In this document: positions 1 to 64,000 of the stretch, in pieces
How positions within the stretch are numbered: the first letter of the stretch is position 1
Layout of the letters: each line of letters begins with the position of its first letter
Assembly: GCA_031253795.1 (NCBI GenBank)
Contig: JAIRVR010000030.1
Coordinates: 1-64,000, forward strand
Reading direction: 5' to 3'
Length of the DNA: 64,000 bases
Source of the DNA: Burkholderiaceae bacterium
Lineage (GTDB): Bacteria > Pseudomonadota > Gammaproteobacteria > Burkholderiales > Burkholderiaceae_C
The notes under the pieces: model-generated
Seen by the model: the letters and a program-made list of their open reading frames with translations, nothing else
What the model was told of the DNA's origin: nothing
Database searches by the model: none
Made by a program: the position numbers and the translations under genes

Positions 1-271
1 CTTGCGAGCGCGGCACGGCGAACATGCCGAAGGGGTAGTTCTCGCGCAGGTCCTTCTTGGTGGTGAAGGGAAAGCGCGACAGGTCGGCCAGCGTGCGCAG
101 GTCCGAGGGGTGCACGCCCTGGTCGTCGAACGCTCGCCGGTAGTGCGGCACGTTGTCGTAGGCGTGCTGCAGCGACCAGCGCAGGCGCTGCAGCTGCAGG
201 GCGCAGATCTCGTCGCGGCTGGCGGTTTCGATGGGCTCGAGGTCGCCGGGTGCGGGGCGCTGTACAGGCAT
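1..271 (-). CDS. paaK: Phenylacetate-CoA ligase, N-terminal part (runs off the window)
   Basis: Only the first 90 codons lie in the window; the gene continues past base 1. The product would activate phenylacetate to phenylacetyl-CoA with ATP in the cytoplasm, the entry step of aerobic phenylacetate breakdown. The visible part carries the family's N-terminal pattern, including FPFTTKKDLRENYPFGMF near residues 66-83, typical of PaaK adenylate-forming ligases. It starts 12 bp downstream of the stop of the PaaI-type thioesterase, and paaG lies before that, so the three form one minus-strand operon. The ATP-binding and C-terminal domains cannot be judged here. Confidence 0.9.
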   Translation of the reverse strand, partial: MPVQRPAPGDLEPIETASRDEICALQLQRLRWSLQHAYDNVPHYRRAFDDQGVHPSDLRTLADLSRFPFTTKKDLRENYPFGMFAVPRSQ

Positions 272-283
272 GGTGGCACCTCG

Positions 284-751
284 TCAGGAGGATTCTGCGG
301 GGCCGGGCACGGTGGAGCGGCCCTTGAAGCTGTGCGAACGGCCGCGGAACAGTGCAATCACCTCGCCCCGCTGGTTGCTGACCTGCACGTCGTAGACGCC
401 CGTGCGCCCCGCACGCGAGACCTCGTGCGCCTGGGCCGTCAGCAGGTCGCCGGGCCGCCCTGGCGCAACGAAGTCCACGCCCAGACCCGAGGCGACGGTC
501 ATCTCGTTGCGCGCATTGCAGGCATAGGCGAAGGCCGTATCGGCCAGGGCCGTGATGAAACCGCCATGGCAGATGTCGAAACCGTTGAGCATGTCGTCAC
601 GCACGGCCATCTCGATGCGTGCCGCACCCGGTGCGATGTCCACGATGCGCAGGCCCAGGCCCTGGGCCGCCCTGTCGCGCGCCAGCATGCCATCGCGCAC
701 ATGTTCGGCCAGGCGCTGCGCGTCTTCGGCCGTATGGGTTGTCTCCTGCAT
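284..751 (-). CDS. paaI: Phenylacetate-pathway hotdog thioesterase PaaI
   Basis: A 155-residue single hotdog-fold acyl-CoA thioesterase. In the paa pathway PaaI is a rescue enzyme that hydrolyses ring-hydroxylated or otherwise dead-end phenylacetyl-CoA thioesters, freeing CoA. The family core is visible around residues 45-65 (ICHGGFITALADTAFAYA), with the HGG turn and the Asp that acts in catalysis in this family. The start was set at 751 because the protein then has normal PaaI length and lies 10 bp after the paaG stop; the longer frame upstream only shadows paaG. Sandwiched between paaG and paaK, so the pathway role is well supported. Confidence 0.92.
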   Translation of the reverse strand: MQETTHTAEDAQRLAEHVRDGMLARDRAAQGLGLRIVDIAPGAARIEMAVRDDMLNGFDICHGGFITALADTAFAYACNARNEMTVASGLGVDFVAPGRPGDLLTAQAHEVSRAGRTGVYDVQVSNQRGEVIALFRGRSHSFKGRSTVPGPAESS

Positions 752-761
752 GACGGCCTCC

Positions 762-1544
762 TCAACGGTCCGAGAACACGGGGGCGCGCTTGCCCAGGAA
801 GGCGGCCACGCCTTCCTGGTAGTCATGGGCCGCACCCAGCTGGCCCTGCTGGCGCGCCTCGCGCGCCAGCGCATGTTCGTAGTCGAGCAGTTGGGCCGAG
901 TCCATGGCCTCGCGCGTGCGCGCCAGGGCCCGCACTGGCATGGCGGCCAGGCGCTGCGCCAGGGCCATGGCCTGGCTGCGCAGTTCGCCATCGTCCACGC
1001 AGCGCCAGATCAGGCCCATGCGCTCGGCTTCCTCGGCAGGCAGTTTGTCGCCCAGCAGGGCCAGGCCCAGGGCACGGGCACGGCCCACCAGCCGTGGCAG
1101 CAGCCAGGTGCCGCCACAGTCGGGCACCAGGCCGATCTTCGCAAAGGCCTGGATGAAGCTGGCCGAACGCGCGGCCAGCACCAGGTCACAGGCCAGGGCG
1201 ATGTTGGCGCCGGCACCGGCGGCCACGCCGTTGACGGCGGCCACCACGGGAATGGGCATGGATCTGAGCCGCAGGCACAGGGGCTGGTAGCGGCGCTCGA
1301 TGAGATCCCCCAGATTCTGGTCGGCGGCCGCTTCAGGGTCGGCCAGGTCCTGGCCCGCGCAAAAACCGCGCCCCGCGCCCGTGAGCACCACGCAACGCAC
1401 CGATGCATCGCAGGCCGCCTGTTCCAGGGCCGAAAGCAGCTGCTCATGCAACTGCGCATTGAAGCTGTTGAGCGCCTCGGGCCGGTTCAGCACCAGGGTG
1501 CGGACGGCGTCTTGCTGCTCCACCAGAACCAGAGATGGGGGCAT
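762..1544 (-). CDS. paaG: Ring-1,2-epoxyphenylacetyl-CoA isomerase PaaG (crotonase family)
   Basis: A 260-residue crotonase-fold protein. PaaG isomerises the 1,2-epoxide of phenylacetyl-CoA to the oxepin-CoA in aerobic phenylacetate catabolism. The crotonase oxyanion-hole region FCAGQDL (about residues 61-67) and the region GLVPDCGG, whose Asp matches the PaaG catalytic acid, are both visible. It is the first visible gene of the minus-strand paaG-paaI-paaK run, with a TetR-type inverted repeat about 50 bp in front of its start, the usual arrangement for PaaR-type control. A generic enoyl-CoA hydratase is the alternative, but the neighbours and the PDCGG motif favour PaaG. Confidence 0.93.
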   Translation of the reverse strand: MPPSLVLVEQQDAVRTLVLNRPEALNSFNAQLHEQLLSALEQAACDASVRCVVLTGAGRGFCAGQDLADPEAAADQNLGDLIERRYQPLCLRLRSMPIPVVAAVNGVAAGAGANIALACDLVLAARSASFIQAFAKIGLVPDCGGTWLLPRLVGRARALGLALLGDKLPAEEAERMGLIWRCVDDGELRSQAMALAQRLAAMPVRALARTREAMDSAQLLDYEHALAREARQQGQLGAAHDYQEGVAAFLGKRAPVFSDR

Positions 1545-1595
1545 GGGGTCTCCGTGGCCTGTCTGCCATCTTTATGCGGCAGATCAAACATAATT

Positions 1596-1611
1596 TACCG
1601 AATGGTCGGTA
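1596..1611 (-). promoter_or_regulatory. TetR-type operator (probable PaaR site) before paaG
   Basis: Inverted repeat TACCGA-ATGG-TCGGTA with perfect 6-bp arms, about 50 bp upstream of paaG. It resembles the ACCGA/TCGGT half-sites of TetR-family operators, and paa genes in beta-proteobacteria are often repressed by the TetR-family PaaR with phenylacetyl-CoA as inducer. Assignment to PaaR is inference; no paaR gene is in the window. Confidence 0.6.
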
Positions 1612-1706
1612 GATGTTAGTCGCCGGACCGCCCCCACCACAAGCGCCCGTGCACCGAGAAAAACCCTAGGGTCGGCGCACGGGGTGGCTCCCCCTCCCCG
1701 GGATCG

Positions 1707-2687
1707 TCAGGGCTTGAAGCCCGAACCCTGGACCACGGGCGCCCACTGCGCGCGATAGGCCTTGAGCATGGCCGCCGTCTGGCCGCTGCCGCTGGAGACC
1801 GGTATCAGCCGGTTGGCCTCGAACTTCTGGCGCGTGTCGGGCTCGTTCATGATCTCCTGGACCAGTTGGGACAGTCGCTCCACCACGGCGGGGGCCATGC
1901 TGGAGGGCGCAAACAGCGTATTCCAGCCCGTGCCCGACAGGTTCAGGCCCGACTCCTTGAGCGTGGGGATTTCGGGCGCCATGGCGCTGCGGCGCTCGCT
2001 GGAGACGGCCAGCACGCGGATCTTGCCGGCCTCGTGCTGGGGCAGCAGCACATCGAAGGTATCGATGGCCACGGGCACCTGGCCTCCCACCAGGTCGGTC
2101 AGCAGCGGGGCCGAACCCTTGTAGCCCACCACCTCGGCCTGGACCTTGGCGGCCTCGCCCAGCATCAGCGAGAAGAAATGCGGCAGGCTGCCCGTGGCCG
2201 GCACGCCCACATTGGCCTGCTGGGGATTGGCGCGCAACCAGGCCAGCAGGTGCGACAACTGCCTGACCGGCACGGCGCTGGCGACAGCCACGCCGAACTC
2301 GTAGCGGTTGACCTCGGCAACAGGGCGGAAATCCTTGTCGGGGTCATAGCCCGAGTCGGGAAATACCAGGGGCGCCACCAGCATCACGGCCGGATTGGCC
2401 AGCAGCAGGGCGGGCTGGGAGGCCGGCGCGTTCTTCACGTACTGGGCCGACAATCGGCCGCCTGCTCCGGGCTTGTTATCGACCACCACGGGGGAGCCCA
2501 GGCGGGCCTGCAGCTTGTCGGCCACGATGCGCGCCACGCGGTCCGTGGCGCCACCGGGCGGATAGCCGACGACGATGCGCAGCGGCTGCTTGCCCGCGAA
2601 CAGCGGCTCGGGGGCGGCCAGGGCACCTGTGGCCCACCAGCTGGCGGCCGACAGGGCCAGGGCCCGGGTCAGGGTTCTTCGCTGCAT
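1707..2687 (-). CDS. Bug-family tripartite tricarboxylate transporter substrate-binding protein
   Basis: A 326-residue periplasmic solute-binding protein of the Bug/TctC family. An N-terminal signal peptide (basic MQRRTLTR, hydrophobic stretch, Ala-rich cleavage region near residue 23) is followed by the family's opening strand-loop IVVGYPPGGATDRVAR and by the pattern around VVVDNKPGAGG. The start at 2687 is chosen over an upstream ATG at 2708 because a GAGAGAG ribosome site sits 7 bases before it and the signal peptide starts there. No TctA/TctB membrane genes are next to it, so it is an orphan binding protein with unknown ligand, as is common in Comamonadaceae. It is divergent from hemE. 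Confidence 0.9.
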   Translation of the reverse strand: MQRRTLTRALALSAASWWATGALAAPEPLFAGKQPLRIVVGYPPGGATDRVARIVADKLQARLGSPVVVDNKPGAGGRLSAQYVKNAPASQPALLLANPAVMLVAPLVFPDSGYDPDKDFRPVAEVNRYEFGVAVASAVPVRQLSHLLAWLRANPQQANVGVPATGSLPHFFSLMLGEAAKVQAEVVGYKGSAPLLTDLVGGQVPVAIDTFDVLLPQHEAGKIRVLAVSSERRSAMAPEIPTLKESGLNLSGTGWNTLFAPSSMAPAVVERLSQLVQEIMNEPDTRQKFEANRLIPVSSGSGQTAAMLKAYRAQWAPVVQGSGFKP

Positions 2688-2866
2688 CGCAAACTCTCTC
2701 CTCGTCATGGGAATGGATTCCGTGCCGAACGCACGACCGCACAATGTAGCGGCCGCGGCGTGCCCGCGGCCATCGGCATTGACGGAGGTTAACCCCGCGC
2801 AAGACGCCCTGCACCGCTCGGACATCGCGGTCACGCCGCGCGCGCGACTCGGCGACAATCGCTGCC

Positions 2867-3988
2867 ATGAGCTTCGCCCCCCTGACCAACGACACCTTCC
2901 TGCGCGCCTGCCGGCGCCAGGCCACCGACTACACGCCGCTGTGGCTGATGCGCCAGGCGGGCCGCTATCTTCCCGAATACAAGGCCACGCGCGCCCGGGC
3001 CGGCAGCTTCATGGGCCTGGCCACCCATGTGGACTACGCCACCGAAGTCACGCTGCAGCCGCTGGAGCGTTTTCCGCTGGACGCGGCCATCCTGTTTTCC
3101 GACATCCTGACCGTGCCCGATGCCATGGGCCTGGGCCTGTCGTTTGCCGAAGGCGAAGGTCCGCGTTTTGCCAAGGTGGTGCGCGACGAGGCCGCCGTGG
3201 CCGCGCTGGCCGTGCCCGACATGGACCGGCTGCGCTATGTTTTCGACGCCGTGACCAGCATCCGGCGGGCCCTGGACGGCCGCGTTCCGCTGATCGGCTT
3301 TTCGGGCAGCCCCTGGACCCTGGCCTGCTACATGGTCGAAGGCAAGGGCAGCGATGACTACCGGCTGGTCAAGAGCCTGATGTATGCACGCCCCGACCTG
3401 ATGCACCGCATCCTGGCCATCAATGCCGACAGCGTGGCCGCCTATCTCAACGCCCAGATCGATGCCGGAGCCCAGGCCGTGATGGTGTTCGACAGCTGGG
3501 GCGGCGTGCTCGCCGATGGCGCCTTCCAGGAATTCAGCCTGGCCTATACTAGGCGCGTACTCGCCCGCCTCCGGCGCACGGGCCCTGATGGCCAGGATGT
3601 GCCGCGCATCGTCTTCACCAAGGGCGGTGGCATCTGGCTGCCCGACATGAAGGACCTGGACTGCGAAGTCCTGGGCCTGGACTGGACCGCCAACCTGGCC
3701 CACGCCCGCGCCATCGTCGGTGGCGAAGCGGGCGGCCCCGGCAAGGCCTTGCAGGGCAATATCGATCCCAATGTGCTGTTCGCCCCGCCCGAGCGCATTG
3801 CCGAGCAGGCCCGTGCCGTGCTGGACAGCTTCGGCAGGCCCCACACCGACAGGACCACCACGGGCCCCACCCACATCTTCAACCTGGGCCATGGCATCAG
3901 CCAATTCACGCCCCCCGAGCATGTGGCCGCCCTGGTGGAAACCGTGCACAGCCATTCGCGCGCCCAGCGCCAGAACCTGAAGGCCTGA
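2867..3988 (+). CDS. hemE: Uroporphyrinogen decarboxylase
   Basis: A 373-residue cytoplasmic enzyme that removes four carboxyl groups from uroporphyrinogen III to give coproporphyrinogen III in haem synthesis. Both family signatures are present: [12 protein letters not shown] near residues 27-38 and [16 protein letters not shown] near residues 144-159, with the C-terminal FNLGHGI turn near residue 340. Length is normal for the family. It is divergent from the Bug gene at 1707-2687 and followed by the long gap before priA. The stop codon lies in a short hairpin with arms TGACCTG/CAGGTCA (3986-4011), which lacks a T-run and so is only a weak terminator candidate. Confidence 0.98.
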
Positions 3989-4045
3989 CCTGCGTGGCGG
4001 GCGCCAGGTCAGGCGTCCCCACAAATTCGCCCCAGAGATTTCGAA

Positions 4046-4065
4046 TACTGTATTTATTCACAGTA
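4046..4065. promoter_or_regulatory. LexA-like SOS box overlapping the first DnaA box
   Basis: The 20-bp TACTGTATTTATTCACAGTA fits the gamma/beta-proteobacterial LexA pattern CTG-N10-CAG, with perfect 6-bp arms and an AT-rich centre. It contains the DnaA box at 4054-4062. No SOS gene begins close by on either strand; priA starts about 660 bp downstream. Confidence 0.5.
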
Positions 4066-4567
4066 TCCGCAAAGCACCAGCGCCTGGATCGCAGAGCGCC
4101 ACACTGCGGACGACGGTGCTGCCAAGTCCTTGATGCAGCAAGAAAATCTACGCCAGCCTGGGTGAACGGGTCCGGCTTCGGACAAGCTGTCCCACGCCCT
4201 TCCCGCTGCTGCCAGCGTGTTTTGCGCACAAAGTTATCCACAGCGTTCGACGCCAGCGGCCCATTGACCGGCCTCGCCATGGCGTTTTGATGGCTGCAGG
4301 CCGTTTCCAGGCCGAAAAACGTCGGATGGCGGCTTGAGACAAGGCGTTTACCCCAAAGGGCAGCAGCATCTTATGCACAGAACAACCGCAGCGAATGTCG
4401 CCCGTCCCCGTGCAAAAAACGCATTGCAACATCGGTGTCATATACATATAAGCCATTGTTTTGCATGAATATTTTCAACAGAAAAACAAGGCACTGCCGC
4501 TGAACCACGCCGTCAGACTGACAGCATGCAGCGATAGAGCCGGATAATCCCCACAAAGTTATCCACA
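4046..4567 (+). other. DnaA-box cluster in the hemE-priA gap (oriC-like or DnaA-titrating region)
   Basis: The 734-bp stretch between hemE and priA has no convincing gene. It holds four sites matching TTATNCACA exactly, all on the plus strand: TTATTCACA at 4054-4062, TTATCCACA at 4234-4242, TTATGCACA at 4371-4379 and TTATCCACA at 4559-4567. Between the last two lies a visibly AT-rich stretch (about 4430-4490) that could serve as an unwinding element. Boxes of this quality are DnaA-binding sites in all well-studied bacteria. Whether this is the chromosomal origin, a datA/DARS-like DnaA sink, or a control region for priA cannot be told from the sequence. Confidence 0.6.
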
Positions 4568-4722
4568 GAAATTAACGATCTACTCAGAAACCCGCATCAC
4601 CGGCCTGTCGGTTCGGGTGTACAAGCCGGGCCGGCACCTTTGCCACCGCCCGGACATGAAGCGCTTATGCTTGGCGGCCTGACCGCCCCGCATGCCCTTG
4701 GGGCAGCACCCGTTCCTTCCGC

Positions 4723-8240
<3,518 letters not shown>

Positions 8241-8242
8241 TA

Positions 8243-8365
8243 GGCCCCCCCTGAGGCGCTGACGCGCCTTCCCCCTCTCTGCTTGCTTCGCAAGGGAGGG
8301 GGACGACAGCCTCGCTGCGGGGCGGCCCTTGCTTGCTGTCCCTGATCTTGGGGCAGCGCCAGTGT
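8243..8365. repeat. Dispersed intergenic repeat, copy 1
   Basis: Non-coding stretch sharing ordered blocks with 38582-38712: CTTCCCCCTCTCT, GGGAGGGGGACGAC, CTTGCT, GTCCCTG, a TTGGG block and CGCC. It contains nested complementary runs (CCCCCTCTCT with AGGGAGGGGG), so it should fold as RNA. It lies between ansB and its terminator. Confidence 0.6.
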
Positions 8366-8379
8366 TTACGGCTCCGCTC

Positions 8380-8409
8380 AAAGCTCCGTTCGCGGAGCTT
8401 TTTCTTTTT
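8380..8409 (+). terminator. Rho-independent terminator after ansB
   Basis: Perfect 9-bp stem AAAGCTCCG / CGGAGCTTT closed by a TTCG tetraloop and followed by TTCTTTTT on the plus strand. It ends ansB transcription and faces the convergent end of the deacetylase gene. Confidence 0.9.
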
Positions 8410-8415
8410 GCCGCT

Positions 8416-9255
8416 TCAGTTCGATGTGAACAGCGGGGTGAGGGGGCCCTGGGCGATGTGGCAGTGGGCCTGGGCCAGGGCCTGGGCGAAGGCGTCGCTG
8501 GAGAGGTAGGCGTATTCGATGGCGCGCTGGGCGCCTATGGCGTCGCCCTGGACGGGGGCCGTGGCGGGGTGGCACATCATGAGGCTGCCGGGCGCGAGCT
8601 GGGCCAGCCATTGGGCCATGTGGCGGCCGTAGCCATCGGGCGTGGGGGCGTCGAAGCCGTAGACACCGCCGAAGCCATGGTTCACCGGAACGCCCTGGCG
8701 GCGCAGGCGGCGGGTGGTGGTCCAGCCGCCCAGCAGGGCGATGATGGCGGCCTTGGGGTCGCGCCAGAGCTGGCCGGCCGGTGCGGTGGAGCGGACCCAG
8801 GGCAGGCCGTCGGCGCTGGCGCCGTAGCGCTGGCGCAGTTCCTGCACGAGCGCCGCGCGCACGCCGGGCAGCTGGTGTACGTGCTGGTGGCCGTCGATGA
8901 AGTCGGGGGCCATGCCCAGCGCGTCCTCGAAGGCGTCGAGCTGGCGGCGCCATGCATCGCTCAGGACACGGCCGCCCAGCAGGCCGCCGTAGGCGCGCAG
9001 GATCACCGCGCCGATGCCCGCGCCCGCCTGCTCGCCATGGCCTTCGGTCAGGTTGAAGTGCAGGCCCAGCGACAGGCGCGGTCGCAGCGCGGGCAGGCGC
9101 CGGGCGGCCTGCTTCCAGTGCGGCGAAGTGGTCATGCAGCTGGTGGCCGACAGCCGGCCCTGCAGCGTGAGCTGCTCCACGGCGTCGTCAACCAGCGGAT
9201 GCAGGGCATAGTCGTCGGCGCACAGGGCGATGGTCCTGGCAGGTACGGTGCTCAT
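8416..9255 (-). CDS. ChbG/HpnK (YdjC)-family carbohydrate deacetylase, NaxD-like
   Basis: A 279-residue metal-dependent deacetylase of the ChbG/HpnK/YdjC family. The metal-binding pattern is visible: CADDYALH at residues 12-19, LHFNLTEG near residue 68 and DGHQHVHQ near residue 122. Family members remove N-acetyl groups from small sugars or from lipid-linked sugars; NaxD of Francisella deacetylates undecaprenyl-phosphate-GalNAc so that galactosamine can be added to lipid A. Its start overlaps the gtrA-like stop by 4 bp (ATGA), and it is last in an operon with a GT2, a GtrA protein and a GT39-type transferase, which supports a NaxD-like role. Substrate is inference. Confidence 0.85.
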   Translation of the reverse strand: MSTVPARTIALCADDYALHPLVDDAVEQLTLQGRLSATSCMTTSPHWKQAARRLPALRPRLSLGLHFNLTEGHGEQAGAGIGAVILRAYGGLLGGRVLSDAWRRQLDAFEDALGMAPDFIDGHQHVHQLPGVRAALVQELRQRYGASADGLPWVRSTAPAGQLWRDPKAAIIALLGGWTTTRRLRRQGVPVNHGFGGVYGFDAPTPDGYGRHMAQWLAQLAPGSLMMCHPATAPVQGDAIGAQRAIEYAYLSSDAFAQALAQAHCHIAQGPLTPLFTSN

Positions 9256-9674
9256 GAGGGCTCCTTGCGGGCGGGGGCCGCAAAGGCCCAGAACTTGGCG
9301 AAGACGAAGGTGCCCACCGCCACCAGCACCAGGACCAGGGCCAGGCTCCAGAAGTAATGCCAGCCCAGCCACTGCAGGGCCATCCAGTACAGCAGCTCGT
9401 TCGCCACGAAGGCCGCGCAGGCCACGGCAAAGTAGCGCGCCACCACACCCCAGCCGCGCGCCTGGGCGGAAGCGAAGGTGAGCAGCGCATGGCCGTTGTA
9501 GCTGACCACGAAGGCCACCAGAAAGGCCAGCACATTGGCGGCCAGGGGCTCCATGCCCAGCCACGCCACCAGCAGGCCCACGACGGCCAGATGGGTGGCG
9601 GCCGCGCAGCCGCCCACGGCCACGAACTGCAGCCCCTGGGGCAGGCGGCGCAGCAGCGCCATCAAGCTGAGCAT
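9252..9674 (-). CDS. GtrA-family small membrane protein (putative lipid-linked sugar flippase)
   Basis: A 140-residue protein with four predicted membrane helices in the GtrA/DPMS-associated layout: a short basic N-terminus, helix at about 17-37, FLVAFVVSYNGHALLTF (a family hallmark region near residues 50-66), then two more helices. GtrA proteins are thought to move undecaprenyl-phosphate-linked sugars across the inner membrane. It ends within the start of the deacetylase (ATGA overlap) and begins 6 bp after the GT2 gene, so translation is coupled. It probably presents the sugar made by the GT2 enzyme to the periplasmic GT39 enzyme. Confidence 0.85.
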   Translation of the reverse strand: MLSLMALLRRLPQGLQFVAVGGCAAATHLAVVGLLVAWLGMEPLAANVLAFLVAFVVSYNGHALLTFASAQARGWGVVARYFAVACAAFVANELLYWMALQWLGWHYFWSLALVLVLVAVGTFVFAKFWAFAAPARKEPS

Positions 9675-9680
9675 GGCCGG

Positions 9681-10685
9681 CTAGTCCCGCTGCGCCAGCG
9701 GGCTGCGGTCCTCGTCACGCGCCAGCAGGTAGGTGGGTCGGCGCTTGACCTCGTCGTAGATGCGACCGATGTACTCGCCCAGAATGCCGATGGACATCAG
9801 CTGCACGCCGGAGAACAGCATGATGCTGGCGGCCAGCGTGGGCCAGCCGTCGAGCGGGTTGCCGAAGATCAGTGTCTCCATCGTGATCCACAGGCCGTAG
9901 AGCAGGGCCACCAGCGAGATCAGGCCACCGATGACGCTCCAGACACGCAGCGGCAAGGTGGTGAAAGAGGTCAATCCCAGCAGGGCCAGCGAGCCCAGGC
10001 GCCGGAAGTTGAAGCTCGATGCACCGGCCGTTCGGTCGGCCGGCACGAAGGGCAGGGCCACGGACTTGAAGCCCACCCAGGCATACAGACCCTTCATGAA
10101 CCGGTGGCTTTCGGGCAGCGCCCGCAGCGCGTCGGCCACGCGCCGGTCCAGCCAGCGGAAATCGCCGGCGTTGGGCGGGATCTTGACCAGGTTTCCCGCA
10201 TTCATGAGCCGGTAGAACAGGTTGGTACCCATGCGCTTGGCACCGCTTTCGGCACCCCGGTCGGCGATCACGCCATAGACCATGTCATAGCCCGCAAGCC
10301 ACAGATCGCACATCTGCGGCAACATGTCCAGCGGGTGCTGGAAGTCGGCATCGATCAGCAGAACGGCATTGCCGCGCGCATGGTCGATGCCTGCCGACAG
10401 CGCGGCTTCCTTGCCGAAGTTGCGCGACAGCGCCAGATAGCGCACGGGCAGTTCCTGGGCCATGCGCAGGGCGATGTCATGCGTGCCGTCGCGGCTGCCA
10501 TCGTTGACCACGATGAGTTCGTAGTCGGGTGTCAGCGTGCGCACCTGGGCGTCGAGCGCGCGGAGGAAGGCCTCCAGATTGCCTTCCTCATTGTGGGCGG
10601 GCACCACGCAGCTCAGCCGCAGCGGAGCGCGCGGCAGCATGCCCTTGGGAGCGGCCGGAGCAATGTCAGCGTGCAGTTCGGTCAT
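9681..10685 (-). CDS. Family 2 glycosyltransferase, undecaprenyl-phosphate sugar transferase (GtrB/ArnC type)
   Basis: A 334-residue GT-A fold transferase with two C-terminal membrane helices (about 235-290), the architecture of ArnC, GtrB and FlmF-type enzymes that load a sugar onto undecaprenyl phosphate at the cytoplasmic face. Visible motifs: VVPAHNEEGNL near residue 27, VNDGSRDGT near residue 60, and DADFQHP near residue 107, giving the metal-binding DXD-like site. It starts in the last 4 bp of the GT39 gene upstream and is followed 6 bp later by the GtrA gene. The donor sugar is not readable; an N-acetylhexosamine fits the deacetylase in the same operon. Confidence 0.88.
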   Translation of the reverse strand: MTELHADIAPAAPKGMLPRAPLRLSCVVPAHNEEGNLEAFLRALDAQVRTLTPDYELIVVNDGSRDGTHDIALRMAQELPVRYLALSRNFGKEAALSAGIDHARGNAVLLIDADFQHPLDMLPQMCDLWLAGYDMVYGVIADRGAESGAKRMGTNLFYRLMNAGNLVKIPPNAGDFRWLDRRVADALRALPESHRFMKGLYAWVGFKSVALPFVPADRTAGASSFNFRRLGSLALLGLTSFTTLPLRVWSVIGGLISLVALLYGLWITMETLIFGNPLDGWPTLAASIMLFSGVQLMSIGILGEYIGRIYDEVKRRPTYLLARDEDRSPLAQRD

Positions 10686-12298
10686 AGGCCTCCATTGTCC
10701 AGTCCCCGACCCGCCGGCTCCGCCGGTAGCACCTCAAAGAACGCATAGACATAGGGTTGTGGCCGCAGAAAACGCCACCCCGAGCGCTGCACCGTGATGA
10801 CCCGGGGCTCCTGCGGCAGTCCCAGGCCCGCCAGCCAGCCGCGCGCCTGCTGCTCGCAGGAGCGTGACTGGGGCGTGGGTCCTGGCGTGCCCGTGGCCGG
10901 GCCGCGCGGGCACAGCAGCAGACCGGCCTGGTGGCGCCAGTCCAACGGAGCCAGCACACGCGCGTATTCGCCATCGGGCAGATTGGGCACGGTACGCAGA
11001 TGGGGCTGGGCATAGAAGGACAGCATGGCGCTTTCCGCCCAGTCTCCTCCCACCCACTGCAGGGGCTGGCCCGGATGGCGCTGCTCCCAGGACTGGACGA
11101 TGGCCCGGGCCGCCTCGGGGGCCGGACGGTAATAGTCGGAGTTGCGGTTGCGCGCATTGCCCACGCCCACCGCCAGGCCGATCACGAGGACCAAGGCCAG
11201 GCTGGGCCACCAGGCCCGGCCCAGCGCCGCCAGAACGGCTTCGGTGGCTGCGGGTGCCTCGGCATCGAGGTTGCGCAGCCACAGCAGCGCAAAGGCATAG
11301 CCGATGGGAATGGCCCAGGGCGTGGACAGCTCGACCACGCCCGTGGCGCCAAAGGCCAGCGTCGTCAGCCAGGGCATCAGGGCCAGCCAGAACAGCACGT
11401 CGCCCCGCCCCTGCCAAGCCCAGCTGAGGCGCAGAAAGCGCATGCAGGCACGCGGCCAAGACATGCCGGTCTGCCGTGCGTGCACGAAGCCATAGACCAG
11501 GCAGACGGCCAGCCAGGCCGGCAGCCAATAGAAGATGGGCGACAGCGCAAAGCGCAGCACATAGCCCCAGACCACCCTGCCACCGCCCTGGTCCATGGCA
11601 TAGCCCAGGGTCACCCAGTCGTGGTGGGCGATCCATGCCACATGCGGTGCCAGACCCAGCCCGAAGGCCGCCAGCGCCACATAGGGCTTCGGCGTCAGCA
11701 GCCACTGCCGGCCCTGGGATGTCAGGAAGATGGGCAGCAGAAAGCCGGCCAGGAACACACCGCTGTAGTACTTGCTCAGCATGCAGGCGGCCGACACCAG
11801 GCCCAGGCCCACGCTGCAGGCCAGTCCGCGGCCGCCCTTTTCCTGCCAGCTGGCCATCAGCAGAGCCGCGGCCCAGGGCCACAGGGACAGCAACTGGCTG
11901 TTGGCATTGAACTTGCCCGCCAGCGTCGTATAGGGAAAGCACCAGAGCAGCAGGGCCGCACCCAGCGGCGCCAGGCGCTGCAGGCCCAGGCGCCGGCCCA
12001 GCACATAGACACCCCAGATGCCCACGCCCACATTGGCATAGGACAGCAGGCGATAAAAGCCGTCCGTCTGGGGAAAGACCATGAACCACAGGCCCACGAC
12101 CCAGGCAAAGAAAGGCGGATGCTTTTGCGTGCCGAGCTGCAGCGGCTGCGACCAGGCATAGTTCTCCAGCATGTCGTGGTAGCCGTCGAGGTTGCCGTTG
12201 GCCAGCCAGGACACCAGGGTCCAGGCCAGGCAGGCCAGGGTCACCATCCAGAGCGTGCGTACGCCTGCTGTGGCAGCTGGAGGGGAAGAGGGGTTCAT
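10682..12298 (-). CDS. GT39/ArnT-like polyprenyl-phosphate sugar transferase, membrane protein
   Basis: About 538 residues with some ten predicted membrane helices and a C-terminal periplasmic domain (from about residue 385). The first periplasmic loop has the GT39/ArnT-type pattern with Asp, Glu-Asn and KHPPFFAWV near residues 40-70, where these enzymes bind the lipid-linked donor. Such proteins move a sugar from undecaprenyl phosphate to lipid A (ArnT, FlmK) or other surface acceptors. First gene of a coupled operon with GT2, GtrA and NaxD-like genes. The start at 12298 gives MNPSSPP; a start at 12319 (MLQRTAR) is possible and neither has a good ribosome site. Confidence 0.82.
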   Translation of the reverse strand: MNPSSPPAATAGVRTLWMVTLACLAWTLVSWLANGNLDGYHDMLENYAWSQPLQLGTQKHPPFFAWVVGLWFMVFPQTDGFYRLLSYANVGVGIWGVYVLGRRLGLQRLAPLGAALLLWCFPYTTLAGKFNANSQLLSLWPWAAALLMASWQEKGGRGLACSVGLGLVSAACMLSKYYSGVFLAGFLLPIFLTSQGRQWLLTPKPYVALAAFGLGLAPHVAWIAHHDWVTLGYAMDQGGGRVVWGYVLRFALSPIFYWLPAWLAVCLVYGFVHARQTGMSWPRACMRFLRLSWAWQGRGDVLFWLALMPWLTTLAFGATGVVELSTPWAIPIGYAFALLWLRNLDAEAPAATEAVLAALGRAWWPSLALVLVIGLAVGVGNARNRNSDYYRPAPEAARAIVQSWEQRHPGQPLQWVGGDWAESAMLSFYAQPHLRTVPNLPDGEYARVLAPLDWRHQAGLLLCPRGPATGTPGPTPQSRSCEQQARGWLAGLGLPQEPRVITVQRSGWRFLRPQPYVYAFFEVLPAEPAGRGLDNGGL

Positions 12299-12404
12299 GC
12301 GGGCCGTTCGCTGCAGCAAAACATGGCCGGCATTGTAGAGAGCGCTAGCTGTTCATACGCTTAACTGCAATATCAATGCGATGGACAGCCCGGTGCTCGA
12401 TATT

Positions 12405-13355
12405 TCATGTCATGAGCGCCACGGCGGCGGAAAAACTCAAAAAGGCCAGCGCCGTGGACACCAGGATGATGCGGGCCACACGCCCGCCATGGGCGCCAAA
12501 GCGCTCGGTAAGCAGTGAGACATTGCTGGCGCTGGGCAGGGCGGCCACCAGGACCAGCACCACCAGGGCCTCCTCTTCCAGGCCCATGCCGCAGGCAATG
12601 GCCAGCCGTCCCACCGCCCAGACCAGCAGGGGATGGACCAGCAGCTTGGCCAGGGCCACGGGCACATAGTCGCGCGCGGCCACGCGCTCGTGGCTGTTCA
12701 TCTGCGAGCGTGCCAATACCGCACCGATGGTGAACAAGGCCACGGGCGAGGCGGCTGCGGCCAGCATGGCCACCGTCCTGTCCAGCGGGCCGGGCAGGGC
12801 CCAGCCCGCGGCCGATGCCAGGCCGCCCAGCACGATGGACCACGGCATGGGATTGGCCACCATGCCCGCGAACGCGCGCCGCAGGGTGACGGCCACGCCA
12901 TGGGCCCCTGCCACGCCCAGACGCGACAGGCCTATGCACAGCGAGGTGGTGACCACCATGTCGATGGCCATGGTCACGATGACGGGCCCCGCGCTTTGCG
13001 CGCCCAGCAGAGCCACGAGCATAGGCACGCCCATGAAGCCCGTATTGGGAAAGGCCGCCACCAGGGCGCCGAAGGCTGCATCGTTCCAGCCCACGCGCCG
13101 CAGGGTGAGCGCCACCGTGGCCGCCACCATGAGCAGGGCGCACAGCAGGTAAACCGCCGTCACTCGGCCATCCAGCAACTGGGCAATCGGCGTTTGCGCC
13201 CCGAAGCGGAACAGCATGCAGGGCAGGGCGAAATACAGGACGAAGGCATTGAGCCCCGGAATCGCCCCCTGTGGAAGCACGCCGCGCCAGGTGGCGAGGA
13301 AGCCGCAGGCCACGAGGGCGAAAAAGGGAAAGGTGATGGACAGGATGGACAGCAC
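12405..13355 (-). CDS. AEC-family transporter (auxin efflux carrier / malonate transporter type)
   Basis: A 316-residue inner membrane protein with about ten hydrophobic helices in two repeats of five, the layout of the auxin-efflux-carrier (AEC/MdcF) family of anion or organic-acid carriers. Family-like features include the AFPNTGFMGVPM turn near residue 105 and the matching LPSASNVSLLTERFG turn near residue 275, one in each repeat. Bacterial members move malonate, malate or other anions. It stands alone between the GT operon and the roadblock gene, with no catabolic partner, so the substrate is unknown. Confidence 0.88.
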   Translation of the reverse strand: MLSILSITFPFFALVACGFLATWRGVLPQGAIPGLNAFVLYFALPCMLFRFGAQTPIAQLLDGRVTAVYLLCALLMVAATVALTLRRVGWNDAAFGALVAAFPNTGFMGVPMLVALLGAQSAGPVIVTMAIDMVVTTSLCIGLSRLGVAGAHGVAVTLRRAFAGMVANPMPWSIVLGGLASAAGWALPGPLDRTVAMLAAAASPVALFTIGAVLARSQMNSHERVAARDYVPVALAKLLVHPLLVWAVGRLAIACGMGLEEEALVVLVLVAALPSASNVSLLTERFGAHGGRVARIILVSTALAFLSFSAAVALMT

Positions 13356-13418
13356 GCCGGCGATTCTGGCAGCAAGCGGGCCACCAGGTGCATGACGGGA
13401 CTCCGCCGGCCCCGGCGG

Positions 13419-13817
13419 CTATCCGCGCAACTGGCTCGCCACCTCGGCTGCTGCCCACAAGGCGCGCCCCAGCAGCATGTTGTCGTCGATCACCAAACAG
13501 ATGATGGCCGGCTGGTCGCCCCCCACCGCCTGGAAAAGCAGGGTGCCCATTTCGGTTTCGCAGCGCAGGCGCCGGCACGCGCCGTGCCCGGTTTCCAGCG
13601 CCGCGGACCCGGCCAGGGCCATCAGTGACGCGGTCAGGGCCGGCAGGCGCTCGGCCAGCCAGGCGCTGCGCCCGTGCAGGGAGGCGATCTCGCGGCCATC
13701 GGGCGTGCACAGCAAGGCCAGGTGCACACCGTCCATCGGTTCCACCACGCGCTTCAGGGCCTCGGTCGCCCTGCGGACCAGGCTGTCGGGAATCAAGGGA
13801 GGCGTCGATGTCTTCAT
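13419..13817 (-). CDS. Roadblock/LC7-domain protein, orphan
   Basis: A 132-residue protein fitting one roadblock/LC7 fold. Such small proteins usually form dimers and regulate small GTPases (MglB with MglA) or sit in two-component-like clusters. The VDGVHLALL-type second strand (here MDGVHLALLCTPDGREIAS, about residues 28-46) and the C-terminal IICLVIDDN strand fit the family. The start at 13817 has GGAG 6 bases upstream; the ATG at 13829 has none. There is no GTPase gene nearby. The promoter region upstream is unusually AT-rich with a clean inverted repeat at 13874-13889. Confidence 0.65.
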   Translation of the reverse strand: MKTSTPPLIPDSLVRRATEALKRVVEPMDGVHLALLCTPDGREIASLHGRSAWLAERLPALTASLMALAGSAALETGHGACRRLRCETEMGTLLFQAVGGDQPAIICLVIDDNMLLGRALWAAAEVASQLRG

Positions 13818-13873
13818 GTCAGGCTCCATCGGGCAAGCGATTTCGTTCCCGCATCAATTCATAGTCAAATTGA

Positions 13874-13889
13874 ATTGAAATTTTTCAAT
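13874..13889. promoter_or_regulatory. AT-rich inverted repeat in the roadblock/rep promoter gap
   Basis: ATTGAAA-TT-TTTCAAT, perfect 7-bp arms, within the 308-bp gap 13818-14125 between the divergent roadblock gene and rep. The stretch about 13855-13960 is much AT-richer than its surroundings and contains no gene. It is probably an operator or promoter element for the roadblock gene about 57 bp away. Confidence 0.45.
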
Positions 13890-14125
13890 CAATAGTTGAT
13901 GCTACATGTTGAAAATAGTTTGTGCATATTGATCCGGCAAGAAAAATGTGAATTTTTATGACGCCACGCCTCGAGCAAGGCCGCGGCATGGTTGCCGGCC
14001 CCAGGGACGCCGCAGCCCTTTGTCACTGAATCCCTGAGGCGTTTACATGCGCTCCATCGCGCTGCGCCCTGAGGCTGTATGCTCGCGCTTCCTCAGACTT
14101 ACCCGCTTTTTCGCGCAACTGCCCC

Positions 14126-16195
<2,070 letters not shown>

Positions 16196-16213
16196 ATTCA
16201 GAAAGACAAGCCC

Positions 16214-16690
16214 ATGCGTTTTCACCGCACCGCTATCGGCCTGGCCCTGCTGGCAGCCTCTGCGGCCTTCGCCGACACCACCACCGCCAGCAAGACTGCG
16301 CCGGCCGCAGCCGCAACGACAACCGCTCCCGCCACCGCGCGCCCTGGCTGCCCTCAGGACAGCAGCATGGGTGACAGCCAGTTGCTGGGCGAGTGGACGG
16401 GCTCCATCGAAGGACTGGCCCAGACGGTTCGCCTGCAGCTGGACACCCATCCGCAATGGAAGGGCACGGTCAAGGGCACGATAGAGCGCGGCGCCAGCAA
16501 GCGCCCCATGGTCGGCGATGTGGCCGACGGCAGCGTGACGCTGGAGGAAAGCGCCGACGGCAAGCGCATCACCGCCACCTGGCTCGGCGATGTCGTCGAA
16601 GGCAGCTGCGCCCGCGAGATCCGCGGCGACTACATCGAGGGCGAATCCACGGCGCCCCGCCCCTTCGTGCTGCGCAAAACTAGCCCTTGA
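16214..16690 (+). CDS. Small exported protein of unknown function
   Basis: A 158-residue protein with a Sec signal peptide (MRFHRTAIGLALLAASAAFA), then a Thr/Ala-rich stretch to about residue 45 and a compact domain with two cysteines (about 47 and 136). Alternating polar and hydrophobic residues in the second half (RLQLDTHPQWKGTVKGTI) suggest a beta-rich fold. It begins 18 bp after rep and ends 29 bp before pldA, so it may be cotranscribed with the phospholipase. I do not recognise the family and assign no function. Confidence 0.75.
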   Translation: MRFHRTAIGLALLAASAAFADTTTASKTAPAAAATTTAPATARPGCPQDSSMGDSQLLGEWTGSIEGLAQTVRLQLDTHPQWKGTVKGTIERGASKRPMVGDVADGSVTLEESADGKRITATWLGDVVEGSCAREIRGDYIEGESTAPRPFVLRKTSP

Positions 16691-16719
16691 ACCTCGGCCC
16701 ACCGACCGGACCCTTTCGC

Positions 16720-17943
16720 ATGACGAATCCTGCACACCTGGATCGCCGCAAGGCCCTGCCCTGCCATCCCACCTCCCTGCAATGGGCCCTGGCCCTGGGC
16801 CTGGGCGCAGCCCCCTGGATCGCCCAGGCCCAGACCCCGAATCCGGCCCGCCCCATGGCCGAGGATGCCTGGCGCCAGTGCGCCGCCACGACGGACAACC
16901 AGTCCCGCCTGGCCTGCTTCGATACCTGGGCACAGCAGCAGCAGCCCCTGGTCGCGCCGCCGGCCACGGGATGGAGTGCCCCGGCCGCCAGCGCAAGCAC
17001 CGATCCCGGCGCCGCAACGGCCCCAGCCGCCCTGGCCGTCGCCGACAGCGGACAGGGCCTGGCCCTGCCCACCACGCCCACCAACGGCGGCTGTCGCGAT
17101 CCGCGCTACAGCGAGATCTCGCGCTTTTACGAACTGGAGCCCGGCAGCGACTGCGGCACCTTCAGCTTCCGCGGCTACCGGCCCATGTCGGTGTCCGTGG
17201 TCACGGCCGACCATGTCAACCAGCAGCCCTCGTCTCCTGGCAAGCAGGCTTCGCAGTACCAGCCCTACAAGACCGAGGAAATGCGCGTGCAGCTGTCGGT
17301 GCGCACCAAGGTCGCCCAGGGCCTGCTGACCGGCGACACCTCGGCCGGCAAGGACTCGCTGTGGTTCGGCTACACCCAGCAGTCGTACTGGCAGCTGTTC
17401 AGCCCCGCCATCTCGCGCCCCTTCCGCAACACGGACCACGAGCCAGAGATCTTCTACGTCTACCCCACGGACGCCCAGTTGCCCTTTGGCTGGCGCTGGC
17501 GCTACAGCGGCGTCGGCCTGGCCCACCAGTCCAACGGCCAGAGCGACCCGCTGTCGCGCAGCTGGAACCGCTGGTATGTGATGACAGGCTTCGAGCTGGG
17601 CAACCGCTGGCAGCTGCATGCCAAGGCCTGGCAGCGCATCCGCGAAAGCGCCGAGAACGACGACAACCCGCACATCCAGGACTACATCGGCCGGGGCGAG
17701 GTACGCCTGGGCTGGAATATGGACCAGCACAACTACCTGGGCTTCACGGCGCGCGGCTCGCTGGGCCAGGGTCGGGGCTCGGGCCGCCTCGAATGGCTGC
17801 GCACCCTAGGCGAAGGCTGGAACGGTGGCAAGAGCAATTTGCGGCTGCATGTCCAGCTTTTCAGCGGATACGGCGACAGCCTGATCGATTACAACTACAA
17901 GCGCACCGTGCTCAGCGTGGGCCTGAGTCTGCTGGACTTCTAG
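16720..17943 (+). CDS. pldA: Outer membrane phospholipase A1 (OMPLA)
   Basis: A 407-residue outer membrane enzyme that hydrolyses phospholipids that reach the outer leaflet, keeping the asymmetry of the membrane. The catalytic triad is readable: His269 and Ser271 in GLAHQSNGQS, and Asn283 twelve residues later, the same spacing as His142/Ser144/Asn156 of E. coli OMPLA. A signal peptide ends near residue 38. About 80 residues of Gln/Ala/Pro-rich sequence then precede the beta-barrel, longer than in E. coli and typical of beta-proteobacterial members. The ATG at 16720 is preferred to the in-frame TTG at 16687. Confidence 0.94.
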   Translation: MTNPAHLDRRKALPCHPTSLQWALALGLGAAPWIAQAQTPNPARPMAEDAWRQCAATTDNQSRLACFDTWAQQQQPLVAPPATGWSAPAASASTDPGAATAPAALAVADSGQGLALPTTPTNGGCRDPRYSEISRFYELEPGSDCGTFSFRGYRPMSVSVVTADHVNQQPSSPGKQASQYQPYKTEEMRVQLSVRTKVAQGLLTGDTSAGKDSLWFGYTQQSYWQLFSPAISRPFRNTDHEPEIFYVYPTDAQLPFGWRWRYSGVGLAHQSNGQSDPLSRSWNRWYVMTGFELGNRWQLHAKAWQRIRESAENDDNPHIQDYIGRGEVRLGWNMDQHNYLGFTARGSLGQGRGSGRLEWLRTLGEGWNGGKSNLRLHVQLFSGYGDSLIDYNYKRTVLSVGLSLLDF

Positions 17944-18015
17944 CAGCGGCCGCCTGGGCGGCTTCCCCGCGAAGCGACTCTTGCCCGGCGTTCCTGTCAA
18001 GGGAACGCGCCGGCT
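17943..18015. repeat. Dispersed intergenic repeat, degenerate copy 2
   Basis: Shares CTTGC..GGCGT.CCTG and GGGA.CGCGCCGG, in order, with the second half of the copy at 38582-38712. It lacks the CCCCCTCTCT/GGGAGGGGG first half. It directly follows the pldA stop. Confidence 0.45.
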
Positions 18016-18130
18016 CGCCGTGCCGCGCCCCGCAGGCGCGGCCATTGCCAGCGCCGAGGGCCATGCGTCAGAATGCACCCACGCCCGGCTGCGGCCGGGC
18101 TCCGCCCCATCACGAGCCCCAAGGACCGCC

Positions 18131-18553
18131 ATGGATCTGCAATACCAGCTCAAGGCCGGCAGCTACTGCCTGTATGACATGCGCGAGACGCCCAGCGCCA
18201 TCACCGGCGAGCGCCGCTGCAGGCTGCGGACCGAGCTGGTGGCCATCGCCTTCGATCTGGTCACCGGCCAGGTCCATGAACATGGCTCGCCCACGCGCAT
18301 CCACTCCTGGGCCCTGAGCACGCGCCGGCGGCTGCGCGCGGCCGGCGACTGGGAGCAGGCCGACAGCATCGTGGTCGTATCCGGCCCCCTGCCTGTGGAT
18401 GAAATCAACAAATGCCTGGGCATCCGCGGCTACTGCCGCCGCATGTTCCAGCGCCTGTCCACCCTGCCCCACGGCAAGCTGCAGCCGCATGCGCACGGCG
18501 CCGGCGCCCATGGGGGCCGCTACCAGGACCGCCAGCAGCGCCGCGCCGCCTGA
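18131..18553 (+). CDS. Conserved-looking hypothetical protein
   Basis: A 140-residue cytoplasmic-looking protein with no signal peptide or membrane helix. It opens with MDLQYQLKAGSYCLYDMRE, has a mixed alpha/beta middle and a basic, His/Gly-rich tail (about residues 117-140). Codon use and third-position GC match its neighbours. It is monocistronic, convergent with the universal stress protein 25 bp downstream. I do not recognise a family; a DNA- or RNA-binding role would be a guess from the basic tail only. Confidence 0.65.
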   Translation: MDLQYQLKAGSYCLYDMRETPSAITGERRCRLRTELVAIAFDLVTGQVHEHGSPTRIHSWALSTRRRLRAAGDWEQADSIVVVSGPLPVDEINKCLGIRGYCRRMFQRLSTLPHGKLQPHAHGAGAHGGRYQDRQQRRAA

Positions 18554-18578
18554 GTGCGGCCCGCCCAGGGCCTTGAGT

Positions 18579-20353
<1,775 letters not shown>

Positions 20354-20369
20354 GGTCAGGCCCGGCGGC

Positions 20370-21320
20370 TCAGGTCGCCAGGTCCTTGAGGGACCAGGAC
20401 ACGCCGGTCTCGAAGCCGGCGCGCATCTCGTCGGCCATGCGCTCCAGTTCATCGAGGAACAGCCGCATGGCCTCCGCCTTGGCGTATCCCGTGCGCTGGT
20501 ACAGACAGCTGGGCAGCTGGGCACCCGCGTCGTGCAGGGCGCGCCAGACCAGGCGGCCAGCTGCCACATCCTCGGCCACGTTGTCGGGCACCAGAAAGCC
20601 CAGGGCCAGGCTGCCAGCCACCAGGCGCCGAACCATGGGCACCGAGCCGGTTTCCACCAGCGGCCGCTGCTGGTGCAGGGCCGTTCCGTCCACCTGCTCC
20701 AGCATGCTGCGCAGCTCCATGCCGGGCGCCATCAGGATCAGCGGATAGTCCACGCAGTCGCGCAGCCGCAGCAGGCGCGGCCGGGTGCTCAGCGGATGGC
20801 CGGGGGCCATCACCGCCCCCAGGGGCTGGGGCCAGGCACGTACCTCCTGAACGCCGGGCGGCGGCGGCCGGCGCAGGCAATAGGCCACATCGATTTCACC
20901 CTGGGCCACACCGCGCAGCAGTTCCTCGCCCGTGCCCGAACGCACGCTGAAGCTGATGCCCGGATAGCGCGCATGCAGACTGGCGATCACCAGGGGAAGC
21001 AGGTATTCCGCCGTGGCATGCGACACGCCCACGCGCACATGGCCACGGCGCAGCGCACGCAGGTCCTCGACCTGGGCCAGCGCGTTGTCCACATCGCGCT
21101 GGCTGCGCCGCACGGCGGCCAGCATGATCTCGCCAGCCGTCGTCAGCTGCATGCCGCGTGGCAGGCGGTCGAACAGGGGCACACCGACCTGGGCTTCCAG
21201 ATTGAGAATCTGCTGGTTCACGGCCGCTGCCGTCAGGTGCAGGGTCACGGCGGCCTTGCGCACCGAGCCACGGCGTGCCACCTCGTCGAAACAGCGAAAG
21301 GCCTGGGAGATTGCCGGCAT
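20370..21320 (-). CDS. LysR-family transcriptional regulator
   Basis: A 316-residue LysR-type regulator: an N-terminal winged helix-turn-helix (about residues 5-65, with RGSVRKAAVTLHLTAAAVNQ as recognition region) and a periplasmic-binding-protein-like effector domain from about residue 90. It is divergent from the arylsulfotransferase-like gene that is coupled to a Bug protein, with 109 bp between starts, the classic layout for a LysR regulator of its neighbour. Its likely targets are therefore 21430-23567. The effector is unknown. Confidence 0.93.
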   Translation of the reverse strand: MPAISQAFRCFDEVARRGSVRKAAVTLHLTAAAVNQQILNLEAQVGVPLFDRLPRGMQLTTAGEIMLAAVRRSQRDVDNALAQVEDLRALRRGHVRVGVSHATAEYLLPLVIASLHARYPGISFSVRSGTGEELLRGVAQGEIDVAYCLRRPPPPGVQEVRAWPQPLGAVMAPGHPLSTRPRLLRLRDCVDYPLILMAPGMELRSMLEQVDGTALHQQRPLVETGSVPMVRRLVAGSLALGFLVPDNVAEDVAAGRLVWRALHDAGAQLPSCLYQRTGYAKAEAMRLFLDELERMADEMRAGFETGVSWSLKDLAT

Positions 21321-21429
21321 GGGTATGAGTGTAAATTTTTCTCTGACACCCAGTCCAAAACAAACAGCTATTCCTGACGCTTGCGACTGCCTAGAGTGGC
21401 GCCTGCCCTCTCATCCTGGAAAGCAGCCC

Positions 21430-22560
21430 ATGGCCAGCACCGTAGACCAAGTCACCCAGCGCCGGCGCGGCGCGGGACTCATCGCCCACGACCCGACCCT
21501 GTCGGCCGGGGGTTACACCCTCATCGCACCCCAGACGGCCGACGGCCATGTCTATCTGGTGGACATCGAAGGCCGCGTGGCCCACGAATGGAAACTGCCC
21601 GTGCGCGCGGGCCGCCATGCCGTCATCCTGCCCAACGGCAACCTGGGCTACAACGGCAACCATCCGCGCTCGCCCGACCGCTATGCGCCGTGGTCCATGT
21701 GGCATGGCGGCGACTTCTACGAGGTCACGCCGCAGGGCGACATCGTCTGGCGCCATGAGGACCCCGACCACCACCACGACGCACAGTGGCTGCCCAACGG
21801 CCACCTGCTCTATGCCGCCTGCGCGCCCGTGCCCGCTGGCTTCGCCGAGCGCGTGCCCGGTGGCACGGCGCATGGCGAAGGCGAGGTGATGTACGGCGAC
21901 GTGGTCCGCGAGGTGGACCGCGCCGGCCGCCTGGTCTGGGAGTGGAGGGCCTGGGAGCATCTTGATCCTGCCGCCTTTCCCATCCACCCCGGCTTTGGCC
22001 GCTACCACTGGCCGCTGGTCAACGGACTGGGCGTGACGGCCGACGGCAGCGTGCTGATGAGCCTGCGCACCACCTCCGGCATCATCGGCGTGGACAGGGC
22101 GACCGGAGCCGTGCGGCTGCACATTCCGCCCTCGGTGGTCTCGCACCAGCATGCGCCGGTGGCACTGGACAACGGCCACATCCTGGCCTTCGACAACGGC
22201 AATTTCCGCGAAGGCGCCCATGTGGCCTTCTCGCGCGTGGTCGAGATCGACCCCGCCGATCACCGCATCGTCTGGAGCTACCAGGACGAGATGGTCAACG
22301 CCTTCTACACGGCCTTCATGGGCAATGCCCAGCGCCTGTGGAACGGCAACACCCACATCACCGAATCGGCCACGGGCAGGCTGTTCGAGGTCACGCCCGA
22401 AGGCGAGGTGGTCTGGGAATACGTCCTGCCCTGGTTTGCCGAATACCCCGATGCCGCCGCCCGCCGTACGGGCCCCGGCCGGCTCAACAGCGTATTCCAG
22501 ACCTGGCGCTACCAGGCCAGCCAGTTGCCCTGGCTGCAGCGCGGCCGGAGGACGGCATGA
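21430..22560 (+). CDS. Arylsulfotransferase (ASST)-family protein, no signal peptide
   Basis: A 376-residue beta-propeller-like protein of the arylsulfotransferase superfamily: repeated blades with W-x-H/aromatic and NGN or NGH turns (LPNGNLGYNGNH, WLPNGHLLY, LDNGHILAFDNGN, LWNGNTHITES), with the last His in the place where ASST enzymes carry the catalytic His. Such enzymes move sulfate between phenolic compounds, but many relatives are uncharacterised. Unlike E. coli AssT it lacks a signal peptide, so it should act in the cytoplasm. The stop overlaps the next gene's start (ATGA), and a LysR regulator lies divergent, which suggests a small aromatic-compound operon. Confidence 0.75.
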   Translation: MASTVDQVTQRRRGAGLIAHDPTLSAGGYTLIAPQTADGHVYLVDIEGRVAHEWKLPVRAGRHAVILPNGNLGYNGNHPRSPDRYAPWSMWHGGDFYEVTPQGDIVWRHEDPDHHHDAQWLPNGHLLYAACAPVPAGFAERVPGGTAHGEGEVMYGDVVREVDRAGRLVWEWRAWEHLDPAAFPIHPGFGRYHWPLVNGLGVTADGSVLMSLRTTSGIIGVDRATGAVRLHIPPSVVSHQHAPVALDNGHILAFDNGNFREGAHVAFSRVVEIDPADHRIVWSYQDEMVNAFYTAFMGNAQRLWNGNTHITESATGRLFEVTPEGEVVWEYVLPWFAEYPDAAARRTGPGRLNSVFQTWRYQASQLPWLQRGRRTA

Positions 22561-23567
22561 ACCTGCGCCGCCGGCAACTGAACGCCTGGATGCTGGGCGC
22601 CCCGCTGCTGCCCCTGCCGTTGCGTGCCGCCACGGCACCGGCCGCCGTGGCGCCAGCCCCCGCCTGGCCCAGCCAGCCGCTGACCGTGGTCGTGCCCTTT
22701 TCGCCGGGCGGCAGCGTGGACGTGGCCGCGCGCCTGGTCATGCCACGCCTGGCCGAACGCCTGGGCCAGCCCGTGGTCATCGAGAACACCGTCGGCGCCT
22801 CGGGCACCATCGCGGCCCAACGCGTGATCAAGGCCCGGCCCGATGGCCACACCCTGCTGTTCGGTGTGGCCAGTGCCGTGGTCATTGCCCCCCTGGTCTC
22901 TCCGGCGCTGCACCGCTACGACGGGCTCAGGGATCTGCTGCCCGTGGCGCCTGTCGCCTCGTCCGCCTTTGTGCTCGCGGCCCGCCCCGGCCTGCCCGTG
23001 GCCGACGCGGCCCAGCTGGTGCAGCTGGCACGCCAGCAGCCAGGCCGGCTGAGCCTGGGCACCGATGGCGTGGGCACGGGCCTGCACCTGACGGCCGAGC
23101 TGATCCAGCAAATGGCGGGCATGGCCTTGATGCACGTGCCCTACAAATCGGGCCCCCAGGCGCTGGCCGAGCTGGCGGGCGGCCAGATCGACCTGGCCGT
23201 GCTGCCCGTGGCCCTGGTCCAATCCTTTGTGCGCGAAGGCAAGGTCAAAGGGCTGGGCGTGACCTCGCGCCAGCGCATCGCCAGCCTGCCGCAGACACCC
23301 AGCCTGTCCGAAACACCGGCTCTGCAGGCCCTGGATGTCGAGGCCTGGCAGGGCCTGCTGCTGCCGGCACGCACGGATGCGCGCATTGCCGAACGCCTGG
23401 CACAGGATGTGGCGGCCGTGCTGGCCGAGCCCGCCACGGCCCTGCGGCTGACCGAGGCGGGTTTCAAGCCCATGTCCATGCCCCAGGACCGGTTCATCGC
23501 CTACCTGGAGCAGGAACGCCAATGGCTGGAGGCCACGGTCCGCAAGGCGGGCATACGGGTCGATTAA
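22557..23567 (+). CDS. Bug-family tripartite tricarboxylate transporter substrate-binding protein
   Basis: A 336-residue periplasmic binding protein of the Bug/TctC type. The N-terminus MNLRRRQLNAWMLGAP is a signal peptide (Arg-rich, possibly Tat-like but without a full twin-Arg motif). The family blocks are visible: VVPFSPGGSVDVAAR, VIENTVGASG and HVPYKSGPQALAEL. It is translationally coupled to the arylsulfotransferase-like gene by an ATGA overlap, so both are probably made together and the ligand is probably that enzyme's substrate or product. Its stop shares TTAA with the convergent GGDEF gene. No transporter membrane subunits are nearby. Confidence 0.9.
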   Translation: MNLRRRQLNAWMLGAPLLPLPLRAATAPAAVAPAPAWPSQPLTVVVPFSPGGSVDVAARLVMPRLAERLGQPVVIENTVGASGTIAAQRVIKARPDGHTLLFGVASAVVIAPLVSPALHRYDGLRDLLPVAPVASSAFVLAARPGLPVADAAQLVQLARQQPGRLSLGTDGVGTGLHLTAELIQQMAGMALMHVPYKSGPQALAELAGGQIDLAVLPVALVQSFVREGKVKGLGVTSRQRIASLPQTPSLSETPALQALDVEAWQGLLLPARTDARIAERLAQDVAAVLAEPATALRLTEAGFKPMSMPQDRFIAYLEQERQWLEATVRKAGIRVD

Positions 23568-24742
23568 GGCCGGTCTTCGGCCTCCAGGACCACGCGGTTG
23601 CGCCCTGCCGCCTTGCCGCCATACATGGCGGCGTCGGCACGCGCAATCGTTGCCTCCACGGACTCACCCGGCCGATACTGGGCCGCGCCAAAGGTGGCGG
23701 TCACGCGGGCACCCGCGCCCACGGTCTGCGCCCAGGGGGCCTGCGCGATGCGCTGGCGCAGGCGCTCGAGCAGCTCGCCAGCCCGGGCCAGATCGGTGTC
23801 GGGCAGCACCAGCAGGAACTCCTCGCCACCATAGCGACCTATGCCGTCGCTGGCGCGCAACTGCGACGTCAGCAACGTGCCGAAAGCCCGCAGCACGCGA
23901 TCGCCGCCCTCGTGGCCGAAGCTGTCGTTGATCCGCTTGAAGTGATCGATATCGAGCAGGGCCACGCACAGCGGCCCCTGCTGGCGCAGCGCGACCGCGC
24001 GGCACTGCTGCAGCCGCTCCATGACGCCACGGCGGTTGGCCACGCCCGTCACCTCGTCCTGGCGCACCAGAACCTCGATCTGGGCCAGGGCCGTGGCCAG
24101 CTTCTCGTTGGCCACGGCGATGCGGTACTGCATGCTGCGGAAAAACGTGACCAGCACGCTGCACCGCACGACGGCACCCAGCACGACGGCAATGGCCAGC
24201 AGCTGGCCGGCCTGCGTGTCCGTGGTCATCCGCATGCGCGGCCCCAACCAGCAGATGAGGGCAGTCACGGCCGCGAGCGTGGCAATCCAGGTCAGCCAGA
24301 AACTGGTCCGGCTGCGCGCGAGGAAGCCGTCGGCGCTGAAGACGATGAGCATGACCAGGGCCTGGAAGGCCACCTGGGGCGCGGCCACCAGCATGCCCAG
24401 CACGCCGAAGATGGACACCAGTTGGTGGGTGAGGAACATGCCGGGATCGCGCCGCGTATGGCACCAGCCGCTGGCATAGGCCCAGGTGATGAAGCCCATG
24501 CCGCACAGCAGCCACAAGCCGTAGACCCACACGGCGGGCCATGGCGCATAGCCGGCCCCGGCATGGCCGGCAAACAGGGCAAAGGCATACAGGTGGCTGA
24601 GCAGCACGGAACCATGCAACTGCCAGGTGCGGCGACGCCAGCGCTCGAGATGCTGCGCGCCATCGACCAGGGGAGAGGCAGGCGTCGGCCCCCACAGGAG
24701 GCGGTCCGGGACTTTCCGGGAAGAGGTGGACAACTCGGGCAT
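23564..24742 (-). CDS. Membrane diguanylate cyclase (GGDEF, active-type)
   Basis: A 392-residue protein with about six membrane helices in residues 35-220 and a C-terminal GGDEF domain. The active-site motif is GGEEF at 305-309, and RASD at 296-299 is an intact inhibitory I-site five residues before it, so it should make cyclic di-GMP and be product-inhibited. DIDHFKRINDSFGHEGGD upstream fits the substrate-binding helix. The start at 24742 (MPELSTSS) is preferred to a longer frame from 24799. The next gene on the same strand is a degenerate relative. What the membrane part senses is unknown. Confidence 0.93.
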   Translation of the reverse strand: MPELSTSSRKVPDRLLWGPTPASPLVDGAQHLERWRRRTWQLHGSVLLSHLYAFALFAGHAGAGYAPWPAVWVYGLWLLCGMGFITWAYASGWCHTRRDPGMFLTHQLVSIFGVLGMLVAAPQVAFQALVMLIVFSADGFLARSRTSFWLTWIATLAAVTALICWLGPRMRMTTDTQAGQLLAIAVVLGAVVRCSVLVTFFRSMQYRIAVANEKLATALAQIEVLVRQDEVTGVANRRGVMERLQQCRAVALRQQGPLCVALLDIDHFKRINDSFGHEGGDRVLRAFGTLLTSQLRASDGIGRYGGEEFLLVLPDTDLARAGELLERLRQRIAQAPWAQTVGAGARVTATFGAAQYRPGESVEATIARADAAMYGGKAAGRNRVVLEAEDRP

Positions 24743-24827
24743 GCGAAAAAGCGCGGGGCCGGCGGCCCCGATTGCCAGCCATTGTGACCGCAAGCGCACA
24801 ACGGCGGGGGCGGCGGCTTGACCCAGG

Positions 24828-26024
24828 TCAGCCGTGTGGCGGCGGCATCACATCCTCTGCCACCACGATCTGATTGCGCCCGCCGGAACGGCCGCGCAGC
24901 AAGGCGGTTTCAGCACGCTGGACCAGGCGCTCCGAGGTCTCGCCCACCTGGAATTCAGCCACGGCCAGGGTCAGGGTCAGCGCATCGGCATGGGCATGAG
25001 GGGGCGGCGCCTCGCCCCAATGGCGCTGGTGCACGCCGTCACGCACGCGCTGCAGGGCCCAGACGGCCTGGGCCGAGGCGGTGTCGGGCATGACCAGCAT
25101 GAAGGTATCGTCGCGGTAGCGGCCTATGCCATCGACCGCCCGCAGGTGCGTGATCAGCAGGCCGCTGAGCATGAGCAGGACGCGATCCTCCAGCGACGGC
25201 CCCTTGTCGGGCTGGGGAATGCCGCTGCGGGCCACCCAGGGGTCGAGTTCGAGCAGGACCACGCAAAACGGTTCGGCCTTGCGCGCATGGCGTTCGCGCA
25301 GGCCGTCGACGGCGTCCATGAGGCGCGCAAAGCTGGCCACGCCCGTCAGCACATCACGGCCCGTGGACAGCTGCAGCGTACCCACGCGCGCCTGCAGCTG
25401 ACGCATGTCTTCGCCCAGCCGCTCGCACTGGCGCTCCAGTGCCGCCAGCTCGGCGCCCTTGCGCCGCTGCCAGCACCTCAGGGCCTGCCACATGGCCAGG
25501 CCATGGATGGCGAAGGGCTGCAGCAGACTGGCCAGCCACAGCATGCGCACGAAAACCGATCCCGCGCCGGTCTGGGGCATGGGCCGCGCCACCACCACCG
25601 AGGCCACCACGGCCAGCATGGCACACAGCAGGGCGGCCTGTCCGGCCGGCAGGTGGAGCACCGGCTCGTGTTCGCCATCCCAGGGCAGCCAGGCGACGGC
25701 CCCCAGCCACAGCAGGGCCGCAGCCCAGGCCAGCGAAGGCTGCCAGGCGGCCAGCAACAGTGCGCACGAGGCCTGGATCCAGCCATGGCCGCGTGCCACC
25801 TGCGCCAGACGGCGCTGGCCGGCATGGCTGTATGCGGCCCAGGCCAGGCCGGCCGAACCCGACACCACGGCATACAGGGCCCAGGCAGCCCAGCCGGCCG
25901 CACCGGCAGCCACCTGGCCTGCCAGCAGGGCCAGGCCCGTGGCCCAGGCCAGCAGCGGCAAAAGGCGCCAGCCGGTCTGCTGCGCCTGTGGGTCTCTTCC
26001 AACTTCGGGTACCAGGCCTGGCAT
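24828..26024 (-). CDS. Degenerate GGDEF-domain membrane protein with kept I-site
   Basis: A 398-residue relative of the neighbouring cyclase: about six membrane helices to about residue 200, a linker with coiled-coil character (ELAALERQCERLGEDMRQLQ), then a GGDEF domain whose active-site motif reads RDDTF (304-308). The metal- and GTP-binding Gly-Gly-Asp/Glu-Glu is lost, so cyclase activity is very unlikely. RAVD at 295-298 keeps the RxxD I-site spacing exactly, so it may bind cyclic di-GMP as a receptor. The start at 26024 has GAGG before it. It sits 85 bp upstream of the intact cyclase on the same strand. Confidence 0.85.
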   Translation of the reverse strand: MPGLVPEVGRDPQAQQTGWRLLPLLAWATGLALLAGQVAAGAAGWAAWALYAVVSGSAGLAWAAYSHAGQRRLAQVARGHGWIQASCALLLAAWQPSLAWAAALLWLGAVAWLPWDGEHEPVLHLPAGQAALLCAMLAVVASVVVARPMPQTGAGSVFVRMLWLASLLQPFAIHGLAMWQALRCWQRRKGAELAALERQCERLGEDMRQLQARVGTLQLSTGRDVLTGVASFARLMDAVDGLRERHARKAEPFCVVLLELDPWVARSGIPQPDKGPSLEDRVLLMLSGLLITHLRAVDGIGRYRDDTFMLVMPDTASAQAVWALQRVRDGVHQRHWGEAPPPHAHADALTLTLAVAEFQVGETSERLVQRAETALLRGRSGGRNQIVVAEDVMPPPHG

Positions 26025-26134
26025 GGCATTCCTCGCTGAATACAGGCGGCGCCTGCGGGGACGGACAGGGATGGCGCCGCAGGCATGCCACGGCGCACAG
26101 GCCATGGTGTACCACAAGCCGTTACAGACCGCCG

Positions 26135-27220
26135 TCAGCCGGCGTCGGCGGTCCCAGGCGCGGTGTCCGGGGGGCCTGGCAGCTGTTTGCCGGCCGGCGC
26201 GCCACAGGCGTGGCAAAAGCGCGAGAACGCGCTCTTGCGCGTGCCGCACTGGCCGCAGCGATCGAACAGGCCTATGCCGCAATGCGGACAGAAGTCGATG
26301 CTGCCGTCCTTGAGATCCACCGCGCGCTCGCAGCCCGGGCACACACCCTTGGCCTGGCGCGCCAGGGCCACGTCATAGCCCAGTTCCTCGCGACGCTGGG
26401 TCTCTGGCAGGGACTCCTGCTGTCTTTGCCGCTCCAGGTAGCGGTTCAGGCCCAGAATGGCCGCGCGCCCCAGGAGCACCGTGACCACGATGCCGACGAT
26501 GTAGCGCACATAGCCGCCATAGTCGGGCAGATAGGGCACCAGTTCCACGAAGAAGGCGAACAGCGCAAAGAAGATGAAGCCCCAGACGAAGGGCCACCAG
26601 GTGCTCTTGCGCTGCCTGGCGAACAGCCATCCCGCCAGCAGCAGCAGGGGCAGGGTCAGGGCCAGGCGGTAGAGGAAGACACGCAGCTCGATGGCCCGCA
26701 TCTCCTTGCGCCAGTCCTCCATGGCTCCCTCGCGCAGGCCCTCCCACTGCCGGTTGGCGGCCTCCAGCCGCTGGCGGGCCTGCAGGCTCGCGCCCTGCAG
26801 GCGCTCCACCGTGGAGCGCGCGGCATTTTCCTGCTGCTTGAGCCCATCCAGCGCCCGGCTGCGCGAGATCAGCTCGGTGTCCTGGTCGGGCCGCGCCGTG
26901 GCGCTTCGCGTGGCCACCCAGTTGTCGAAGGTCTCGCGCGCCGAACGGTAGCGCGCCTGGGCTGCCTGGTGCTGCAGGCGCGCATTCTCCAGGGCCGCTT
27001 CGGCCTGGTCATGTGCGGCATCGGCGGCACGGATTTGCGCCTTCACGGGCGCTGCAGCGCCGGGTGCGATGAAATCCTCCACGGTGCGCGCGGACTCGAC
27101 GCGCGGCAGATCGCCGACCACCAGCCCACCCAGGCCGATCAGGAAGGAGGCGAAGACCACGGCCACCAGCCACAGGGCGCGGCGGAACCATTTCTCGGGC
27201 AATCTCAGGGCTTTGCTCAT
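26135..27220 (-). CDS. Membrane protein with coiled coil and C-terminal double zinc ribbon, unknown function
   Basis: A 361-residue protein: one helix at about 14-36, a long coiled-coil segment rich in Ala, Gln and Glu (about 60-180), three hydrophobic segments at about 185-250, then a C-terminal double zinc ribbon (about 294-343) with the cysteine pairs CPGC, CPHC, CGQC and CHAC. The ribbon should sit in the cytoplasm. Last gene of a four-gene minus-strand run with a YiaA/YiaB protein, a small exported protein and a DUF2145 protein; it starts 14 bp after the DUF2145 stop. I do not know a function. Confidence 0.8.
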   Translation of the reverse strand: MSKALRLPEKWFRRALWLVAVVFASFLIGLGGLVVGDLPRVESARTVEDFIAPGAAAPVKAQIRAADAAHDQAEAALENARLQHQAAQARYRSARETFDNWVATRSATARPDQDTELISRSRALDGLKQQENAARSTVERLQGASLQARQRLEAANRQWEGLREGAMEDWRKEMRAIELRVFLYRLALTLPLLLLAGWLFARQRKSTWWPFVWGFIFFALFAFFVELVPYLPDYGGYVRYIVGIVVTVLLGRAAILGLNRYLERQRQQESLPETQRREELGYDVALARQAKGVCPGCERAVDLKDGSIDFCPHCGIGLFDRCGQCGTRKSAFSRFCHACGAPAGKQLPGPPDTAPGTADAG

Positions 27221-27234
27221 GGCTTGTCCTCGGT

Positions 27235-28053
27235 TCAGGGCAGGGTCCGCAGCGGACCCGCCAGCTGGCTGCGCTGCAGCCAGGCGGCGACCGACTCCAC
27301 GGTCACGGTTTCGATGCGGCTGGCGTAGCGCTTGTCGCCCGGATGGTCATCGAAGGCGATGTTGGCCGCCGTCATGCGGCCGCCCAGGCGGGTCAGCGCG
27401 CGGATGGTCAGCACGCCGGGCTCATAGCCCTTGAACTGCAGCCAGTCCTGGGCCTGTTCACGGCGCTGCACCGTGGCAGGTTCCATGGCCGCGGCCAGGG
27501 TCTCGGTGGCCCACTGGTTGGACTGCTGGTAGCGCTGGCCCCAGGCATAGCTGACCATGCTGTAGGGCTCGTGCTGCAGGCGCACGATGCTGCGCTGCTG
27601 GGTCAGGAAACCCCAAAGCGCCTGCTGTACGGCAGGCGTGGGCACCTGGATACCGGCCTCGTAGCGCCACAGGTCATCGAGGAAGAATTCCCCGAGTCCC
27701 TGGCGGTAGACATGGCCGCTGGCCGTGCCGCATTCGTTGAGCTTGTGCGCCACGCGCCAGAGGCCTTCGGCGGTTCTGTAGGCCCAGCCATAGTGCGAGT
27801 AGTGCAGGCCGTACTTGCTCAAGTCCTGGCCCACACGTGCCAGCAGCACCACGCGCGTGCCGTTTTTCGCATGTTCGGCCTCCAGCGCCTCGGCGGTGCG
27901 CTGTGCCAGCTCCAGGCCTTGCTGCAGGGACTGCGTGGTCAGCGGCCGGTCCTCGCAGCTGCGGCCCGCATGGGCGCTGCCCATGGCCGCGGCCAGCAGC
28001 AGGCCCAGACAGGCCGTGCGCATCCTGGGAGAAATGGTTTGCATGGCGGTCAT
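27235..28053 (-). CDS. DUF2145-family exported protein
   Basis: A 272-residue protein with a signal peptide (hydrophobic ACLGLLLAAAMGSAHAG near residues 14-30). The mature part has the DUF2145 pattern VGQDLSKYGLHYSHYGWAYR near residue 75 and ends in a compact domain, like members of that family, which are periplasmic and often compared with cysteine-peptidase-like folds; I cannot confirm catalytic residues. Its start TGATG overlaps the stop of the preceding small exported protein, so the two are coupled. Confidence 0.85.
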   Translation of the reverse strand: MTAMQTISPRMRTACLGLLLAAAMGSAHAGRSCEDRPLTTQSLQQGLELAQRTAEALEAEHAKNGTRVVLLARVGQDLSKYGLHYSHYGWAYRTAEGLWRVAHKLNECGTASGHVYRQGLGEFFLDDLWRYEAGIQVPTPAVQQALWGFLTQQRSIVRLQHEPYSMVSYAWGQRYQQSNQWATETLAAAMEPATVQRREQAQDWLQFKGYEPGVLTIRALTRLGGRMTAANIAFDDHPGDKRYASRIETVTVESVAAWLQRSQLAGPLRTLP

Positions 28054-28511
28054 CACAGGCGTTCGTTGTGAAGCAGGGCCTTGCCCATTTCGTTGGGAAT
28101 GAAGGCCAGCACCCTGCCCGCGGCCGACACCATGACACCCGCACCGATGACGCTGCAGGTCACGACCGTGCCCACGGCATGGACCGATGCCGATGCGCCA
28201 CGGCCTAGCACTTCCACGCTGGCCTGGGCGCCATCGGAGGCACGCTCCAGCAGATAGACCGTGCCCGTGGCCGAGGCCTGCACCGCCTTGACGGTCAGCA
28301 CCGCCCCACCCACGGACAGGGCAGCAGGCACGGCCACGACGGCCCCAGCGGCGGCCGAGCCCACCGAGGCCGTTCCCACCACCGAGGCAACAGGGAGCAT
28401 GGAAAGCGCGGCCGAGGCCTCGCTCTGGGCGTGTGCCGGGGACAGGGCCAGCGACGCGCACAGGACGGCAGCGGACAGCAACTGGCGCCGAGCGATAGAC
28501 AAAAAGTTCAT
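28053..28511 (-). CDS. Small exported Ala/Val-rich protein of unknown function
   Basis: A 152-residue protein with a signal peptide (MNFLSIARRQLLSAAVLCASLALSPAHAQ, cleavage after about residue 28 by rule), then a strongly hydrophobic, Ala/Val/Gly-rich middle (about 35-75) and a mixed C-terminal part. It is coupled to DUF2145 (TGATG overlap) and follows the YiaA/YiaB gene by 59 bp. The start at 28511 begins the signal peptide. No function is recognised; the fixed pairing suggests it works with the DUF2145 protein in the envelope. Confidence 0.75.
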   Translation of the reverse strand: MNFLSIARRQLLSAAVLCASLALSPAHAQSEASAALSMLPVASVVGTASVGSAAAGAVVAVPAALSVGGAVLTVKAVQASATGTVYLLERASDGAQASVEVLGRGASASVHAVGTVVTCSVIGAGVMVSAAGRVLAFIPNEMGKALLHNERL

Positions 28512-28570
28512 GATGGATTCCTCAAGCTGCTTCACACCCTGCCATGGATGCAGGGCGCGGTGGAAAAGGT

Positions 28571-29044
28571 TCACTCGAAATCGATGGCCCGCCCGGCTTC
28601 GCCGCGTCCCTGCAACCGGGCCTGGGCCAGATCGGCTTCATGGCGGTCGCGCAGCATCTTGGCCAGGGTGAAGGCGGTGGTGATGAGGTACAGCCAGCTC
28701 ACGCCCAGGAAGGCCTTGTAGCTTGCATGGATTGTCATGCCCAGCAGGCCCCAGCCGGTCAGGCCCATGGCCACGGCAAAGCCGCCCCAGACCACCAGCC
28801 CCCACATCGGCGTGTCCCCGCCGTTGCGGCGCTCGCCCTCGTTGTCGCGCACGAATTTGGCCAGGACAAAGGCCGCCGACAGGCAGAACACATAGCCCAT
28901 CACCATGAAGGCCTGCTCCAGCCGTTGGCCAGGCAGCCATGCCAGGCCGATGGCGCACAGGCCGAGCGCGATGCCGAAGGACACCCAGACCTGCAGTTGC
29001 CAGGCCCGGGTATCACGCTGAATGACGGAGGAGGATGAAGACAT
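28571..29044 (-). CDS. YiaA/YiaB-family inner membrane protein
   Basis: A 157-residue protein with four hydrophobic helices in two YiaAB-type pairs (about 17-37, 41-63, 80-101, 104-125), with the repeated pattern ending in FVLAKFVRDNE and FTLAKMLRDRHE, so each half is one unit of the repeat. A basic/acidic tail follows. It leads the minus-strand operon that ends with the zinc-ribbon protein. Members of this family are inner membrane proteins of unknown role. The 295-bp gap upstream (29045-29339) holds no visible gene and must carry the promoter. Confidence 0.85.
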   Translation of the reverse strand: MSSSSSVIQRDTRAWQLQVWVSFGIALGLCAIGLAWLPGQRLEQAFMVMGYVFCLSAAFVLAKFVRDNEGERRNGGDTPMWGLVVWGGFAVAMGLTGWGLLGMTIHASYKAFLGVSWLYLITTAFTLAKMLRDRHEADLAQARLQGRGEAGRAIDFE

Positions 29045-29339
29045 TTTCCGGGTGCCCTCGGAGGGCCTTGGTTGAACACGGAACGCATGGTGCCCAGACG
29101 TGACAGGCGTGTCTGCATCGGACCGCCACAGTGGCCGGGCGCAGGCCAATCGGTATTGCCATCCGATACTTTGCGCGGAGAGTCATGTGATTTTCGGCAT
29201 GCTGCGTAGCGTGAGCAGCTGCTTTGCAGCAGGGCACCTGGGCGACAGGATCTGCCCGCGCCACCGCTGACAATGCGCCCGAACGCCCCACGCACCGGGT
29301 CCGCGCCTGCGGACCATCCCTGCCCTATGGAGACAACCG

Positions 29340-30512
29340 ATGACCAAACCCTTTGACCTCGTCGTCCACGGCGCCACCGGTTTTACCGGCCGGCTGGTGG
29401 TCGAGTACCTGCTTCAGCGCTACGGCGCGGACAGCGGCCTGCGCTGGGCCATGGGCGGGCGCAATGCCGAGAAGCTGGCGGCCGTGCGCGATGCCCTGGG
29501 TGCGCCCGCCGACACGCCTCTGGTGGTGACCGATGCCAATGACCCCTCCAGCCTGCAGGCACTGATGGAGCAGACCCGGCTGGTGTTGACGACGGTCGGC
29601 CCCTACCAGCTGTACGGCAGTGCACTGGTGGCCGCCTGCGCAGGTGCCGGCGTGGACTATGTGGACCTGTGCGGCGAGCCCGCATGGATGCGCCAGATGA
29701 TCGATGCCCATGAGACACAGGCCCGGGCCAGTGGCGCGCGCATCGTGTTTTCCTGCGGCTTCGATTCCATTCCGTTCGATCTGGGCGTGTTCATGCTGCA
29801 GCGCGAAATGAAGGCGCGCTTCGGCCGCCCGGCATCGCGCGTGCGCGGCCGTGTTCGCAAGATGAAGGGCACGTTCTCGGGAGGCACGGCCGCCAGCCTG
29901 AAGGCGACCATGGCGGCAGCGGCGCGCGACCCGGGTGTGCTGGACCTGCTGCGCAACCCCTTTTCGCTCACGCCCGGGTTCGAGGGCCCGCGCCAGCCTT
30001 CGGGCAACAAGCCCATGGTGGACGAGGCACTGGGCCTGTGGGTGGCCCCCTTTGTGATGGCGGCCATCAACACGCGCAACGTGCACCGGTCCAACTTCCT
30101 CATGGACCATGCCTACGGAGCGGATTTCGTCTACGACGAAATGATGGTGACGGGTGCCGGCGACAAGGGCGAGGCCCTGGCACAGGCCGTGGCGGCCGAC
30201 AAATCACTGGGCTCGGACGATGGCCCCCGGCCCGGCGAAGGCCCTTCGCGAGAGGAGCGTGAATCGGGCTTCTACGACGTGCTGTTCCTCGGCACGGATG
30301 CGGCGGGCCACAGCCTGCGCGTAGGTGTCACGGGCGATCGTGACCCCGGCTACGGCTCCACCTCGAAGATGATCACCGAGGCCGCCGTCTGCCTGCTGCA
30401 GGACGCCCGGGACACGCCCGGCGGCATCTGGACCCCGGCGCCCGCCATGGGCGATCGGCTCATCGCGCGGCTTCAGGCCCATGCGGGCCTGGGCTTTGCC
30501 GTGGAAGACTAG
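29340..30512 (+). CDS. Saccharopine dehydrogenase-family oxidoreductase
   Basis: A 390-residue protein with an N-terminal Rossmann fold (VVHGATGFTGRLVVEYL, residues 8-24), a TVGPYQLYG segment near residue 85 and FSCGFDSIPFDLG near residue 137, the pattern of saccharopine-dehydrogenase-like trans-acting enoyl reductases (Rv2449c-type). These use NAD(P)H on lipid or polyketide intermediates; the substrate here is unknown. The ribosome site GGAG lies before ATG 29340. Its stop shares CTAG with the convergent acyltransferase fusion. Monocistronic. Confidence 0.88.
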   Translation: MTKPFDLVVHGATGFTGRLVVEYLLQRYGADSGLRWAMGGRNAEKLAAVRDALGAPADTPLVVTDANDPSSLQALMEQTRLVLTTVGPYQLYGSALVAACAGAGVDYVDLCGEPAWMRQMIDAHETQARASGARIVFSCGFDSIPFDLGVFMLQREMKARFGRPASRVRGRVRKMKGTFSGGTAASLKATMAAAARDPGVLDLLRNPFSLTPGFEGPRQPSGNKPMVDEALGLWVAPFVMAAINTRNVHRSNFLMDHAYGADFVYDEMMVTGAGDKGEALAQAVAADKSLGSDDGPRPGEGPSREERESGFYDVLFLGTDAAGHSLRVGVTGDRDPGYGSTSKMITEAAVCLLQDARDTPGGIWTPAPAMGDRLIARLQAHAGLGFAVED

Positions 30513-32461
30513 CCTGCCAGCAGCCGCTGCACGCGCTCGCGCAGCAGGGCCGGCTGGACCTGGTCCCGGGCCAGGGGCTGGCCCACGTTCAGGCCCACGC
30601 GGTTGAACAGTCCGCGGCGGAAGGGCCTCACCATCGCGCCGCCCTGTTCAACGCGGCTGAAGTACGAGCCCCAGAGATTGGTCAGCGCCATGGGGATGAC
30701 CGGCACCTGCAGGCCCTCGGCCCGGGCGCGCTCGATGATCTTCATGATGCCGCCCCGGAACTCCTGCAGTTGGCCATCGCGCGTGATGCCGCCCTCGGGG
30801 AAGATGGCGAGCAGGTCGCCCTCCCGCAATACCTGGGCGGCGCGGTCGAAGGCGGCCTCGTAGGTGGCAGGATCCTCTTTCTGCGGTGCCACGGGAATCG
30901 CCTTGGCCAGCCGGAACAGCCAGCCCAGCACCGGCACGCGGAAGATGCGGTGGTCCATGAGGAAGTAGATGGGCCGCGGGCTGGCGGCCATGAGCAGCAC
31001 GGCGTCGACGAAGCTCACATGGTTGCAGGCCAGGATGGCCGCACCCGCGGTGGGCACATGCTCGTCCCCCTGCACCTTGAAGCGGTAGACGAAGCGCGAG
31101 GCTACCCAGGCCACGAAGCGCAGCAGGTACTCGGGCACCAGCAGGAAGATGTAGGCCGCCACGACGGCATTGGCGATGCCCGTGACCAGGAATACCTGGG
31201 GAATGCTCAGCCCCGCCGCCAGCAGGGCGCCGGCCAGAAGGCTGGAGGCGATCATGAACAAGGCGTTGAGGATGTTGTTGGCCGCGATGATGCGCGCACG
31301 GTGCGTGGGCTGGCTGCGCAACTGGATCAGCGCGTACATGGGCACGCTGTAGAGGCCGGCCGACAGCGCCAGCAGACCGAGGTCGGCCATCACGCGCCAG
31401 TGCGCGGGCTGGGTACAGAAGGCACCCACGCCCATCAGGCCGGACGGCGGCAGGGCGCGCGAGGCGAAGAACAGGTCGATGGCGAACACGCTCATGCCGA
31501 TGGCCCCCAGGGGCACGAGGCCGATTTCCACATGGCGGCGGCTGAACACCTCGCACAGCAGCGAGCCCGCGCCGATGCCTACGGAAAACACCACCAGCAG
31601 CAGGGAGGCCACATGTTCGTCGCCGTGCAGCACCTCCTTCGCGAAGCTGGGAAACTGGGCCAGGAACACGGCACCGAAGAACCACATCCAGCTGATGCCG
31701 AGCAGCGACCGGAACACGGCGGGCTGCTCGCGCGCCAGCCGCAGGTTGCGCCAGGTTTCGGTGAAGGGATTCCAGTTGATGACCAGATGGGGATCCGTGG
31801 CCGGCGCATTGGGGATGAACTGTGCGCACAGCCGCCCGATCACGGCCAGCGCCACGCAGGCCACGGCCACCTGCAGGTGCCCGACCTCGGGCACGGCCAC
31901 AAGCAGACCGCCGGCCACATTGCCCAGCAAGATGGCCACGAAGGTGCCCATTTCCACCATGCCGTTGCCGCCCGTGAGTTCGCGCTCGTCGAGCACCTGG
32001 GGCAGGTAGGCGAACTTCACGGGCCCGAACAGTGTGGAATGCAGGCCCATGAGGAACACGCAGACCAGCAGCACCGGCACATGGACCTGCACAAAACCCC
32101 AGGCGGCCAGCGCCATGATGGCGATCTCCAGGTTCTTGACCAGGCGGAACATGCGCCGCTTGTCCCATTTGTCGGTCAGTTGGCCCGAGGTCGCCGAAAA
32201 CAGCAGAAAGGGCAGGATGAAGAGCGCACCGATCACCAGCCCCGCCATGGCCGGCGGGAGCCAGGATACGCTGAGCTGGTAGGTCACCATCACGGTGAGC
32301 GCGAACTTGAACAGGTTGTCGTTGGCCGCTCCCGAGAACTGGGTCCAGAAAAAGGGCGCGAAGCGCCTCTGCCCCAGCAGGGCGAACTGGTTGGGGTGGG
32401 CATGAACGGCTGGCGCCGCCTCCGGGGCGGCGGCCTGGCCGCCGGTTTCTGGCTGGTACAT
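30509..32461 (-). CDS. MFS transporter fused to a PlsC-type acyltransferase (LplT-Aas-like)
   Basis: A 650-residue fusion. Residues about 25-430 form a 12-helix major-facilitator transporter. Residues about 445-650 form a lysophospholipid/1-acylglycerol-phosphate acyltransferase with the NHxxxxD box NHVSFVD (His481 to Asp486) and the FPEGGIT box near residue 553. In E. coli LplT flips lysophospholipids in and Aas re-acylates them; this protein seems to hold both jobs but lacks the acyl-ACP synthetase domain of Aas. ATG 32461 is chosen for its GAGGGA ribosome site; the frame could start at a TTG 15 bases further up. The CREST-type gene starts 12 bp upstream, so the two may be cotranscribed. 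Confidence 0.9.
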   Translation of the reverse strand: MYQPETGGQAAAPEAAPAVHAHPNQFALLGQRRFAPFFWTQFSGAANDNLFKFALTVMVTYQLSVSWLPPAMAGLVIGALFILPFLLFSATSGQLTDKWDKRRMFRLVKNLEIAIMALAAWGFVQVHVPVLLVCVFLMGLHSTLFGPVKFAYLPQVLDERELTGGNGMVEMGTFVAILLGNVAGGLLVAVPEVGHLQVAVACVALAVIGRLCAQFIPNAPATDPHLVINWNPFTETWRNLRLAREQPAVFRSLLGISWMWFFGAVFLAQFPSFAKEVLHGDEHVASLLLVVFSVGIGAGSLLCEVFSRRHVEIGLVPLGAIGMSVFAIDLFFASRALPPSGLMGVGAFCTQPAHWRVMADLGLLALSAGLYSVPMYALIQLRSQPTHRARIIAANNILNALFMIASSLLAGALLAAGLSIPQVFLVTGIANAVVAAYIFLLVPEYLLRFVAWVASRFVYRFKVQGDEHVPTAGAAILACNHVSFVDAVLLMAASPRPIYFLMDHRIFRVPVLGWLFRLAKAIPVAPQKEDPATYEAAFDRAAQVLREGDLLAIFPEGGITRDGQLQEFRGGIMKIIERARAEGLQVPVIPMALTNLWGSYFSRVEQGGAMVRPFRRGLFNRVGLNVGQPLARDQVQPALLRERVQRLLAG

Positions 32462-32472
32462 CTTGCAGTCCC

Positions 32473-33285
32473 TCAAAGCTGGCAGGCGTCCCGGCGGGCG
32501 CCTGCATCGGTGGCCATTGTGCCCGCGGCACGGGCACGCAGGGCGTGGAGCACGGGCCAGGCGGCACCGGCGGCCAACACATGCTTGAGGCTGTGACCGG
32601 ACACCCAGCCCGCCGTGGCATCGAACACGGCCGCATCACCCCACTCCAGCAGCTTGGCAGCGCCATACCATGCCATCACCACACCCAGCCGCAGGGCCAG
32701 GCCGCCACGCCGTGGCGCCAGCAGCGACAGTCCCAGCACGGCCAGCATGCCGCTGCCCTGGGCCAGGGCCCAGGGCAGCACATTGCCCGTCCACAGCCAG
32801 GCCAGGACGGCGCTCACGGATGCCAGCAACATGGCCAGGGCCGCCCACCGGCCCGCGCCATCCGAGATGCGTGACTGCGCGGCCAGCCCCAGCATGCCGG
32901 CAAAGGCCATGGACATGGCCAGGCGGTCGCCTGCAAGGCCGATGTCGTCAGGTGCCCAGTGGTAGATCGCCGATCCGATGGCCGAACAGGCCAGGCCCGA
33001 GAAGAACAGCGCCGCCAGCGCGCGCACCGTCACCGGCTGGGCATCGCCGCGCCGCCCCATCAGCAGCCAGGAGCCGAAGGCCGCCGCCACGGCGAAGCCC
33101 AGATTGCTCAGCACATCGAGCGCATGGGGCAGGCCGGCCCAGGCGCGCTGGTCCGCAAAATGGTGCTGGGCCGCTGGCTGGGCCAACGGCGGCAGGAACA
33201 GGGCCAGCAGGCACAGCAGTACAAAGCCTGCCGCCAGGGTGGGCTCGGCCAGGTGGCGCAAGGGTGACGGGGACGGTCCGTGCAT
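32473..33285 (-). CDS. CREST-superfamily membrane protein (alkaline ceramidase-like)
   Basis: A 270-residue protein with about seven membrane helices. The motifs of the CREST superfamily of membrane hydrolases are visible: Asp in LDVLSNLGFAVAAAFG, SAIYHWAPDD (Ser and His) near residue 108, GDRLAMSM (Asp) and HSLKH near the C-terminus, giving a zinc site of three His with Asp and Ser nearby. Similar bacterial proteins are usually named alkaline phytoceramidase-like, though bacteria of this group are not known to use phytoceramide, so the substrate is unclear. AAGGAG precedes the start. It lies directly upstream of the MFS-acyltransferase fusion, which suggests lipid work. Confidence 0.8.
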   Translation of the reverse strand: MHGPSPSPLRHLAEPTLAAGFVLLCLLALFLPPLAQPAAQHHFADQRAWAGLPHALDVLSNLGFAVAAAFGSWLLMGRRGDAQPVTVRALAALFFSGLACSAIGSAIYHWAPDDIGLAGDRLAMSMAFAGMLGLAAQSRISDGAGRWAALAMLLASVSAVLAWLWTGNVLPWALAQGSGMLAVLGLSLLAPRRGGLALRLGVVMAWYGAAKLLEWGDAAVFDATAGWVSGHSLKHVLAAGAAWPVLHALRARAAGTMATDAGARRDACQL

Positions 33286-33406
33286 GGTGTTCTCCTTGGA
33301 ACAGGCAGTGAAGGTGGCGGCAGTGTGTTGAAGCCCACCGGTTCGCGGGCCGGATTTCTGTACCGGCTGCGCGCTGCAGCACTGGCGGTATCGATAATCG
33401 CTACCC

Positions 33407-34147
33407 ATGAGCACCACCGCCGACCTCGTCACCGCCTTGAAGAAAGAACTCAAGGCCGTGCAAATGACCTATGCCGACCTGGCCCGCGCCCTGGGCATGG
33501 CCGAGTCCAGCGTCAAGCGCATGCTGGCCAAGGGCGACATGCCGCTGTCGCGCATAGACGCCATCTGCCGCGCCCTGAGCCTGGACTTCGCCGACCTGGC
33601 GCGCCGCGTGGCCGACAGCCAGCCCCTGCTGCAGGAGATGACGCCCGAGCAGGAGAACGCCGTGGTCGCCGACCGCAAGCTGCTGCTCATGGCCATCTGC
33701 GTGCTCAGCCAGTGGACGCTGGAGCAGATCGTCGCCACCTACCGCATGAGCGAGGCCGAGGGCATACGCTACCTGGCCCAGCTGGACCGCATCGGCATCA
33801 TCGAGCTGCGCCCCGCCAACCGCTACCGGCTGCGCCTGGCCAAGACCTTCCGCTGGCGCGCGCGCGGCCCCGTGATGGAGTACTTCCGCGAGAACGCCGT
33901 GCTCGACTACTTCGGCGGCGGGTTCGATCAGCCCGGCGAAGGCATGCTCATGGTCCATGGCTCGATCGCACGCCATCTGGCGCCCAGCTTTGTGGAGCGC
34001 ATACAGCGGCTGGCCCATGATTTTTCGCAGCAGCACCTGCAGGACCAGCGCCTGCCGCCAGGCCAGCGTGAAGGCTATACCCTGGTGCTGGCCATGCGCA
34101 GCTGGGAGTTCTCGGCCTTCACGGCGCTGCGGCGCAGCCCGCTGTGA
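33407..34147 (+). CDS. XRE-family transcriptional regulator
   Basis: A 246-residue regulator: an N-terminal Cro/C1-type helix-turn-helix (YADLARALGMAESSVKRMLA near residues 22-41) and a C-terminal domain of about 170 residues with no motif I recognise but strong helical content. It is divergent from the CREST gene with about 120 bp between starts, so it may control the lipid-related pair 33285-30509. Its ligand is unknown. Confidence 0.9.
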   Translation: MSTTADLVTALKKELKAVQMTYADLARALGMAESSVKRMLAKGDMPLSRIDAICRALSLDFADLARRVADSQPLLQEMTPEQENAVVADRKLLLMAICVLSQWTLEQIVATYRMSEAEGIRYLAQLDRIGIIELRPANRYRLRLAKTFRWRARGPVMEYFRENAVLDYFGGGFDQPGEGMLMVHGSIARHLAPSFVERIQRLAHDFSQQHLQDQRLPPGQREGYTLVLAMRSWEFSAFTALRRSPL

Positions 34148-34310
34148 ACGCCGGCGCTTGCAGCGCCTCGCAACAGGGCTTCACGCAAGCGATACACAAG
34201 ATTGCAAGACTTCGCGGGGCGGCAACCGCGGCTTGACGCAGTCCCTGCAGCATGAAGCCATGGACCAGCGCAAGCCGTCCTGACCCATGCAACCCAGACA
34301 AGGAGCCGCC

Positions 34311-34700
34311 ATGATTTCCCTTCGCACACCGCTGATCGCCGCCACCCTGGCCCTGGCCGGCTGGGCAGGCACCGCCCAGGCACAGGCCAGCGTGACCTAT
34401 GCGGCACCGGGCGCAGCCGTCTCCGTCCAGTTCGGCGCACCGCCCCCGCTGCGCTACGAGGCCGTTCCCGCGCCGCGCCGTGGCTACGTGTGGGCCCCGG
34501 GCTACTGGCGTCCCCAGGGCCCGCGCCATGCGTGGGTGGCCGGCCACTGGGTCAAGGCCCGCCCGGGCTATGTCTATCGCCAGCCCGTGTGGAACCAGCA
34601 TGGCGGCCGATGGGACTATGCGCCCGGACGCTGGGACCGGGACCGCGACGGCGTGCCCAATCGCTATGACCGCCGCCCCAACAATCCCTACCGCCATTGA
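34311..34700 (+). CDS. YXWGXW-repeat exported protein
   Basis: A 129-residue protein with a signal peptide (MISLRTPLIAATLALAGWAGTAQA) and a mature part dominated by aromatic/Gly/Pro/Arg repeats of the YXWGXW type: YVWAPGYWRPQGP, HAWVAGHWVK and WDYAPGRWDRD. The C-terminal part has an Asp-rich turn DRDRDGVPNRYDRRPNNP like a thrombospondin-type-3 or calcium-binding loop. AAGGAG precedes the ATG. A strong terminator follows at 34723. The function of such proteins is unknown. Confidence 0.9.
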   Translation: MISLRTPLIAATLALAGWAGTAQAQASVTYAAPGAAVSVQFGAPPPLRYEAVPAPRRGYVWAPGYWRPQGPRHAWVAGHWVKARPGYVYRQPVWNQHGGRWDYAPGRWDRDRDGVPNRYDRRPNNPYRH

Positions 34701-34722
34701 GACGCCGGCACACCGGCCGCAC

Positions 34723-34748
34723 AGCCCGCCCCATCGGCGGGCTTTTTG
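34723..34748 (+). terminator. Rho-independent terminator after the YXWGXW gene
   Basis: Stem AGCCCGCC / GGCGGGCT with a 5-base loop, followed by TTTTT on the plus strand. Confidence 0.9.
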
Positions 34749-34862
34749 CTGGGGAAGGCCGCCATGCCCCCACTGGCTTCATACCAACATATGCATATAA
34801 AAGTGAATCATTAAGTTACCAGGAAAATATGGGCCATTGATTCACCGGATGTCCTGCATACC

Positions 34863-35870
34863 ATGCGCCCCTCGTTTTTCCGCACCTGGATCCCCGCCGC
34901 CGCCGCGGCACTGACCGTCTTCGGCGCCGCTGCGGCGGGTGCCGCCGAGTCCGCGGCGTCGTGGCCGCACCAGCCCGTGACCATGATCCTGGGCTTTCCC
35001 GCAGGCTCGGGCGTGGACGTGATCGCACGCGGCGTGCAGGAGCCCCTGTCCCAGCGCCTGGGCCAGCCGCTGATCATCGATTACAAGTCGGGTGCGGCCG
35101 GCAACATCGCCAGCGAAATCGTGGCGCGCGCCAAACCCGACGGCTATACGTTGGCCTTCGGCACAGCCGCCACCCATGGCAGCAATGCGGCGCTGTACAA
35201 GAAGCTGCCCTTCGACGTGGAAACCGACTTCGTGCCCGTGGCGCCGCTGATCGATGTGTCCAATGTGCTGACCATCAATCCCAACGTCATCAACGTCAAG
35301 AACCTCAAGGAGTTCGTGGACGAGGTCAAGGCCCATCCCGGCAAGTACAACTACGCCTCCACGGGGAACGGCGCCGGCACGCACATGGCCTTTGCCGAGT
35401 TCAACGCCCGCCTGGGCCTGGACATGGTGCACGTACCCTACAAGGGCGGCCCCGAGGCCATCACCTCGGTGCTGCGCGGCGAGACCTGCTGCATCATGAA
35501 CCAGGTCCAGACCGTGCTGCCCCACTACAAGTCGGGCAAGGTGCGCCTGCTGGGCGTGACCACGGCCAAGCCCGTGGACGTGGTCAAGGAAGTGCCCACC
35601 ATCGCCTCCAGCGGCCTGCCGGGCACCAAGGGCTTCGACAGCTCGATCTGGTTCGGCATCTTCGCGCCCAAGGGCACGGACCCGGCCATCGTGGCCAAGC
35701 TGAGCCAGGCCGTGCGCGAAGTGCTGGAACTGCCCGAGGTGCGCGCGCGCTTCGAGTCCCAGGGCAATGCCATCCGCATCGAAACTCCTGAACAATTCAA
35801 GAAAACCGTGCACAACGATCGCCTGAAGTGGGCGCAGGTAGTCAAAGACGCGAAAATCAGCATCGATTGA
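34863..35870 (+). CDS. Bug-family tripartite tricarboxylate transporter substrate-binding protein
   Basis: A 335-residue periplasmic binding protein with signal peptide (to about residue 27) and the Bug blocks ILGFPAGSGVDVIARG, IIDYKSGAAGN, ASTGNGAGTHMAFAEFN and MVHVPYKGGPEAI. It is the first gene of a plus-strand run: 66 bp later comes a flavoprotein oxidoreductase, then a fused AhpD-type protein. The gap in front (34749-34862) contains an AT-rich segment suitable for a promoter. No TctA/TctB genes are present. The ligand is probably the substrate of the two following enzymes, but it cannot be read. Confidence 0.92.
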   Translation: MRPSFFRTWIPAAAAALTVFGAAAAGAAESAASWPHQPVTMILGFPAGSGVDVIARGVQEPLSQRLGQPLIIDYKSGAAGNIASEIVARAKPDGYTLAFGTAATHGSNAALYKKLPFDVETDFVPVAPLIDVSNVLTINPNVINVKNLKEFVDEVKAHPGKYNYASTGNGAGTHMAFAEFNARLGLDMVHVPYKGGPEAITSVLRGETCCIMNQVQTVLPHYKSGKVRLLGVTTAKPVDVVKEVPTIASSGLPGTKGFDSSIWFGIFAPKGTDPAIVAKLSQAVREVLELPEVRARFESQGNAIRIETPEQFKKTVHNDRLKWAQVVKDAKISID

Positions 35871-35936
35871 TGCCATGCGTGTCCGGCCGCCGCCTGCGGC
35901 CGGCACGCCTTCCATGCCGAGTTTCCTGGTGAGTTT

Positions 35937-37418
35937 ATGTCCCTGAACGACACGGCAGCCACGGCCCCTGCGGGCCTGGCCGCCTTAGAAGAACGCCTGC
36001 GCGACGACCTGGTCGCACTGGGCTGGCCTGCCAAGGCCTGGATCCCCCCCACCCTCCGCGACGGCCAGCCCGTGCACGATGTCCTGGTCATCGGCGCCGG
36101 CCAGGCCGGCCTGGCCCTGTCGGCCGCGCTGTCCCAGTTGGGCATCGCGGCCGTTTTGCTGGACAAGGCGGCGCAGGACCTCGAAGGCCCCTGGGCCACG
36201 ACGGCGCGCATGGAAACCCTGCGCTCGCCCAAGGAGCTTACCGGACCGGCCCTGGGCCTGCCGTCGCTGACCTTCCGCGCCTGGTTCATCGCCCAATGGG
36301 GCCGCGAAGCCTGGACCGCACTGGACAAGATCCCGCGCCTTCAGTGGATGGACTATCTGCGCTGGTACCGGCGCGTGATGCGCTGCGACGTGCGCAATGG
36401 CCACCAGGTCACGGCCCTGCGCCCGCGCGCCGATGGTGTCGTCGAGGTCGATGTGACAGCCGACGGCGCCTCGCGCACCTGGCTGGCGCGCCGCGTGGTC
36501 CTGGCCACGGGCCGCGATGGCCTGGGTGGCCCGCAGATCCCCGCCTTCATGCAGGGCGTGGACCGCAGCCGCTGGGCCCATTCCTCCGACGCCATGGACT
36601 ACGGCCGGTTGGCCGGCCTGCATGTGGGCGTGGTCGGCGCTGGCTCCTCGGCCATGGACAGTGCCGCCACGGCCCTGGAAAACGGTGCGGCCAGCGTGGA
36701 CCTGCTGGTGCGCCGCCAGGACCTGCCGCGCATCAACAAGTCCAAGGGCTCGGGCACGCCCGGCCTCACGCATGGCCAGTTCCTTTTGCCCGATGTCTGG
36801 AAATGGCGCATACGCCACTACATCAACGTACAGCAGGTGCCGCCGCCCCATGGCAGCACGCTGCGCGTCTCGCGCCATGCCAACGCCCATTTCAACCTGG
36901 GCTGTGCCGTGCAAAAGGTCGAACAGGCCGGCGACAGGCTGCGGGTGACCACGCCGCGCGGCGTCTTCGTCCTGGACTTTCTCATCGTCTCCACGGGCTT
37001 TGCCATCGACTGGAGCCAGCGCCCCGAATTCGCGGACATCGCATCCCGGGTGCGCCTGTGGAGCGACCGCTTCGCGCCCGAAGCCGGGACCGAGGACCAG
37101 GAGCTGTCGGACTCGCCCGATCTGGGCCCGCTGTTCGAGTTCCAGGAAAAAACCCCTGGCGCCCTGCCCGGCCTGGACCACGTGCACTGCTTTTGCTATC
37201 CGGCCGCGCTGTCGCACGGCACGGTATCCGGTGATATCCCGGCCATCAGCGATGGCGCTCGCAAGCTGGCACAGGGCCTGGCCTCGCTGTTCTACCGCGA
37301 GGACATGGAGCACCATTTCGCCCAGCTGCAGGCCTATGCCGAGCCTGAACTCGACGGCGGCGAATGGACGCCCGCCGACCCCGAGGCCCGCGTGCGGGCC
37401 CTGGCAAATCCGAACTGA
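35937..37418 (+). CDS. FAD-dependent NAD(P)H oxidoreductase, flavin monooxygenase-like
   Basis: A 493-residue flavoprotein of the flavin-containing monooxygenase / FAD-NAD(P) family. It has an FAD-binding Rossmann motif (VIGAGQAGLALSAAL, about residues 51-65) and a second Rossmann motif for NAD(P)H (VGVVGAGSSAMDSAA, about 230-245). The stop at 37416 lies 6 bp before the AhpD-type gene. The neighbours (binding protein and AhpD-type peroxidase-like protein) suggest oxidation of an imported compound, with the downstream protein handling a reactive product. Confidence 0.85.
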   Translation: MSLNDTAATAPAGLAALEERLRDDLVALGWPAKAWIPPTLRDGQPVHDVLVIGAGQAGLALSAALSQLGIAAVLLDKAAQDLEGPWATTARMETLRSPKELTGPALGLPSLTFRAWFIAQWGREAWTALDKIPRLQWMDYLRWYRRVMRCDVRNGHQVTALRPRADGVVEVDVTADGASRTWLARRVVLATGRDGLGGPQIPAFMQGVDRSRWAHSSDAMDYGRLAGLHVGVVGAGSSAMDSAATALENGAASVDLLVRRQDLPRINKSKGSGTPGLTHGQFLLPDVWKWRIRHYINVQQVPPPHGSTLRVSRHANAHFNLGCAVQKVEQAGDRLRVTTPRGVFVLDFLIVSTGFAIDWSQRPEFADIASRVRLWSDRFAPEAGTEDQELSDSPDLGPLFEFQEKTPGALPGLDHVHCFCYPAALSHGTVSGDIPAISDGARKLAQGLASLFYREDMEHHFAQLQAYAEPELDGGEWTPADPEARVRALANPN

Positions 37419-37424
37419 TACACC

Positions 37425-38585
37425 ATGACCACAGCCAACGACACCATCGACCGCCTGGCCGGCCTGACCGACGCCTCTCCCGTTTTCGCCACGCGCCGCC
37501 AGCGCGACAAGGTGGCCATCGCCACCCAGGCATGCGAAGACCTGCTGCTGGGCAACGGGCTGGCCGACAGCCTGTCCCAGGCTGAGCGCCTGGTGCTGGC
37601 CAGCGAACAGTGCCGCGTCAGCGGCGTGCCGGCCCTGGCCGACGAGTACCGCCGTCGCGCCGAAGCGCTGGCGCTGACACCCGCCCTGCAGGCCGTTCTG
37701 GCCACGCCCGATGCGCAGGCCGGCGACGCACGCCTGGATGCGGCCCTGCACTTCGTGCGCACCCTGGCACTGCATCCGGCCGAAAGCGACCGCGAAGCCC
37801 TGCTGGCCCTGCCCGCCTCCGGCCTGTCCATCGATGACACCGTGCTGCTCGCCCAGTTGGTGGGTTTCATCGCCTACCAGTTGCGCCTGTTCGCCGGCGT
37901 CAAGGCCATGGCCGAACTGGGTGGCCAGACCGGCGCGCCCACCGCAGAACCCGTGGCAGCAGCGCCCTTCGTGCACCCGGCCAACCTGCCCGCCCCCGGC
38001 GAGCCCCTGCGCCGCAACGGCTATACCAGCGAAACCCTGGACTGGAAGTCCTGGCTGCCGGTGCTCGACCCCGCGGCGGCCACGGCCGAACAACAGGCCG
38101 TGCTGGACCTGAGCCATCCCAAGGCCCGGACCTCGGACTTCTACCTGCTGCTGGCCCGCCAGCCGCGCGTGCTGTCGGAGCGCTCGCAGGCCTTCAACGC
38201 CATCATGTATGCGCCCGGCGGACTGTCGCGCCCGGAGCGCGAAGTCGCGGCCACGGCCGTGTCGCGCTCCAACGGCTGCATCTACTGCGCCTCGGTCCAT
38301 GCCCAGCGCTTCGAGCAGCTGGCCAAGCGCAACGACGTCATGGCCCAGATGTTCGACGACCCCGACACGGCGGGCACCAATGCGCGTGAACGCGCCATCA
38401 TCCAGTCCTCGCTGGCGCTGACGCGCGCGCCCGGCCAGTTCGGCGCGGCCGATCTGCAGCCGCTGCGCGATGCCGGCCTCACGGACCAGGAGATCCTGGA
38501 CATGCTGCACTCGGCCGCCCTGTTCGGCTGGGCCAACCGCCTGATGCTGAATCTCGGCAAAGAGGTGTATCTGACGACTCCCTGA
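37425..38585 (+). CDS. Fused CMD/AhpD-type protein (two alkylhydroperoxidase-like halves)
   Basis: A 386-residue protein. The N-terminal half (about 1-175) is a carboxymuconolactone decarboxylase-type helical domain without the CxxC pair. The C-terminal half (about 215-386) carries the AhpD active site CIYCASVH (Cys285, Cys288, His292). In related organisms the two halves, known as Avi_7170- and Avi_7169-type proteins, are separate neighbouring genes; here they are one reading frame with a Pro-rich linker. It follows the flavin monooxygenase by 6 bp. The role is probably reduction of a peroxide or other reactive product; the true substrate is unknown. Confidence 0.85.
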   Translation: MTTANDTIDRLAGLTDASPVFATRRQRDKVAIATQACEDLLLGNGLADSLSQAERLVLASEQCRVSGVPALADEYRRRAEALALTPALQAVLATPDAQAGDARLDAALHFVRTLALHPAESDREALLALPASGLSIDDTVLLAQLVGFIAYQLRLFAGVKAMAELGGQTGAPTAEPVAAAPFVHPANLPAPGEPLRRNGYTSETLDWKSWLPVLDPAAATAEQQAVLDLSHPKARTSDFYLLLARQPRVLSERSQAFNAIMYAPGGLSRPEREVAATAVSRSNGCIYCASVHAQRFEQLAKRNDVMAQMFDDPDTAGTNARERAIIQSSLALTRAPGQFGAADLQPLRDAGLTDQEILDMLHSAALFGWANRLMLNLGKEVYLTTP

Positions 38586-38712
38586 GCGGCTGCGCCGCTT
38601 CCCCCTCTCTCGCTAAGCGGGAGGGGGACGACGCCCTCGGCCGGGCGCCCCCGCCGCGAGGCGGCTCTTGCTCGGCGTCCCTGGCTTTTGGGACGCGCCG
38701 GTTTTATGCATC
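38582..38712. repeat. Dispersed intergenic repeat, copy 3
   Basis: The fullest copy of the family seen at 8243 and 17943. It has CTTCCCCCTCTCT, GCGGGAGGGGGACGACGCC, CTTGCTCGGCGTCCCTGG and TTTTGGGACGCGCCGGTTTTA in order. CCCCCTCTC and GGGAGGGGG, and GGCGTCCC and GGGACGCG, can pair, so it folds as two stems. It lies between two convergent genes. Confidence 0.65.
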
Positions 38713-38734
38713 TCGCCAGGAATGGCGTAGCGCC

Positions 38735-41326
38735 TCAGTACACATCTCTTCGATAGCGGCCTTCGACGATCAGGTCTTCGACGGCGGTTGCGCCCAGCAC
38801 TTCGGTCAGCGCGGTGTCCACGCCCGCGGCCATGCCGTCGGCACTGCCGCAGACATAGAGCACGGCGCCGTCGGCGATCCAGCGGCGCAGCGGCTCGGCC
38901 GCTTCGCGCAGGGCATCCTGTACATAGCGGCGCTCGGCCTGGTCGCGCGAATAGACGAAGTCCGCACGCTCCACCTGGCCCGAGGACAGCCAGCCAGCCA
39001 CCTCGGCCTCGCAAAAGCCGTCGTGGGCACGCTGGCGTTCGCCGAACAGCAGCCAGTTGCGGTGGCTGCCTGCGCGCACGCGCGCCAGCAGATGGCCGCG
39101 CAGGCCCGCATAACCCGAACCATTGCCGATGAAGATGGCCGGCGTGTCGCCGCTGCCGTCACCGCCGTCGCGCGCCTCGAAAGCCTTGTTGTTCACCAGG
39201 CGCAGCGACAGCGTCGTGCCCAGCGGCGCATGGACGGTGAGCCAGCCCGAGGCCAGGCCCAGCCCCCCGTCATGGCGCGCCTGGCGCACCAGCAGCTGCA
39301 CATGGCCATCCTGCGGCAGCGAAGCCACCGAATAGCTGCGCGGCGCCAGCGGCATGAGCGCATCGGCCACGGCCTGGGGCGGACTGCCTGCCGCCAGCTC
39401 GCCGGGCAGGAGCAGCACGCTGGCTGCCAGCGCCTCGCGCAGCGCCACGGACTGCCGCTGCCAGCGCACCAGGGCAGCGCCGTCGCAGGCCTGGCGCCGC
39501 AGCCAGGCGTCGATGACCTCGTCTGCATGGCGCGGCAGGATCTCGACCAGGGCACCGGCCTTCCACGACGGCACCACGCCTTCGGGCGGCAGCAGCTGCA
39601 GCGCATACAGACCGGCGCCCTGGCTGCCGGCATTGCACAGGCTGCGTGCCTGCAACCGCCAGGGGGCGAAGGCCGGTGCCACGGCTTCGGGCGGACAGGA
39701 CACCGCAGCCGCCACGCCGAAATGCCCGGCCAGCGCCTGCTGCCAGGCCGTCCAGGCCGGCGCGTCCTCGCCATCCATTTCGATCAGCGGAAACACCGGC
39801 TGTGCACCCAGACGGCGCAGTTGGTGGTCCAGCGCATGGCCGAAGCCGCAAAAGGCCTGGTACTGCCGGTCGCCCAGCGCCAGGAGGCCGTATTGCAGGT
39901 GCGGCAGGGCCGGTCCCGAGGCCGCGCCCAGCAGACGGGCAAAGCGGCGTGCGGCGTCGGGCGGATCGCCCTCGCCAAAGCTGCTGGCCACAAAAAGCAC
40001 ACGGGCATGGTGGCGCAACTGTTCGGCATCGAGCCCGGCCACGGAACGCAGCGTCGCGGCCAGGCCCGCGCCGCGCAGGGCCGCCACCGTGGCCACGGCC
40101 AGGCGCTCGGCACGTCCGGCCTGGCTGGCGAAGGCCACGAGCACGGACTCCCGGCCCGGGACCGGCTCTCCCCCCTCGCCAGCCAGTGCCTGGCGCTCGC
40201 GCGCCACGGCGCGGGCCTTGCGGCGGCGGTCCAGGTACAGCATCCAGCCGGTGATGGCGAACAGCGGCATGATCAGCGAGGCCAGGGTCATGAAGATGCG
40301 CCCCGGCATTCCGAAATAGGTCCCCATGTGCAGCGGATAGATCGCGCCCACGGCACGGCGTCCCGCGGGCAGGTCGGCGTAGCGCTCGTCGCGCTCCACC
40401 CTGCCATCGCCCTGCACGGCCATCTGGTTGCGCGCGCGCTCGTGGGCCGCCCCGGCATCCAGCCAGCTGATCTGCAACGGCTGGCCGGCGCGCTCGGGCA
40501 GGCGCAGCTGCGCCAGCGTCCATCCCTGGGCCACGCGCTCGAAACCGGACCAGCCGGCTGCGAAGTCCACGGCCTGCGCCACCGACGGTTCAGGCCTGGC
40601 GCCACCAGTCCGTGCGGCAGGCGCCGCGGCGGCCGCGCGCGGCGGCACGCCGGCCCAGCCGTCCACGGTGCTGCGTACCACGCCAAAGGCCCAGTACATG
40701 CCCGTGAACGTGAACACCACATAGGCGACCAGGGCCCAGGTGCCCAGCACCGAATGCAGACCCCACAGAAAGGAACGGCCCTTGAGCGCGGGGTCGAAGG
40801 TCAGCCAGGTGCGCCAGGACAGGGGGCGGCGCGGCCAGCGCAGGTACAGGCCCGACAGCGACAGCATCAGCAGCAGGCCGGCCAGGGTTCCGGTGACGGG
40901 CTTGCCATCGTCACGCGGCAGCAGCAGCCAGCGGTGCAGGCGCTCCACCCATTCGAAGAATTCCGAGCCATGCTGCTCGGGCAGTTGCGCGCCCGTGTAG
41001 GGATCGACGAAGACGGTCTCGCCCCGGCGCTGGCCGGGTGGCGGCTTGAAGCCCACCTGGGCCGAACGGCCGGGCTCGGCATGAACGGTGATGCGCTGGA
41101 TGGCGCGCTGCTCGCCAGCATCGCGCAGGGCCGCCGCGATCTGCGGCGGTGCCAGCAGCGCGGCATCGCGCACGGGCACCGAGGCCGTGCCGGGATTGAG
41201 CCAACCCAGGATTTCCTCGTGAAAAGAGAACACCGCACCCGACAGGCCGATGACCATGAGCACGGTGCCGGCCGTGATGCCGACGAACCAGTGCAGCTGG
41301 AACCAGATTTTCTTGAAGCTCATCAT
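38735..41326 (-). CDS. PepSY-flavodoxin-FNR fused reductase (ferric siderophore reductase type)
   Basis: An 863-residue fusion. Residues about 1-370 are a PepSY-associated membrane domain with four helices and periplasmic loops (FSFHEE after helix 1, His-rich region, YPLHMGTYFG). Residues about 390-545 are a flavodoxin-like FMN domain (VLVAFASQAGRAERLA, LFVASSFGEGDPPD). Residues about 560-863 resemble the FAD/NADPH part of sulfite reductase flavoprotein (MYVCGSADGMAAGVDTAL-like end near 835, GNGSGYAGLRG). Such proteins pass NADPH electrons across the inner membrane to reduce ferric siderophores. It starts 7 bp after the TonB receptor stop, so both are expressed together under the Fur box. Confidence 0.88.
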   Translation of the reverse strand: MMSFKKIWFQLHWFVGITAGTVLMVIGLSGAVFSFHEEILGWLNPGTASVPVRDAALLAPPQIAAALRDAGEQRAIQRITVHAEPGRSAQVGFKPPPGQRRGETVFVDPYTGAQLPEQHGSEFFEWVERLHRWLLLPRDDGKPVTGTLAGLLLMLSLSGLYLRWPRRPLSWRTWLTFDPALKGRSFLWGLHSVLGTWALVAYVVFTFTGMYWAFGVVRSTVDGWAGVPPRAAAAAPAARTGGARPEPSVAQAVDFAAGWSGFERVAQGWTLAQLRLPERAGQPLQISWLDAGAAHERARNQMAVQGDGRVERDERYADLPAGRRAVGAIYPLHMGTYFGMPGRIFMTLASLIMPLFAITGWMLYLDRRRKARAVARERQALAGEGGEPVPGRESVLVAFASQAGRAERLAVATVAALRGAGLAATLRSVAGLDAEQLRHHARVLFVASSFGEGDPPDAARRFARLLGAASGPALPHLQYGLLALGDRQYQAFCGFGHALDHQLRRLGAQPVFPLIEMDGEDAPAWTAWQQALAGHFGVAAAVSCPPEAVAPAFAPWRLQARSLCNAGSQGAGLYALQLLPPEGVVPSWKAGALVEILPRHADEVIDAWLRRQACDGAALVRWQRQSVALREALAASVLLLPGELAAGSPPQAVADALMPLAPRSYSVASLPQDGHVQLLVRQARHDGGLGLASGWLTVHAPLGTTLSLRLVNNKAFEARDGGDGSGDTPAIFIGNGSGYAGLRGHLLARVRAGSHRNWLLFGERQRAHDGFCEAEVAGWLSSGQVERADFVYSRDQAERRYVQDALREAAEPLRRWIADGAVLYVCGSADGMAAGVDTALTEVLGATAVEDLIVEGRYRRDVY

Positions 41327-41333
41327 CCCGCCA

Positions 41334-43475
41334 TCAGAAGTCCATGCTCATGCGCAGCAGGGCCTGGCGGCGCTCACCCAGCGTGACATAGATGGGACTG
41401 CCCGAGGAGGCCACGTAGTTCTTGTCGAACAGATTCTTGAGGTTGAGCTGCAGCTTGACCAGGCGGCCGTTCCAAGGGACCTCGTAGGCCACGAAGGCAT
41501 CGACCACTTCGTAGCCATCGTTGTAGAAGGAGTTGGCGGCATCGCCCGCGCGCTTGCCCACATGGCGCAGGCCAGCGCCCGCGCGCCACTGGCCGGCCGC
41601 CGTGCGCGGGAAATCATAGGCCGCGAACACCGAGGCAGACTGGCGCGCCACATTGGCCAGCTGGTTGCCACGGTACTGGGGGTCGTTGGTGACCTGGGCA
41701 TCGGTGTAGGCATAGCTGCCGATCACGCGCCAATGGCGGCCGATCTGGCCGGCCACGTCCAGTTCCAGTCCGCGCGAGCGGGCGCCGCCCACGGCGCGCG
41801 CATAGCTCTGGCCGTCAATGGTCTCGCTGACCACCACGTTGCGCTTGCGTATGTCGAACAGGGCGGCCGTGGCCGTGACGCCGCGCGCCAGTTCCAGCTT
41901 GGCACCCAGCTCCCAGGACTTGCCTTCCTCGGGCGGCAGCGTGCCGATCACGTTGCCGATGCTGCTCTGGGGCTTGAAGGACTGGCTGTAGCTGCCGTAC
42001 ACGGACCAGACGGAATCGGGCTGCCAGACCAGGCCGACGCGCGGAATGAATTGGGTGCCATCGGACTCGCTGCCCACCACGAAGGGCCGGCCCTTGCCCG
42101 CCACCTGGTCGTAGCGCAGCCAGCGGCCGCCAGCCTGCACGATCCACTGGTCGGACAGGCGTATGGAGTCCTGCACGAACAAGGCCTGCTGGCGGATCTG
42201 GTCGCTCTGGTCGCTCTGGGCCGGATCCACGTTGGTGGAGTTGGGCAACCGTCCGTAGACGGGATCGTAGACATTGAAGCCGCCGGCATTGGCGCCGCGG
42301 ATCAGGTCGCGGCGGTAGATGTTGCTGTCCTCGGCATCGAAGCCGGCCAGGATGTCGTGGCGCAGCCCGCCCCACTGCACCTGGCCCTGCAGGTTCAGCT
42401 GCAGCACATGCTGCTGGCTGAGCGCGCCACGCGTGCCGTCGGGCCGGCGCGTGAGCACGCCCGTGACGGGGTTGAGCGACACGGGACGGGCCTGGTAGTC
42501 GTCATAGCGGTTGCGGTTGTAGCTGTAGGTGCCGCCCAGCTTCCAGTCCGCCCCCAGGTTGTGGCGGGCCTGGACGGTGAAGAAATCCGAATCGCCGATG
42601 GTGCGGTTGTAGGCCTCGTCCAGGCGCCGGCGCGGATCGATGGCCACGGGCTTGCCCGTGCGCGAGTCGATGACGGTGCCACGGTCGAAGGGCTGCTCAT
42701 ATTCGGTGTGCTCGTAGGACACGCGCACATAGGTGTCGCGGCCATACCAGGCCAGCGAGGGAGCGACCACGCTCTGCTTGTTCACGCCGAAGTTGCGCCA
42801 GTAGTCGACATTGCTGGTGTCGGCGATCAGGCGGTAGGCCAGGCCATTGCTGCCGATGGGCCCGGTCAGGTCCACCGAGGCCCCGCCACCGCCCAGGCTG
42901 GACACGCTGGCCGCGGCCTGGCCCGCGAATTCAAGCTGGGGCTTCTTGGTGACCATGTTGACCACTCCGCCCGGGTCCATGCTGCCGTAGAGGATGGAGG
43001 ACGGGCCCTTGAGCACCTCCACACGCTCGGTCGTATACGTCAGGTTGCGCGCCAGCACGGTACGCACGCCATCGCGCAGGATGGATCCGTCGCGGTTGAA
43101 GCCGAAGCCGCGCTTGATCAGCGCATCCTGGGTGCCGCCCAGCGTATTGGCCTGGGTGATGCCGCTGACGTAGTACAGCGCCTCGTCGATATTGCGCACC
43201 TGCTGGTCCTGCAGCACCTGGGCCGGCACCACGGCCACGGCCTGGGGCAGGTCGCGCAGCGCGGCGTCGGTGCGCGTGGCCGTGGTTGCGCGCTTGGGCT
43301 GATAGCCGATTTCCTGGGCCTTCTCCTGGATGATGACCTCGGGCAGCACGGGCTTGTCCGTTCCGGAGGGAGGCTGCTGTGCGGCGGGGGCATCGGCGGG
43401 CTGCGCCATGGCCGAAGCGGCAGCGCAAAGGGCCAGGCCGCAAAGGCTTGGCGATAAACGGACAGGGCGGTTCAT
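41334..43475 (-). CDS. TonB-dependent siderophore receptor
   Basis: A 713-residue outer membrane receptor: signal peptide (to about 25), TonB-box-like LPEVIIQ near residue 45, plug domain (QAVAVVPAQVLQDQQVRNI, GFGFNRDGSILRDG, VEVLKGPSSILYGSMDPGG), then a 22-strand beta barrel ending in the aromatic LLRMSMDF. The plug and barrel features match ferric-siderophore receptors (FhuE/FoxA/FpvA-like). The start at 43475 begins the signal peptide; the frame extends upstream without one. A Fur-like site is about 96 bp upstream, and the downstream PepSY-flavodoxin-FNR gene fits siderophore iron reduction. Confidence 0.93.
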   Translation of the reverse strand: MNRPVRLSPSLCGLALCAAASAMAQPADAPAAQQPPSGTDKPVLPEVIIQEKAQEIGYQPKRATTATRTDAALRDLPQAVAVVPAQVLQDQQVRNIDEALYYVSGITQANTLGGTQDALIKRGFGFNRDGSILRDGVRTVLARNLTYTTERVEVLKGPSSILYGSMDPGGVVNMVTKKPQLEFAGQAAASVSSLGGGGASVDLTGPIGSNGLAYRLIADTSNVDYWRNFGVNKQSVVAPSLAWYGRDTYVRVSYEHTEYEQPFDRGTVIDSRTGKPVAIDPRRRLDEAYNRTIGDSDFFTVQARHNLGADWKLGGTYSYNRNRYDDYQARPVSLNPVTGVLTRRPDGTRGALSQQHVLQLNLQGQVQWGGLRHDILAGFDAEDSNIYRRDLIRGANAGGFNVYDPVYGRLPNSTNVDPAQSDQSDQIRQQALFVQDSIRLSDQWIVQAGGRWLRYDQVAGKGRPFVVGSESDGTQFIPRVGLVWQPDSVWSVYGSYSQSFKPQSSIGNVIGTLPPEEGKSWELGAKLELARGVTATAALFDIRKRNVVVSETIDGQSYARAVGGARSRGLELDVAGQIGRHWRVIGSYAYTDAQVTNDPQYRGNQLANVARQSASVFAAYDFPRTAAGQWRAGAGLRHVGKRAGDAANSFYNDGYEVVDAFVAYEVPWNGRLVKLQLNLKNLFDKNYVASSGSPIYVTLGERRQALLRMSMDF

Positions 43476-43570
43476 GGAAGGCGGGAGCTGGAATGGAGGG
43501 CAGGACACCGCGCCCCCTTCCCGGGCGGCGCCGGCCAGGCAGGGGATTGACGGCATCAATCAGGGCGCGA

Positions 43571-43590
43571 TTCTAAATTGTTCTCATTTA
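43571..43590 (-). promoter_or_regulatory. Fur-like box before the TonB receptor
   Basis: On the minus strand TAAATGAGAACAATTTAGAA. The left half AAATGAGAA matches the Fur consensus exactly and the right half partly. It lies about 96 bp upstream of the receptor start in an otherwise GC-rich region, fitting iron repression of the receptor and its reductase. Confidence 0.7.
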
Positions 43591-43681
43591 CCATGTGTTG
43601 CATGCATGCGATTGGCCCGGAGCACGACCTGGGGTTTATGCCGAGCATCACGGTGCGGGCCCCGGGCCTAGAATCGCCGGC

Positions 43682-43876
43682 AGCAGGAGAGCAGGTGGAC
43701 GCCCCGGGCGCCCGCCTCACCGAAGGCGCAAACTCCCATACACGCTCAGGTACCGTACTGCGAACACACCATGCCGTCTGGAGAGCCGCCGCGCGCAATG
43801 CGCGGCGCACCGAAGGAGCAAGCCCCGTTCACTTGAGCGGTGGTGAATCTCTCAGGTACCAAGGACAGGGGGAGCG
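43682..43876 (+). ncRNA. Tandem glycine riboswitch
   Basis: Two aptamer-like units before a D-amino acid dehydrogenase. Unit 1 (about 43683-43762) has GCAGGAGAG, CACCGAAGGCGCAAACTCCC and GCTCAGGTACCGTACTGC. Unit 2 (about 43778-43876) has CTGGAGAG, GCACCGAAGGAGCAAGC and CTCTCAGGTACCAAGGACAG. GGAGAG, CCGAAGG.GCAA and CTCAGGTACC are the conserved core blocks of glycine aptamers, in the right order in both. The 491-bp gap 43476-43966 also holds the Fur-like site. No gene is visible in it. Confidence 0.9.
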
Positions 43877-43966
43877 GCAGCTGCGTCACGCGACGCCGGC
43901 TGCTTGCTATTGAATCCATAGCTTCAGCCCCGCGTGGCCGGCACATGCCTTGGAAAGGGCACCGTC

Positions 43967-45325
43967 ATGCGCGTCATCGTTCTCGGAGCCGGCCTGATCG
44001 GCACGGCCTCGGCCTACTATCTTCAATCCCTGGGCCACGAAGTGACCGTGGTCGACCGCCAGGCCGCGCCTGGCGCCGAAACCAGCTTCGCCAACGGCGG
44101 CCAGATCTCGGTCAGCCATGCCGAGCCCTGGGCCAACCCCGGGGCCCCGCTCAAGCTGCTGGCCTGGCTGGGCCGCGCGGATGCCCCCCTGCTGTTCCGG
44201 CCGCGCGCCGATGTGCGCCAGTGGCTGTGGGGCCTATCCTTTCTGCGCAATTGCACGCCTTCGCGCACGCGCCACCACATCGCACAGATCGTGCGCCTGG
44301 GTACGTACAGCCGCACCGCACTGCAGCAGCTGCGCGCCGACACCGGCATCCAGTATGAGCAGCGCACCCAGGGCATCCTGCACTTCTACACCAGCGCCCG
44401 AGAGTTCGAGGCGGCGCTGCGGCCCACCGAACACATGCAGGCCCTGGGCTGCGACCGCCGCCTCATCGACGCCGACGAGGCCGTGCGCCTGGAGCCCGCA
44501 CTGGCCGGCGTGCGCGACCGCATTGCGGGCGCCACCTACACGGCCGAGGATGAATCGGGCGACGCCCAGCTGTTCACGCGCGCGCTGGCGCGCATAGCGG
44601 CCCACACGGGCGTTCAGTTCCGCCTGGGCCACCACATCACGGCGCTGCGCACCACCGGCGCGGGGGCCAGCGAGCACATCGACCATGTGGAGCTCACCAA
44701 TGCCGATGGCCGCTACGAGCGCCTGCGCGGCGATGCCTATGTGCTGGCCCTGGGATCCTTCAGCCCGCTGCTGGTGCAGCCCCTGGGCCTGCGCCTGCCG
44801 ATCTACCCGGCCAAGGGCTATTCCGTGACCCTGCCCGTGCTCGACCCTGCCAGGGCCTACCAGGTCAGCCTGACGGATGACGAATTCAAGCTGGTCTTCT
44901 CGCGCTACACCGGGCCCCAGGGCGACCGCCTGCGCATCGCGGGAACGGCCGAGTTCAACGGCTACGACCGCCGCCTCGACCCCGTGCGCTGCGAGGCCAT
45001 CGTGCGGCGTGTGCAGCAGCTGTTTCCCGGTGCCGGCGACACGGAGGCGGCCCAGTACTGGAGCGGCCTGCGGCCGGCCACGCCCAGCAATGTGCCGCTG
45101 ATAGGCCGCTCGCGCATTGCCAATCTGTTTCTCAACACGGGCCACGGCACCCTGGGCTGGACCCATGCCTGCGGGTCGGGCAAGGCCCTCGCCGACCTGG
45201 TCAGCGGCCGGCAGCCCGCCGTGGATTTCGACTTCCTGGGCCAGGAGAGGGCGGGAACAGGCCGCCCTGGCACGGCACCCCGCGCCCATGCTTCCCCGAC
45301 AGGAGCGCAACGCCTCAGGCCGTGA
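43967..45325 (+). CDS. dadA: D-amino acid dehydrogenase / FAD-dependent amino acid oxidase
   Basis: A 452-residue DAO-family flavoprotein. The N-terminal FAD motif VLGAGLIGTASAYYLQ (about 5-20), VVDRQAAPGAETSFANGGQ and the C-terminal WSGLRPATPSNVPLIGRS and GHGTLGWTHACGSG blocks match DadA-type D-amino acid dehydrogenases, which oxidise D-amino acids to keto acids at the membrane. The upstream glycine riboswitch suggests glycine turns this gene on; a glycine-oxidising relative is therefore possible. The start at 43967 is preferred to a GTG at 43934. The last 11 bp overlap the convergent FIST gene. Confidence 0.9.
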   Translation: MRVIVLGAGLIGTASAYYLQSLGHEVTVVDRQAAPGAETSFANGGQISVSHAEPWANPGAPLKLLAWLGRADAPLLFRPRADVRQWLWGLSFLRNCTPSRTRHHIAQIVRLGTYSRTALQQLRADTGIQYEQRTQGILHFYTSAREFEAALRPTEHMQALGCDRRLIDADEAVRLEPALAGVRDRIAGATYTAEDESGDAQLFTRALARIAAHTGVQFRLGHHITALRTTGAGASEHIDHVELTNADGRYERLRGDAYVLALGSFSPLLVQPLGLRLPIYPAKGYSVTLPVLDPARAYQVSLTDDEFKLVFSRYTGPQGDRLRIAGTAEFNGYDRRLDPVRCEAIVRRVQQLFPGAGDTEAAQYWSGLRPATPSNVPLIGRSRIANLFLNTGHGTLGWTHACGSGKALADLVSGRQPAVDFDFLGQERAGTGRPGTAPRAHASPTGAQRLRP

Positions 45326-46568
45326 ACACCGTCAGCACGCCGGCGAAGCGGTGCAGGCGCGCGTCCATGATCTCGGCATCGGCCACGAAGCCGATCAGCG
45401 GCACCTCTCCCAGCGCGTGGCGCAGGGTGCGCAGCTCGGCATCGGGACCGCCGAACAGCGCGCCCCCACGTCCACGGCAGCTGATGTACAGGGCGCCACG
45501 GATGCGGGGCTCGCCCTCCGGCACCGGTTCGGCATCCTCGGCTTCGGCCGCGTCGCGCAGGGCTGCGCCCAACTGCATGAGCTCCTGGCGCGCGGCCTGG
45601 GCCTGGCGGCGGCAGAAGATCACCGAATGCCCGGCTTCGACGGCCGAGGACAGGGCCACACCCTGGCGCAGCGGGTCCAGGCCGACCAGGGTCAGCACCT
45701 GGGCCTCTTCGGTCAGCACGCCATGGGCCACGCCACGGCCCGGCGGTGCGATCGCGGCCAGCGTGGAACGCACCGTGGTCAGCGCGGGCTGCCAGTCGCC
45801 GCCATCGAGCTCCACGCCCAGCAACTGCAGCAGGCGCTCCAGGGCAGGATCACCGTCAAGCCCGGTCACCAGGGCGCCACGCGCCTCGGTGATTTCCAGG
45901 CCCGCGCCCAGGGGCACGCAGCCCTGGGCCATGCCCGTGGCACAGGCCACGTCGGCGGAAAAGGCCACGCCCGAAAATCCGCCGCTGAACACGCCCGCCG
46001 TGCCCCCGGAACGCAGCTCAGCCAGGTCTTCGGCGCGGCAGGCGATCTGCACACCGTCCACCTCCTCCTCACCCGCACTGCCCAGGCCGCCGAACAGCAG
46101 GCCCGAGGAGGTGCGTTCGGACAGCTCGTACAGCAGCTCGGCCATTTCCGGCTGGCCGCCTTCGGCATGGACCAGGGCCGAGTGGGCGACGAAACCCGCC
46201 TCGCCGCCGGGCGCCGGCAGCGGGGCCAGGCCCGAGTACAGCCGGTAGTGCGAGGCCGGCACGTCCAGCAGCATCACGGCCAGCGCGGGCTCCGACAGGT
46301 ATTCATGTCCCATGGCCAGTACGCCCGGGGCCGAGCAGCCGCACCAGTCCGTCACATGGGGCAGGGCCCGCGCCAGGTGCTGGAGCAGGGGCTGGGCATG
46401 GCGCGCATGCCCGTGGGAGAAATACACCAGGGCCAGCCGAGGCCTGGGTACGGGGTTAGGCCCGGCCAGGTTAGGTCCGGCCATCTGTGCACGCAGCTGC
46501 TGCAGCACCGCATCGGCTGCCGTGCGCCAGTCCGCATGACTGGCATGGCCTACGGGAAACAACGCCAT
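45315..46568 (-). CDS. FIST-domain sensor protein
   Basis: A 417-residue protein made of a FIST N domain (about 40-240) and a FIST C domain (about 250-400), with no kinase or methyl-accepting part and no signal peptide. FIST proteins are thought to bind small ligands, perhaps amino acids, in the cytoplasm. Family-like blocks: WCGCSAPGVLAMG near residue 95, SSGLLFGGLGSAG near 150, and the C-terminal CRGRGGALFGGPDAE with PLIGFVADAEI. It is convergent with the D-amino acid dehydrogenase (11-bp overlap), which makes an amino acid ligand attractive but unproven. Confidence 0.85.
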   Translation of the reverse strand: MALFPVGHASHADWRTAADAVLQQLRAQMAGPNLAGPNPVPRPRLALVYFSHGHARHAQPLLQHLARALPHVTDWCGCSAPGVLAMGHEYLSEPALAVMLLDVPASHYRLYSGLAPLPAPGGEAGFVAHSALVHAEGGQPEMAELLYELSERTSSGLLFGGLGSAGEEEVDGVQIACRAEDLAELRSGGTAGVFSGGFSGVAFSADVACATGMAQGCVPLGAGLEITEARGALVTGLDGDPALERLLQLLGVELDGGDWQPALTTVRSTLAAIAPPGRGVAHGVLTEEAQVLTLVGLDPLRQGVALSSAVEAGHSVIFCRRQAQAARQELMQLGAALRDAAEAEDAEPVPEGEPRIRGALYISCRGRGGALFGGPDAELRTLRHALGEVPLIGFVADAEIMDARLHRFAGVLTVFTA

Positions 46569-46587
46569 TCCAACCTCTTTTCTGCGC

Positions 46588-46607
46588 AGGGCCGCCGCGG
46601 CGGCCCT
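46588..46607. other. Perfect GC palindrome between phaM and the FIST gene
   Basis: AGGGCCGCCGCGGCGGCCCT, a perfect 20-bp inverted repeat in the 62-bp gap. On the minus strand it follows the phaM stop by about 23 bp, so it could stall transcription, but there is no T-run and a terminator call is weak. Confidence 0.4.
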
Positions 46608-46630
46608 CCATGTGCACGGATACGCGGAAT

Positions 46631-47611
46631 TCAGCCAGCCGGCCGGCGCTTGGTCGCAGGCTTGACCGAAGCCGCCCTGGCAACCGTCTTGGCAGCTGCC
46701 TTGGGCGCCGCCTTGGGAGCGGCTGTGCCCGTGGTCCGGGCCGCAGCGGTCCGGGTGCCGCCGGCCTTTTTCGCGGCGGCTGCCGGGGCTTTTTTTGCAG
46801 CCTGATGGGTGGCGGGCGATGCAGGTGCCGCACGGGTCTTGGCGGCCTGGGCGGCGAAGGCTCCGGTCTGTGCGGCCACGCGGTCCATGGCGGCCTTGGC
46901 GAATTCACCGGCCATGCCCGTGGCGCGCTGGGCCGCGGCCACGGCTTCGGGGGCCAGGGGCTCGGCCAGGGCCTTGGCGGCAATCTGCTGGAATTGCTGG
47001 GTCAGCGCTCCCCACCACTGCATGGCCTGGCCCATGGCGGCCGCCTGGGCGGCAGGGGCTTCGCTGCCCTCACCGCTGCCCTGGCCTTCACCGTGGGGCT
47101 GCGGGGCGGCCGCCTGCGGGCCGGGCGCGGCCGCAGGCGGCTCCTGGGGGGCCGAGGCAGGGGTCGGAGCCGCCGCAGCGGCTGGCGCCGCGGCGCTCTT
47201 GCGCGTACGGGCAGCGCCCGCAGAGGACATGGGCCAGTCCGAATGATCGGAGCGCTGGGCCTCGGCCGCGCCCGATGTGGCGCCAGCAGAAGCGGCCGGG
47301 AACTGGAAGGCCTGGGCCAGCTCGCCCATGCTCACGTTCATGCCCTTCAGCGTGGACAGCGTCATGCGCTGCACTTCGAGGGCCTGGATGGTGGCCGCCA
47401 GTGCCTTGCCGTTTTGCTCCAGCCAGAACTGCACGGCCTTGAGTTCGGAGATACGCTTGTCCACCTCCTCGATGCTCACCGTGGGCGCCACCCATTCGGG
47501 CAGCCGCCCCAGCGGCCGGGCCGTGGCCGAACCCGCGCTCTGGGCCAGGCCCTGCAGGAAATCAAAGCCCGGGATGAACTTTCCGAAACCGAAAGAGGAC
47601 GCGTCACTCAT
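46631..47611 (-). CDS. phaM: PHA granule regulatory protein PhaM-like, with histone-H1-like tail
   Basis: A 326-residue protein. The N-terminal part (about 1-110) has the PhaM pattern: IPGFDFLQGL, LPEWVAPTVSIEEVDKRI near residue 38, and the helical segment QFWLEQNGKALAATIQALEVQR. A middle low-complexity Ala/Pro/Gln region follows, then a tail from about residue 265 rich in Ala, Lys and Pro (QAAKKAPAAAAKKA, KAAPKAAAKT, KPATKRRPAG), like the DNA-binding tail of PhaM, which activates PHA synthase and ties granules to the nucleoid. The start ATG 47611 gives the family N-terminus. No phaC is in the window. Confidence 0.88.
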   Translation of the reverse strand: MSDASSFGFGKFIPGFDFLQGLAQSAGSATARPLGRLPEWVAPTVSIEEVDKRISELKAVQFWLEQNGKALAATIQALEVQRMTLSTLKGMNVSMGELAQAFQFPAASAGATSGAAEAQRSDHSDWPMSSAGAARTRKSAAAPAAAAAPTPASAPQEPPAAAPGPQAAAPQPHGEGQGSGEGSEAPAAQAAAMGQAMQWWGALTQQFQQIAAKALAEPLAPEAVAAAQRATGMAGEFAKAAMDRVAAQTGAFAAQAAKTRAAPASPATHQAAKKAPAAAAKKAGGTRTAAARTTGTAAPKAAPKAAAKTVARAASVKPATKRRPAG

Positions 47612-47737
47612 GGCAGCACTCGCTCAGGACAGGGATGGGAAGAACCGTCTGGCCGACCGTGGGCCGGCCATGGATGCAGCTTAACCCAGGCGCCGGCGAA
47701 GTCCACCAAAAAGCAGCTTGCCGCGGCGCATCCTGTC

Positions 47738-48271
47738 TCAGTGCGAGTGACCACCGTGGCCGGCATGGCCTGCCGGCGTAGCGGCGCCCGACGAGCCAAC
47801 GCCCGGCGCCATGGCGCGCACGGGGACCTGCAGGCTCAGGCGCGATGTCTCGCCCTTGGCATCCTTGAAGACCAGGGTGATGGGCACCTGGCTGTCCTTG
47901 AGAAGCGGGCTCTTGAGCTGCTGCAGCATGACGTGGTAGCCACCGGGCTTGAGGTCCACGGCCACACCCTTGGGCAGGTCCAGGCCGTCGACGGCGCGCA
48001 TGCGCATGACATCGCCTTCCATCTTCATCTCATGCACCTCGGCCACGGCAGCAGCCGGGGTTTCGACGCCGACCAGACGCAGCGGCTCCTCGGCCGTGAG
48101 GCGCATGAAGGCGCCCGTGGCCTGCTGGCCCGGCACGCTGGCGCGCGCCCAGGCGGCCTCGGCCTTGACATGGGCGGCATCGGCATGGGCATGGGCCAGG
48201 CCCGTGAACAGGCTGGCGGCGATCAGAACGGGGGCGCCCAGCAAAGAGGCGGTCCATTGGCGCAGTGTCAT
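47738..48271 (-). CDS. Periplasmic copper chaperone PCu(A)C
   Basis: A 177-residue protein with a signal peptide (to about residue 29) and the exact copper-binding pattern H-X10-M-X21-H-X-M: His in VHEMKMEGD, Met ten residues on, and HVM in GGYHVML. PCu(A)C proteins hand Cu(I) to the CuA or CuB sites of cytochrome oxidase. A His-rich tail HAGHGGHSH could add a second metal site. GGAG precedes the start. A DUF2946 gene lies just upstream on the same strand, as often seen in copper-handling clusters. Confidence 0.93.
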   Translation of the reverse strand: MTLRQWTASLLGAPVLIAASLFTGLAHAHADAAHVKAEAAWARASVPGQQATGAFMRLTAEEPLRLVGVETPAAAVAEVHEMKMEGDVMRMRAVDGLDLPKGVAVDLKPGGYHVMLQQLKSPLLKDSQVPITLVFKDAKGETSRLSLQVPVRAMAPGVGSSGAATPAGHAGHGGHSH

Positions 48272-48348
48272 AACAGTTTCTCCAACAAAAATCAGGGGTG
48301 CGGGCACGCAAGCCGTGCCACGCGGATCGGTTCGGATGGATGTCGGAT

Positions 48349-48711
48349 TCACTGCGGAGGCGCGCGCACGGGGGGCAGGGCCAGGGCCGCCATCACCACG
48401 GGCTGGGCATAGCCTGTCAGGGGCTGCGCGCTGGCGACCGGCGTACCGTCTCCAGCCCAGGCCGCAGCGGGCGGCGGTGCCAGGGGAGGCAGACACAGCG
48501 GGCAGTCCAGGCCATGGCCCGTGGCCCCGGCCGGTACGGCATCACCGCCCGGCGCGGGTACCCACAGCGTGTCGCCCGAGGCCGTGCACAGGCGCTCCCA
48601 GCCTCCCGCGCGCGCCAGTGGCGAAAACACGCCGGCCAGGGCCACGCACAGCCAGGCGCCCAGCACCCAGCGGGCACAGACGGACAGAACGGCGCGATGA
48701 GGCAAAGACAT
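48349..48711 (-). CDS. DUF2946-family small exported protein
   Basis: A 120-residue protein with an N-terminal membrane/signal segment (about 12-33) and the short cysteine motif HGLDCPLCLPP near residue 66 typical of DUF2946 proteins. These occur beside copper chaperones and TonB copper receptors in proteobacteria, and the Cys pair could bind Cu. It starts 77 bp upstream of the PCu(A)C gene on the same strand. The role is unknown; copper delivery is inferred from context. Confidence 0.85.
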   Translation of the reverse strand: MSLPHRAVLSVCARWVLGAWLCVALAGVFSPLARAGGWERLCTASGDTLWVPAPGGDAVPAGATGHGLDCPLCLPPLAPPPAAAWAGDGTPVASAQPLTGYAQPVVMAALALPPVRAPPQ

Positions 48712-48819
48712 TGCGCCATTCTAGGGGTCCTGCCGCGGTCATCTGCGGGACGCCCCGGTGCCCTGCCCGCACCTAACATCGGAACGCCACAGCCCTTCAA
48801 CAAATACCAGGAGACACCC

Positions 48820-49482
48820 ATGCTCACCCTGTGCGGATTCTCGGCCAGCAATTACTACAACAAGGTCAAGCTGGCCCTGCTCGAAAAGCAGTTGCCCTTC
48901 ACCGAGGAACTGGCCTGGATAGGCGAGACCGACATGGCGCTTTCGCCGCTGGGCAAGGTGCCCTATCTGCGCCTGCCCGATGGCCGCGGCCTGTGCGAAT
49001 CGGCGGCCATGGTCGAGTATGTGGAAACCCTGTCGCCCACACCGTCCCTGCTGCCCGCCGATGCCTTCGAGGCCGCCAAGGTGCGCGAGCTGTGCGTGTT
49101 CCTGGACCTGCACCTGGAGCTGGTGGCGCGCAACCTCTACCCCCAGGCCTTTTTCGGTGGCAAGGTCAGCGACGGCACCCGCGAGCGCACGCTGGCTCAA
49201 CTGGAGAAGAACGTCGCCGCCTTCGCCAGGCTGGCGCGCTTCGCCCCCTTTGTGGCGGGTGACCGCTTCACACTGGCCGACTGCTGTGCCATCGTCCACC
49301 TGCCCCTGGTCAGCGCCGCCAGCAAGATCGTCTGCGGCCGCGACGTGCTGGCCGAGCTGCCGGTGCGCGACTACCTGGCACGCATGGGCGAGCGGCCTAC
49401 GGTGCAGCAGGTCAATGCCGACCGCAAGACCAATACGGCGCTGATGATGTCCCGCTACGCCAGCGACAAGGCCCCGGCCTGA
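48820..49482 (+). CDS. Glutathione S-transferase family protein
   Basis: A 220-residue cytosolic GST: an N-terminal thioredoxin-like domain (about 1-78; LCGFSASNYYNKVKLALLEKQ start, PLGKVPYLRLPDG with the cis-Pro, and LCESAAMVEYVE with the Ser/Glu that hold glutathione) and a helical C-terminal domain. CAGGAG precedes the ATG. The stop is 10 bp from the convergent recD end. The substrate is unknown; no linked catabolic genes. Confidence 0.92.
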   Translation: MLTLCGFSASNYYNKVKLALLEKQLPFTEELAWIGETDMALSPLGKVPYLRLPDGRGLCESAAMVEYVETLSPTPSLLPADAFEAAKVRELCVFLDLHLELVARNLYPQAFFGGKVSDGTRERTLAQLEKNVAAFARLARFAPFVAGDRFTLADCCAIVHLPLVSAASKIVCGRDVLAELPVRDYLARMGERPTVQQVNADRKTNTALMMSRYASDKAPA

Positions 49483-49491
49483 GGCAGCGCA

Positions 49492-51684
49492 TCAGTCCTG
49501 CAGCCAGCGCAGCAGCCCGCTGGCGCGCTGCGTGGGGCTGGCGACGGCCGAGGCCAGCAGGCCCGGCACTTCGGAGAACAGCGAAAAGGCCTGGCGTGCG
49601 CGCGTGATGCCGGTGTAGACCAGCTCGCGCCCCAGCACGCTGCCACCGCGCGAAGGCAGGACCAGGGCCGTGTGCTCGAACTCCGAACCCTGGCTTTTGT
49701 GCACGGTCATGGCGAAGGCCGTTTCCACATGGGCGAGCCGGCTGACGCCGACCGAGCGCAGCTCGTCGCCCTGCAGGAAATAGACGCGCAGCGGCTGGCT
49801 CGCCTGCCCCGACGGCCCTGGATGCGCGCCGGGCAGCGCGATGCCGATGTCGCCGTTGAACACGCCCAGCTGCGCATCGTTGCGCGTGACCATGACGGGC
49901 CGGCCCGCATACCATTCGCCGCTGCGGCGGATCACGCCCTGCGCCGCCAGCGCCTGCTCCACGGCCTGGTTGAGGCCGGACACGCCCCATTCGCCCTCGC
50001 GCACAGCGCACAGCAGCCGAAAGCGCTCGAAGGCCTGCAGCACATCGACCACCCAGGCGCGGTGCGCGGCTTCGCCGCCACCGTCCGCAGCCGGCCTGTT
50101 TTGCAGCGCCCTGGCATACAGCGCATAGCTGGCCAGGCCACCGCGCCCGCGCACGGCCAGCTCGGTCACGGCCTGCACGCCACCGCCGTGGCGCTCCCAG
50201 AGTTCGGAGCGCACCCCACCTTGTGTCGTACGCCGCGTGCCGGCGTCGAGCAAGGCCTGGGCCTGGGCCGCATCGCCCGCATTCACGGCCAGCGCCAGCT
50301 GGCCGATGGGGCCGCCAAAGCGCCGGCTTTCGCGCAGCATCACGGTGTGCTGCGCGAGAGCCGGCGAGCGATCGCCGGGCACCGCGGCGAACTGCGGCGG
50401 CAATGGCTGGCCTGCCACGCGCAGCGCGTAGTCCAGCGTGTCGGGCAGATAGCGCCCGGCCTGGGCATCGCGGCACAGGTCGCCGAGCACGGCACCGGCC
50501 TCCACCGAGGCCAGCTGGTCCTTGTCGCCCAGCAGCACCAGGCGTGCGCCGGCTGGCAGCGCCTCCAGGAGCGCGGCCATCATTTCCAGGTGGACCATGG
50601 AGGCCTCGTCGACGATGAGCACGTCCACGTCCAGCTGCCGCCCCGCATGGAATCCCCAGTGCCGCGTGTCGGGCCGCGCGCCCAGCATGGAGTGCAGGGT
50701 GCGTGCCGCGCCCATGCGCTGCACCAGGGCGGGCAGGTCGATCTCGCCGGCCATGCTGGCCTGCAGCTGCAGCAGGGCCGCGTCAATCGATTGCTTCAGG
50801 CGCGCGGCGGCCTTGCCCGTGGGCGCGGCCAGGGCCACGCGCAGCTGGCCCGCGTCGGGCGCGGTGGCGAACAGCAGGGCCAGCAGGCGCGCCGCCGTAT
50901 AGGTCTTGCCCGTGCCGGGGCCGCCCGTGATGACCGACAGCCGGCCGCGCAACGCCAGCGCGCAGGCCAGCTTCTGCCAGTCCACGGCGCCGCTGTCCGG
51001 CGCAGGCGGAAACAGGCGGTCCAGCCAGCGGCGGGCCAGGGCTTCGTCCAGCGGCTGTTCGGCCGCCGCCTGCGGCGCCGTGCGCTGGATGACATGGACG
51101 GCCACGGCGCGCTCGTAGTCCCAATAGCGACGCAGGTAGAGCAGCGGCGCGGGGCCGTCGGCACCAGCCAGTACCAGGGGCTGGCCACGGTCTTCGCCGC
51201 CGCCATGCCCTGCGTCGCCGACTGTGCGCACCACGGGGCTGGCGCTCAGCGCCGCGACCCACCCAGACAGGCGCGCGGGCAGCATCTGCCACAGCGCCTG
51301 CTGTGCGGGCAGGGCCTCGGCCGGCCAGGCCAGCACCTCGTTGGGGCTGCCGGCCAGGGGCGCCAGGGGCAGACAGCTGTGGCCGCGCCCTTCCATCTGC
51401 GCCAGCAGCGCGGCCGCCACCAGCAGGGCGGGCTCGGCCTGCGCATCCTGCCCCGCGACGAAGGAGGCCAGGGCCGCATCCAGGCGCCGCAGCAGGCCGG
51501 CGTCGGCCCAGCGGCGCAGCAGGGCCAGCACTTCGCCGGTGCCGAGCTGTTCGTCGCGCTGCGCGGCGGCGCCCGGCGCATCGGCGCCCGGCGCATCGGC
51601 GCCCGGAGCTTCTTCTACCGGTGTTTCGCCGAACAGGTCCAGCGTGACCGTGTCCACGGCGCGTGAACGGGGGCGCGGGCTCAT
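49492..51684 (-). CDS. recD: Exodeoxyribonuclease V alpha subunit RecD
   Basis: A 730-residue superfamily 1B 5'-to-3' helicase, the alpha subunit of RecBCD, which processes double-strand ends. Visible: Walker A GGPGTGKTYTA near residues 252-262, the DEASMVHL Walker B near 370, and the C-terminal motif FAMTVHKSQGSEF. Its start overlaps the recB stop by 4 bp (ATGA). The N-terminus has an in-frame tandem repeat (Gly-Ala-Asp-Ala-Pro units at about residues 27-40). Last gene of recC-recB-recD. Confidence 0.96.
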   Translation of the reverse strand: MSPRPRSRAVDTVTLDLFGETPVEEAPGADAPGADAPGAAAQRDEQLGTGEVLALLRRWADAGLLRRLDAALASFVAGQDAQAEPALLVAAALLAQMEGRGHSCLPLAPLAGSPNEVLAWPAEALPAQQALWQMLPARLSGWVAALSASPVVRTVGDAGHGGGEDRGQPLVLAGADGPAPLLYLRRYWDYERAVAVHVIQRTAPQAAAEQPLDEALARRWLDRLFPPAPDSGAVDWQKLACALALRGRLSVITGGPGTGKTYTAARLLALLFATAPDAGQLRVALAAPTGKAAARLKQSIDAALLQLQASMAGEIDLPALVQRMGAARTLHSMLGARPDTRHWGFHAGRQLDVDVLIVDEASMVHLEMMAALLEALPAGARLVLLGDKDQLASVEAGAVLGDLCRDAQAGRYLPDTLDYALRVAGQPLPPQFAAVPGDRSPALAQHTVMLRESRRFGGPIGQLALAVNAGDAAQAQALLDAGTRRTTQGGVRSELWERHGGGVQAVTELAVRGRGGLASYALYARALQNRPAADGGGEAAHRAWVVDVLQAFERFRLLCAVREGEWGVSGLNQAVEQALAAQGVIRRSGEWYAGRPVMVTRNDAQLGVFNGDIGIALPGAHPGPSGQASQPLRVYFLQGDELRSVGVSRLAHVETAFAMTVHKSQGSEFEHTALVLPSRGGSVLGRELVYTGITRARQAFSLFSEVPGLLASAVASPTQRASGLLRWLQD
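51568..51606. repeat. 15-bp tandem repeat inside recD
   Basis: GGCGCCCGGCGCATC is present at 51568-51582 and 51583-51597, followed by a 9-bp partial third copy. It encodes Gly-Ala-Asp-Ala-Pro-type units near the RecD N-terminus. The unit length is a multiple of three, so copy number can change without a frameshift. Confidence 0.85.
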
Positions 51685-54600
51685 GGCGGGTCCTCCACGT
51701 CGGCCAAGCAGGGGCCCAGCAGTGCGTCCAGCGCGTCCAGCAAGGGCAGCTCGGGCGCCATGGCATGCAGGCCGCCGGCCGGCCCGTCGATGCCGCGCAG
51801 AAAGTAGTACAGCGCACCGCCCAGCTGGCGTTGCGGCTCGTAGGCCGCGCCCAGGCGGCTGCGCAGCAGGCGGTGCAGGGCCAGCAGGTAGAGGGCGGCC
51901 TGCACGTCATAGCGGTGGTGGAGCATGGCGCGGGCCAGGGCCTCCTGGCCGTAGGCCGCGCCGTCCGGCCCCAGATGATTGCTCTTGTAGTCCAGCACCC
52001 AGTAGCGGCCCTCATGGCAGAACACCAGGTCGGCAAAGCCCATGAGCATGCCGTGCAGCGAGCGCTGGGGCAATGCAGGCCGGTCCTGGCCCGGTTGGAT
52101 GAACTGCCGGCACAGCTGGTCTATGCGCTCGGCCGGCAACTGGCGCGCCGGCAGCCAGAATTCCATTTCGGACAGCTGCGGGCCCACCGTGGCCAGCGTG
52201 ACATCCAGCGGCGCCAGCGGCTGGTGGACCACGGCAGTGAGCCAGGCCAGCAGGTCGCGCGCCTGCTCGCCCCGGCCCGCGCGCTCGCAGCGGCGCACCA
52301 GGCGGTCGGCAAGCAGGCCCTGGCCATCCAGGGGCAGGGCAAAGTCCTCGCCTCCCAGCCATTCGAGCTGGTCGTGCACGAAGTTGCCGACCACAGGGCC
52401 GCGCAGAAAGCGGTGCCAGACGGCAGGGCCGCCGGCCATGCCGCCCGCTGCAGACTGCAGGCCCGCCATGCTGGCGAGGTCTGCCAACTGCGGTGAGGGC
52501 GCCAGCTCCAGCGCCTGCTCGTCTTCGGCCGATCGCTGCACGGCCACGGGCAGCACGGGCAGGCTGGGCGCAGCCATGGCACGCACCAGGGCCGAGAAGC
52601 TGCCGATGCCCCAGCGCGTGTCAAAGCTTGCGCCATAAGGCACGGCGTCCAGCAGCGCGGGGGCGTTGGCCGGTGGCTGCCAGCGCGTGCGCTGCAGCGG
52701 CGTGGCATCCAGGTCGCACAAGGCCATATCGGGTTCTTCGCCGCACAGCTGCCGCAGACCGTCGAGCCAGCCCTGGGCCGAGCGTGGCTCGGTGCCGCCC
52801 AGCAGGTAGCCGGCCGCACCCTGCTCGTTCACGCAGGCCTTGCCGTTGCCGCGCCTGAGCGGGGCCAGGCCCAGCCACAGCGCATGGCGCGGCCGGGTGA
52901 GCGCCACGTAGAACAGGCGCAGGTCTTCGCGCAGGCGCTCGCGGTCGGCCTGGGCCAGTTCCTCGTCGCTGAAGTCCAGTACCAGCCGGCGGGCCGGTGC
53001 GGCATCGTCTCCAGCCTCCGGGGCCGACAGGGTGAGAAAAGGGGTTCGCGCCCGCTCCATGGGGCGGAAGCTGCCCGCAAACGGCAGGCAGACCAGCGGG
53101 TACTCCAGGCCCTTGCTCTTGTGCACGGTGACCAGCTTGACCAGATCGGCATCGCTTTCCAGGCGCACGACCTGTTCTTCGCTGCCGCTGCCCGGCGCTT
53201 CGATCTGGGTGGCCAGCCAGCGGATCAGGGCCTGCTCGCCCTCCAGCTGGGCGCTGGCGGTCTGCAGGAGTTCGGCCAGGTGCAGGTAGTTGGTCAGGCG
53301 GCGTTCACCGCCCAGGGCCGGGTCCTGCAGCCAGCGCGCGGGCAGGTCCAGGCGGTACAGGGTCTGGCGCAGCATGGCCAGCACGCCCAGGCGCAGCCAG
53401 AGGCTGTGCAGCTCGCGCAGTTGCTCGCTGCGCGCGTCGAAGGCTTCCTCATCGGCGGCCAGCCAGGCCAGCTCGTCCAGCGACAGGCCGATGAGGCGCG
53501 TGGCCAGGCCTGCGCGCACGGCCTGGGCATCCAGCGGCGCGGCAACGGCGCGCAGCCAGTACAGCAGGTCATGGGCCTCGTCGCTGGCAAAGACCGAATC
53601 CTGGTCCGACAGGTAGACCGAGGCCACGGCGCGCGCCTGCAGCTCGCGGCGCACGGCGGCGGCCTCGCGGCCCGTGCGCACCAGCACGGCGATATCGGCG
53701 GGCCGCAGCCGCGCAAAGCGGCCATCGGCCTGGGCAAAGCCGGCCTGCGGATCGGCCAGCCACTGCACGATCTGCTCGGCGCAGCGGGCCGCGAAACGCT
53801 GGCGTACCTCGTCGGCCGACAGGGGCAGCGGCGCGCCGGTGTCCTCGTCGCGGCCCGCGCTCCAGGCCACGGTGAGGGCGGGCATGGCGCCGTCGCGCGT
53901 GCGCAGCTGCTCGCTGCGTCCCTGGGCGGCCACGGGCTCGAAGGGCAGCGGGTTGTGGCGGCCGTGCCGGAACATGAAGGCGGCCTCGCCCGGCCGCTGC
54001 TCGGCCTGCGTGAACCAGCGGTTGACGGCGCCCACCAGCGCTTCGGTGGAACGGTAGTTGGTGCCCAGCACGTAATGCCTGCCCTCGGTGGCGCGGCGCG
54101 CCTGCAGGTAGCTGTGGATGTCGGCGCCGCGAAAGCCGTAGATGGACTGCTTGGGATCGCCGATCAGCAGCAGGGCGCTGTGCCCATCGTTGGCGGCCGT
54201 GCGGTAGATCTGGTCGAACAATCGATACTGCAGCGGCGAGGTGTCCTGGAACTCGTCGATCAGTGCCACCGGGTACTGGGCCAGGATGCGTTCGCGCAGC
54301 ACGGGGCCGTTGTCGCCGGCCAGGGCCGCGTCCAGGCGCTGCAGCATGTCGGCAAAGCCGAAGCTGCCGGCCTGGCGCTTGAGATGGGCCAGCCGCTGCG
54401 CCACGCGCGCGGCCGCATGCAGGCGCACGGCCACGCTGACGGGCGGCAGTTGCTCCAGCTGCAGCAGCAGCGCCTGCAGCTCGGCCAGTTCCAGCGGCAT
54501 GAGCACATCGCCGGCCAAGCCCTTGAAGGCCTCGGCCAGGCCTTCGGGGCTGAGGCGGTGGCGCGCGGCCTCGGTCAGCACCAGGGAGCCGTCCAGCGGC

Positions 54601-55520
54601 GCACGCGACCAGTCGGCCAGCGCAGCCAGCCAGCCCGTGTAGCGCGCGGGCTGCAGCTTGCGCTTGTCCCACATCGCGCCCTGCCCGTCCAGCTGCGCAT
54701 CCAGCCACTGCTGCAGGCGCTGGGCCTTGTCGTCCCAGCCGGCGGCCAGAGCCAGCAGGCGGTTGCGGTGCTGGTCCATGGCGCGCTGCAGGCAGTCGCC
54801 CAGGCTGCCCTCGCCCGCACCGGGCACGGGGGCTTCACGCAGCAGGGCGCGCATGTCATCGACCAGGGCATCGACATGGGGCCAGATCTTCAGCACCTCG
54901 TCCAGCAGTTCATCGGACAGCGGGTAGCACTGCTGGCGCCAGTAGTCCTGCGCGGCCTCGGTCTGGCGCAGGCTTTCGTCGGGCTCCAGCGTTTCGTCGA
55001 AGAGATTGCCGCTGTCGAAGGCGTGCTCGCGCAGCATGCGCTGGCACCAGGCGTCGATGGTGTGGATGGCCGCGTCGTCCATGCATTCGGCCGCCATGGC
55101 CAGGCGCCAGGCCGCGCGTTCGCGGGCCGCGCCTTCGGGGTAGGCCTGGCGCAGCGCGCGCAGAAAGCCGTCGTGGGGCGCGGGCTCGGCCTGGCCGCGA
55201 AAGCACTGCACGGCCTCGATCAGGCGCTTGCGGATGCGGTCGGACAGCTCGCGCGTGGCCGCGCGCGTGAAGGTCATGACGAGAATGTCGGGCGGCATCA
55301 GCGGGCGCTCGAAGGCCGTGGCGGCTTCTTCTCCCACGGCTTCGGCCCCCTCGCCATGGCCCAGCACCAGGCGCAGGTAAAGCGCGGCAATGGTCCAGGT
55401 CTTGCCGGTGCCGGCGCTGGCCTCGATCAGGCGACTGCCCCACAGCGGAAAGCGCTGGGCGTCGAGCACATGGCTGGTCACCTCGCCGGACACTTGGCCG
55501 GACACTGCGCGCTCGCTCAT
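51681..55520 (-). CDS. recB: Exodeoxyribonuclease V beta subunit RecB
   Basis: A 1279-residue fusion of a superfamily 1A 3'-to-5' helicase with a RecB nuclease domain. The Walker A motif ASAGTGKT is at residues 34-41, the DEFQDTSPLQY box lies near residue 418, and GDPKQSIYGFRGADIHSY follows. The C-terminal nuclease motif is FADLVF...VLDYKSN near residues 1155-1178, with the Asp and Lys used for metal-dependent cleavage. Length exceeds E. coli RecB (1180). Both ends overlap neighbours by 4 bp (recC stop/start and recD start). Confidence 0.97.
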   Translation of the reverse strand: MSERAVSGQVSGEVTSHVLDAQRFPLWGSRLIEASAGTGKTWTIAALYLRLVLGHGEGAEAVGEEAATAFERPLMPPDILVMTFTRAATRELSDRIRKRLIEAVQCFRGQAEPAPHDGFLRALRQAYPEGAARERAAWRLAMAAECMDDAAIHTIDAWCQRMLREHAFDSGNLFDETLEPDESLRQTEAAQDYWRQQCYPLSDELLDEVLKIWPHVDALVDDMRALLREAPVPGAGEGSLGDCLQRAMDQHRNRLLALAAGWDDKAQRLQQWLDAQLDGQGAMWDKRKLQPARYTGWLAALADWSRAPLDGSLVLTEAARHRLSPEGLAEAFKGLAGDVLMPLELAELQALLLQLEQLPPVSVAVRLHAAARVAQRLAHLKRQAGSFGFADMLQRLDAALAGDNGPVLRERILAQYPVALIDEFQDTSPLQYRLFDQIYRTAANDGHSALLLIGDPKQSIYGFRGADIHSYLQARRATEGRHYVLGTNYRSTEALVGAVNRWFTQAEQRPGEAAFMFRHGRHNPLPFEPVAAQGRSEQLRTRDGAMPALTVAWSAGRDEDTGAPLPLSADEVRQRFAARCAEQIVQWLADPQAGFAQADGRFARLRPADIAVLVRTGREAAAVRRELQARAVASVYLSDQDSVFASDEAHDLLYWLRAVAAPLDAQAVRAGLATRLIGLSLDELAWLAADEEAFDARSEQLRELHSLWLRLGVLAMLRQTLYRLDLPARWLQDPALGGERRLTNYLHLAELLQTASAQLEGEQALIRWLATQIEAPGSGSEEQVVRLESDADLVKLVTVHKSKGLEYPLVCLPFAGSFRPMERARTPFLTLSAPEAGDDAAPARRLVLDFSDEELAQADRERLREDLRLFYVALTRPRHALWLGLAPLRRGNGKACVNEQGAAGYLLGGTEPRSAQGWLDGLRQLCGEEPDMALCDLDATPLQRTRWQPPANAPALLDAVPYGASFDTRWGIGSFSALVRAMAAPSLPVLPVAVQRSAEDEQALELAPSPQLADLASMAGLQSAAGGMAGGPAVWHRFLRGPVVGNFVHDQLEWLGGEDFALPLDGQGLLADRLVRRCERAGRGEQARDLLAWLTAVVHQPLAPLDVTLATVGPQLSEMEFWLPARQLPAERIDQLCRQFIQPGQDRPALPQRSLHGMLMGFADLVFCHEGRYWVLDYKSNHLGPDGAAYGQEALARAMLHHRYDVQAALYLLALHRLLRSRLGAAYEPQRQLGGALYYFLRGIDGPAGGLHAMAPELPLLDALDALLGPCLADVEDPP

Positions 55521-58500
55521 TGCGCCTCTCCCTGGTAGGGCAGGACCTGCACCTGCGCGGCCACCCAGTCGAGCAGCGGCGCGTGGGCGGCATGGGCCAG
55601 GGCCTCGAAGTGCCCGCCCTCGCTCAGGGCCTGGAAATCGGGATAGCAGCGCGCCCAGGACGGGTCCTGGCCTTCGCCAGCGACCAGATGCCCCCCTTCA
55701 TAGGCCTGCTGGGCGGCGGCGGGAAAGCCTTCGGCCATGGCCAGGCCGCTGCGCAGCGGCAGGGGCAGCGGGCCGTTCTGGCCCCGGAGCCACAGGGCCA
55801 TGAGTTCACGCAGCCGGGTCAGCGCCTCGGACGGGTCCATGGGCAGCGCCTGCACCAGGCCGTCGCGCGCCACCACGCGCAGCTGGGCCCGGGAGCCGCT
55901 GGCCGCCAGCGCCAGGCTGCGCAGGTAGATGGGCATGAGTTTGTCGGCATGGGGCCGCCCCTTGGCAGTGAGCAGGTTGCGCGGGTCCAGCAGCAGCCAG
56001 CACCGGGCGTCGTCCGCATCGGGGGAGTCCGGGAGATCGGGGGAATCGTCGGTTTCCGAGGTCTGGCGCAGCCCGTCTATCCAGTCGTCGAACACCAGGC
56101 CGTCCTGCTCGATCAGCAGCCGCCTGCGCGGCGCGGGATGGGTGTACAGGGCCAGTTGCTGGCGCCAGGCATGCAGCGAAGGCGTGACCGAGGATTGCAG
56201 CGCCCGCGCGCCGCGCGCGCCCAGCCCCGCCAGCGGCAGCCGGCCCGAGCGCGTGAGGCGCGCCACGGCGGCGCGCACGCTGTCCTCCATGGCCTGGGGT
56301 GCCGGTTCAGGCCCGGCCAGGCCGGCCGCCACCTGCTGCTGCAGCTGCTGCACCAGCAGGTATTCGGTCAGGCCGTCGAGCTGGAACAGCTCCTCGTCCA
56401 CGACCGGGTTGTCCTCCTGCTCGAAGCGCACCTGCAGACGCTGGCGCAGATAGGCGCGCGCCGGATGGCGCAGGAAGTCGATGAGCTGGGCCAGCGTCAG
56501 CGGTGCCGATGCGTCGGGCACGAACAGCGGGCGGGGCGGGCTTTGCAGCGAAAACGACCCGCCCGCGCCATCTGGCTGCGCATGCGCGGCACGCCACTCG
56601 CGCGCGTAGGTGGTCCACGGCGATCCTTCTTCGAAATATCGGCGGCTGAAGGGCTGCAGCGGATGCTGCTGCGTACGCTGGGCCAGCAGCGACCGGCCGC
56701 CTTCGCCGCGCCAGCCCGCCTCCAGGTAGTCGCGCAATTGGGAGACCAGGACCGAGGGCGGCTGCTCGCTGTTGTCGCGCACATGATGGCCGGTCCAGCT
56801 GATGTAGAGAGCGCGGCGCGCGGACAGCAGGGCTTCGAGCATGAGCTGGCGGTCGTCGTCGCGGCGAGCGCGGTCGCCGGGGCGCTGCTGACCCGGCAGC
56901 GCCATCAGGTCGAAATCGCTGCGCGTGGCGCGGCGCGGATAGTCGCCGTCGTTCATGCCCAGCAGGCAGACCACCTCGAAGGGAATGGCGCGCATGGGCA
57001 TCAGCGTGCAAAAGGTCACGCCGCCCGCGCGAAAGCGCTGCGACAGCGAGGGCTGCTCCAGCGCCTGCATCCAGGCCTCCTGGGCCACGGCCAGATCCAC
57101 GGCGGCCGCGTAGCCGGCCTGCTCGCAGGCGCGCTGCCAGGCCGTGAGGGCGGCGTCCAGCGCGGCCAGCATGGCCTCGTCCTCGTCGTCCTGCGCGGTG
57201 AAGAAGTCCTGCACCAGCGCGCGAAAGCGCTGCGCCCAGACTTCGGGCGTGGCGGGCTGCTCGGCCTCGCGCCACCAGGCCAGCATGCGCTCCAGCAGCG
57301 CGGCCAGCACGCCGGCCAGTTCGGCCGACAGGCCACCCACCTCGTCATAGGGCTCGATGCCGCCGAAGGCCTGGCCGTCCTGCGCCACGCCGCTGGCATA
57401 GCCCAGCAGCATGCGCTGCAGGCCGAACCAGGCGCTGTTGTGCTCGCCGCAGGCCTGCAGCCCCAGCGACTGGCGCTGCGGCGCATTCAGCCCCCAGCGT
57501 ATGCCGGCGCCCGCCATCCAGCGCGTGAGCTGGGGCAGGTCGTCGGCGGCCAGCCCCATGCGTGCAGCAATCGCCGGCACATCGAGCAGATCGCACAGTT
57601 CGCTGAGCCGGCAGCGCTGCTGGGGCAGGCGCAGCAGCCATTGCAGGGCCACGGCCAGCGGGCTGCTGGCGCGCGCGCCCAGGTCGGCAATATCGAAGGG
57701 AATGTGGCGCGGATCATGGCGGCCGTACTGGCCGAACACGGCACGTATCGAGGGCGCGGCCGTCTCTATGGACGGCAGCATGACCACCACGTCACGCGGG
57801 GCCAGCGGGGCCTGTCCGGCATCGGATGGCCGGGCCAGCATCTGCAGCAGCTGGTCGTGCAGCACTTCCAGCTCGCGCACCACGCTGTGGCCGCTGTGAA
57901 AGACGATGGAGCGGTCGGCCTGCGCCACCTCCAGCGGCGGGTGCTCGGCCAGCGGCACCAGGTCGCGTATGCGCTGCTGCACCTGGGTCAGCAGCGGCGC
58001 GGCGCGCAGGTCTTCGGCATCGCTTTCGTCGAACAGGTCCACGCGCGGCATCTGCAGCTGGGCGGCGGCGCCCGTGGTGTCGAAGGCATCGAGTTGGCGC
58101 ACATAGTCGCGGCTTTGCCGGCCCCAGGCCGCCAGCAGCGGATGGGCGTGCGCGTGCATGGCCTCCAGCGGCAGCTGGGCCAGATCACGACCGCCGCGCA
58201 TCGGCTGGCGGCGCCGCGCCATGCGCAGCAGCTCGCGCCCGTCAATGGCATCGGCCCAATGAAAGCGGCAGGGATTGGGCACGGCCAGCAGCACCTGGCT
58301 GTGGCGGGCGATGGCCGCCAGGAATTCCAGCAGGCTCAGCGGCAGCTGGCTGATGCCGAACACCACCACGCGGCGCGCCAGCGGCGCGGCCGGCGCCTCG
58401 CCCGACTGCAGCGCGGCCAGCACCCGGCCCTGCAGGTGCGCGCGCGTGGCGCCGCGCTGGTCTTCGTCCAGCTCGGCCAGCACGGCGCGCCACAGGCGCG

Positions 58501-59080
58501 GCTGCCACAGCTGGCCTTCGGGCACAGGCATCTCGGGAACGCCGGGACGCAAAGGCATGGGCAGCAGGTCGCGACCCGCCTCCCAGGCGTCCAGCCAGTC
58601 GGCGCGGTAGATCTGGTATTGGTCGAAAAGATCGGCCAGTCGCTGGGCCAGCTGCAGCAGGCGCTCGGGCTCGCCGGGGCGCAGAAAGCCCGCAATGGGC
58701 GCGAAGGCGGGATCATCCAGGCATTGCGGCAGCAGGCGCATCAGCCGCCAGGTCATGGGCGTCTTGTCCAGCGGCGACTCTCGCGGTACGGCCTGGCGGC
58801 CCAGCACCTGGCGGTAGCTGCGCCACACGAAGCGCGCCGGCAGCTCCACGCGCGCAGCGGCGCACACCCCCAGTTGCTCGGCCATTCGCATCTTGAACCA
58901 CTCGGCCATGCCATTGCTCTGCACCAGCACCACCTCGGGTTCGAGCACATCGAGAGGGTGCGCAGCCAGCCAGGCCATGACCGTATCGGCCAGGACCTCC
59001 GTCTGGTTGCCATGCAGGGCGATCAAGCCCGGCTGCCAATGCGATGCCACCTCTGCCCTCCTGTGCCGCACGCTGCGCAA
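55517..59080 (-). CDS. recC: Exodeoxyribonuclease V gamma subunit RecC
   Basis: A 1187-residue RecC subunit, which holds the DNA and reads Chi. Family blocks: GNQTEVLADTVMAWL near the N-terminus, VLVQSNGMAEWFKMRMAE (the first helicase-like motif of the inactivated helicase fold), VFGISQLPLSLLEFL, LLGMNDGDYPR and YISWTGHHVRDN. The helicase fold has lost its ATP site, as in RecC generally. First gene of recC-recB-recD; the start at 59080 has no clear ribosome site and another start within a few codons is possible. Confidence 0.95.
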   Translation of the reverse strand: MRSVRHRRAEVASHWQPGLIALHGNQTEVLADTVMAWLAAHPLDVLEPEVVLVQSNGMAEWFKMRMAEQLGVCAAARVELPARFVWRSYRQVLGRQAVPRESPLDKTPMTWRLMRLLPQCLDDPAFAPIAGFLRPGEPERLLQLAQRLADLFDQYQIYRADWLDAWEAGRDLLPMPLRPGVPEMPVPEGQLWQPRLWRAVLAELDEDQRGATRAHLQGRVLAALQSGEAPAAPLARRVVVFGISQLPLSLLEFLAAIARHSQVLLAVPNPCRFHWADAIDGRELLRMARRRQPMRGGRDLAQLPLEAMHAHAHPLLAAWGRQSRDYVRQLDAFDTTGAAAQLQMPRVDLFDESDAEDLRAAPLLTQVQQRIRDLVPLAEHPPLEVAQADRSIVFHSGHSVVRELEVLHDQLLQMLARPSDAGQAPLAPRDVVVMLPSIETAAPSIRAVFGQYGRHDPRHIPFDIADLGARASSPLAVALQWLLRLPQQRCRLSELCDLLDVPAIAARMGLAADDLPQLTRWMAGAGIRWGLNAPQRQSLGLQACGEHNSAWFGLQRMLLGYASGVAQDGQAFGGIEPYDEVGGLSAELAGVLAALLERMLAWWREAEQPATPEVWAQRFRALVQDFFTAQDDEDEAMLAALDAALTAWQRACEQAGYAAAVDLAVAQEAWMQALEQPSLSQRFRAGGVTFCTLMPMRAIPFEVVCLLGMNDGDYPRRATRSDFDLMALPGQQRPGDRARRDDDRQLMLEALLSARRALYISWTGHHVRDNSEQPPSVLVSQLRDYLEAGWRGEGGRSLLAQRTQQHPLQPFSRRYFEEGSPWTTYAREWRAAHAQPDGAGGSFSLQSPPRPLFVPDASAPLTLAQLIDFLRHPARAYLRQRLQVRFEQEDNPVVDEELFQLDGLTEYLLVQQLQQQVAAGLAGPEPAPQAMEDSVRAAVARLTRSGRLPLAGLGARGARALQSSVTPSLHAWRQQLALYTHPAPRRRLLIEQDGLVFDDWIDGLRQTSETDDSPDLPDSPDADDARCWLLLDPRNLLTAKGRPHADKLMPIYLRSLALAASGSRAQLRVVARDGLVQALPMDPSEALTRLRELMALWLRGQNGPLPLPLRSGLAMAEGFPAAAQQAYEGGHLVAGEGQDPSWARCYPDFQALSEGGHFEALAHAAHAPLLDWVAAQVQVLPYQGEAQ

Positions 59081-59235
59081 GCGGCGAGCTTAACGTGCCC
59101 CGGATATATGTGGGCACCTGCCCGCACATGGAAACGGGGCCACTGTCCGGGTGGCCCGATCGGCCGCGATTGCGCCATCATGTGCATGGGACGGCCTTTG
59201 CCGCCACCTCCGAACCCACTTCATGGGGAGCCACC

Positions 59236-59574
59236 ATGGCACTCGAACACGCAAGCCCCCGGCAGGCCATCGATCTGCACGCCCACGACGGCCTGGCCAT
59301 CAGCACCAGCCTGCTCAGGACGGATCACCTGCAGCTGTTGCGCCTGGTGCTGCCCGCAGGCCACACCCTGCCCCAGCACCATGTGCGCGGCGATCTCACC
59401 CTCCATTGCCTGGCAGGCGAAGCCGATGTGGCCACGGCAGCGGGCCATTGCAGCCTTGCACCCGGCATGCTGGTGATGCTGCCTGCCGGCGAGCCGCATG
59501 CCTTGCGCGCCCTGAGCGACTGCGTGGTGCTGGTGACCTTGACGGAACCGGGCCGGGCCGCCACCGCCACTTGA
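59236..59574 (+). CDS. Small cupin-domain protein
   Basis: A 112-residue single-domain cupin: HLQLLRLVLPAGHTLPQHH near residue 30-48 is the first cupin motif with a metal-type His pair, and LAPGMLVMLPAGEPHAL near residues 76-92 is the second with the last metal His. Small cupins bind metals or small molecules; a substrate is not readable. GGGAGCC precedes the ATG. Monocistronic, divergent from recC. Confidence 0.82.
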   Translation: MALEHASPRQAIDLHAHDGLAISTSLLRTDHLQLLRLVLPAGHTLPQHHVRGDLTLHCLAGEADVATAAGHCSLAPGMLVMLPAGEPHALRALSDCVVLVTLTEPGRAATAT

Positions 59575-59584
59575 GACGCACAAA

Positions 59585-59615
59585 GAAAAACGGACCGCCC
59601 TTGAGGGGCAGTCCG
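59585..59615 (-). terminator. Terminator after tRNA-Phe
   Basis: On the minus strand CGGACTGCCC-CTCAA-GGGCGGTCCG followed by TTTTTC; a 10-bp stem with one G-T pair and a T-run. It lies about 20 bp past the 3' end of the tRNA gene and can also end the convergent cupin transcript in the other direction only weakly. Confidence 0.88.
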
Positions 59616-59634
59616 CAATCTTTTTTACTGAATC

Positions 59635-59710
59635 TGGTGGCCTGGGACGGAATCGAACCGCCGACACAAGGATTTTCAATCCTCTGCTCTACCGACTGAG
59701 CTACCGGGCC
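59635..59710 (-). tRNA. tRNA-Phe (GAA)
   Basis: A 76-nt tRNA with encoded CCA. The D arm reads GCTCAGTCGGTAGAGC, the anticodon loop TTGAAAA gives GAA, and the T arm is TCGGCGGTTCGATTCCGTC. The acceptor stem GGCCCGG pairs with CCAGGCC with the expected G-T pair. It stands between the cupin and ntrX-like genes, with a TATAAT just upstream. Confidence 0.98.
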
Positions 59711-59719
59711 GAGAACTAG

Positions 59720-59725
59720 ATTATA
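59720..59725 (-). promoter_or_regulatory. -10 box of the tRNA-Phe promoter
   Basis: Perfect TATAAT on the minus strand, 9 bases before the tRNA 5' end. The -35 region is a T-rich stretch with no close match to TTGACA, so only the -10 is called. Confidence 0.6.
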
Positions 59726-59776
59726 TGCAGGTTTTTTGGGCCCAAAAACGAAAAACCCAAAATTTCCAAAAAAGAC

Positions 59777-60451
59777 CTATCCGCGCTTGTTGCGGCCCAG
59801 GTCCACACCCAGCTGGCGCAGCTTGCGGTAGAGGTGGGTACGCTCCAGGCCCGTCTTTTCGGCGACGCGCGTCATCGAACCGCCTTCGCGGGCCAGATGG
59901 AATTCGAAGTAGGCCTTCTCGAAACCGTCGCGCGCCTCGCGCAGCGGTCTGTCCAGGTCGAAGCCCTGGTGGGAATGCGGCATGTTGTCCGTGGGCATGC
60001 GGCTGGCGGCCGGTACCACCACGGCGCTGGTGTCGCCGCTGGGCACGGCTGCTGCCGCCGGCGCGGCAGCGGGTGCCTGGCTGCTGGCATTGCGGGCCAG
60101 ACCCTGCTCCACGGCCTTGAGCAGCTTTTGCATGGTGATGGGCTTTTCGAGGAAGGACAGCGCACCGATGCGCGTCGCTTCCACGGCCGTCTCGATGGTG
60201 GCATGGCCGCTCATCATGATCACCGGCATGGTCAGCAGGCCCGATGACGCCCATTCCTTGAGCAGCGACACACCGTCGGTGTCGGGCATCCAGATGTCGA
60301 GCAGCACCAGGTCGTACATGTGCGCCGCGCGGGCTGCGCGGGCCTGGCCGGCGTTCTCGGCCACGTCCACACTATGACCTTCGTCGTTGAGGATTTCCGA
60401 CAACAAATCCCGGATCCCCAGTTCGTCGTCGACCACCAGTATGTTTGCCAT
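59777..60451 (-). CDS. NtrX-like response regulator lacking the AAA+ domain
   Basis: A 224-residue response regulator: a receiver domain (about 1-120; phospho-acceptor Asp52 in VLLDIWMPDTDG, Lys103 in LEKPITM), an Ala/Pro-rich linker (about 125-145), then a Fis-type helix-turn-helix (MTRVAEKTGLERTHLYRKLRQL near residues 190-211). The ATPase domain that true NtrX proteins use with sigma-54 is missing. It lies 32 bp after the NtrY-like kinase, so the two form a pair; phosphorylation by that kinase is inferred. The layout also resembles ActR/PrrA regulators. Confidence 0.92.
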   Translation of the reverse strand: MANILVVDDELGIRDLLSEILNDEGHSVDVAENAGQARAARAAHMYDLVLLDIWMPDTDGVSLLKEWASSGLLTMPVIMMSGHATIETAVEATRIGALSFLEKPITMQKLLKAVEQGLARNASSQAPAAAPAAAAVPSGDTSAVVVPAASRMPTDNMPHSHQGFDLDRPLREARDGFEKAYFEFHLAREGGSMTRVAEKTGLERTHLYRKLRQLGVDLGRNKRG

Positions 60452-60483
60452 GTGTCTAAAGCCTATGTACTGCGGTGCGGGCG

Positions 60484-62844
60484 TCAGGACGTTCCCGCAC
60501 GCTCAGGCGCAAATGATAGCGATACTTGCGCGCCTTGAACCACCCCGTCATCCACCCGATTGCCCAGGTCGATGCGGGCTCCGTGCTCGTCTGCAATTTT
60601 CTTGACCACGGCCAGGCCGAGCCCCGTGCCCCGCGCCTTGGTCGTCACATAGGGCTCGAAAGCCCGCTGCAGGATATTGGCAGCAAATCCCGTGCCACTG
60701 TCACTGATGCTCATGCGGACCCTGCGCGCAGTCTCGTTCCATCGAGTCTCTATGCGCACGGGTCCGGGAGGCTGGCCGCTTTCCTGCGCGCGCTGGTCCG
60801 TGGCGTCCTGGGCATTCTGCAAAAGATTGTGAATGACCTGGCGCAGCTGCTGGCTATCGCCCGAAATCGGCGGGCACTGGGGGTCCAGCGAGGCCTGCAC
60901 GCGCACGGTGGCGTTTTCCTCGCCGTACAGCTGCAGCACATCGGCCACCAGGGCATTGAGGTCCAGCGGCTGCAGATTGGCCGCGGGCAGGCGCGCATAT
61001 TCGCGGAACTCGTCCACCAGGCGCTTCATGGCCCCCACCTGGTCGACGATGGTTTTGACGGACTTGGCCAGCAGCGCCTGTTCCGGCGGCTGCAGCTTGT
61101 CGGTCAGGCGCATGGCCATGCGTTCGGCCGACAGCTGTATGGGCGTCAGCGGATTCTTGATCTCGTGCGCCACCCGGCGCGCCACTTCGCCCCAGGCCTG
61201 TGCACGCTGGGCCGAGACGATTTCCGAGATGTCGTCGAAGACCAGCAGGCGCTGGGCATCGGGCAGCTCGGCGCCGCGCATGACCAGGGTGGTGGTGTGC
61301 TGGACCACATCGCCTTCGGTGGTCGCATGCAGCTCGTGCACCTGCTGCCAGCGGTCGCGGCCCTGCTCGCCCAGAAAGAGAGCGAACTGCTCCTGCACGG
61401 CCGTGCCGAAGTGCTCCAATCCCGGCACCTGGGCCAGCGGCCGGCCTTCGTAGACGGCCATGGGAATGCGCAGGATGCGCGTGGCGCCAGGGTTGCTGAG
61501 CACGATGGCGCCCCGGGCATCGAGCACGATGACACCCGAGGTCAGGTTGTCCAGGATGGTCTGCAGGTTGCCGCGGGCCGCATCGAGCTGGCCCATGCTG
61601 CGGTTGGCCTCGGCGCGCGCATCGGCCAGTTGCTGGGTCATCAGCGCGAACGAGCGCGTGAGGCCACCGATCTCGTCCTTGCTCTGCAATGCGGGCTTGG
61701 GCCGCAGATCGCCGCGCGCCACGTCGCGCATGCCCTGGGCCAGCAGCAGCAATGGCCGGGCCAGCTGGTTGCCCAGCACGATGGCCAGGACCACGGCACC
61801 GAAGACGGCCAGGAACAGGCTCAGGGTCAGCGTGCCTATGTACATGCGCTGCAGGCCGCCGCGCGCCAGCGCTCGCTCCTGGTATTCCCGGTTGGCTGCC
61901 TGCACCGCCAGGGCATTGGTCACCAGGGCTGGCGGCAACGGGATGGTGGCCTGCAGATAGCGGGGCTCGGCCAGCAGGCCCACGCTGGGATTGGGCACCA
62001 GCGCCAGGGTGCGTACCTGGGCCGAGGGTGCGGTGGAGCCGGGCTCGGCCGTGCTGTCGTCATCCAGGCCCTCGATGTTGGCCACGGCGCGCTGCTCGCG
62101 CAGGGCACGCAGCATGATCAGGGACGGGCGCTCGGGCTGCAGGTTGAAGCGCGACAGGCCGGTGCTGGCGATGGCGCGCAGCCCCGCGAACTCGCTAGCG
62201 CGCGTGGGCTGCGAAGGACCGACCACGGGAATTTCGGCCGCGCTCCACAGCACCACGTCGGTGGCGCCCAGCTGGTCGCGTATGCGCTCCAGGATCAGGG
62301 CAGCGCCGGCATCCGAGGCCTGGGACAGCTGGGCACCCGCGGTGCGCGTGTTGTTGGCCATGTCATTGGCCACGGTCTCGAGGGTGGCGCTGGCCAGGCT
62401 GACGCCGGCCGACAGCGCGCCTTCGACCTTGAGGTCGAACCAGCTTTCGATGGAGCGCGAGACGAACTGGTAGGAAACGATATAGATCAGCAGGCCCGGC
62501 ACCAGCCCCACCAGGGTGAAGATGCCCGCCAGCTTGAGCAGCAGCAGGCTGCCGAAGCGGCCGCGACGCAGCCGTATGGCCAGGCGCAACCCACCCCACA
62601 GCAGGATGGCCAGCAGCAGCCCCGCCACCACGACGTTGGCGGCAAACAGCCAGTTGTAGTTGCGTTCGTAGGCCAGGCGGTTGTTGGTGGCGAGGGTCAG
62701 CAGAAAGAGCAGCAGCACACCGACCACGCCCATCAGCGCCGCCCCCAGGCCCACGGCCCAGCGCGCGCCGCGCGACATGGCGGTCGAAGCGGGCAGGTCC
62801 ATGCGCTCTTCGCCACCCAGGTCCGCACCAGGGGCCCGGCTCAT
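60484..62844 (-). CDS. NtrY-like membrane sensor histidine kinase
   Basis: A 786-residue kinase: three N-terminal membrane helices (about 30-120), a periplasmic sensing part (about 130-330), a fourth helix, a HAMP linker (GNQLARPLLLLAQGM near residue 365), a PAS domain (about 430-540), HisKA with the phospho-acceptor His in VAHEIKNPLTPIQL near residue 558, and the HATPase domain with QNAQDATDQ and TTKARGTGLGLAVVKKI. This is the NtrY layout. Its start overlaps the DUF4390 stop by 4 bp, so the kinase is cotranscribed with rsmB and DUF4390. The signal is unknown. Confidence 0.94.
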   Translation of the reverse strand: MSRAPGADLGGEERMDLPASTAMSRGARWAVGLGAALMGVVGVLLLFLLTLATNNRLAYERNYNWLFAANVVVAGLLLAILLWGGLRLAIRLRRGRFGSLLLLKLAGIFTLVGLVPGLLIYIVSYQFVSRSIESWFDLKVEGALSAGVSLASATLETVANDMANNTRTAGAQLSQASDAGAALILERIRDQLGATDVVLWSAAEIPVVGPSQPTRASEFAGLRAIASTGLSRFNLQPERPSLIMLRALREQRAVANIEGLDDDSTAEPGSTAPSAQVRTLALVPNPSVGLLAEPRYLQATIPLPPALVTNALAVQAANREYQERALARGGLQRMYIGTLTLSLFLAVFGAVVLAIVLGNQLARPLLLLAQGMRDVARGDLRPKPALQSKDEIGGLTRSFALMTQQLADARAEANRSMGQLDAARGNLQTILDNLTSGVIVLDARGAIVLSNPGATRILRIPMAVYEGRPLAQVPGLEHFGTAVQEQFALFLGEQGRDRWQQVHELHATTEGDVVQHTTTLVMRGAELPDAQRLLVFDDISEIVSAQRAQAWGEVARRVAHEIKNPLTPIQLSAERMAMRLTDKLQPPEQALLAKSVKTIVDQVGAMKRLVDEFREYARLPAANLQPLDLNALVADVLQLYGEENATVRVQASLDPQCPPISGDSQQLRQVIHNLLQNAQDATDQRAQESGQPPGPVRIETRWNETARRVRMSISDSGTGFAANILQRAFEPYVTTKARGTGLGLAVVKKIADEHGARIDLGNRVDDGVVQGAQVSLSFAPERAGTS

Positions 62845-63515
62845 GGCGCACTCTCCAGCACCTGGGAGCGCGACAGCTGCAGGTTCCAGCTGGAACGGCC
62901 CAGCGCCCCGATCTGCAGAGGCCTGGGCAATTGCGACAGATCGATCTTGAAGCGCAGCTGCACCGACACGCCGGACTGTGTGGGCGGCGTATCCATGATG
63001 CGCCAGCGCGAGATGCGCTGGATGGCAGCCAGTGCATCGTCCAGGTGTTCGAAGGTCTGCCCCAGCGCCAGGCCCTGGCCTGCGCTGGAAAACGGCGTGG
63101 TCGAGACATGCAGGCGCCAGCGGCGCGTCAGCGGCTGGTGGCTGAGACGGAAATAGCGGTAGGCCGTGGCCAGCTGCTGATCCGACCAGTACCAGCGCTC
63201 GCGCTGCACCTGGGCCTCGGCCACGAAGTACATGGGGATGCCCTGCCGCAGGGCATCGTCTATCTGCAGCGGCAGCTCGAACTGCAGGTTGGCCGACAGC
63301 AGCAGCCCGTCATCGCTGCGCTCCAGCTGCATGCTGGTGATGTCGGCCTGGCCGGAATCGGCCCGGGCCACGCCTTGGCCGAGAACCACCAGCAGGGCCG
63401 CCAGCACCAGGCCCAGGGCCAGGCGCAGCCAGGCCGCTGGCCACCGCCGAAGCCGGAGATCAGTGCGTCTTTTGCAGCAGGGCGTAGAAAAAGCCGTCGT
63501 GGTCACCCAATGCAT
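62841..63515 (-). CDS. DUF4390-domain exported protein
   Basis: A 224-residue protein with an N-terminal membrane/signal segment at about 27-52 and a beta-rich DUF4390 domain (about 55-224; MYFVAEAQVQRERWYW, YRYFRLSHQPLTRRWRL). It is found before NtrY-type kinases in beta-proteobacteria, perhaps as a periplasmic partner of the sensor. The start at 63515 overlaps rsmB by 56 bp, and no ATG or GTG nearer the signal segment is available, so the overlap is probably real. It runs into the kinase start by 4 bp. Confidence 0.85.
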   Translation of the reverse strand: MHWVTTTAFSTPCCKRRTDLRLRRWPAAWLRLALGLVLAALLVVLGQGVARADSGQADITSMQLERSDDGLLLSANLQFELPLQIDDALRQGIPMYFVAEAQVQRERWYWSDQQLATAYRYFRLSHQPLTRRWRLHVSTTPFSSAGQGLALGQTFEHLDDALAAIQRISRWRIMDTPPTQSGVSVQLRFKIDLSQLPRPLQIGALGRSSWNLQLSRSQVLESAP

Positions 63516-64000
63516 TGTCAGCCACAGGGTCGGCTTTGTTGACTTCGCCGGGGATTAAATGCCCGGGCGCAGCCAGTGCAAGCGCCTCACTGTTGCGTGC
63601 AACAAACGCTTGTATCTGTGCCTCGCCCTCCGCCTTGAAGACCGAGCAGGTGCAATACAACAGCCGGCCACCGGGCGCCAGCAGGGGCCACAGCGTGTCC
63701 AGCAGCTGTGACTGGATCTGGGCCAGCTGCTGTATATCGCTCTCGCGGCGCAGCCAACGCACGTCGGGCTGGCGCCGCACGATGCCCGAGGCCGTGCAGG
63801 GCGCATCGAGCAAGATGGCGTCGAAAGGCCGGCCACCGCACTGGCTGGCGAACCACGCCGCGGGCCGGGAGGCATCGGCCACCAGCACCTGGGCCTGCAG
63901 CTGCAGGCGCTGCAGCGTGTCTTCGATGCGCAGGGCGCGCTCGGCATCGATTTCCAGCGCCGTCACCTCCAGCGTGCCGGGCGCGGCGTACTCCAGCAGG
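63460..64000 (-). CDS. rsmB: 16S rRNA m5C967 methyltransferase RsmB, C-terminal part (runs off the window)
   Basis: The last 179 codons of RsmB; the gene continues past base 64000. RsmB puts a methyl group on C5 of C967 in 16S rRNA. The S-adenosylmethionine pocket and both catalytic cysteines are visible: LLDAPCTASGIVRRQPDVRW (PC cysteine) and LLYCTCSVFKAEG (TC cysteine). The start and the N-terminal NusB-like domain lie outside. Its end overlaps DUF4390. Confidence 0.95.
   Translation of the reverse strand, partial: LLEYAAPGTLEVTALEIDAERALRIEDTLQRLQLQAQVLVADASRPAAWFASQCGGRPFDAILLDAPCTASGIVRRQPDVRWLRRESDIQQLAQIQSQLLDTLWPLLAPGGRLLYCTCSVFKAEGEAQIQAFVARNSEALALAAPGHLIPGEVNKADPVADNALGDHDGFFYALLQKTH

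Follow-up and report, generated by a model that had tools for sequence, protein, structure and literature searches.

Introduction

The closest described counterpart of the element reported here is datA of Escherichia coli, which lies 10 centisomes from oriC at a relative distance that is conserved, according to the available part of its description (PMC4585315). Its essential components, as given in the accessible sections of two further articles, are DnaA boxes 2, 3 and 7 and one IHF site, all in the same direction, where box 7 is a two-mismatch box adjoining box 2 (PMC5742627, PMC5835720). In the MG1655 sequence, datA reads box 2 TTATCCACA, 71 bp, IHF site, 91 bp, box 3 TTATTCACA, and we take the two-mismatch sequence located 12 bp before box 2 to be box 7.

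Two other groups of loci are relevant. DnaA-box clusters outside oriC restrain initiation in Bacillus subtilis and Streptomyces and have been named datA analogues (PMC10950094); they likewise consist of non-origin DnaA boxes, and the portion of that article available mentions no IHF-centred module. The reactivating sites DARS1 and DARS2 of E. coli map ~33 and ~21 centisomes from oriC, as far as the map positions given in the source extend (PMC4585315). From the sections at hand, one review describes DARS-like sequences as conserved in many proteobacteria (PMC10380432) and another describes the DARS2 spacing as conserved in beta- or gamma-proteobacteria (PMC5742627), contrary to a third source, which restricts the DARS2 core to E. 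coli-related gamma-proteobacteria (PMC4245941). In the literature searched, where 'datA' is indistinguishable from 'data' and an earlier report is possible, we found no description of datA in betaproteobacteria or of DnaA boxes between hemE and priA.

Results

Four DnaA boxes form two tandem modules between hemE and priA

The window, by which we mean the whole 64-kb stretch analysed, is contig C7 of a fragmented genome that is 59% complete. An earlier note on this DNA had described four exact TTATNCACA boxes between hemE and priA, all on the plus strand at intervals of 180, 137 and 188 bp, with an AT-rich segment between the last two, and had considered such a cluster improbable by chance. Our analysis confirmed this description: the boxes start at 4054, 4234, 4371 and 4559 with exactly these intervals, the segment between the last two has a GC content of 48.6%, Pfam matches identify both flanking genes, and 64-kb shuffles contained a mean of 0.26 boxes, with at least four in 0 of 100. 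The closest named matches listed for priA include Delftia tsuruhatensis (83%) and Comamonas.

An exact-match scan located no other TTATNCACA site in the window, for a total of four, and when the 734-bp gap alone was shuffled 20,000 times, 19,710 shuffles had no box, 290 had one and none had more. The gap is also less GC-rich than the window (57.5% vs 69.0%). It has no one-mismatch TTATNCACA site beyond the four boxes, and a few one-mismatch sites to the wider consensus TTWTNCACA. By their sequence, the four boxes are arranged as two tandem modules, each made of a box, an IHF-like site and a second box, with the following features.

2867..3988, plus strand: hemE (uroporphyrinogen decarboxylase), upstream neighbour; Pfam PF01208, E 1.9e-128
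4054..4062, plus strand: module 1, left DnaA box TTATTCACA, exact; 75 bp to the IHF-like centre
4123..4135, minus strand: module 1, IHF-like site CAAGTCCTTGATG, reverse form of WATCAANNNNTTR with 1 mismatch
4222..4230, plus strand: module 1, candidate weak DnaA box TTGCGCACA, 2 mismatches; 12 bp upstream of the right box
4234..4242, plus strand: module 1, right DnaA box TTATCCACA, exact; 105 bp from the IHF-like centre
4371..4379, plus strand: module 2, left DnaA box TTATGCACA, exact
4449..4461, minus strand: module 2, IHF-like site TAAGCCATTGTTT, 1 mismatch; 84 bp to the left box and 104 bp to the right box
4547..4555, plus strand: module 2, candidate weak DnaA box ATCCCCACA, 3 mismatches (weak evidence); 12 bp upstream of the right box
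4559..4567, plus strand: module 2, right DnaA box TTATCCACA, exact
4723..6882, plus strand: priA (primosomal helicase), downstream neighbour; Pfam PriA_3primeBD, PriA_C, DEAD, Zn_ribbon_PriA

Relative to the boxes, the IHF-like site of module 1 points the same way as that of E. coli datA, and the IHF-like site of module 2 is conserved in position and orientation in relatives. The 50-bp GC minimum, at 24%, falls at 4440-4489, over and beside the IHF-like site of module 2. No Rfam family was found in 3900-4800. Open reading frames of 98-124 aa overlap the gap in the ORF listing; a gap-encoded protein is not favoured, because in modules of 188 bp only the boxes, the IHF site and the bases beside the right box stand out.

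The module is conserved with strict geometry

Among 80 named loci, the best 80 of 585 matches listed, hemE and priA stand in this order in 76; the other four (L026, L047, L057 and L074) have no hemE on the locus and are omitted from the gap counts. The 76 gaps contain 151 perfect boxes on the plus strand and one on the minus strand, compared with about one in total in shuffles. At least one plus-strand box is present in 70 of them, and 50 have a pair 160-205 bp apart ending in TTATCCACA, which shuffles never produced; the full pair is missing from the remaining 26, which counts against a datA-type reading. Within the genus, the spaced pair was matched in 40 of 41 genomes (controls, 0), and reading the matches against priA positions placed it at priA in 39. 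The two exceptions are G011, with a pair only near dinG, and G033 (75% complete), with none at all. In six genus genomes, among them G011, the pair occurs at an additional or another place, near dinG in five and elsewhere in G010. The element recurs between hemE and priA in many Burkholderiales and Rhodocyclales.

We next defined a module set as box pairs 150-205 bp apart that end in TTATCCACA. This gave 94 modules in 82 of the 110 loci L008-L117, or 92 after identical sequences were dropped; a double box makes L068 count twice, and the window is included as L088. Of the 92 distinct modules, 80 contain an IHF-type site with no more than one mismatch, against 19% in shuffles. In these 80 modules the best site has a single orientation in 76, and its centre lies 101-105 bp from the right box in 77. 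The distance from the left box to the IHF centre, by comparison, falls into steps: 62-64 bp (3 modules), 71-75 bp (20), 81-85 bp (44) and 94 bp (11), with two others. Steps of ~10 bp suggest that the same face of the helix is preserved, an indication only, as the species are related. The periodicity at 10.5 bp amounts to R = 0.88 over modules and 0.64 over distinct values, equal or higher values being reached at 10.75-11 bp, and since the species are related R is not to be read as a significance test.

Pairwise comparison of 29 distinct 188-bp modules gave 87% identity in the boxes and IHF site and 38% in the remainder. The right box is often preceded by a same-direction partner at -12, with at most one mismatch in 35 of 91 distinct right arms and at most two in 71; the overlapping -14 offset reaches 6 and 25 arms, respectively, and all other offsets at most 1 and 6. 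Doubling of the module, as in the window, was also found in ten relatives' loci (L011, L013, L015, L016, L041, L065, L101, L105, L106 and L109) and in genomes G196 and G216. In Comamonas testosteroni (L009), the gap has a single perfect pair of 188 bp and one additional box. One genome, G282, contains three full box-IHF-box modules (contigs C2 and C12), two of them 26 kb apart.

Comparison with E. coli datA

Both window modules share with datA a pair of strong boxes in the same direction, one on each side of a single IHF site whose orientation also agrees, the predicted sites in the window having one mismatch each. In datA and in hemE-priA modules of relatives, a weaker box of the same direction stands 12 bp ahead of one of the strong boxes, and the window copies have candidates for it. 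This partner, reminiscent of box 7, is kept at -12 of the right box in relatives and has two and three mismatches in the window copies. The differences are equally clear. Spacings are 71 and 91 bp in datA vs 75/84 and 105/104 bp in the window, so that the right spacing is about one helical turn longer here. Strong boxes are mostly TTATGCACA...TTATCCACA here vs TTATCCACA...TTATTCACA in datA, and the weak partner precedes the right box, whereas in E. coli and in all five places found in family f19 it precedes the left box (1-2 mismatches). The window genome has two tandem copies, unlike datA, and they lie at hemE-priA rather than at glyVXY-queG, where datA is found; what we propose is therefore a kind of element and not orthology of the locus. 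A gene for IHF-alpha was found in six of seven genomes searched and not in the 59%-complete source genome.

To place these observations in a wider context, we searched 397 Pseudomonadota genomes for a motif of box, IHF site and box, with the reversed pattern as control. The motif, which E. coli datA matches, occurred at 41 places in 37 genomes (controls, 0). These comprise 23 of 39 Burkholderiales and 14 others of the same class, with none marked 'same phylum'; matches are also limited within families, to 5 of 18 f19 and 6 of 20 f16 genomes. The source genome itself is not matched, because its IHF-like sites carry one mismatch. In Burkholderiales, 23 of 25 places lie between hemE and priA. All five f19 places lie beside queG, the datA locus, and f19 is taken as enterobacterial because its QueG is 77-88% identical to that of E. 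coli. The remaining 11 places are at other loci. In family f16, taken as Pseudomonas-like, the module was seen beside an RdgC-like gene (L249, L250) and an FKBP-like gene (L251), names that come from reading the proteins.

In relatives, the element lies near, but not at, the probable origin

The earlier note had offered the chromosomal origin itself as one reading, with a GC-skew minimum expected at hemE-priA. As the source genome is too broken for this analysis, we used relatives: eight near-complete genomes of the main branch (G001, G002, G004, G019, G027, G029, G032 and G037), with 20-80 kb sampled at 4-kb resolution. In all eight, the skew changes from negative to positive just behind a dinG-like helicase gene, at a DnaA-box cluster that lies 18-53 kb from dnaA and not at dnaA. 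Local skew deviations occur before the flip in G019 (8-20 kb), G032 (8-12 kb) and G004 (8-12 kb). The other three of the 11 near-complete relatives, the side-branch genomes G014, G018 and G031, have a skew too noisy to decide. These three each contain a dense cluster of ~14-16 boxes in 2-2.5 kb, 96-177 kb from dinG (L368 in G014, L354 in G018, L365 in G031).

Coarse skew minima also fall near dnaA and away from priA. In G023, which is among the closest relatives (6.13 Mb, one contig, 40 sampled stretches), the cumulative skew has a flat minimum from about -130 to +35 kb of dnaA, with single stretches deviating (positive at -82 kb), and priA is found at +556 kb. The sign change of G002 falls between -156 and +20 kb of dnaA, and priA is ~334 kb away. 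With the flip located at a different DnaA-box cluster in 8 of 11 relatives and undecided in three, the four boxes are very probably not the start of chromosome replication. Of the two signs that the earlier note had said would together speak against it, a skew minimum elsewhere was thus observed in relatives, while loss of the boxes from related gaps was not, the boxes being strongly conserved. In the source genome, a DnaA-box cluster lies between the dinG-like helicase gene (L002, 2990-5170) and pagL at ~5171-6752 of contig C56, with boxes at 6106, 6225, 6253 and 6682; it is likely the chromosomal origin.

We then measured the distance from the skew-change cluster to the module, entering origin coordinates by hand from the box clusters and, for G023, where skew does not resolve the cluster, taking it from box positions. 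Across nine relatives with chromosomes of 3.8-6.1 Mb, the distance is 301-514 kb, or 6.96-8.57% of the chromosome (mean 7.83, sd 0.57), and it rises with genome size (r 0.88, n 9, related genomes). The three side-branch genomes have the element 682-744 kb, or 13.2-14.3%, from their box cluster. In these nine and three relatives the position is thus origin-proximal, as is that of datA. A further 15 Burkholderiales have dnaA on the same contig as the module or priA; in 14 of them dnaA is 23-511 kb away, for example 23-25 kb in G181, G213, G276 and G365, 149 kb in G278 and 511 kb in G059, and in G258 the separation along the contig is 2.33 Mb. Unlike datA, the element of the Pseudomonas-like G206 (f16) is ~1.64 Mb from dnaA in a 5.42-Mb genome, ~30%.

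Discussion

Our data point to the gap between hemE and priA as two tandem copies of a datA-type element that would inactivate and titrate DnaA, a reading to which we assign a probability of roughly 0.55. The secondary DnaA sink proposed in the earlier note came closest to the evidence, but the element appears more specific than a sink, being a box-IHF-box module like that of E. coli datA. In such a module, IHF would bend the DNA sharply so that DnaA molecules on the two boxes meet head to tail, and the resulting assembly would titrate DnaA and promote hydrolysis of DnaA-bound ATP, as at E. coli datA. This might take effect once the origin-proximal locus has been duplicated, such that re-initiation would be damped.

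Several alternatives have to be weighed against this reading. That the four boxes are the replication origin is extremely improbable given the skew data above, even though an origin would also be expected to show a box cluster with an AT-rich stretch, such as the 50 bp at 24% GC from 4440. A passive sink, in which the boxes merely titrate DnaA and IHF and looping play no part, is quite unlikely: titration does need strong boxes near the origin, and datA itself also titrates DnaA, according to the available text of PMC5835720, but titration needs neither a single strand, nor a fixed 101-105 bp to the IHF site, nor left-box steps of ~10 bp. A promoter of priA controlled by DnaA and IHF, or a regulatory region of the hemE end, coupling primosome supply to initiation, is unlikely, although it has the stable location in its favour: in Burkholderiales and Rhodocyclales the element keeps its place between the two genes, with its last box near the priA start. 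In a survey of 25 genomes, whose upstream flanks span ~0.8-1.5 kb so that a farther hemE or box could be missed, a box pair precedes priA in 8 of 12 genomes with adjacent hemE vs 1 of 13 without hemE in the flank (G224); an IHF-type site (at most one mismatch) accompanies six of these eight pairs, and G306 and G308 have none within two mismatches. The same survey argues against promoter control, as no perfect box precedes priA in 11 of the 13 genomes in which hemE is not adjacent. Moreover, modules of this geometry are also found at places other than priA, in f19, f16 and f23 genomes, in G153 and in G344, which has a module elsewhere and none at priA; one genome of the Burkholderiales is among these cases. 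The distance from the last box to priA varies from 31 to 285 bp. A search for sigma-70-like promoters in the gap returned none, against 0.4 in shuffles, which is weak evidence. The DnaA-controlled priA promoter of the earlier note therefore looks weak, and conserved gene order, rather than control of priA, seems the likelier reason for the placement between hemE and priA.

A more serious, if still doubtful, alternative is a DARS-type or dual element, whose right arm would be a DnaA-reactivating core (weak box at -12, strong box, inverted box at +14) that recharges DnaA with the help of IHF, or does either. Viewed on the other strand and compared by eye, E. coli DARS1 and DARS2 have just this order, with a weak box at -12, a strong box and an inverted box after a 5-bp spacer, and the right arm of some relatives matches it: an inverted partner with at most one mismatch is found, at +14 only, in 15 of 91 distinct right arms (27 with at most two), and eight f16 places (L249-L256) and both f23 places (L247, L248) have the +14 box with 0-1 mismatch. 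The wide conservation that two of the reviews cited above ascribe to DARS-like sequences and DARS2 spacing would agree with this. A DARS-like core is present in some relatives, so the switch could work in either direction, and the 15 arms with the inverted box make an opposite effect possible. Both window copies, by contrast, lack the inverted +14 box (6 and 5 mismatches) and so do not have convergent strong boxes 5 bp apart, and on comparison E. coli DARS2 was rejected as a plain match for them. Unlike DARS, the window modules have a strong box beyond the IHF-like site, and in relatives the element lies nearer the origin than the map positions of DARS1 and DARS2; DARS2 has no comparable same-direction box in this place, the next being ~220 bp away (judged by consensus matches, not published sites). 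The f19 motif places, too, are at queG only. Finally, candidate DARS-core-like sites with at most two mismatches occur elsewhere in 15 of 41 genus genomes, although none was found in the source genome. Such sites are nearly identical in five related genomes (L320, L321, L322, L324 and L328), inside a long open frame in three of them, and could be a DnaA-reactivating site of the genus.

From the absence of the inverted box in the window copies, we favour datA-type action in this organism with moderate confidence. A broader and speculative possibility, which we regard as doubtful, is that the hemE-priA element belongs to an ancestral kind of DnaA switch, widespread among beta- and gamma-proteobacteria, which combined a datA-type loop and a DARS core in one module and could both discharge and recharge DnaA under IHF control; in E. 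coli the two halves would have come apart as datA and DARS2, while the organism of the window would have kept and doubled the datA half.

Within the available parts of the literature searched, DnaA/IHF control sites outside the origin have been worked out in E. coli. The element described here is kept at a single locus across Burkholderiales and Rhodocyclales; its geometry is strict and, in nine relatives, its relative distance from the probable origin hardly varies. The skew flip locates this probable origin of the group. The spacing classes lend themselves to a natural test of helical phasing, and, if the datA-type reading is true, inactivation of DnaA by looped DNA would be a more general mechanism.
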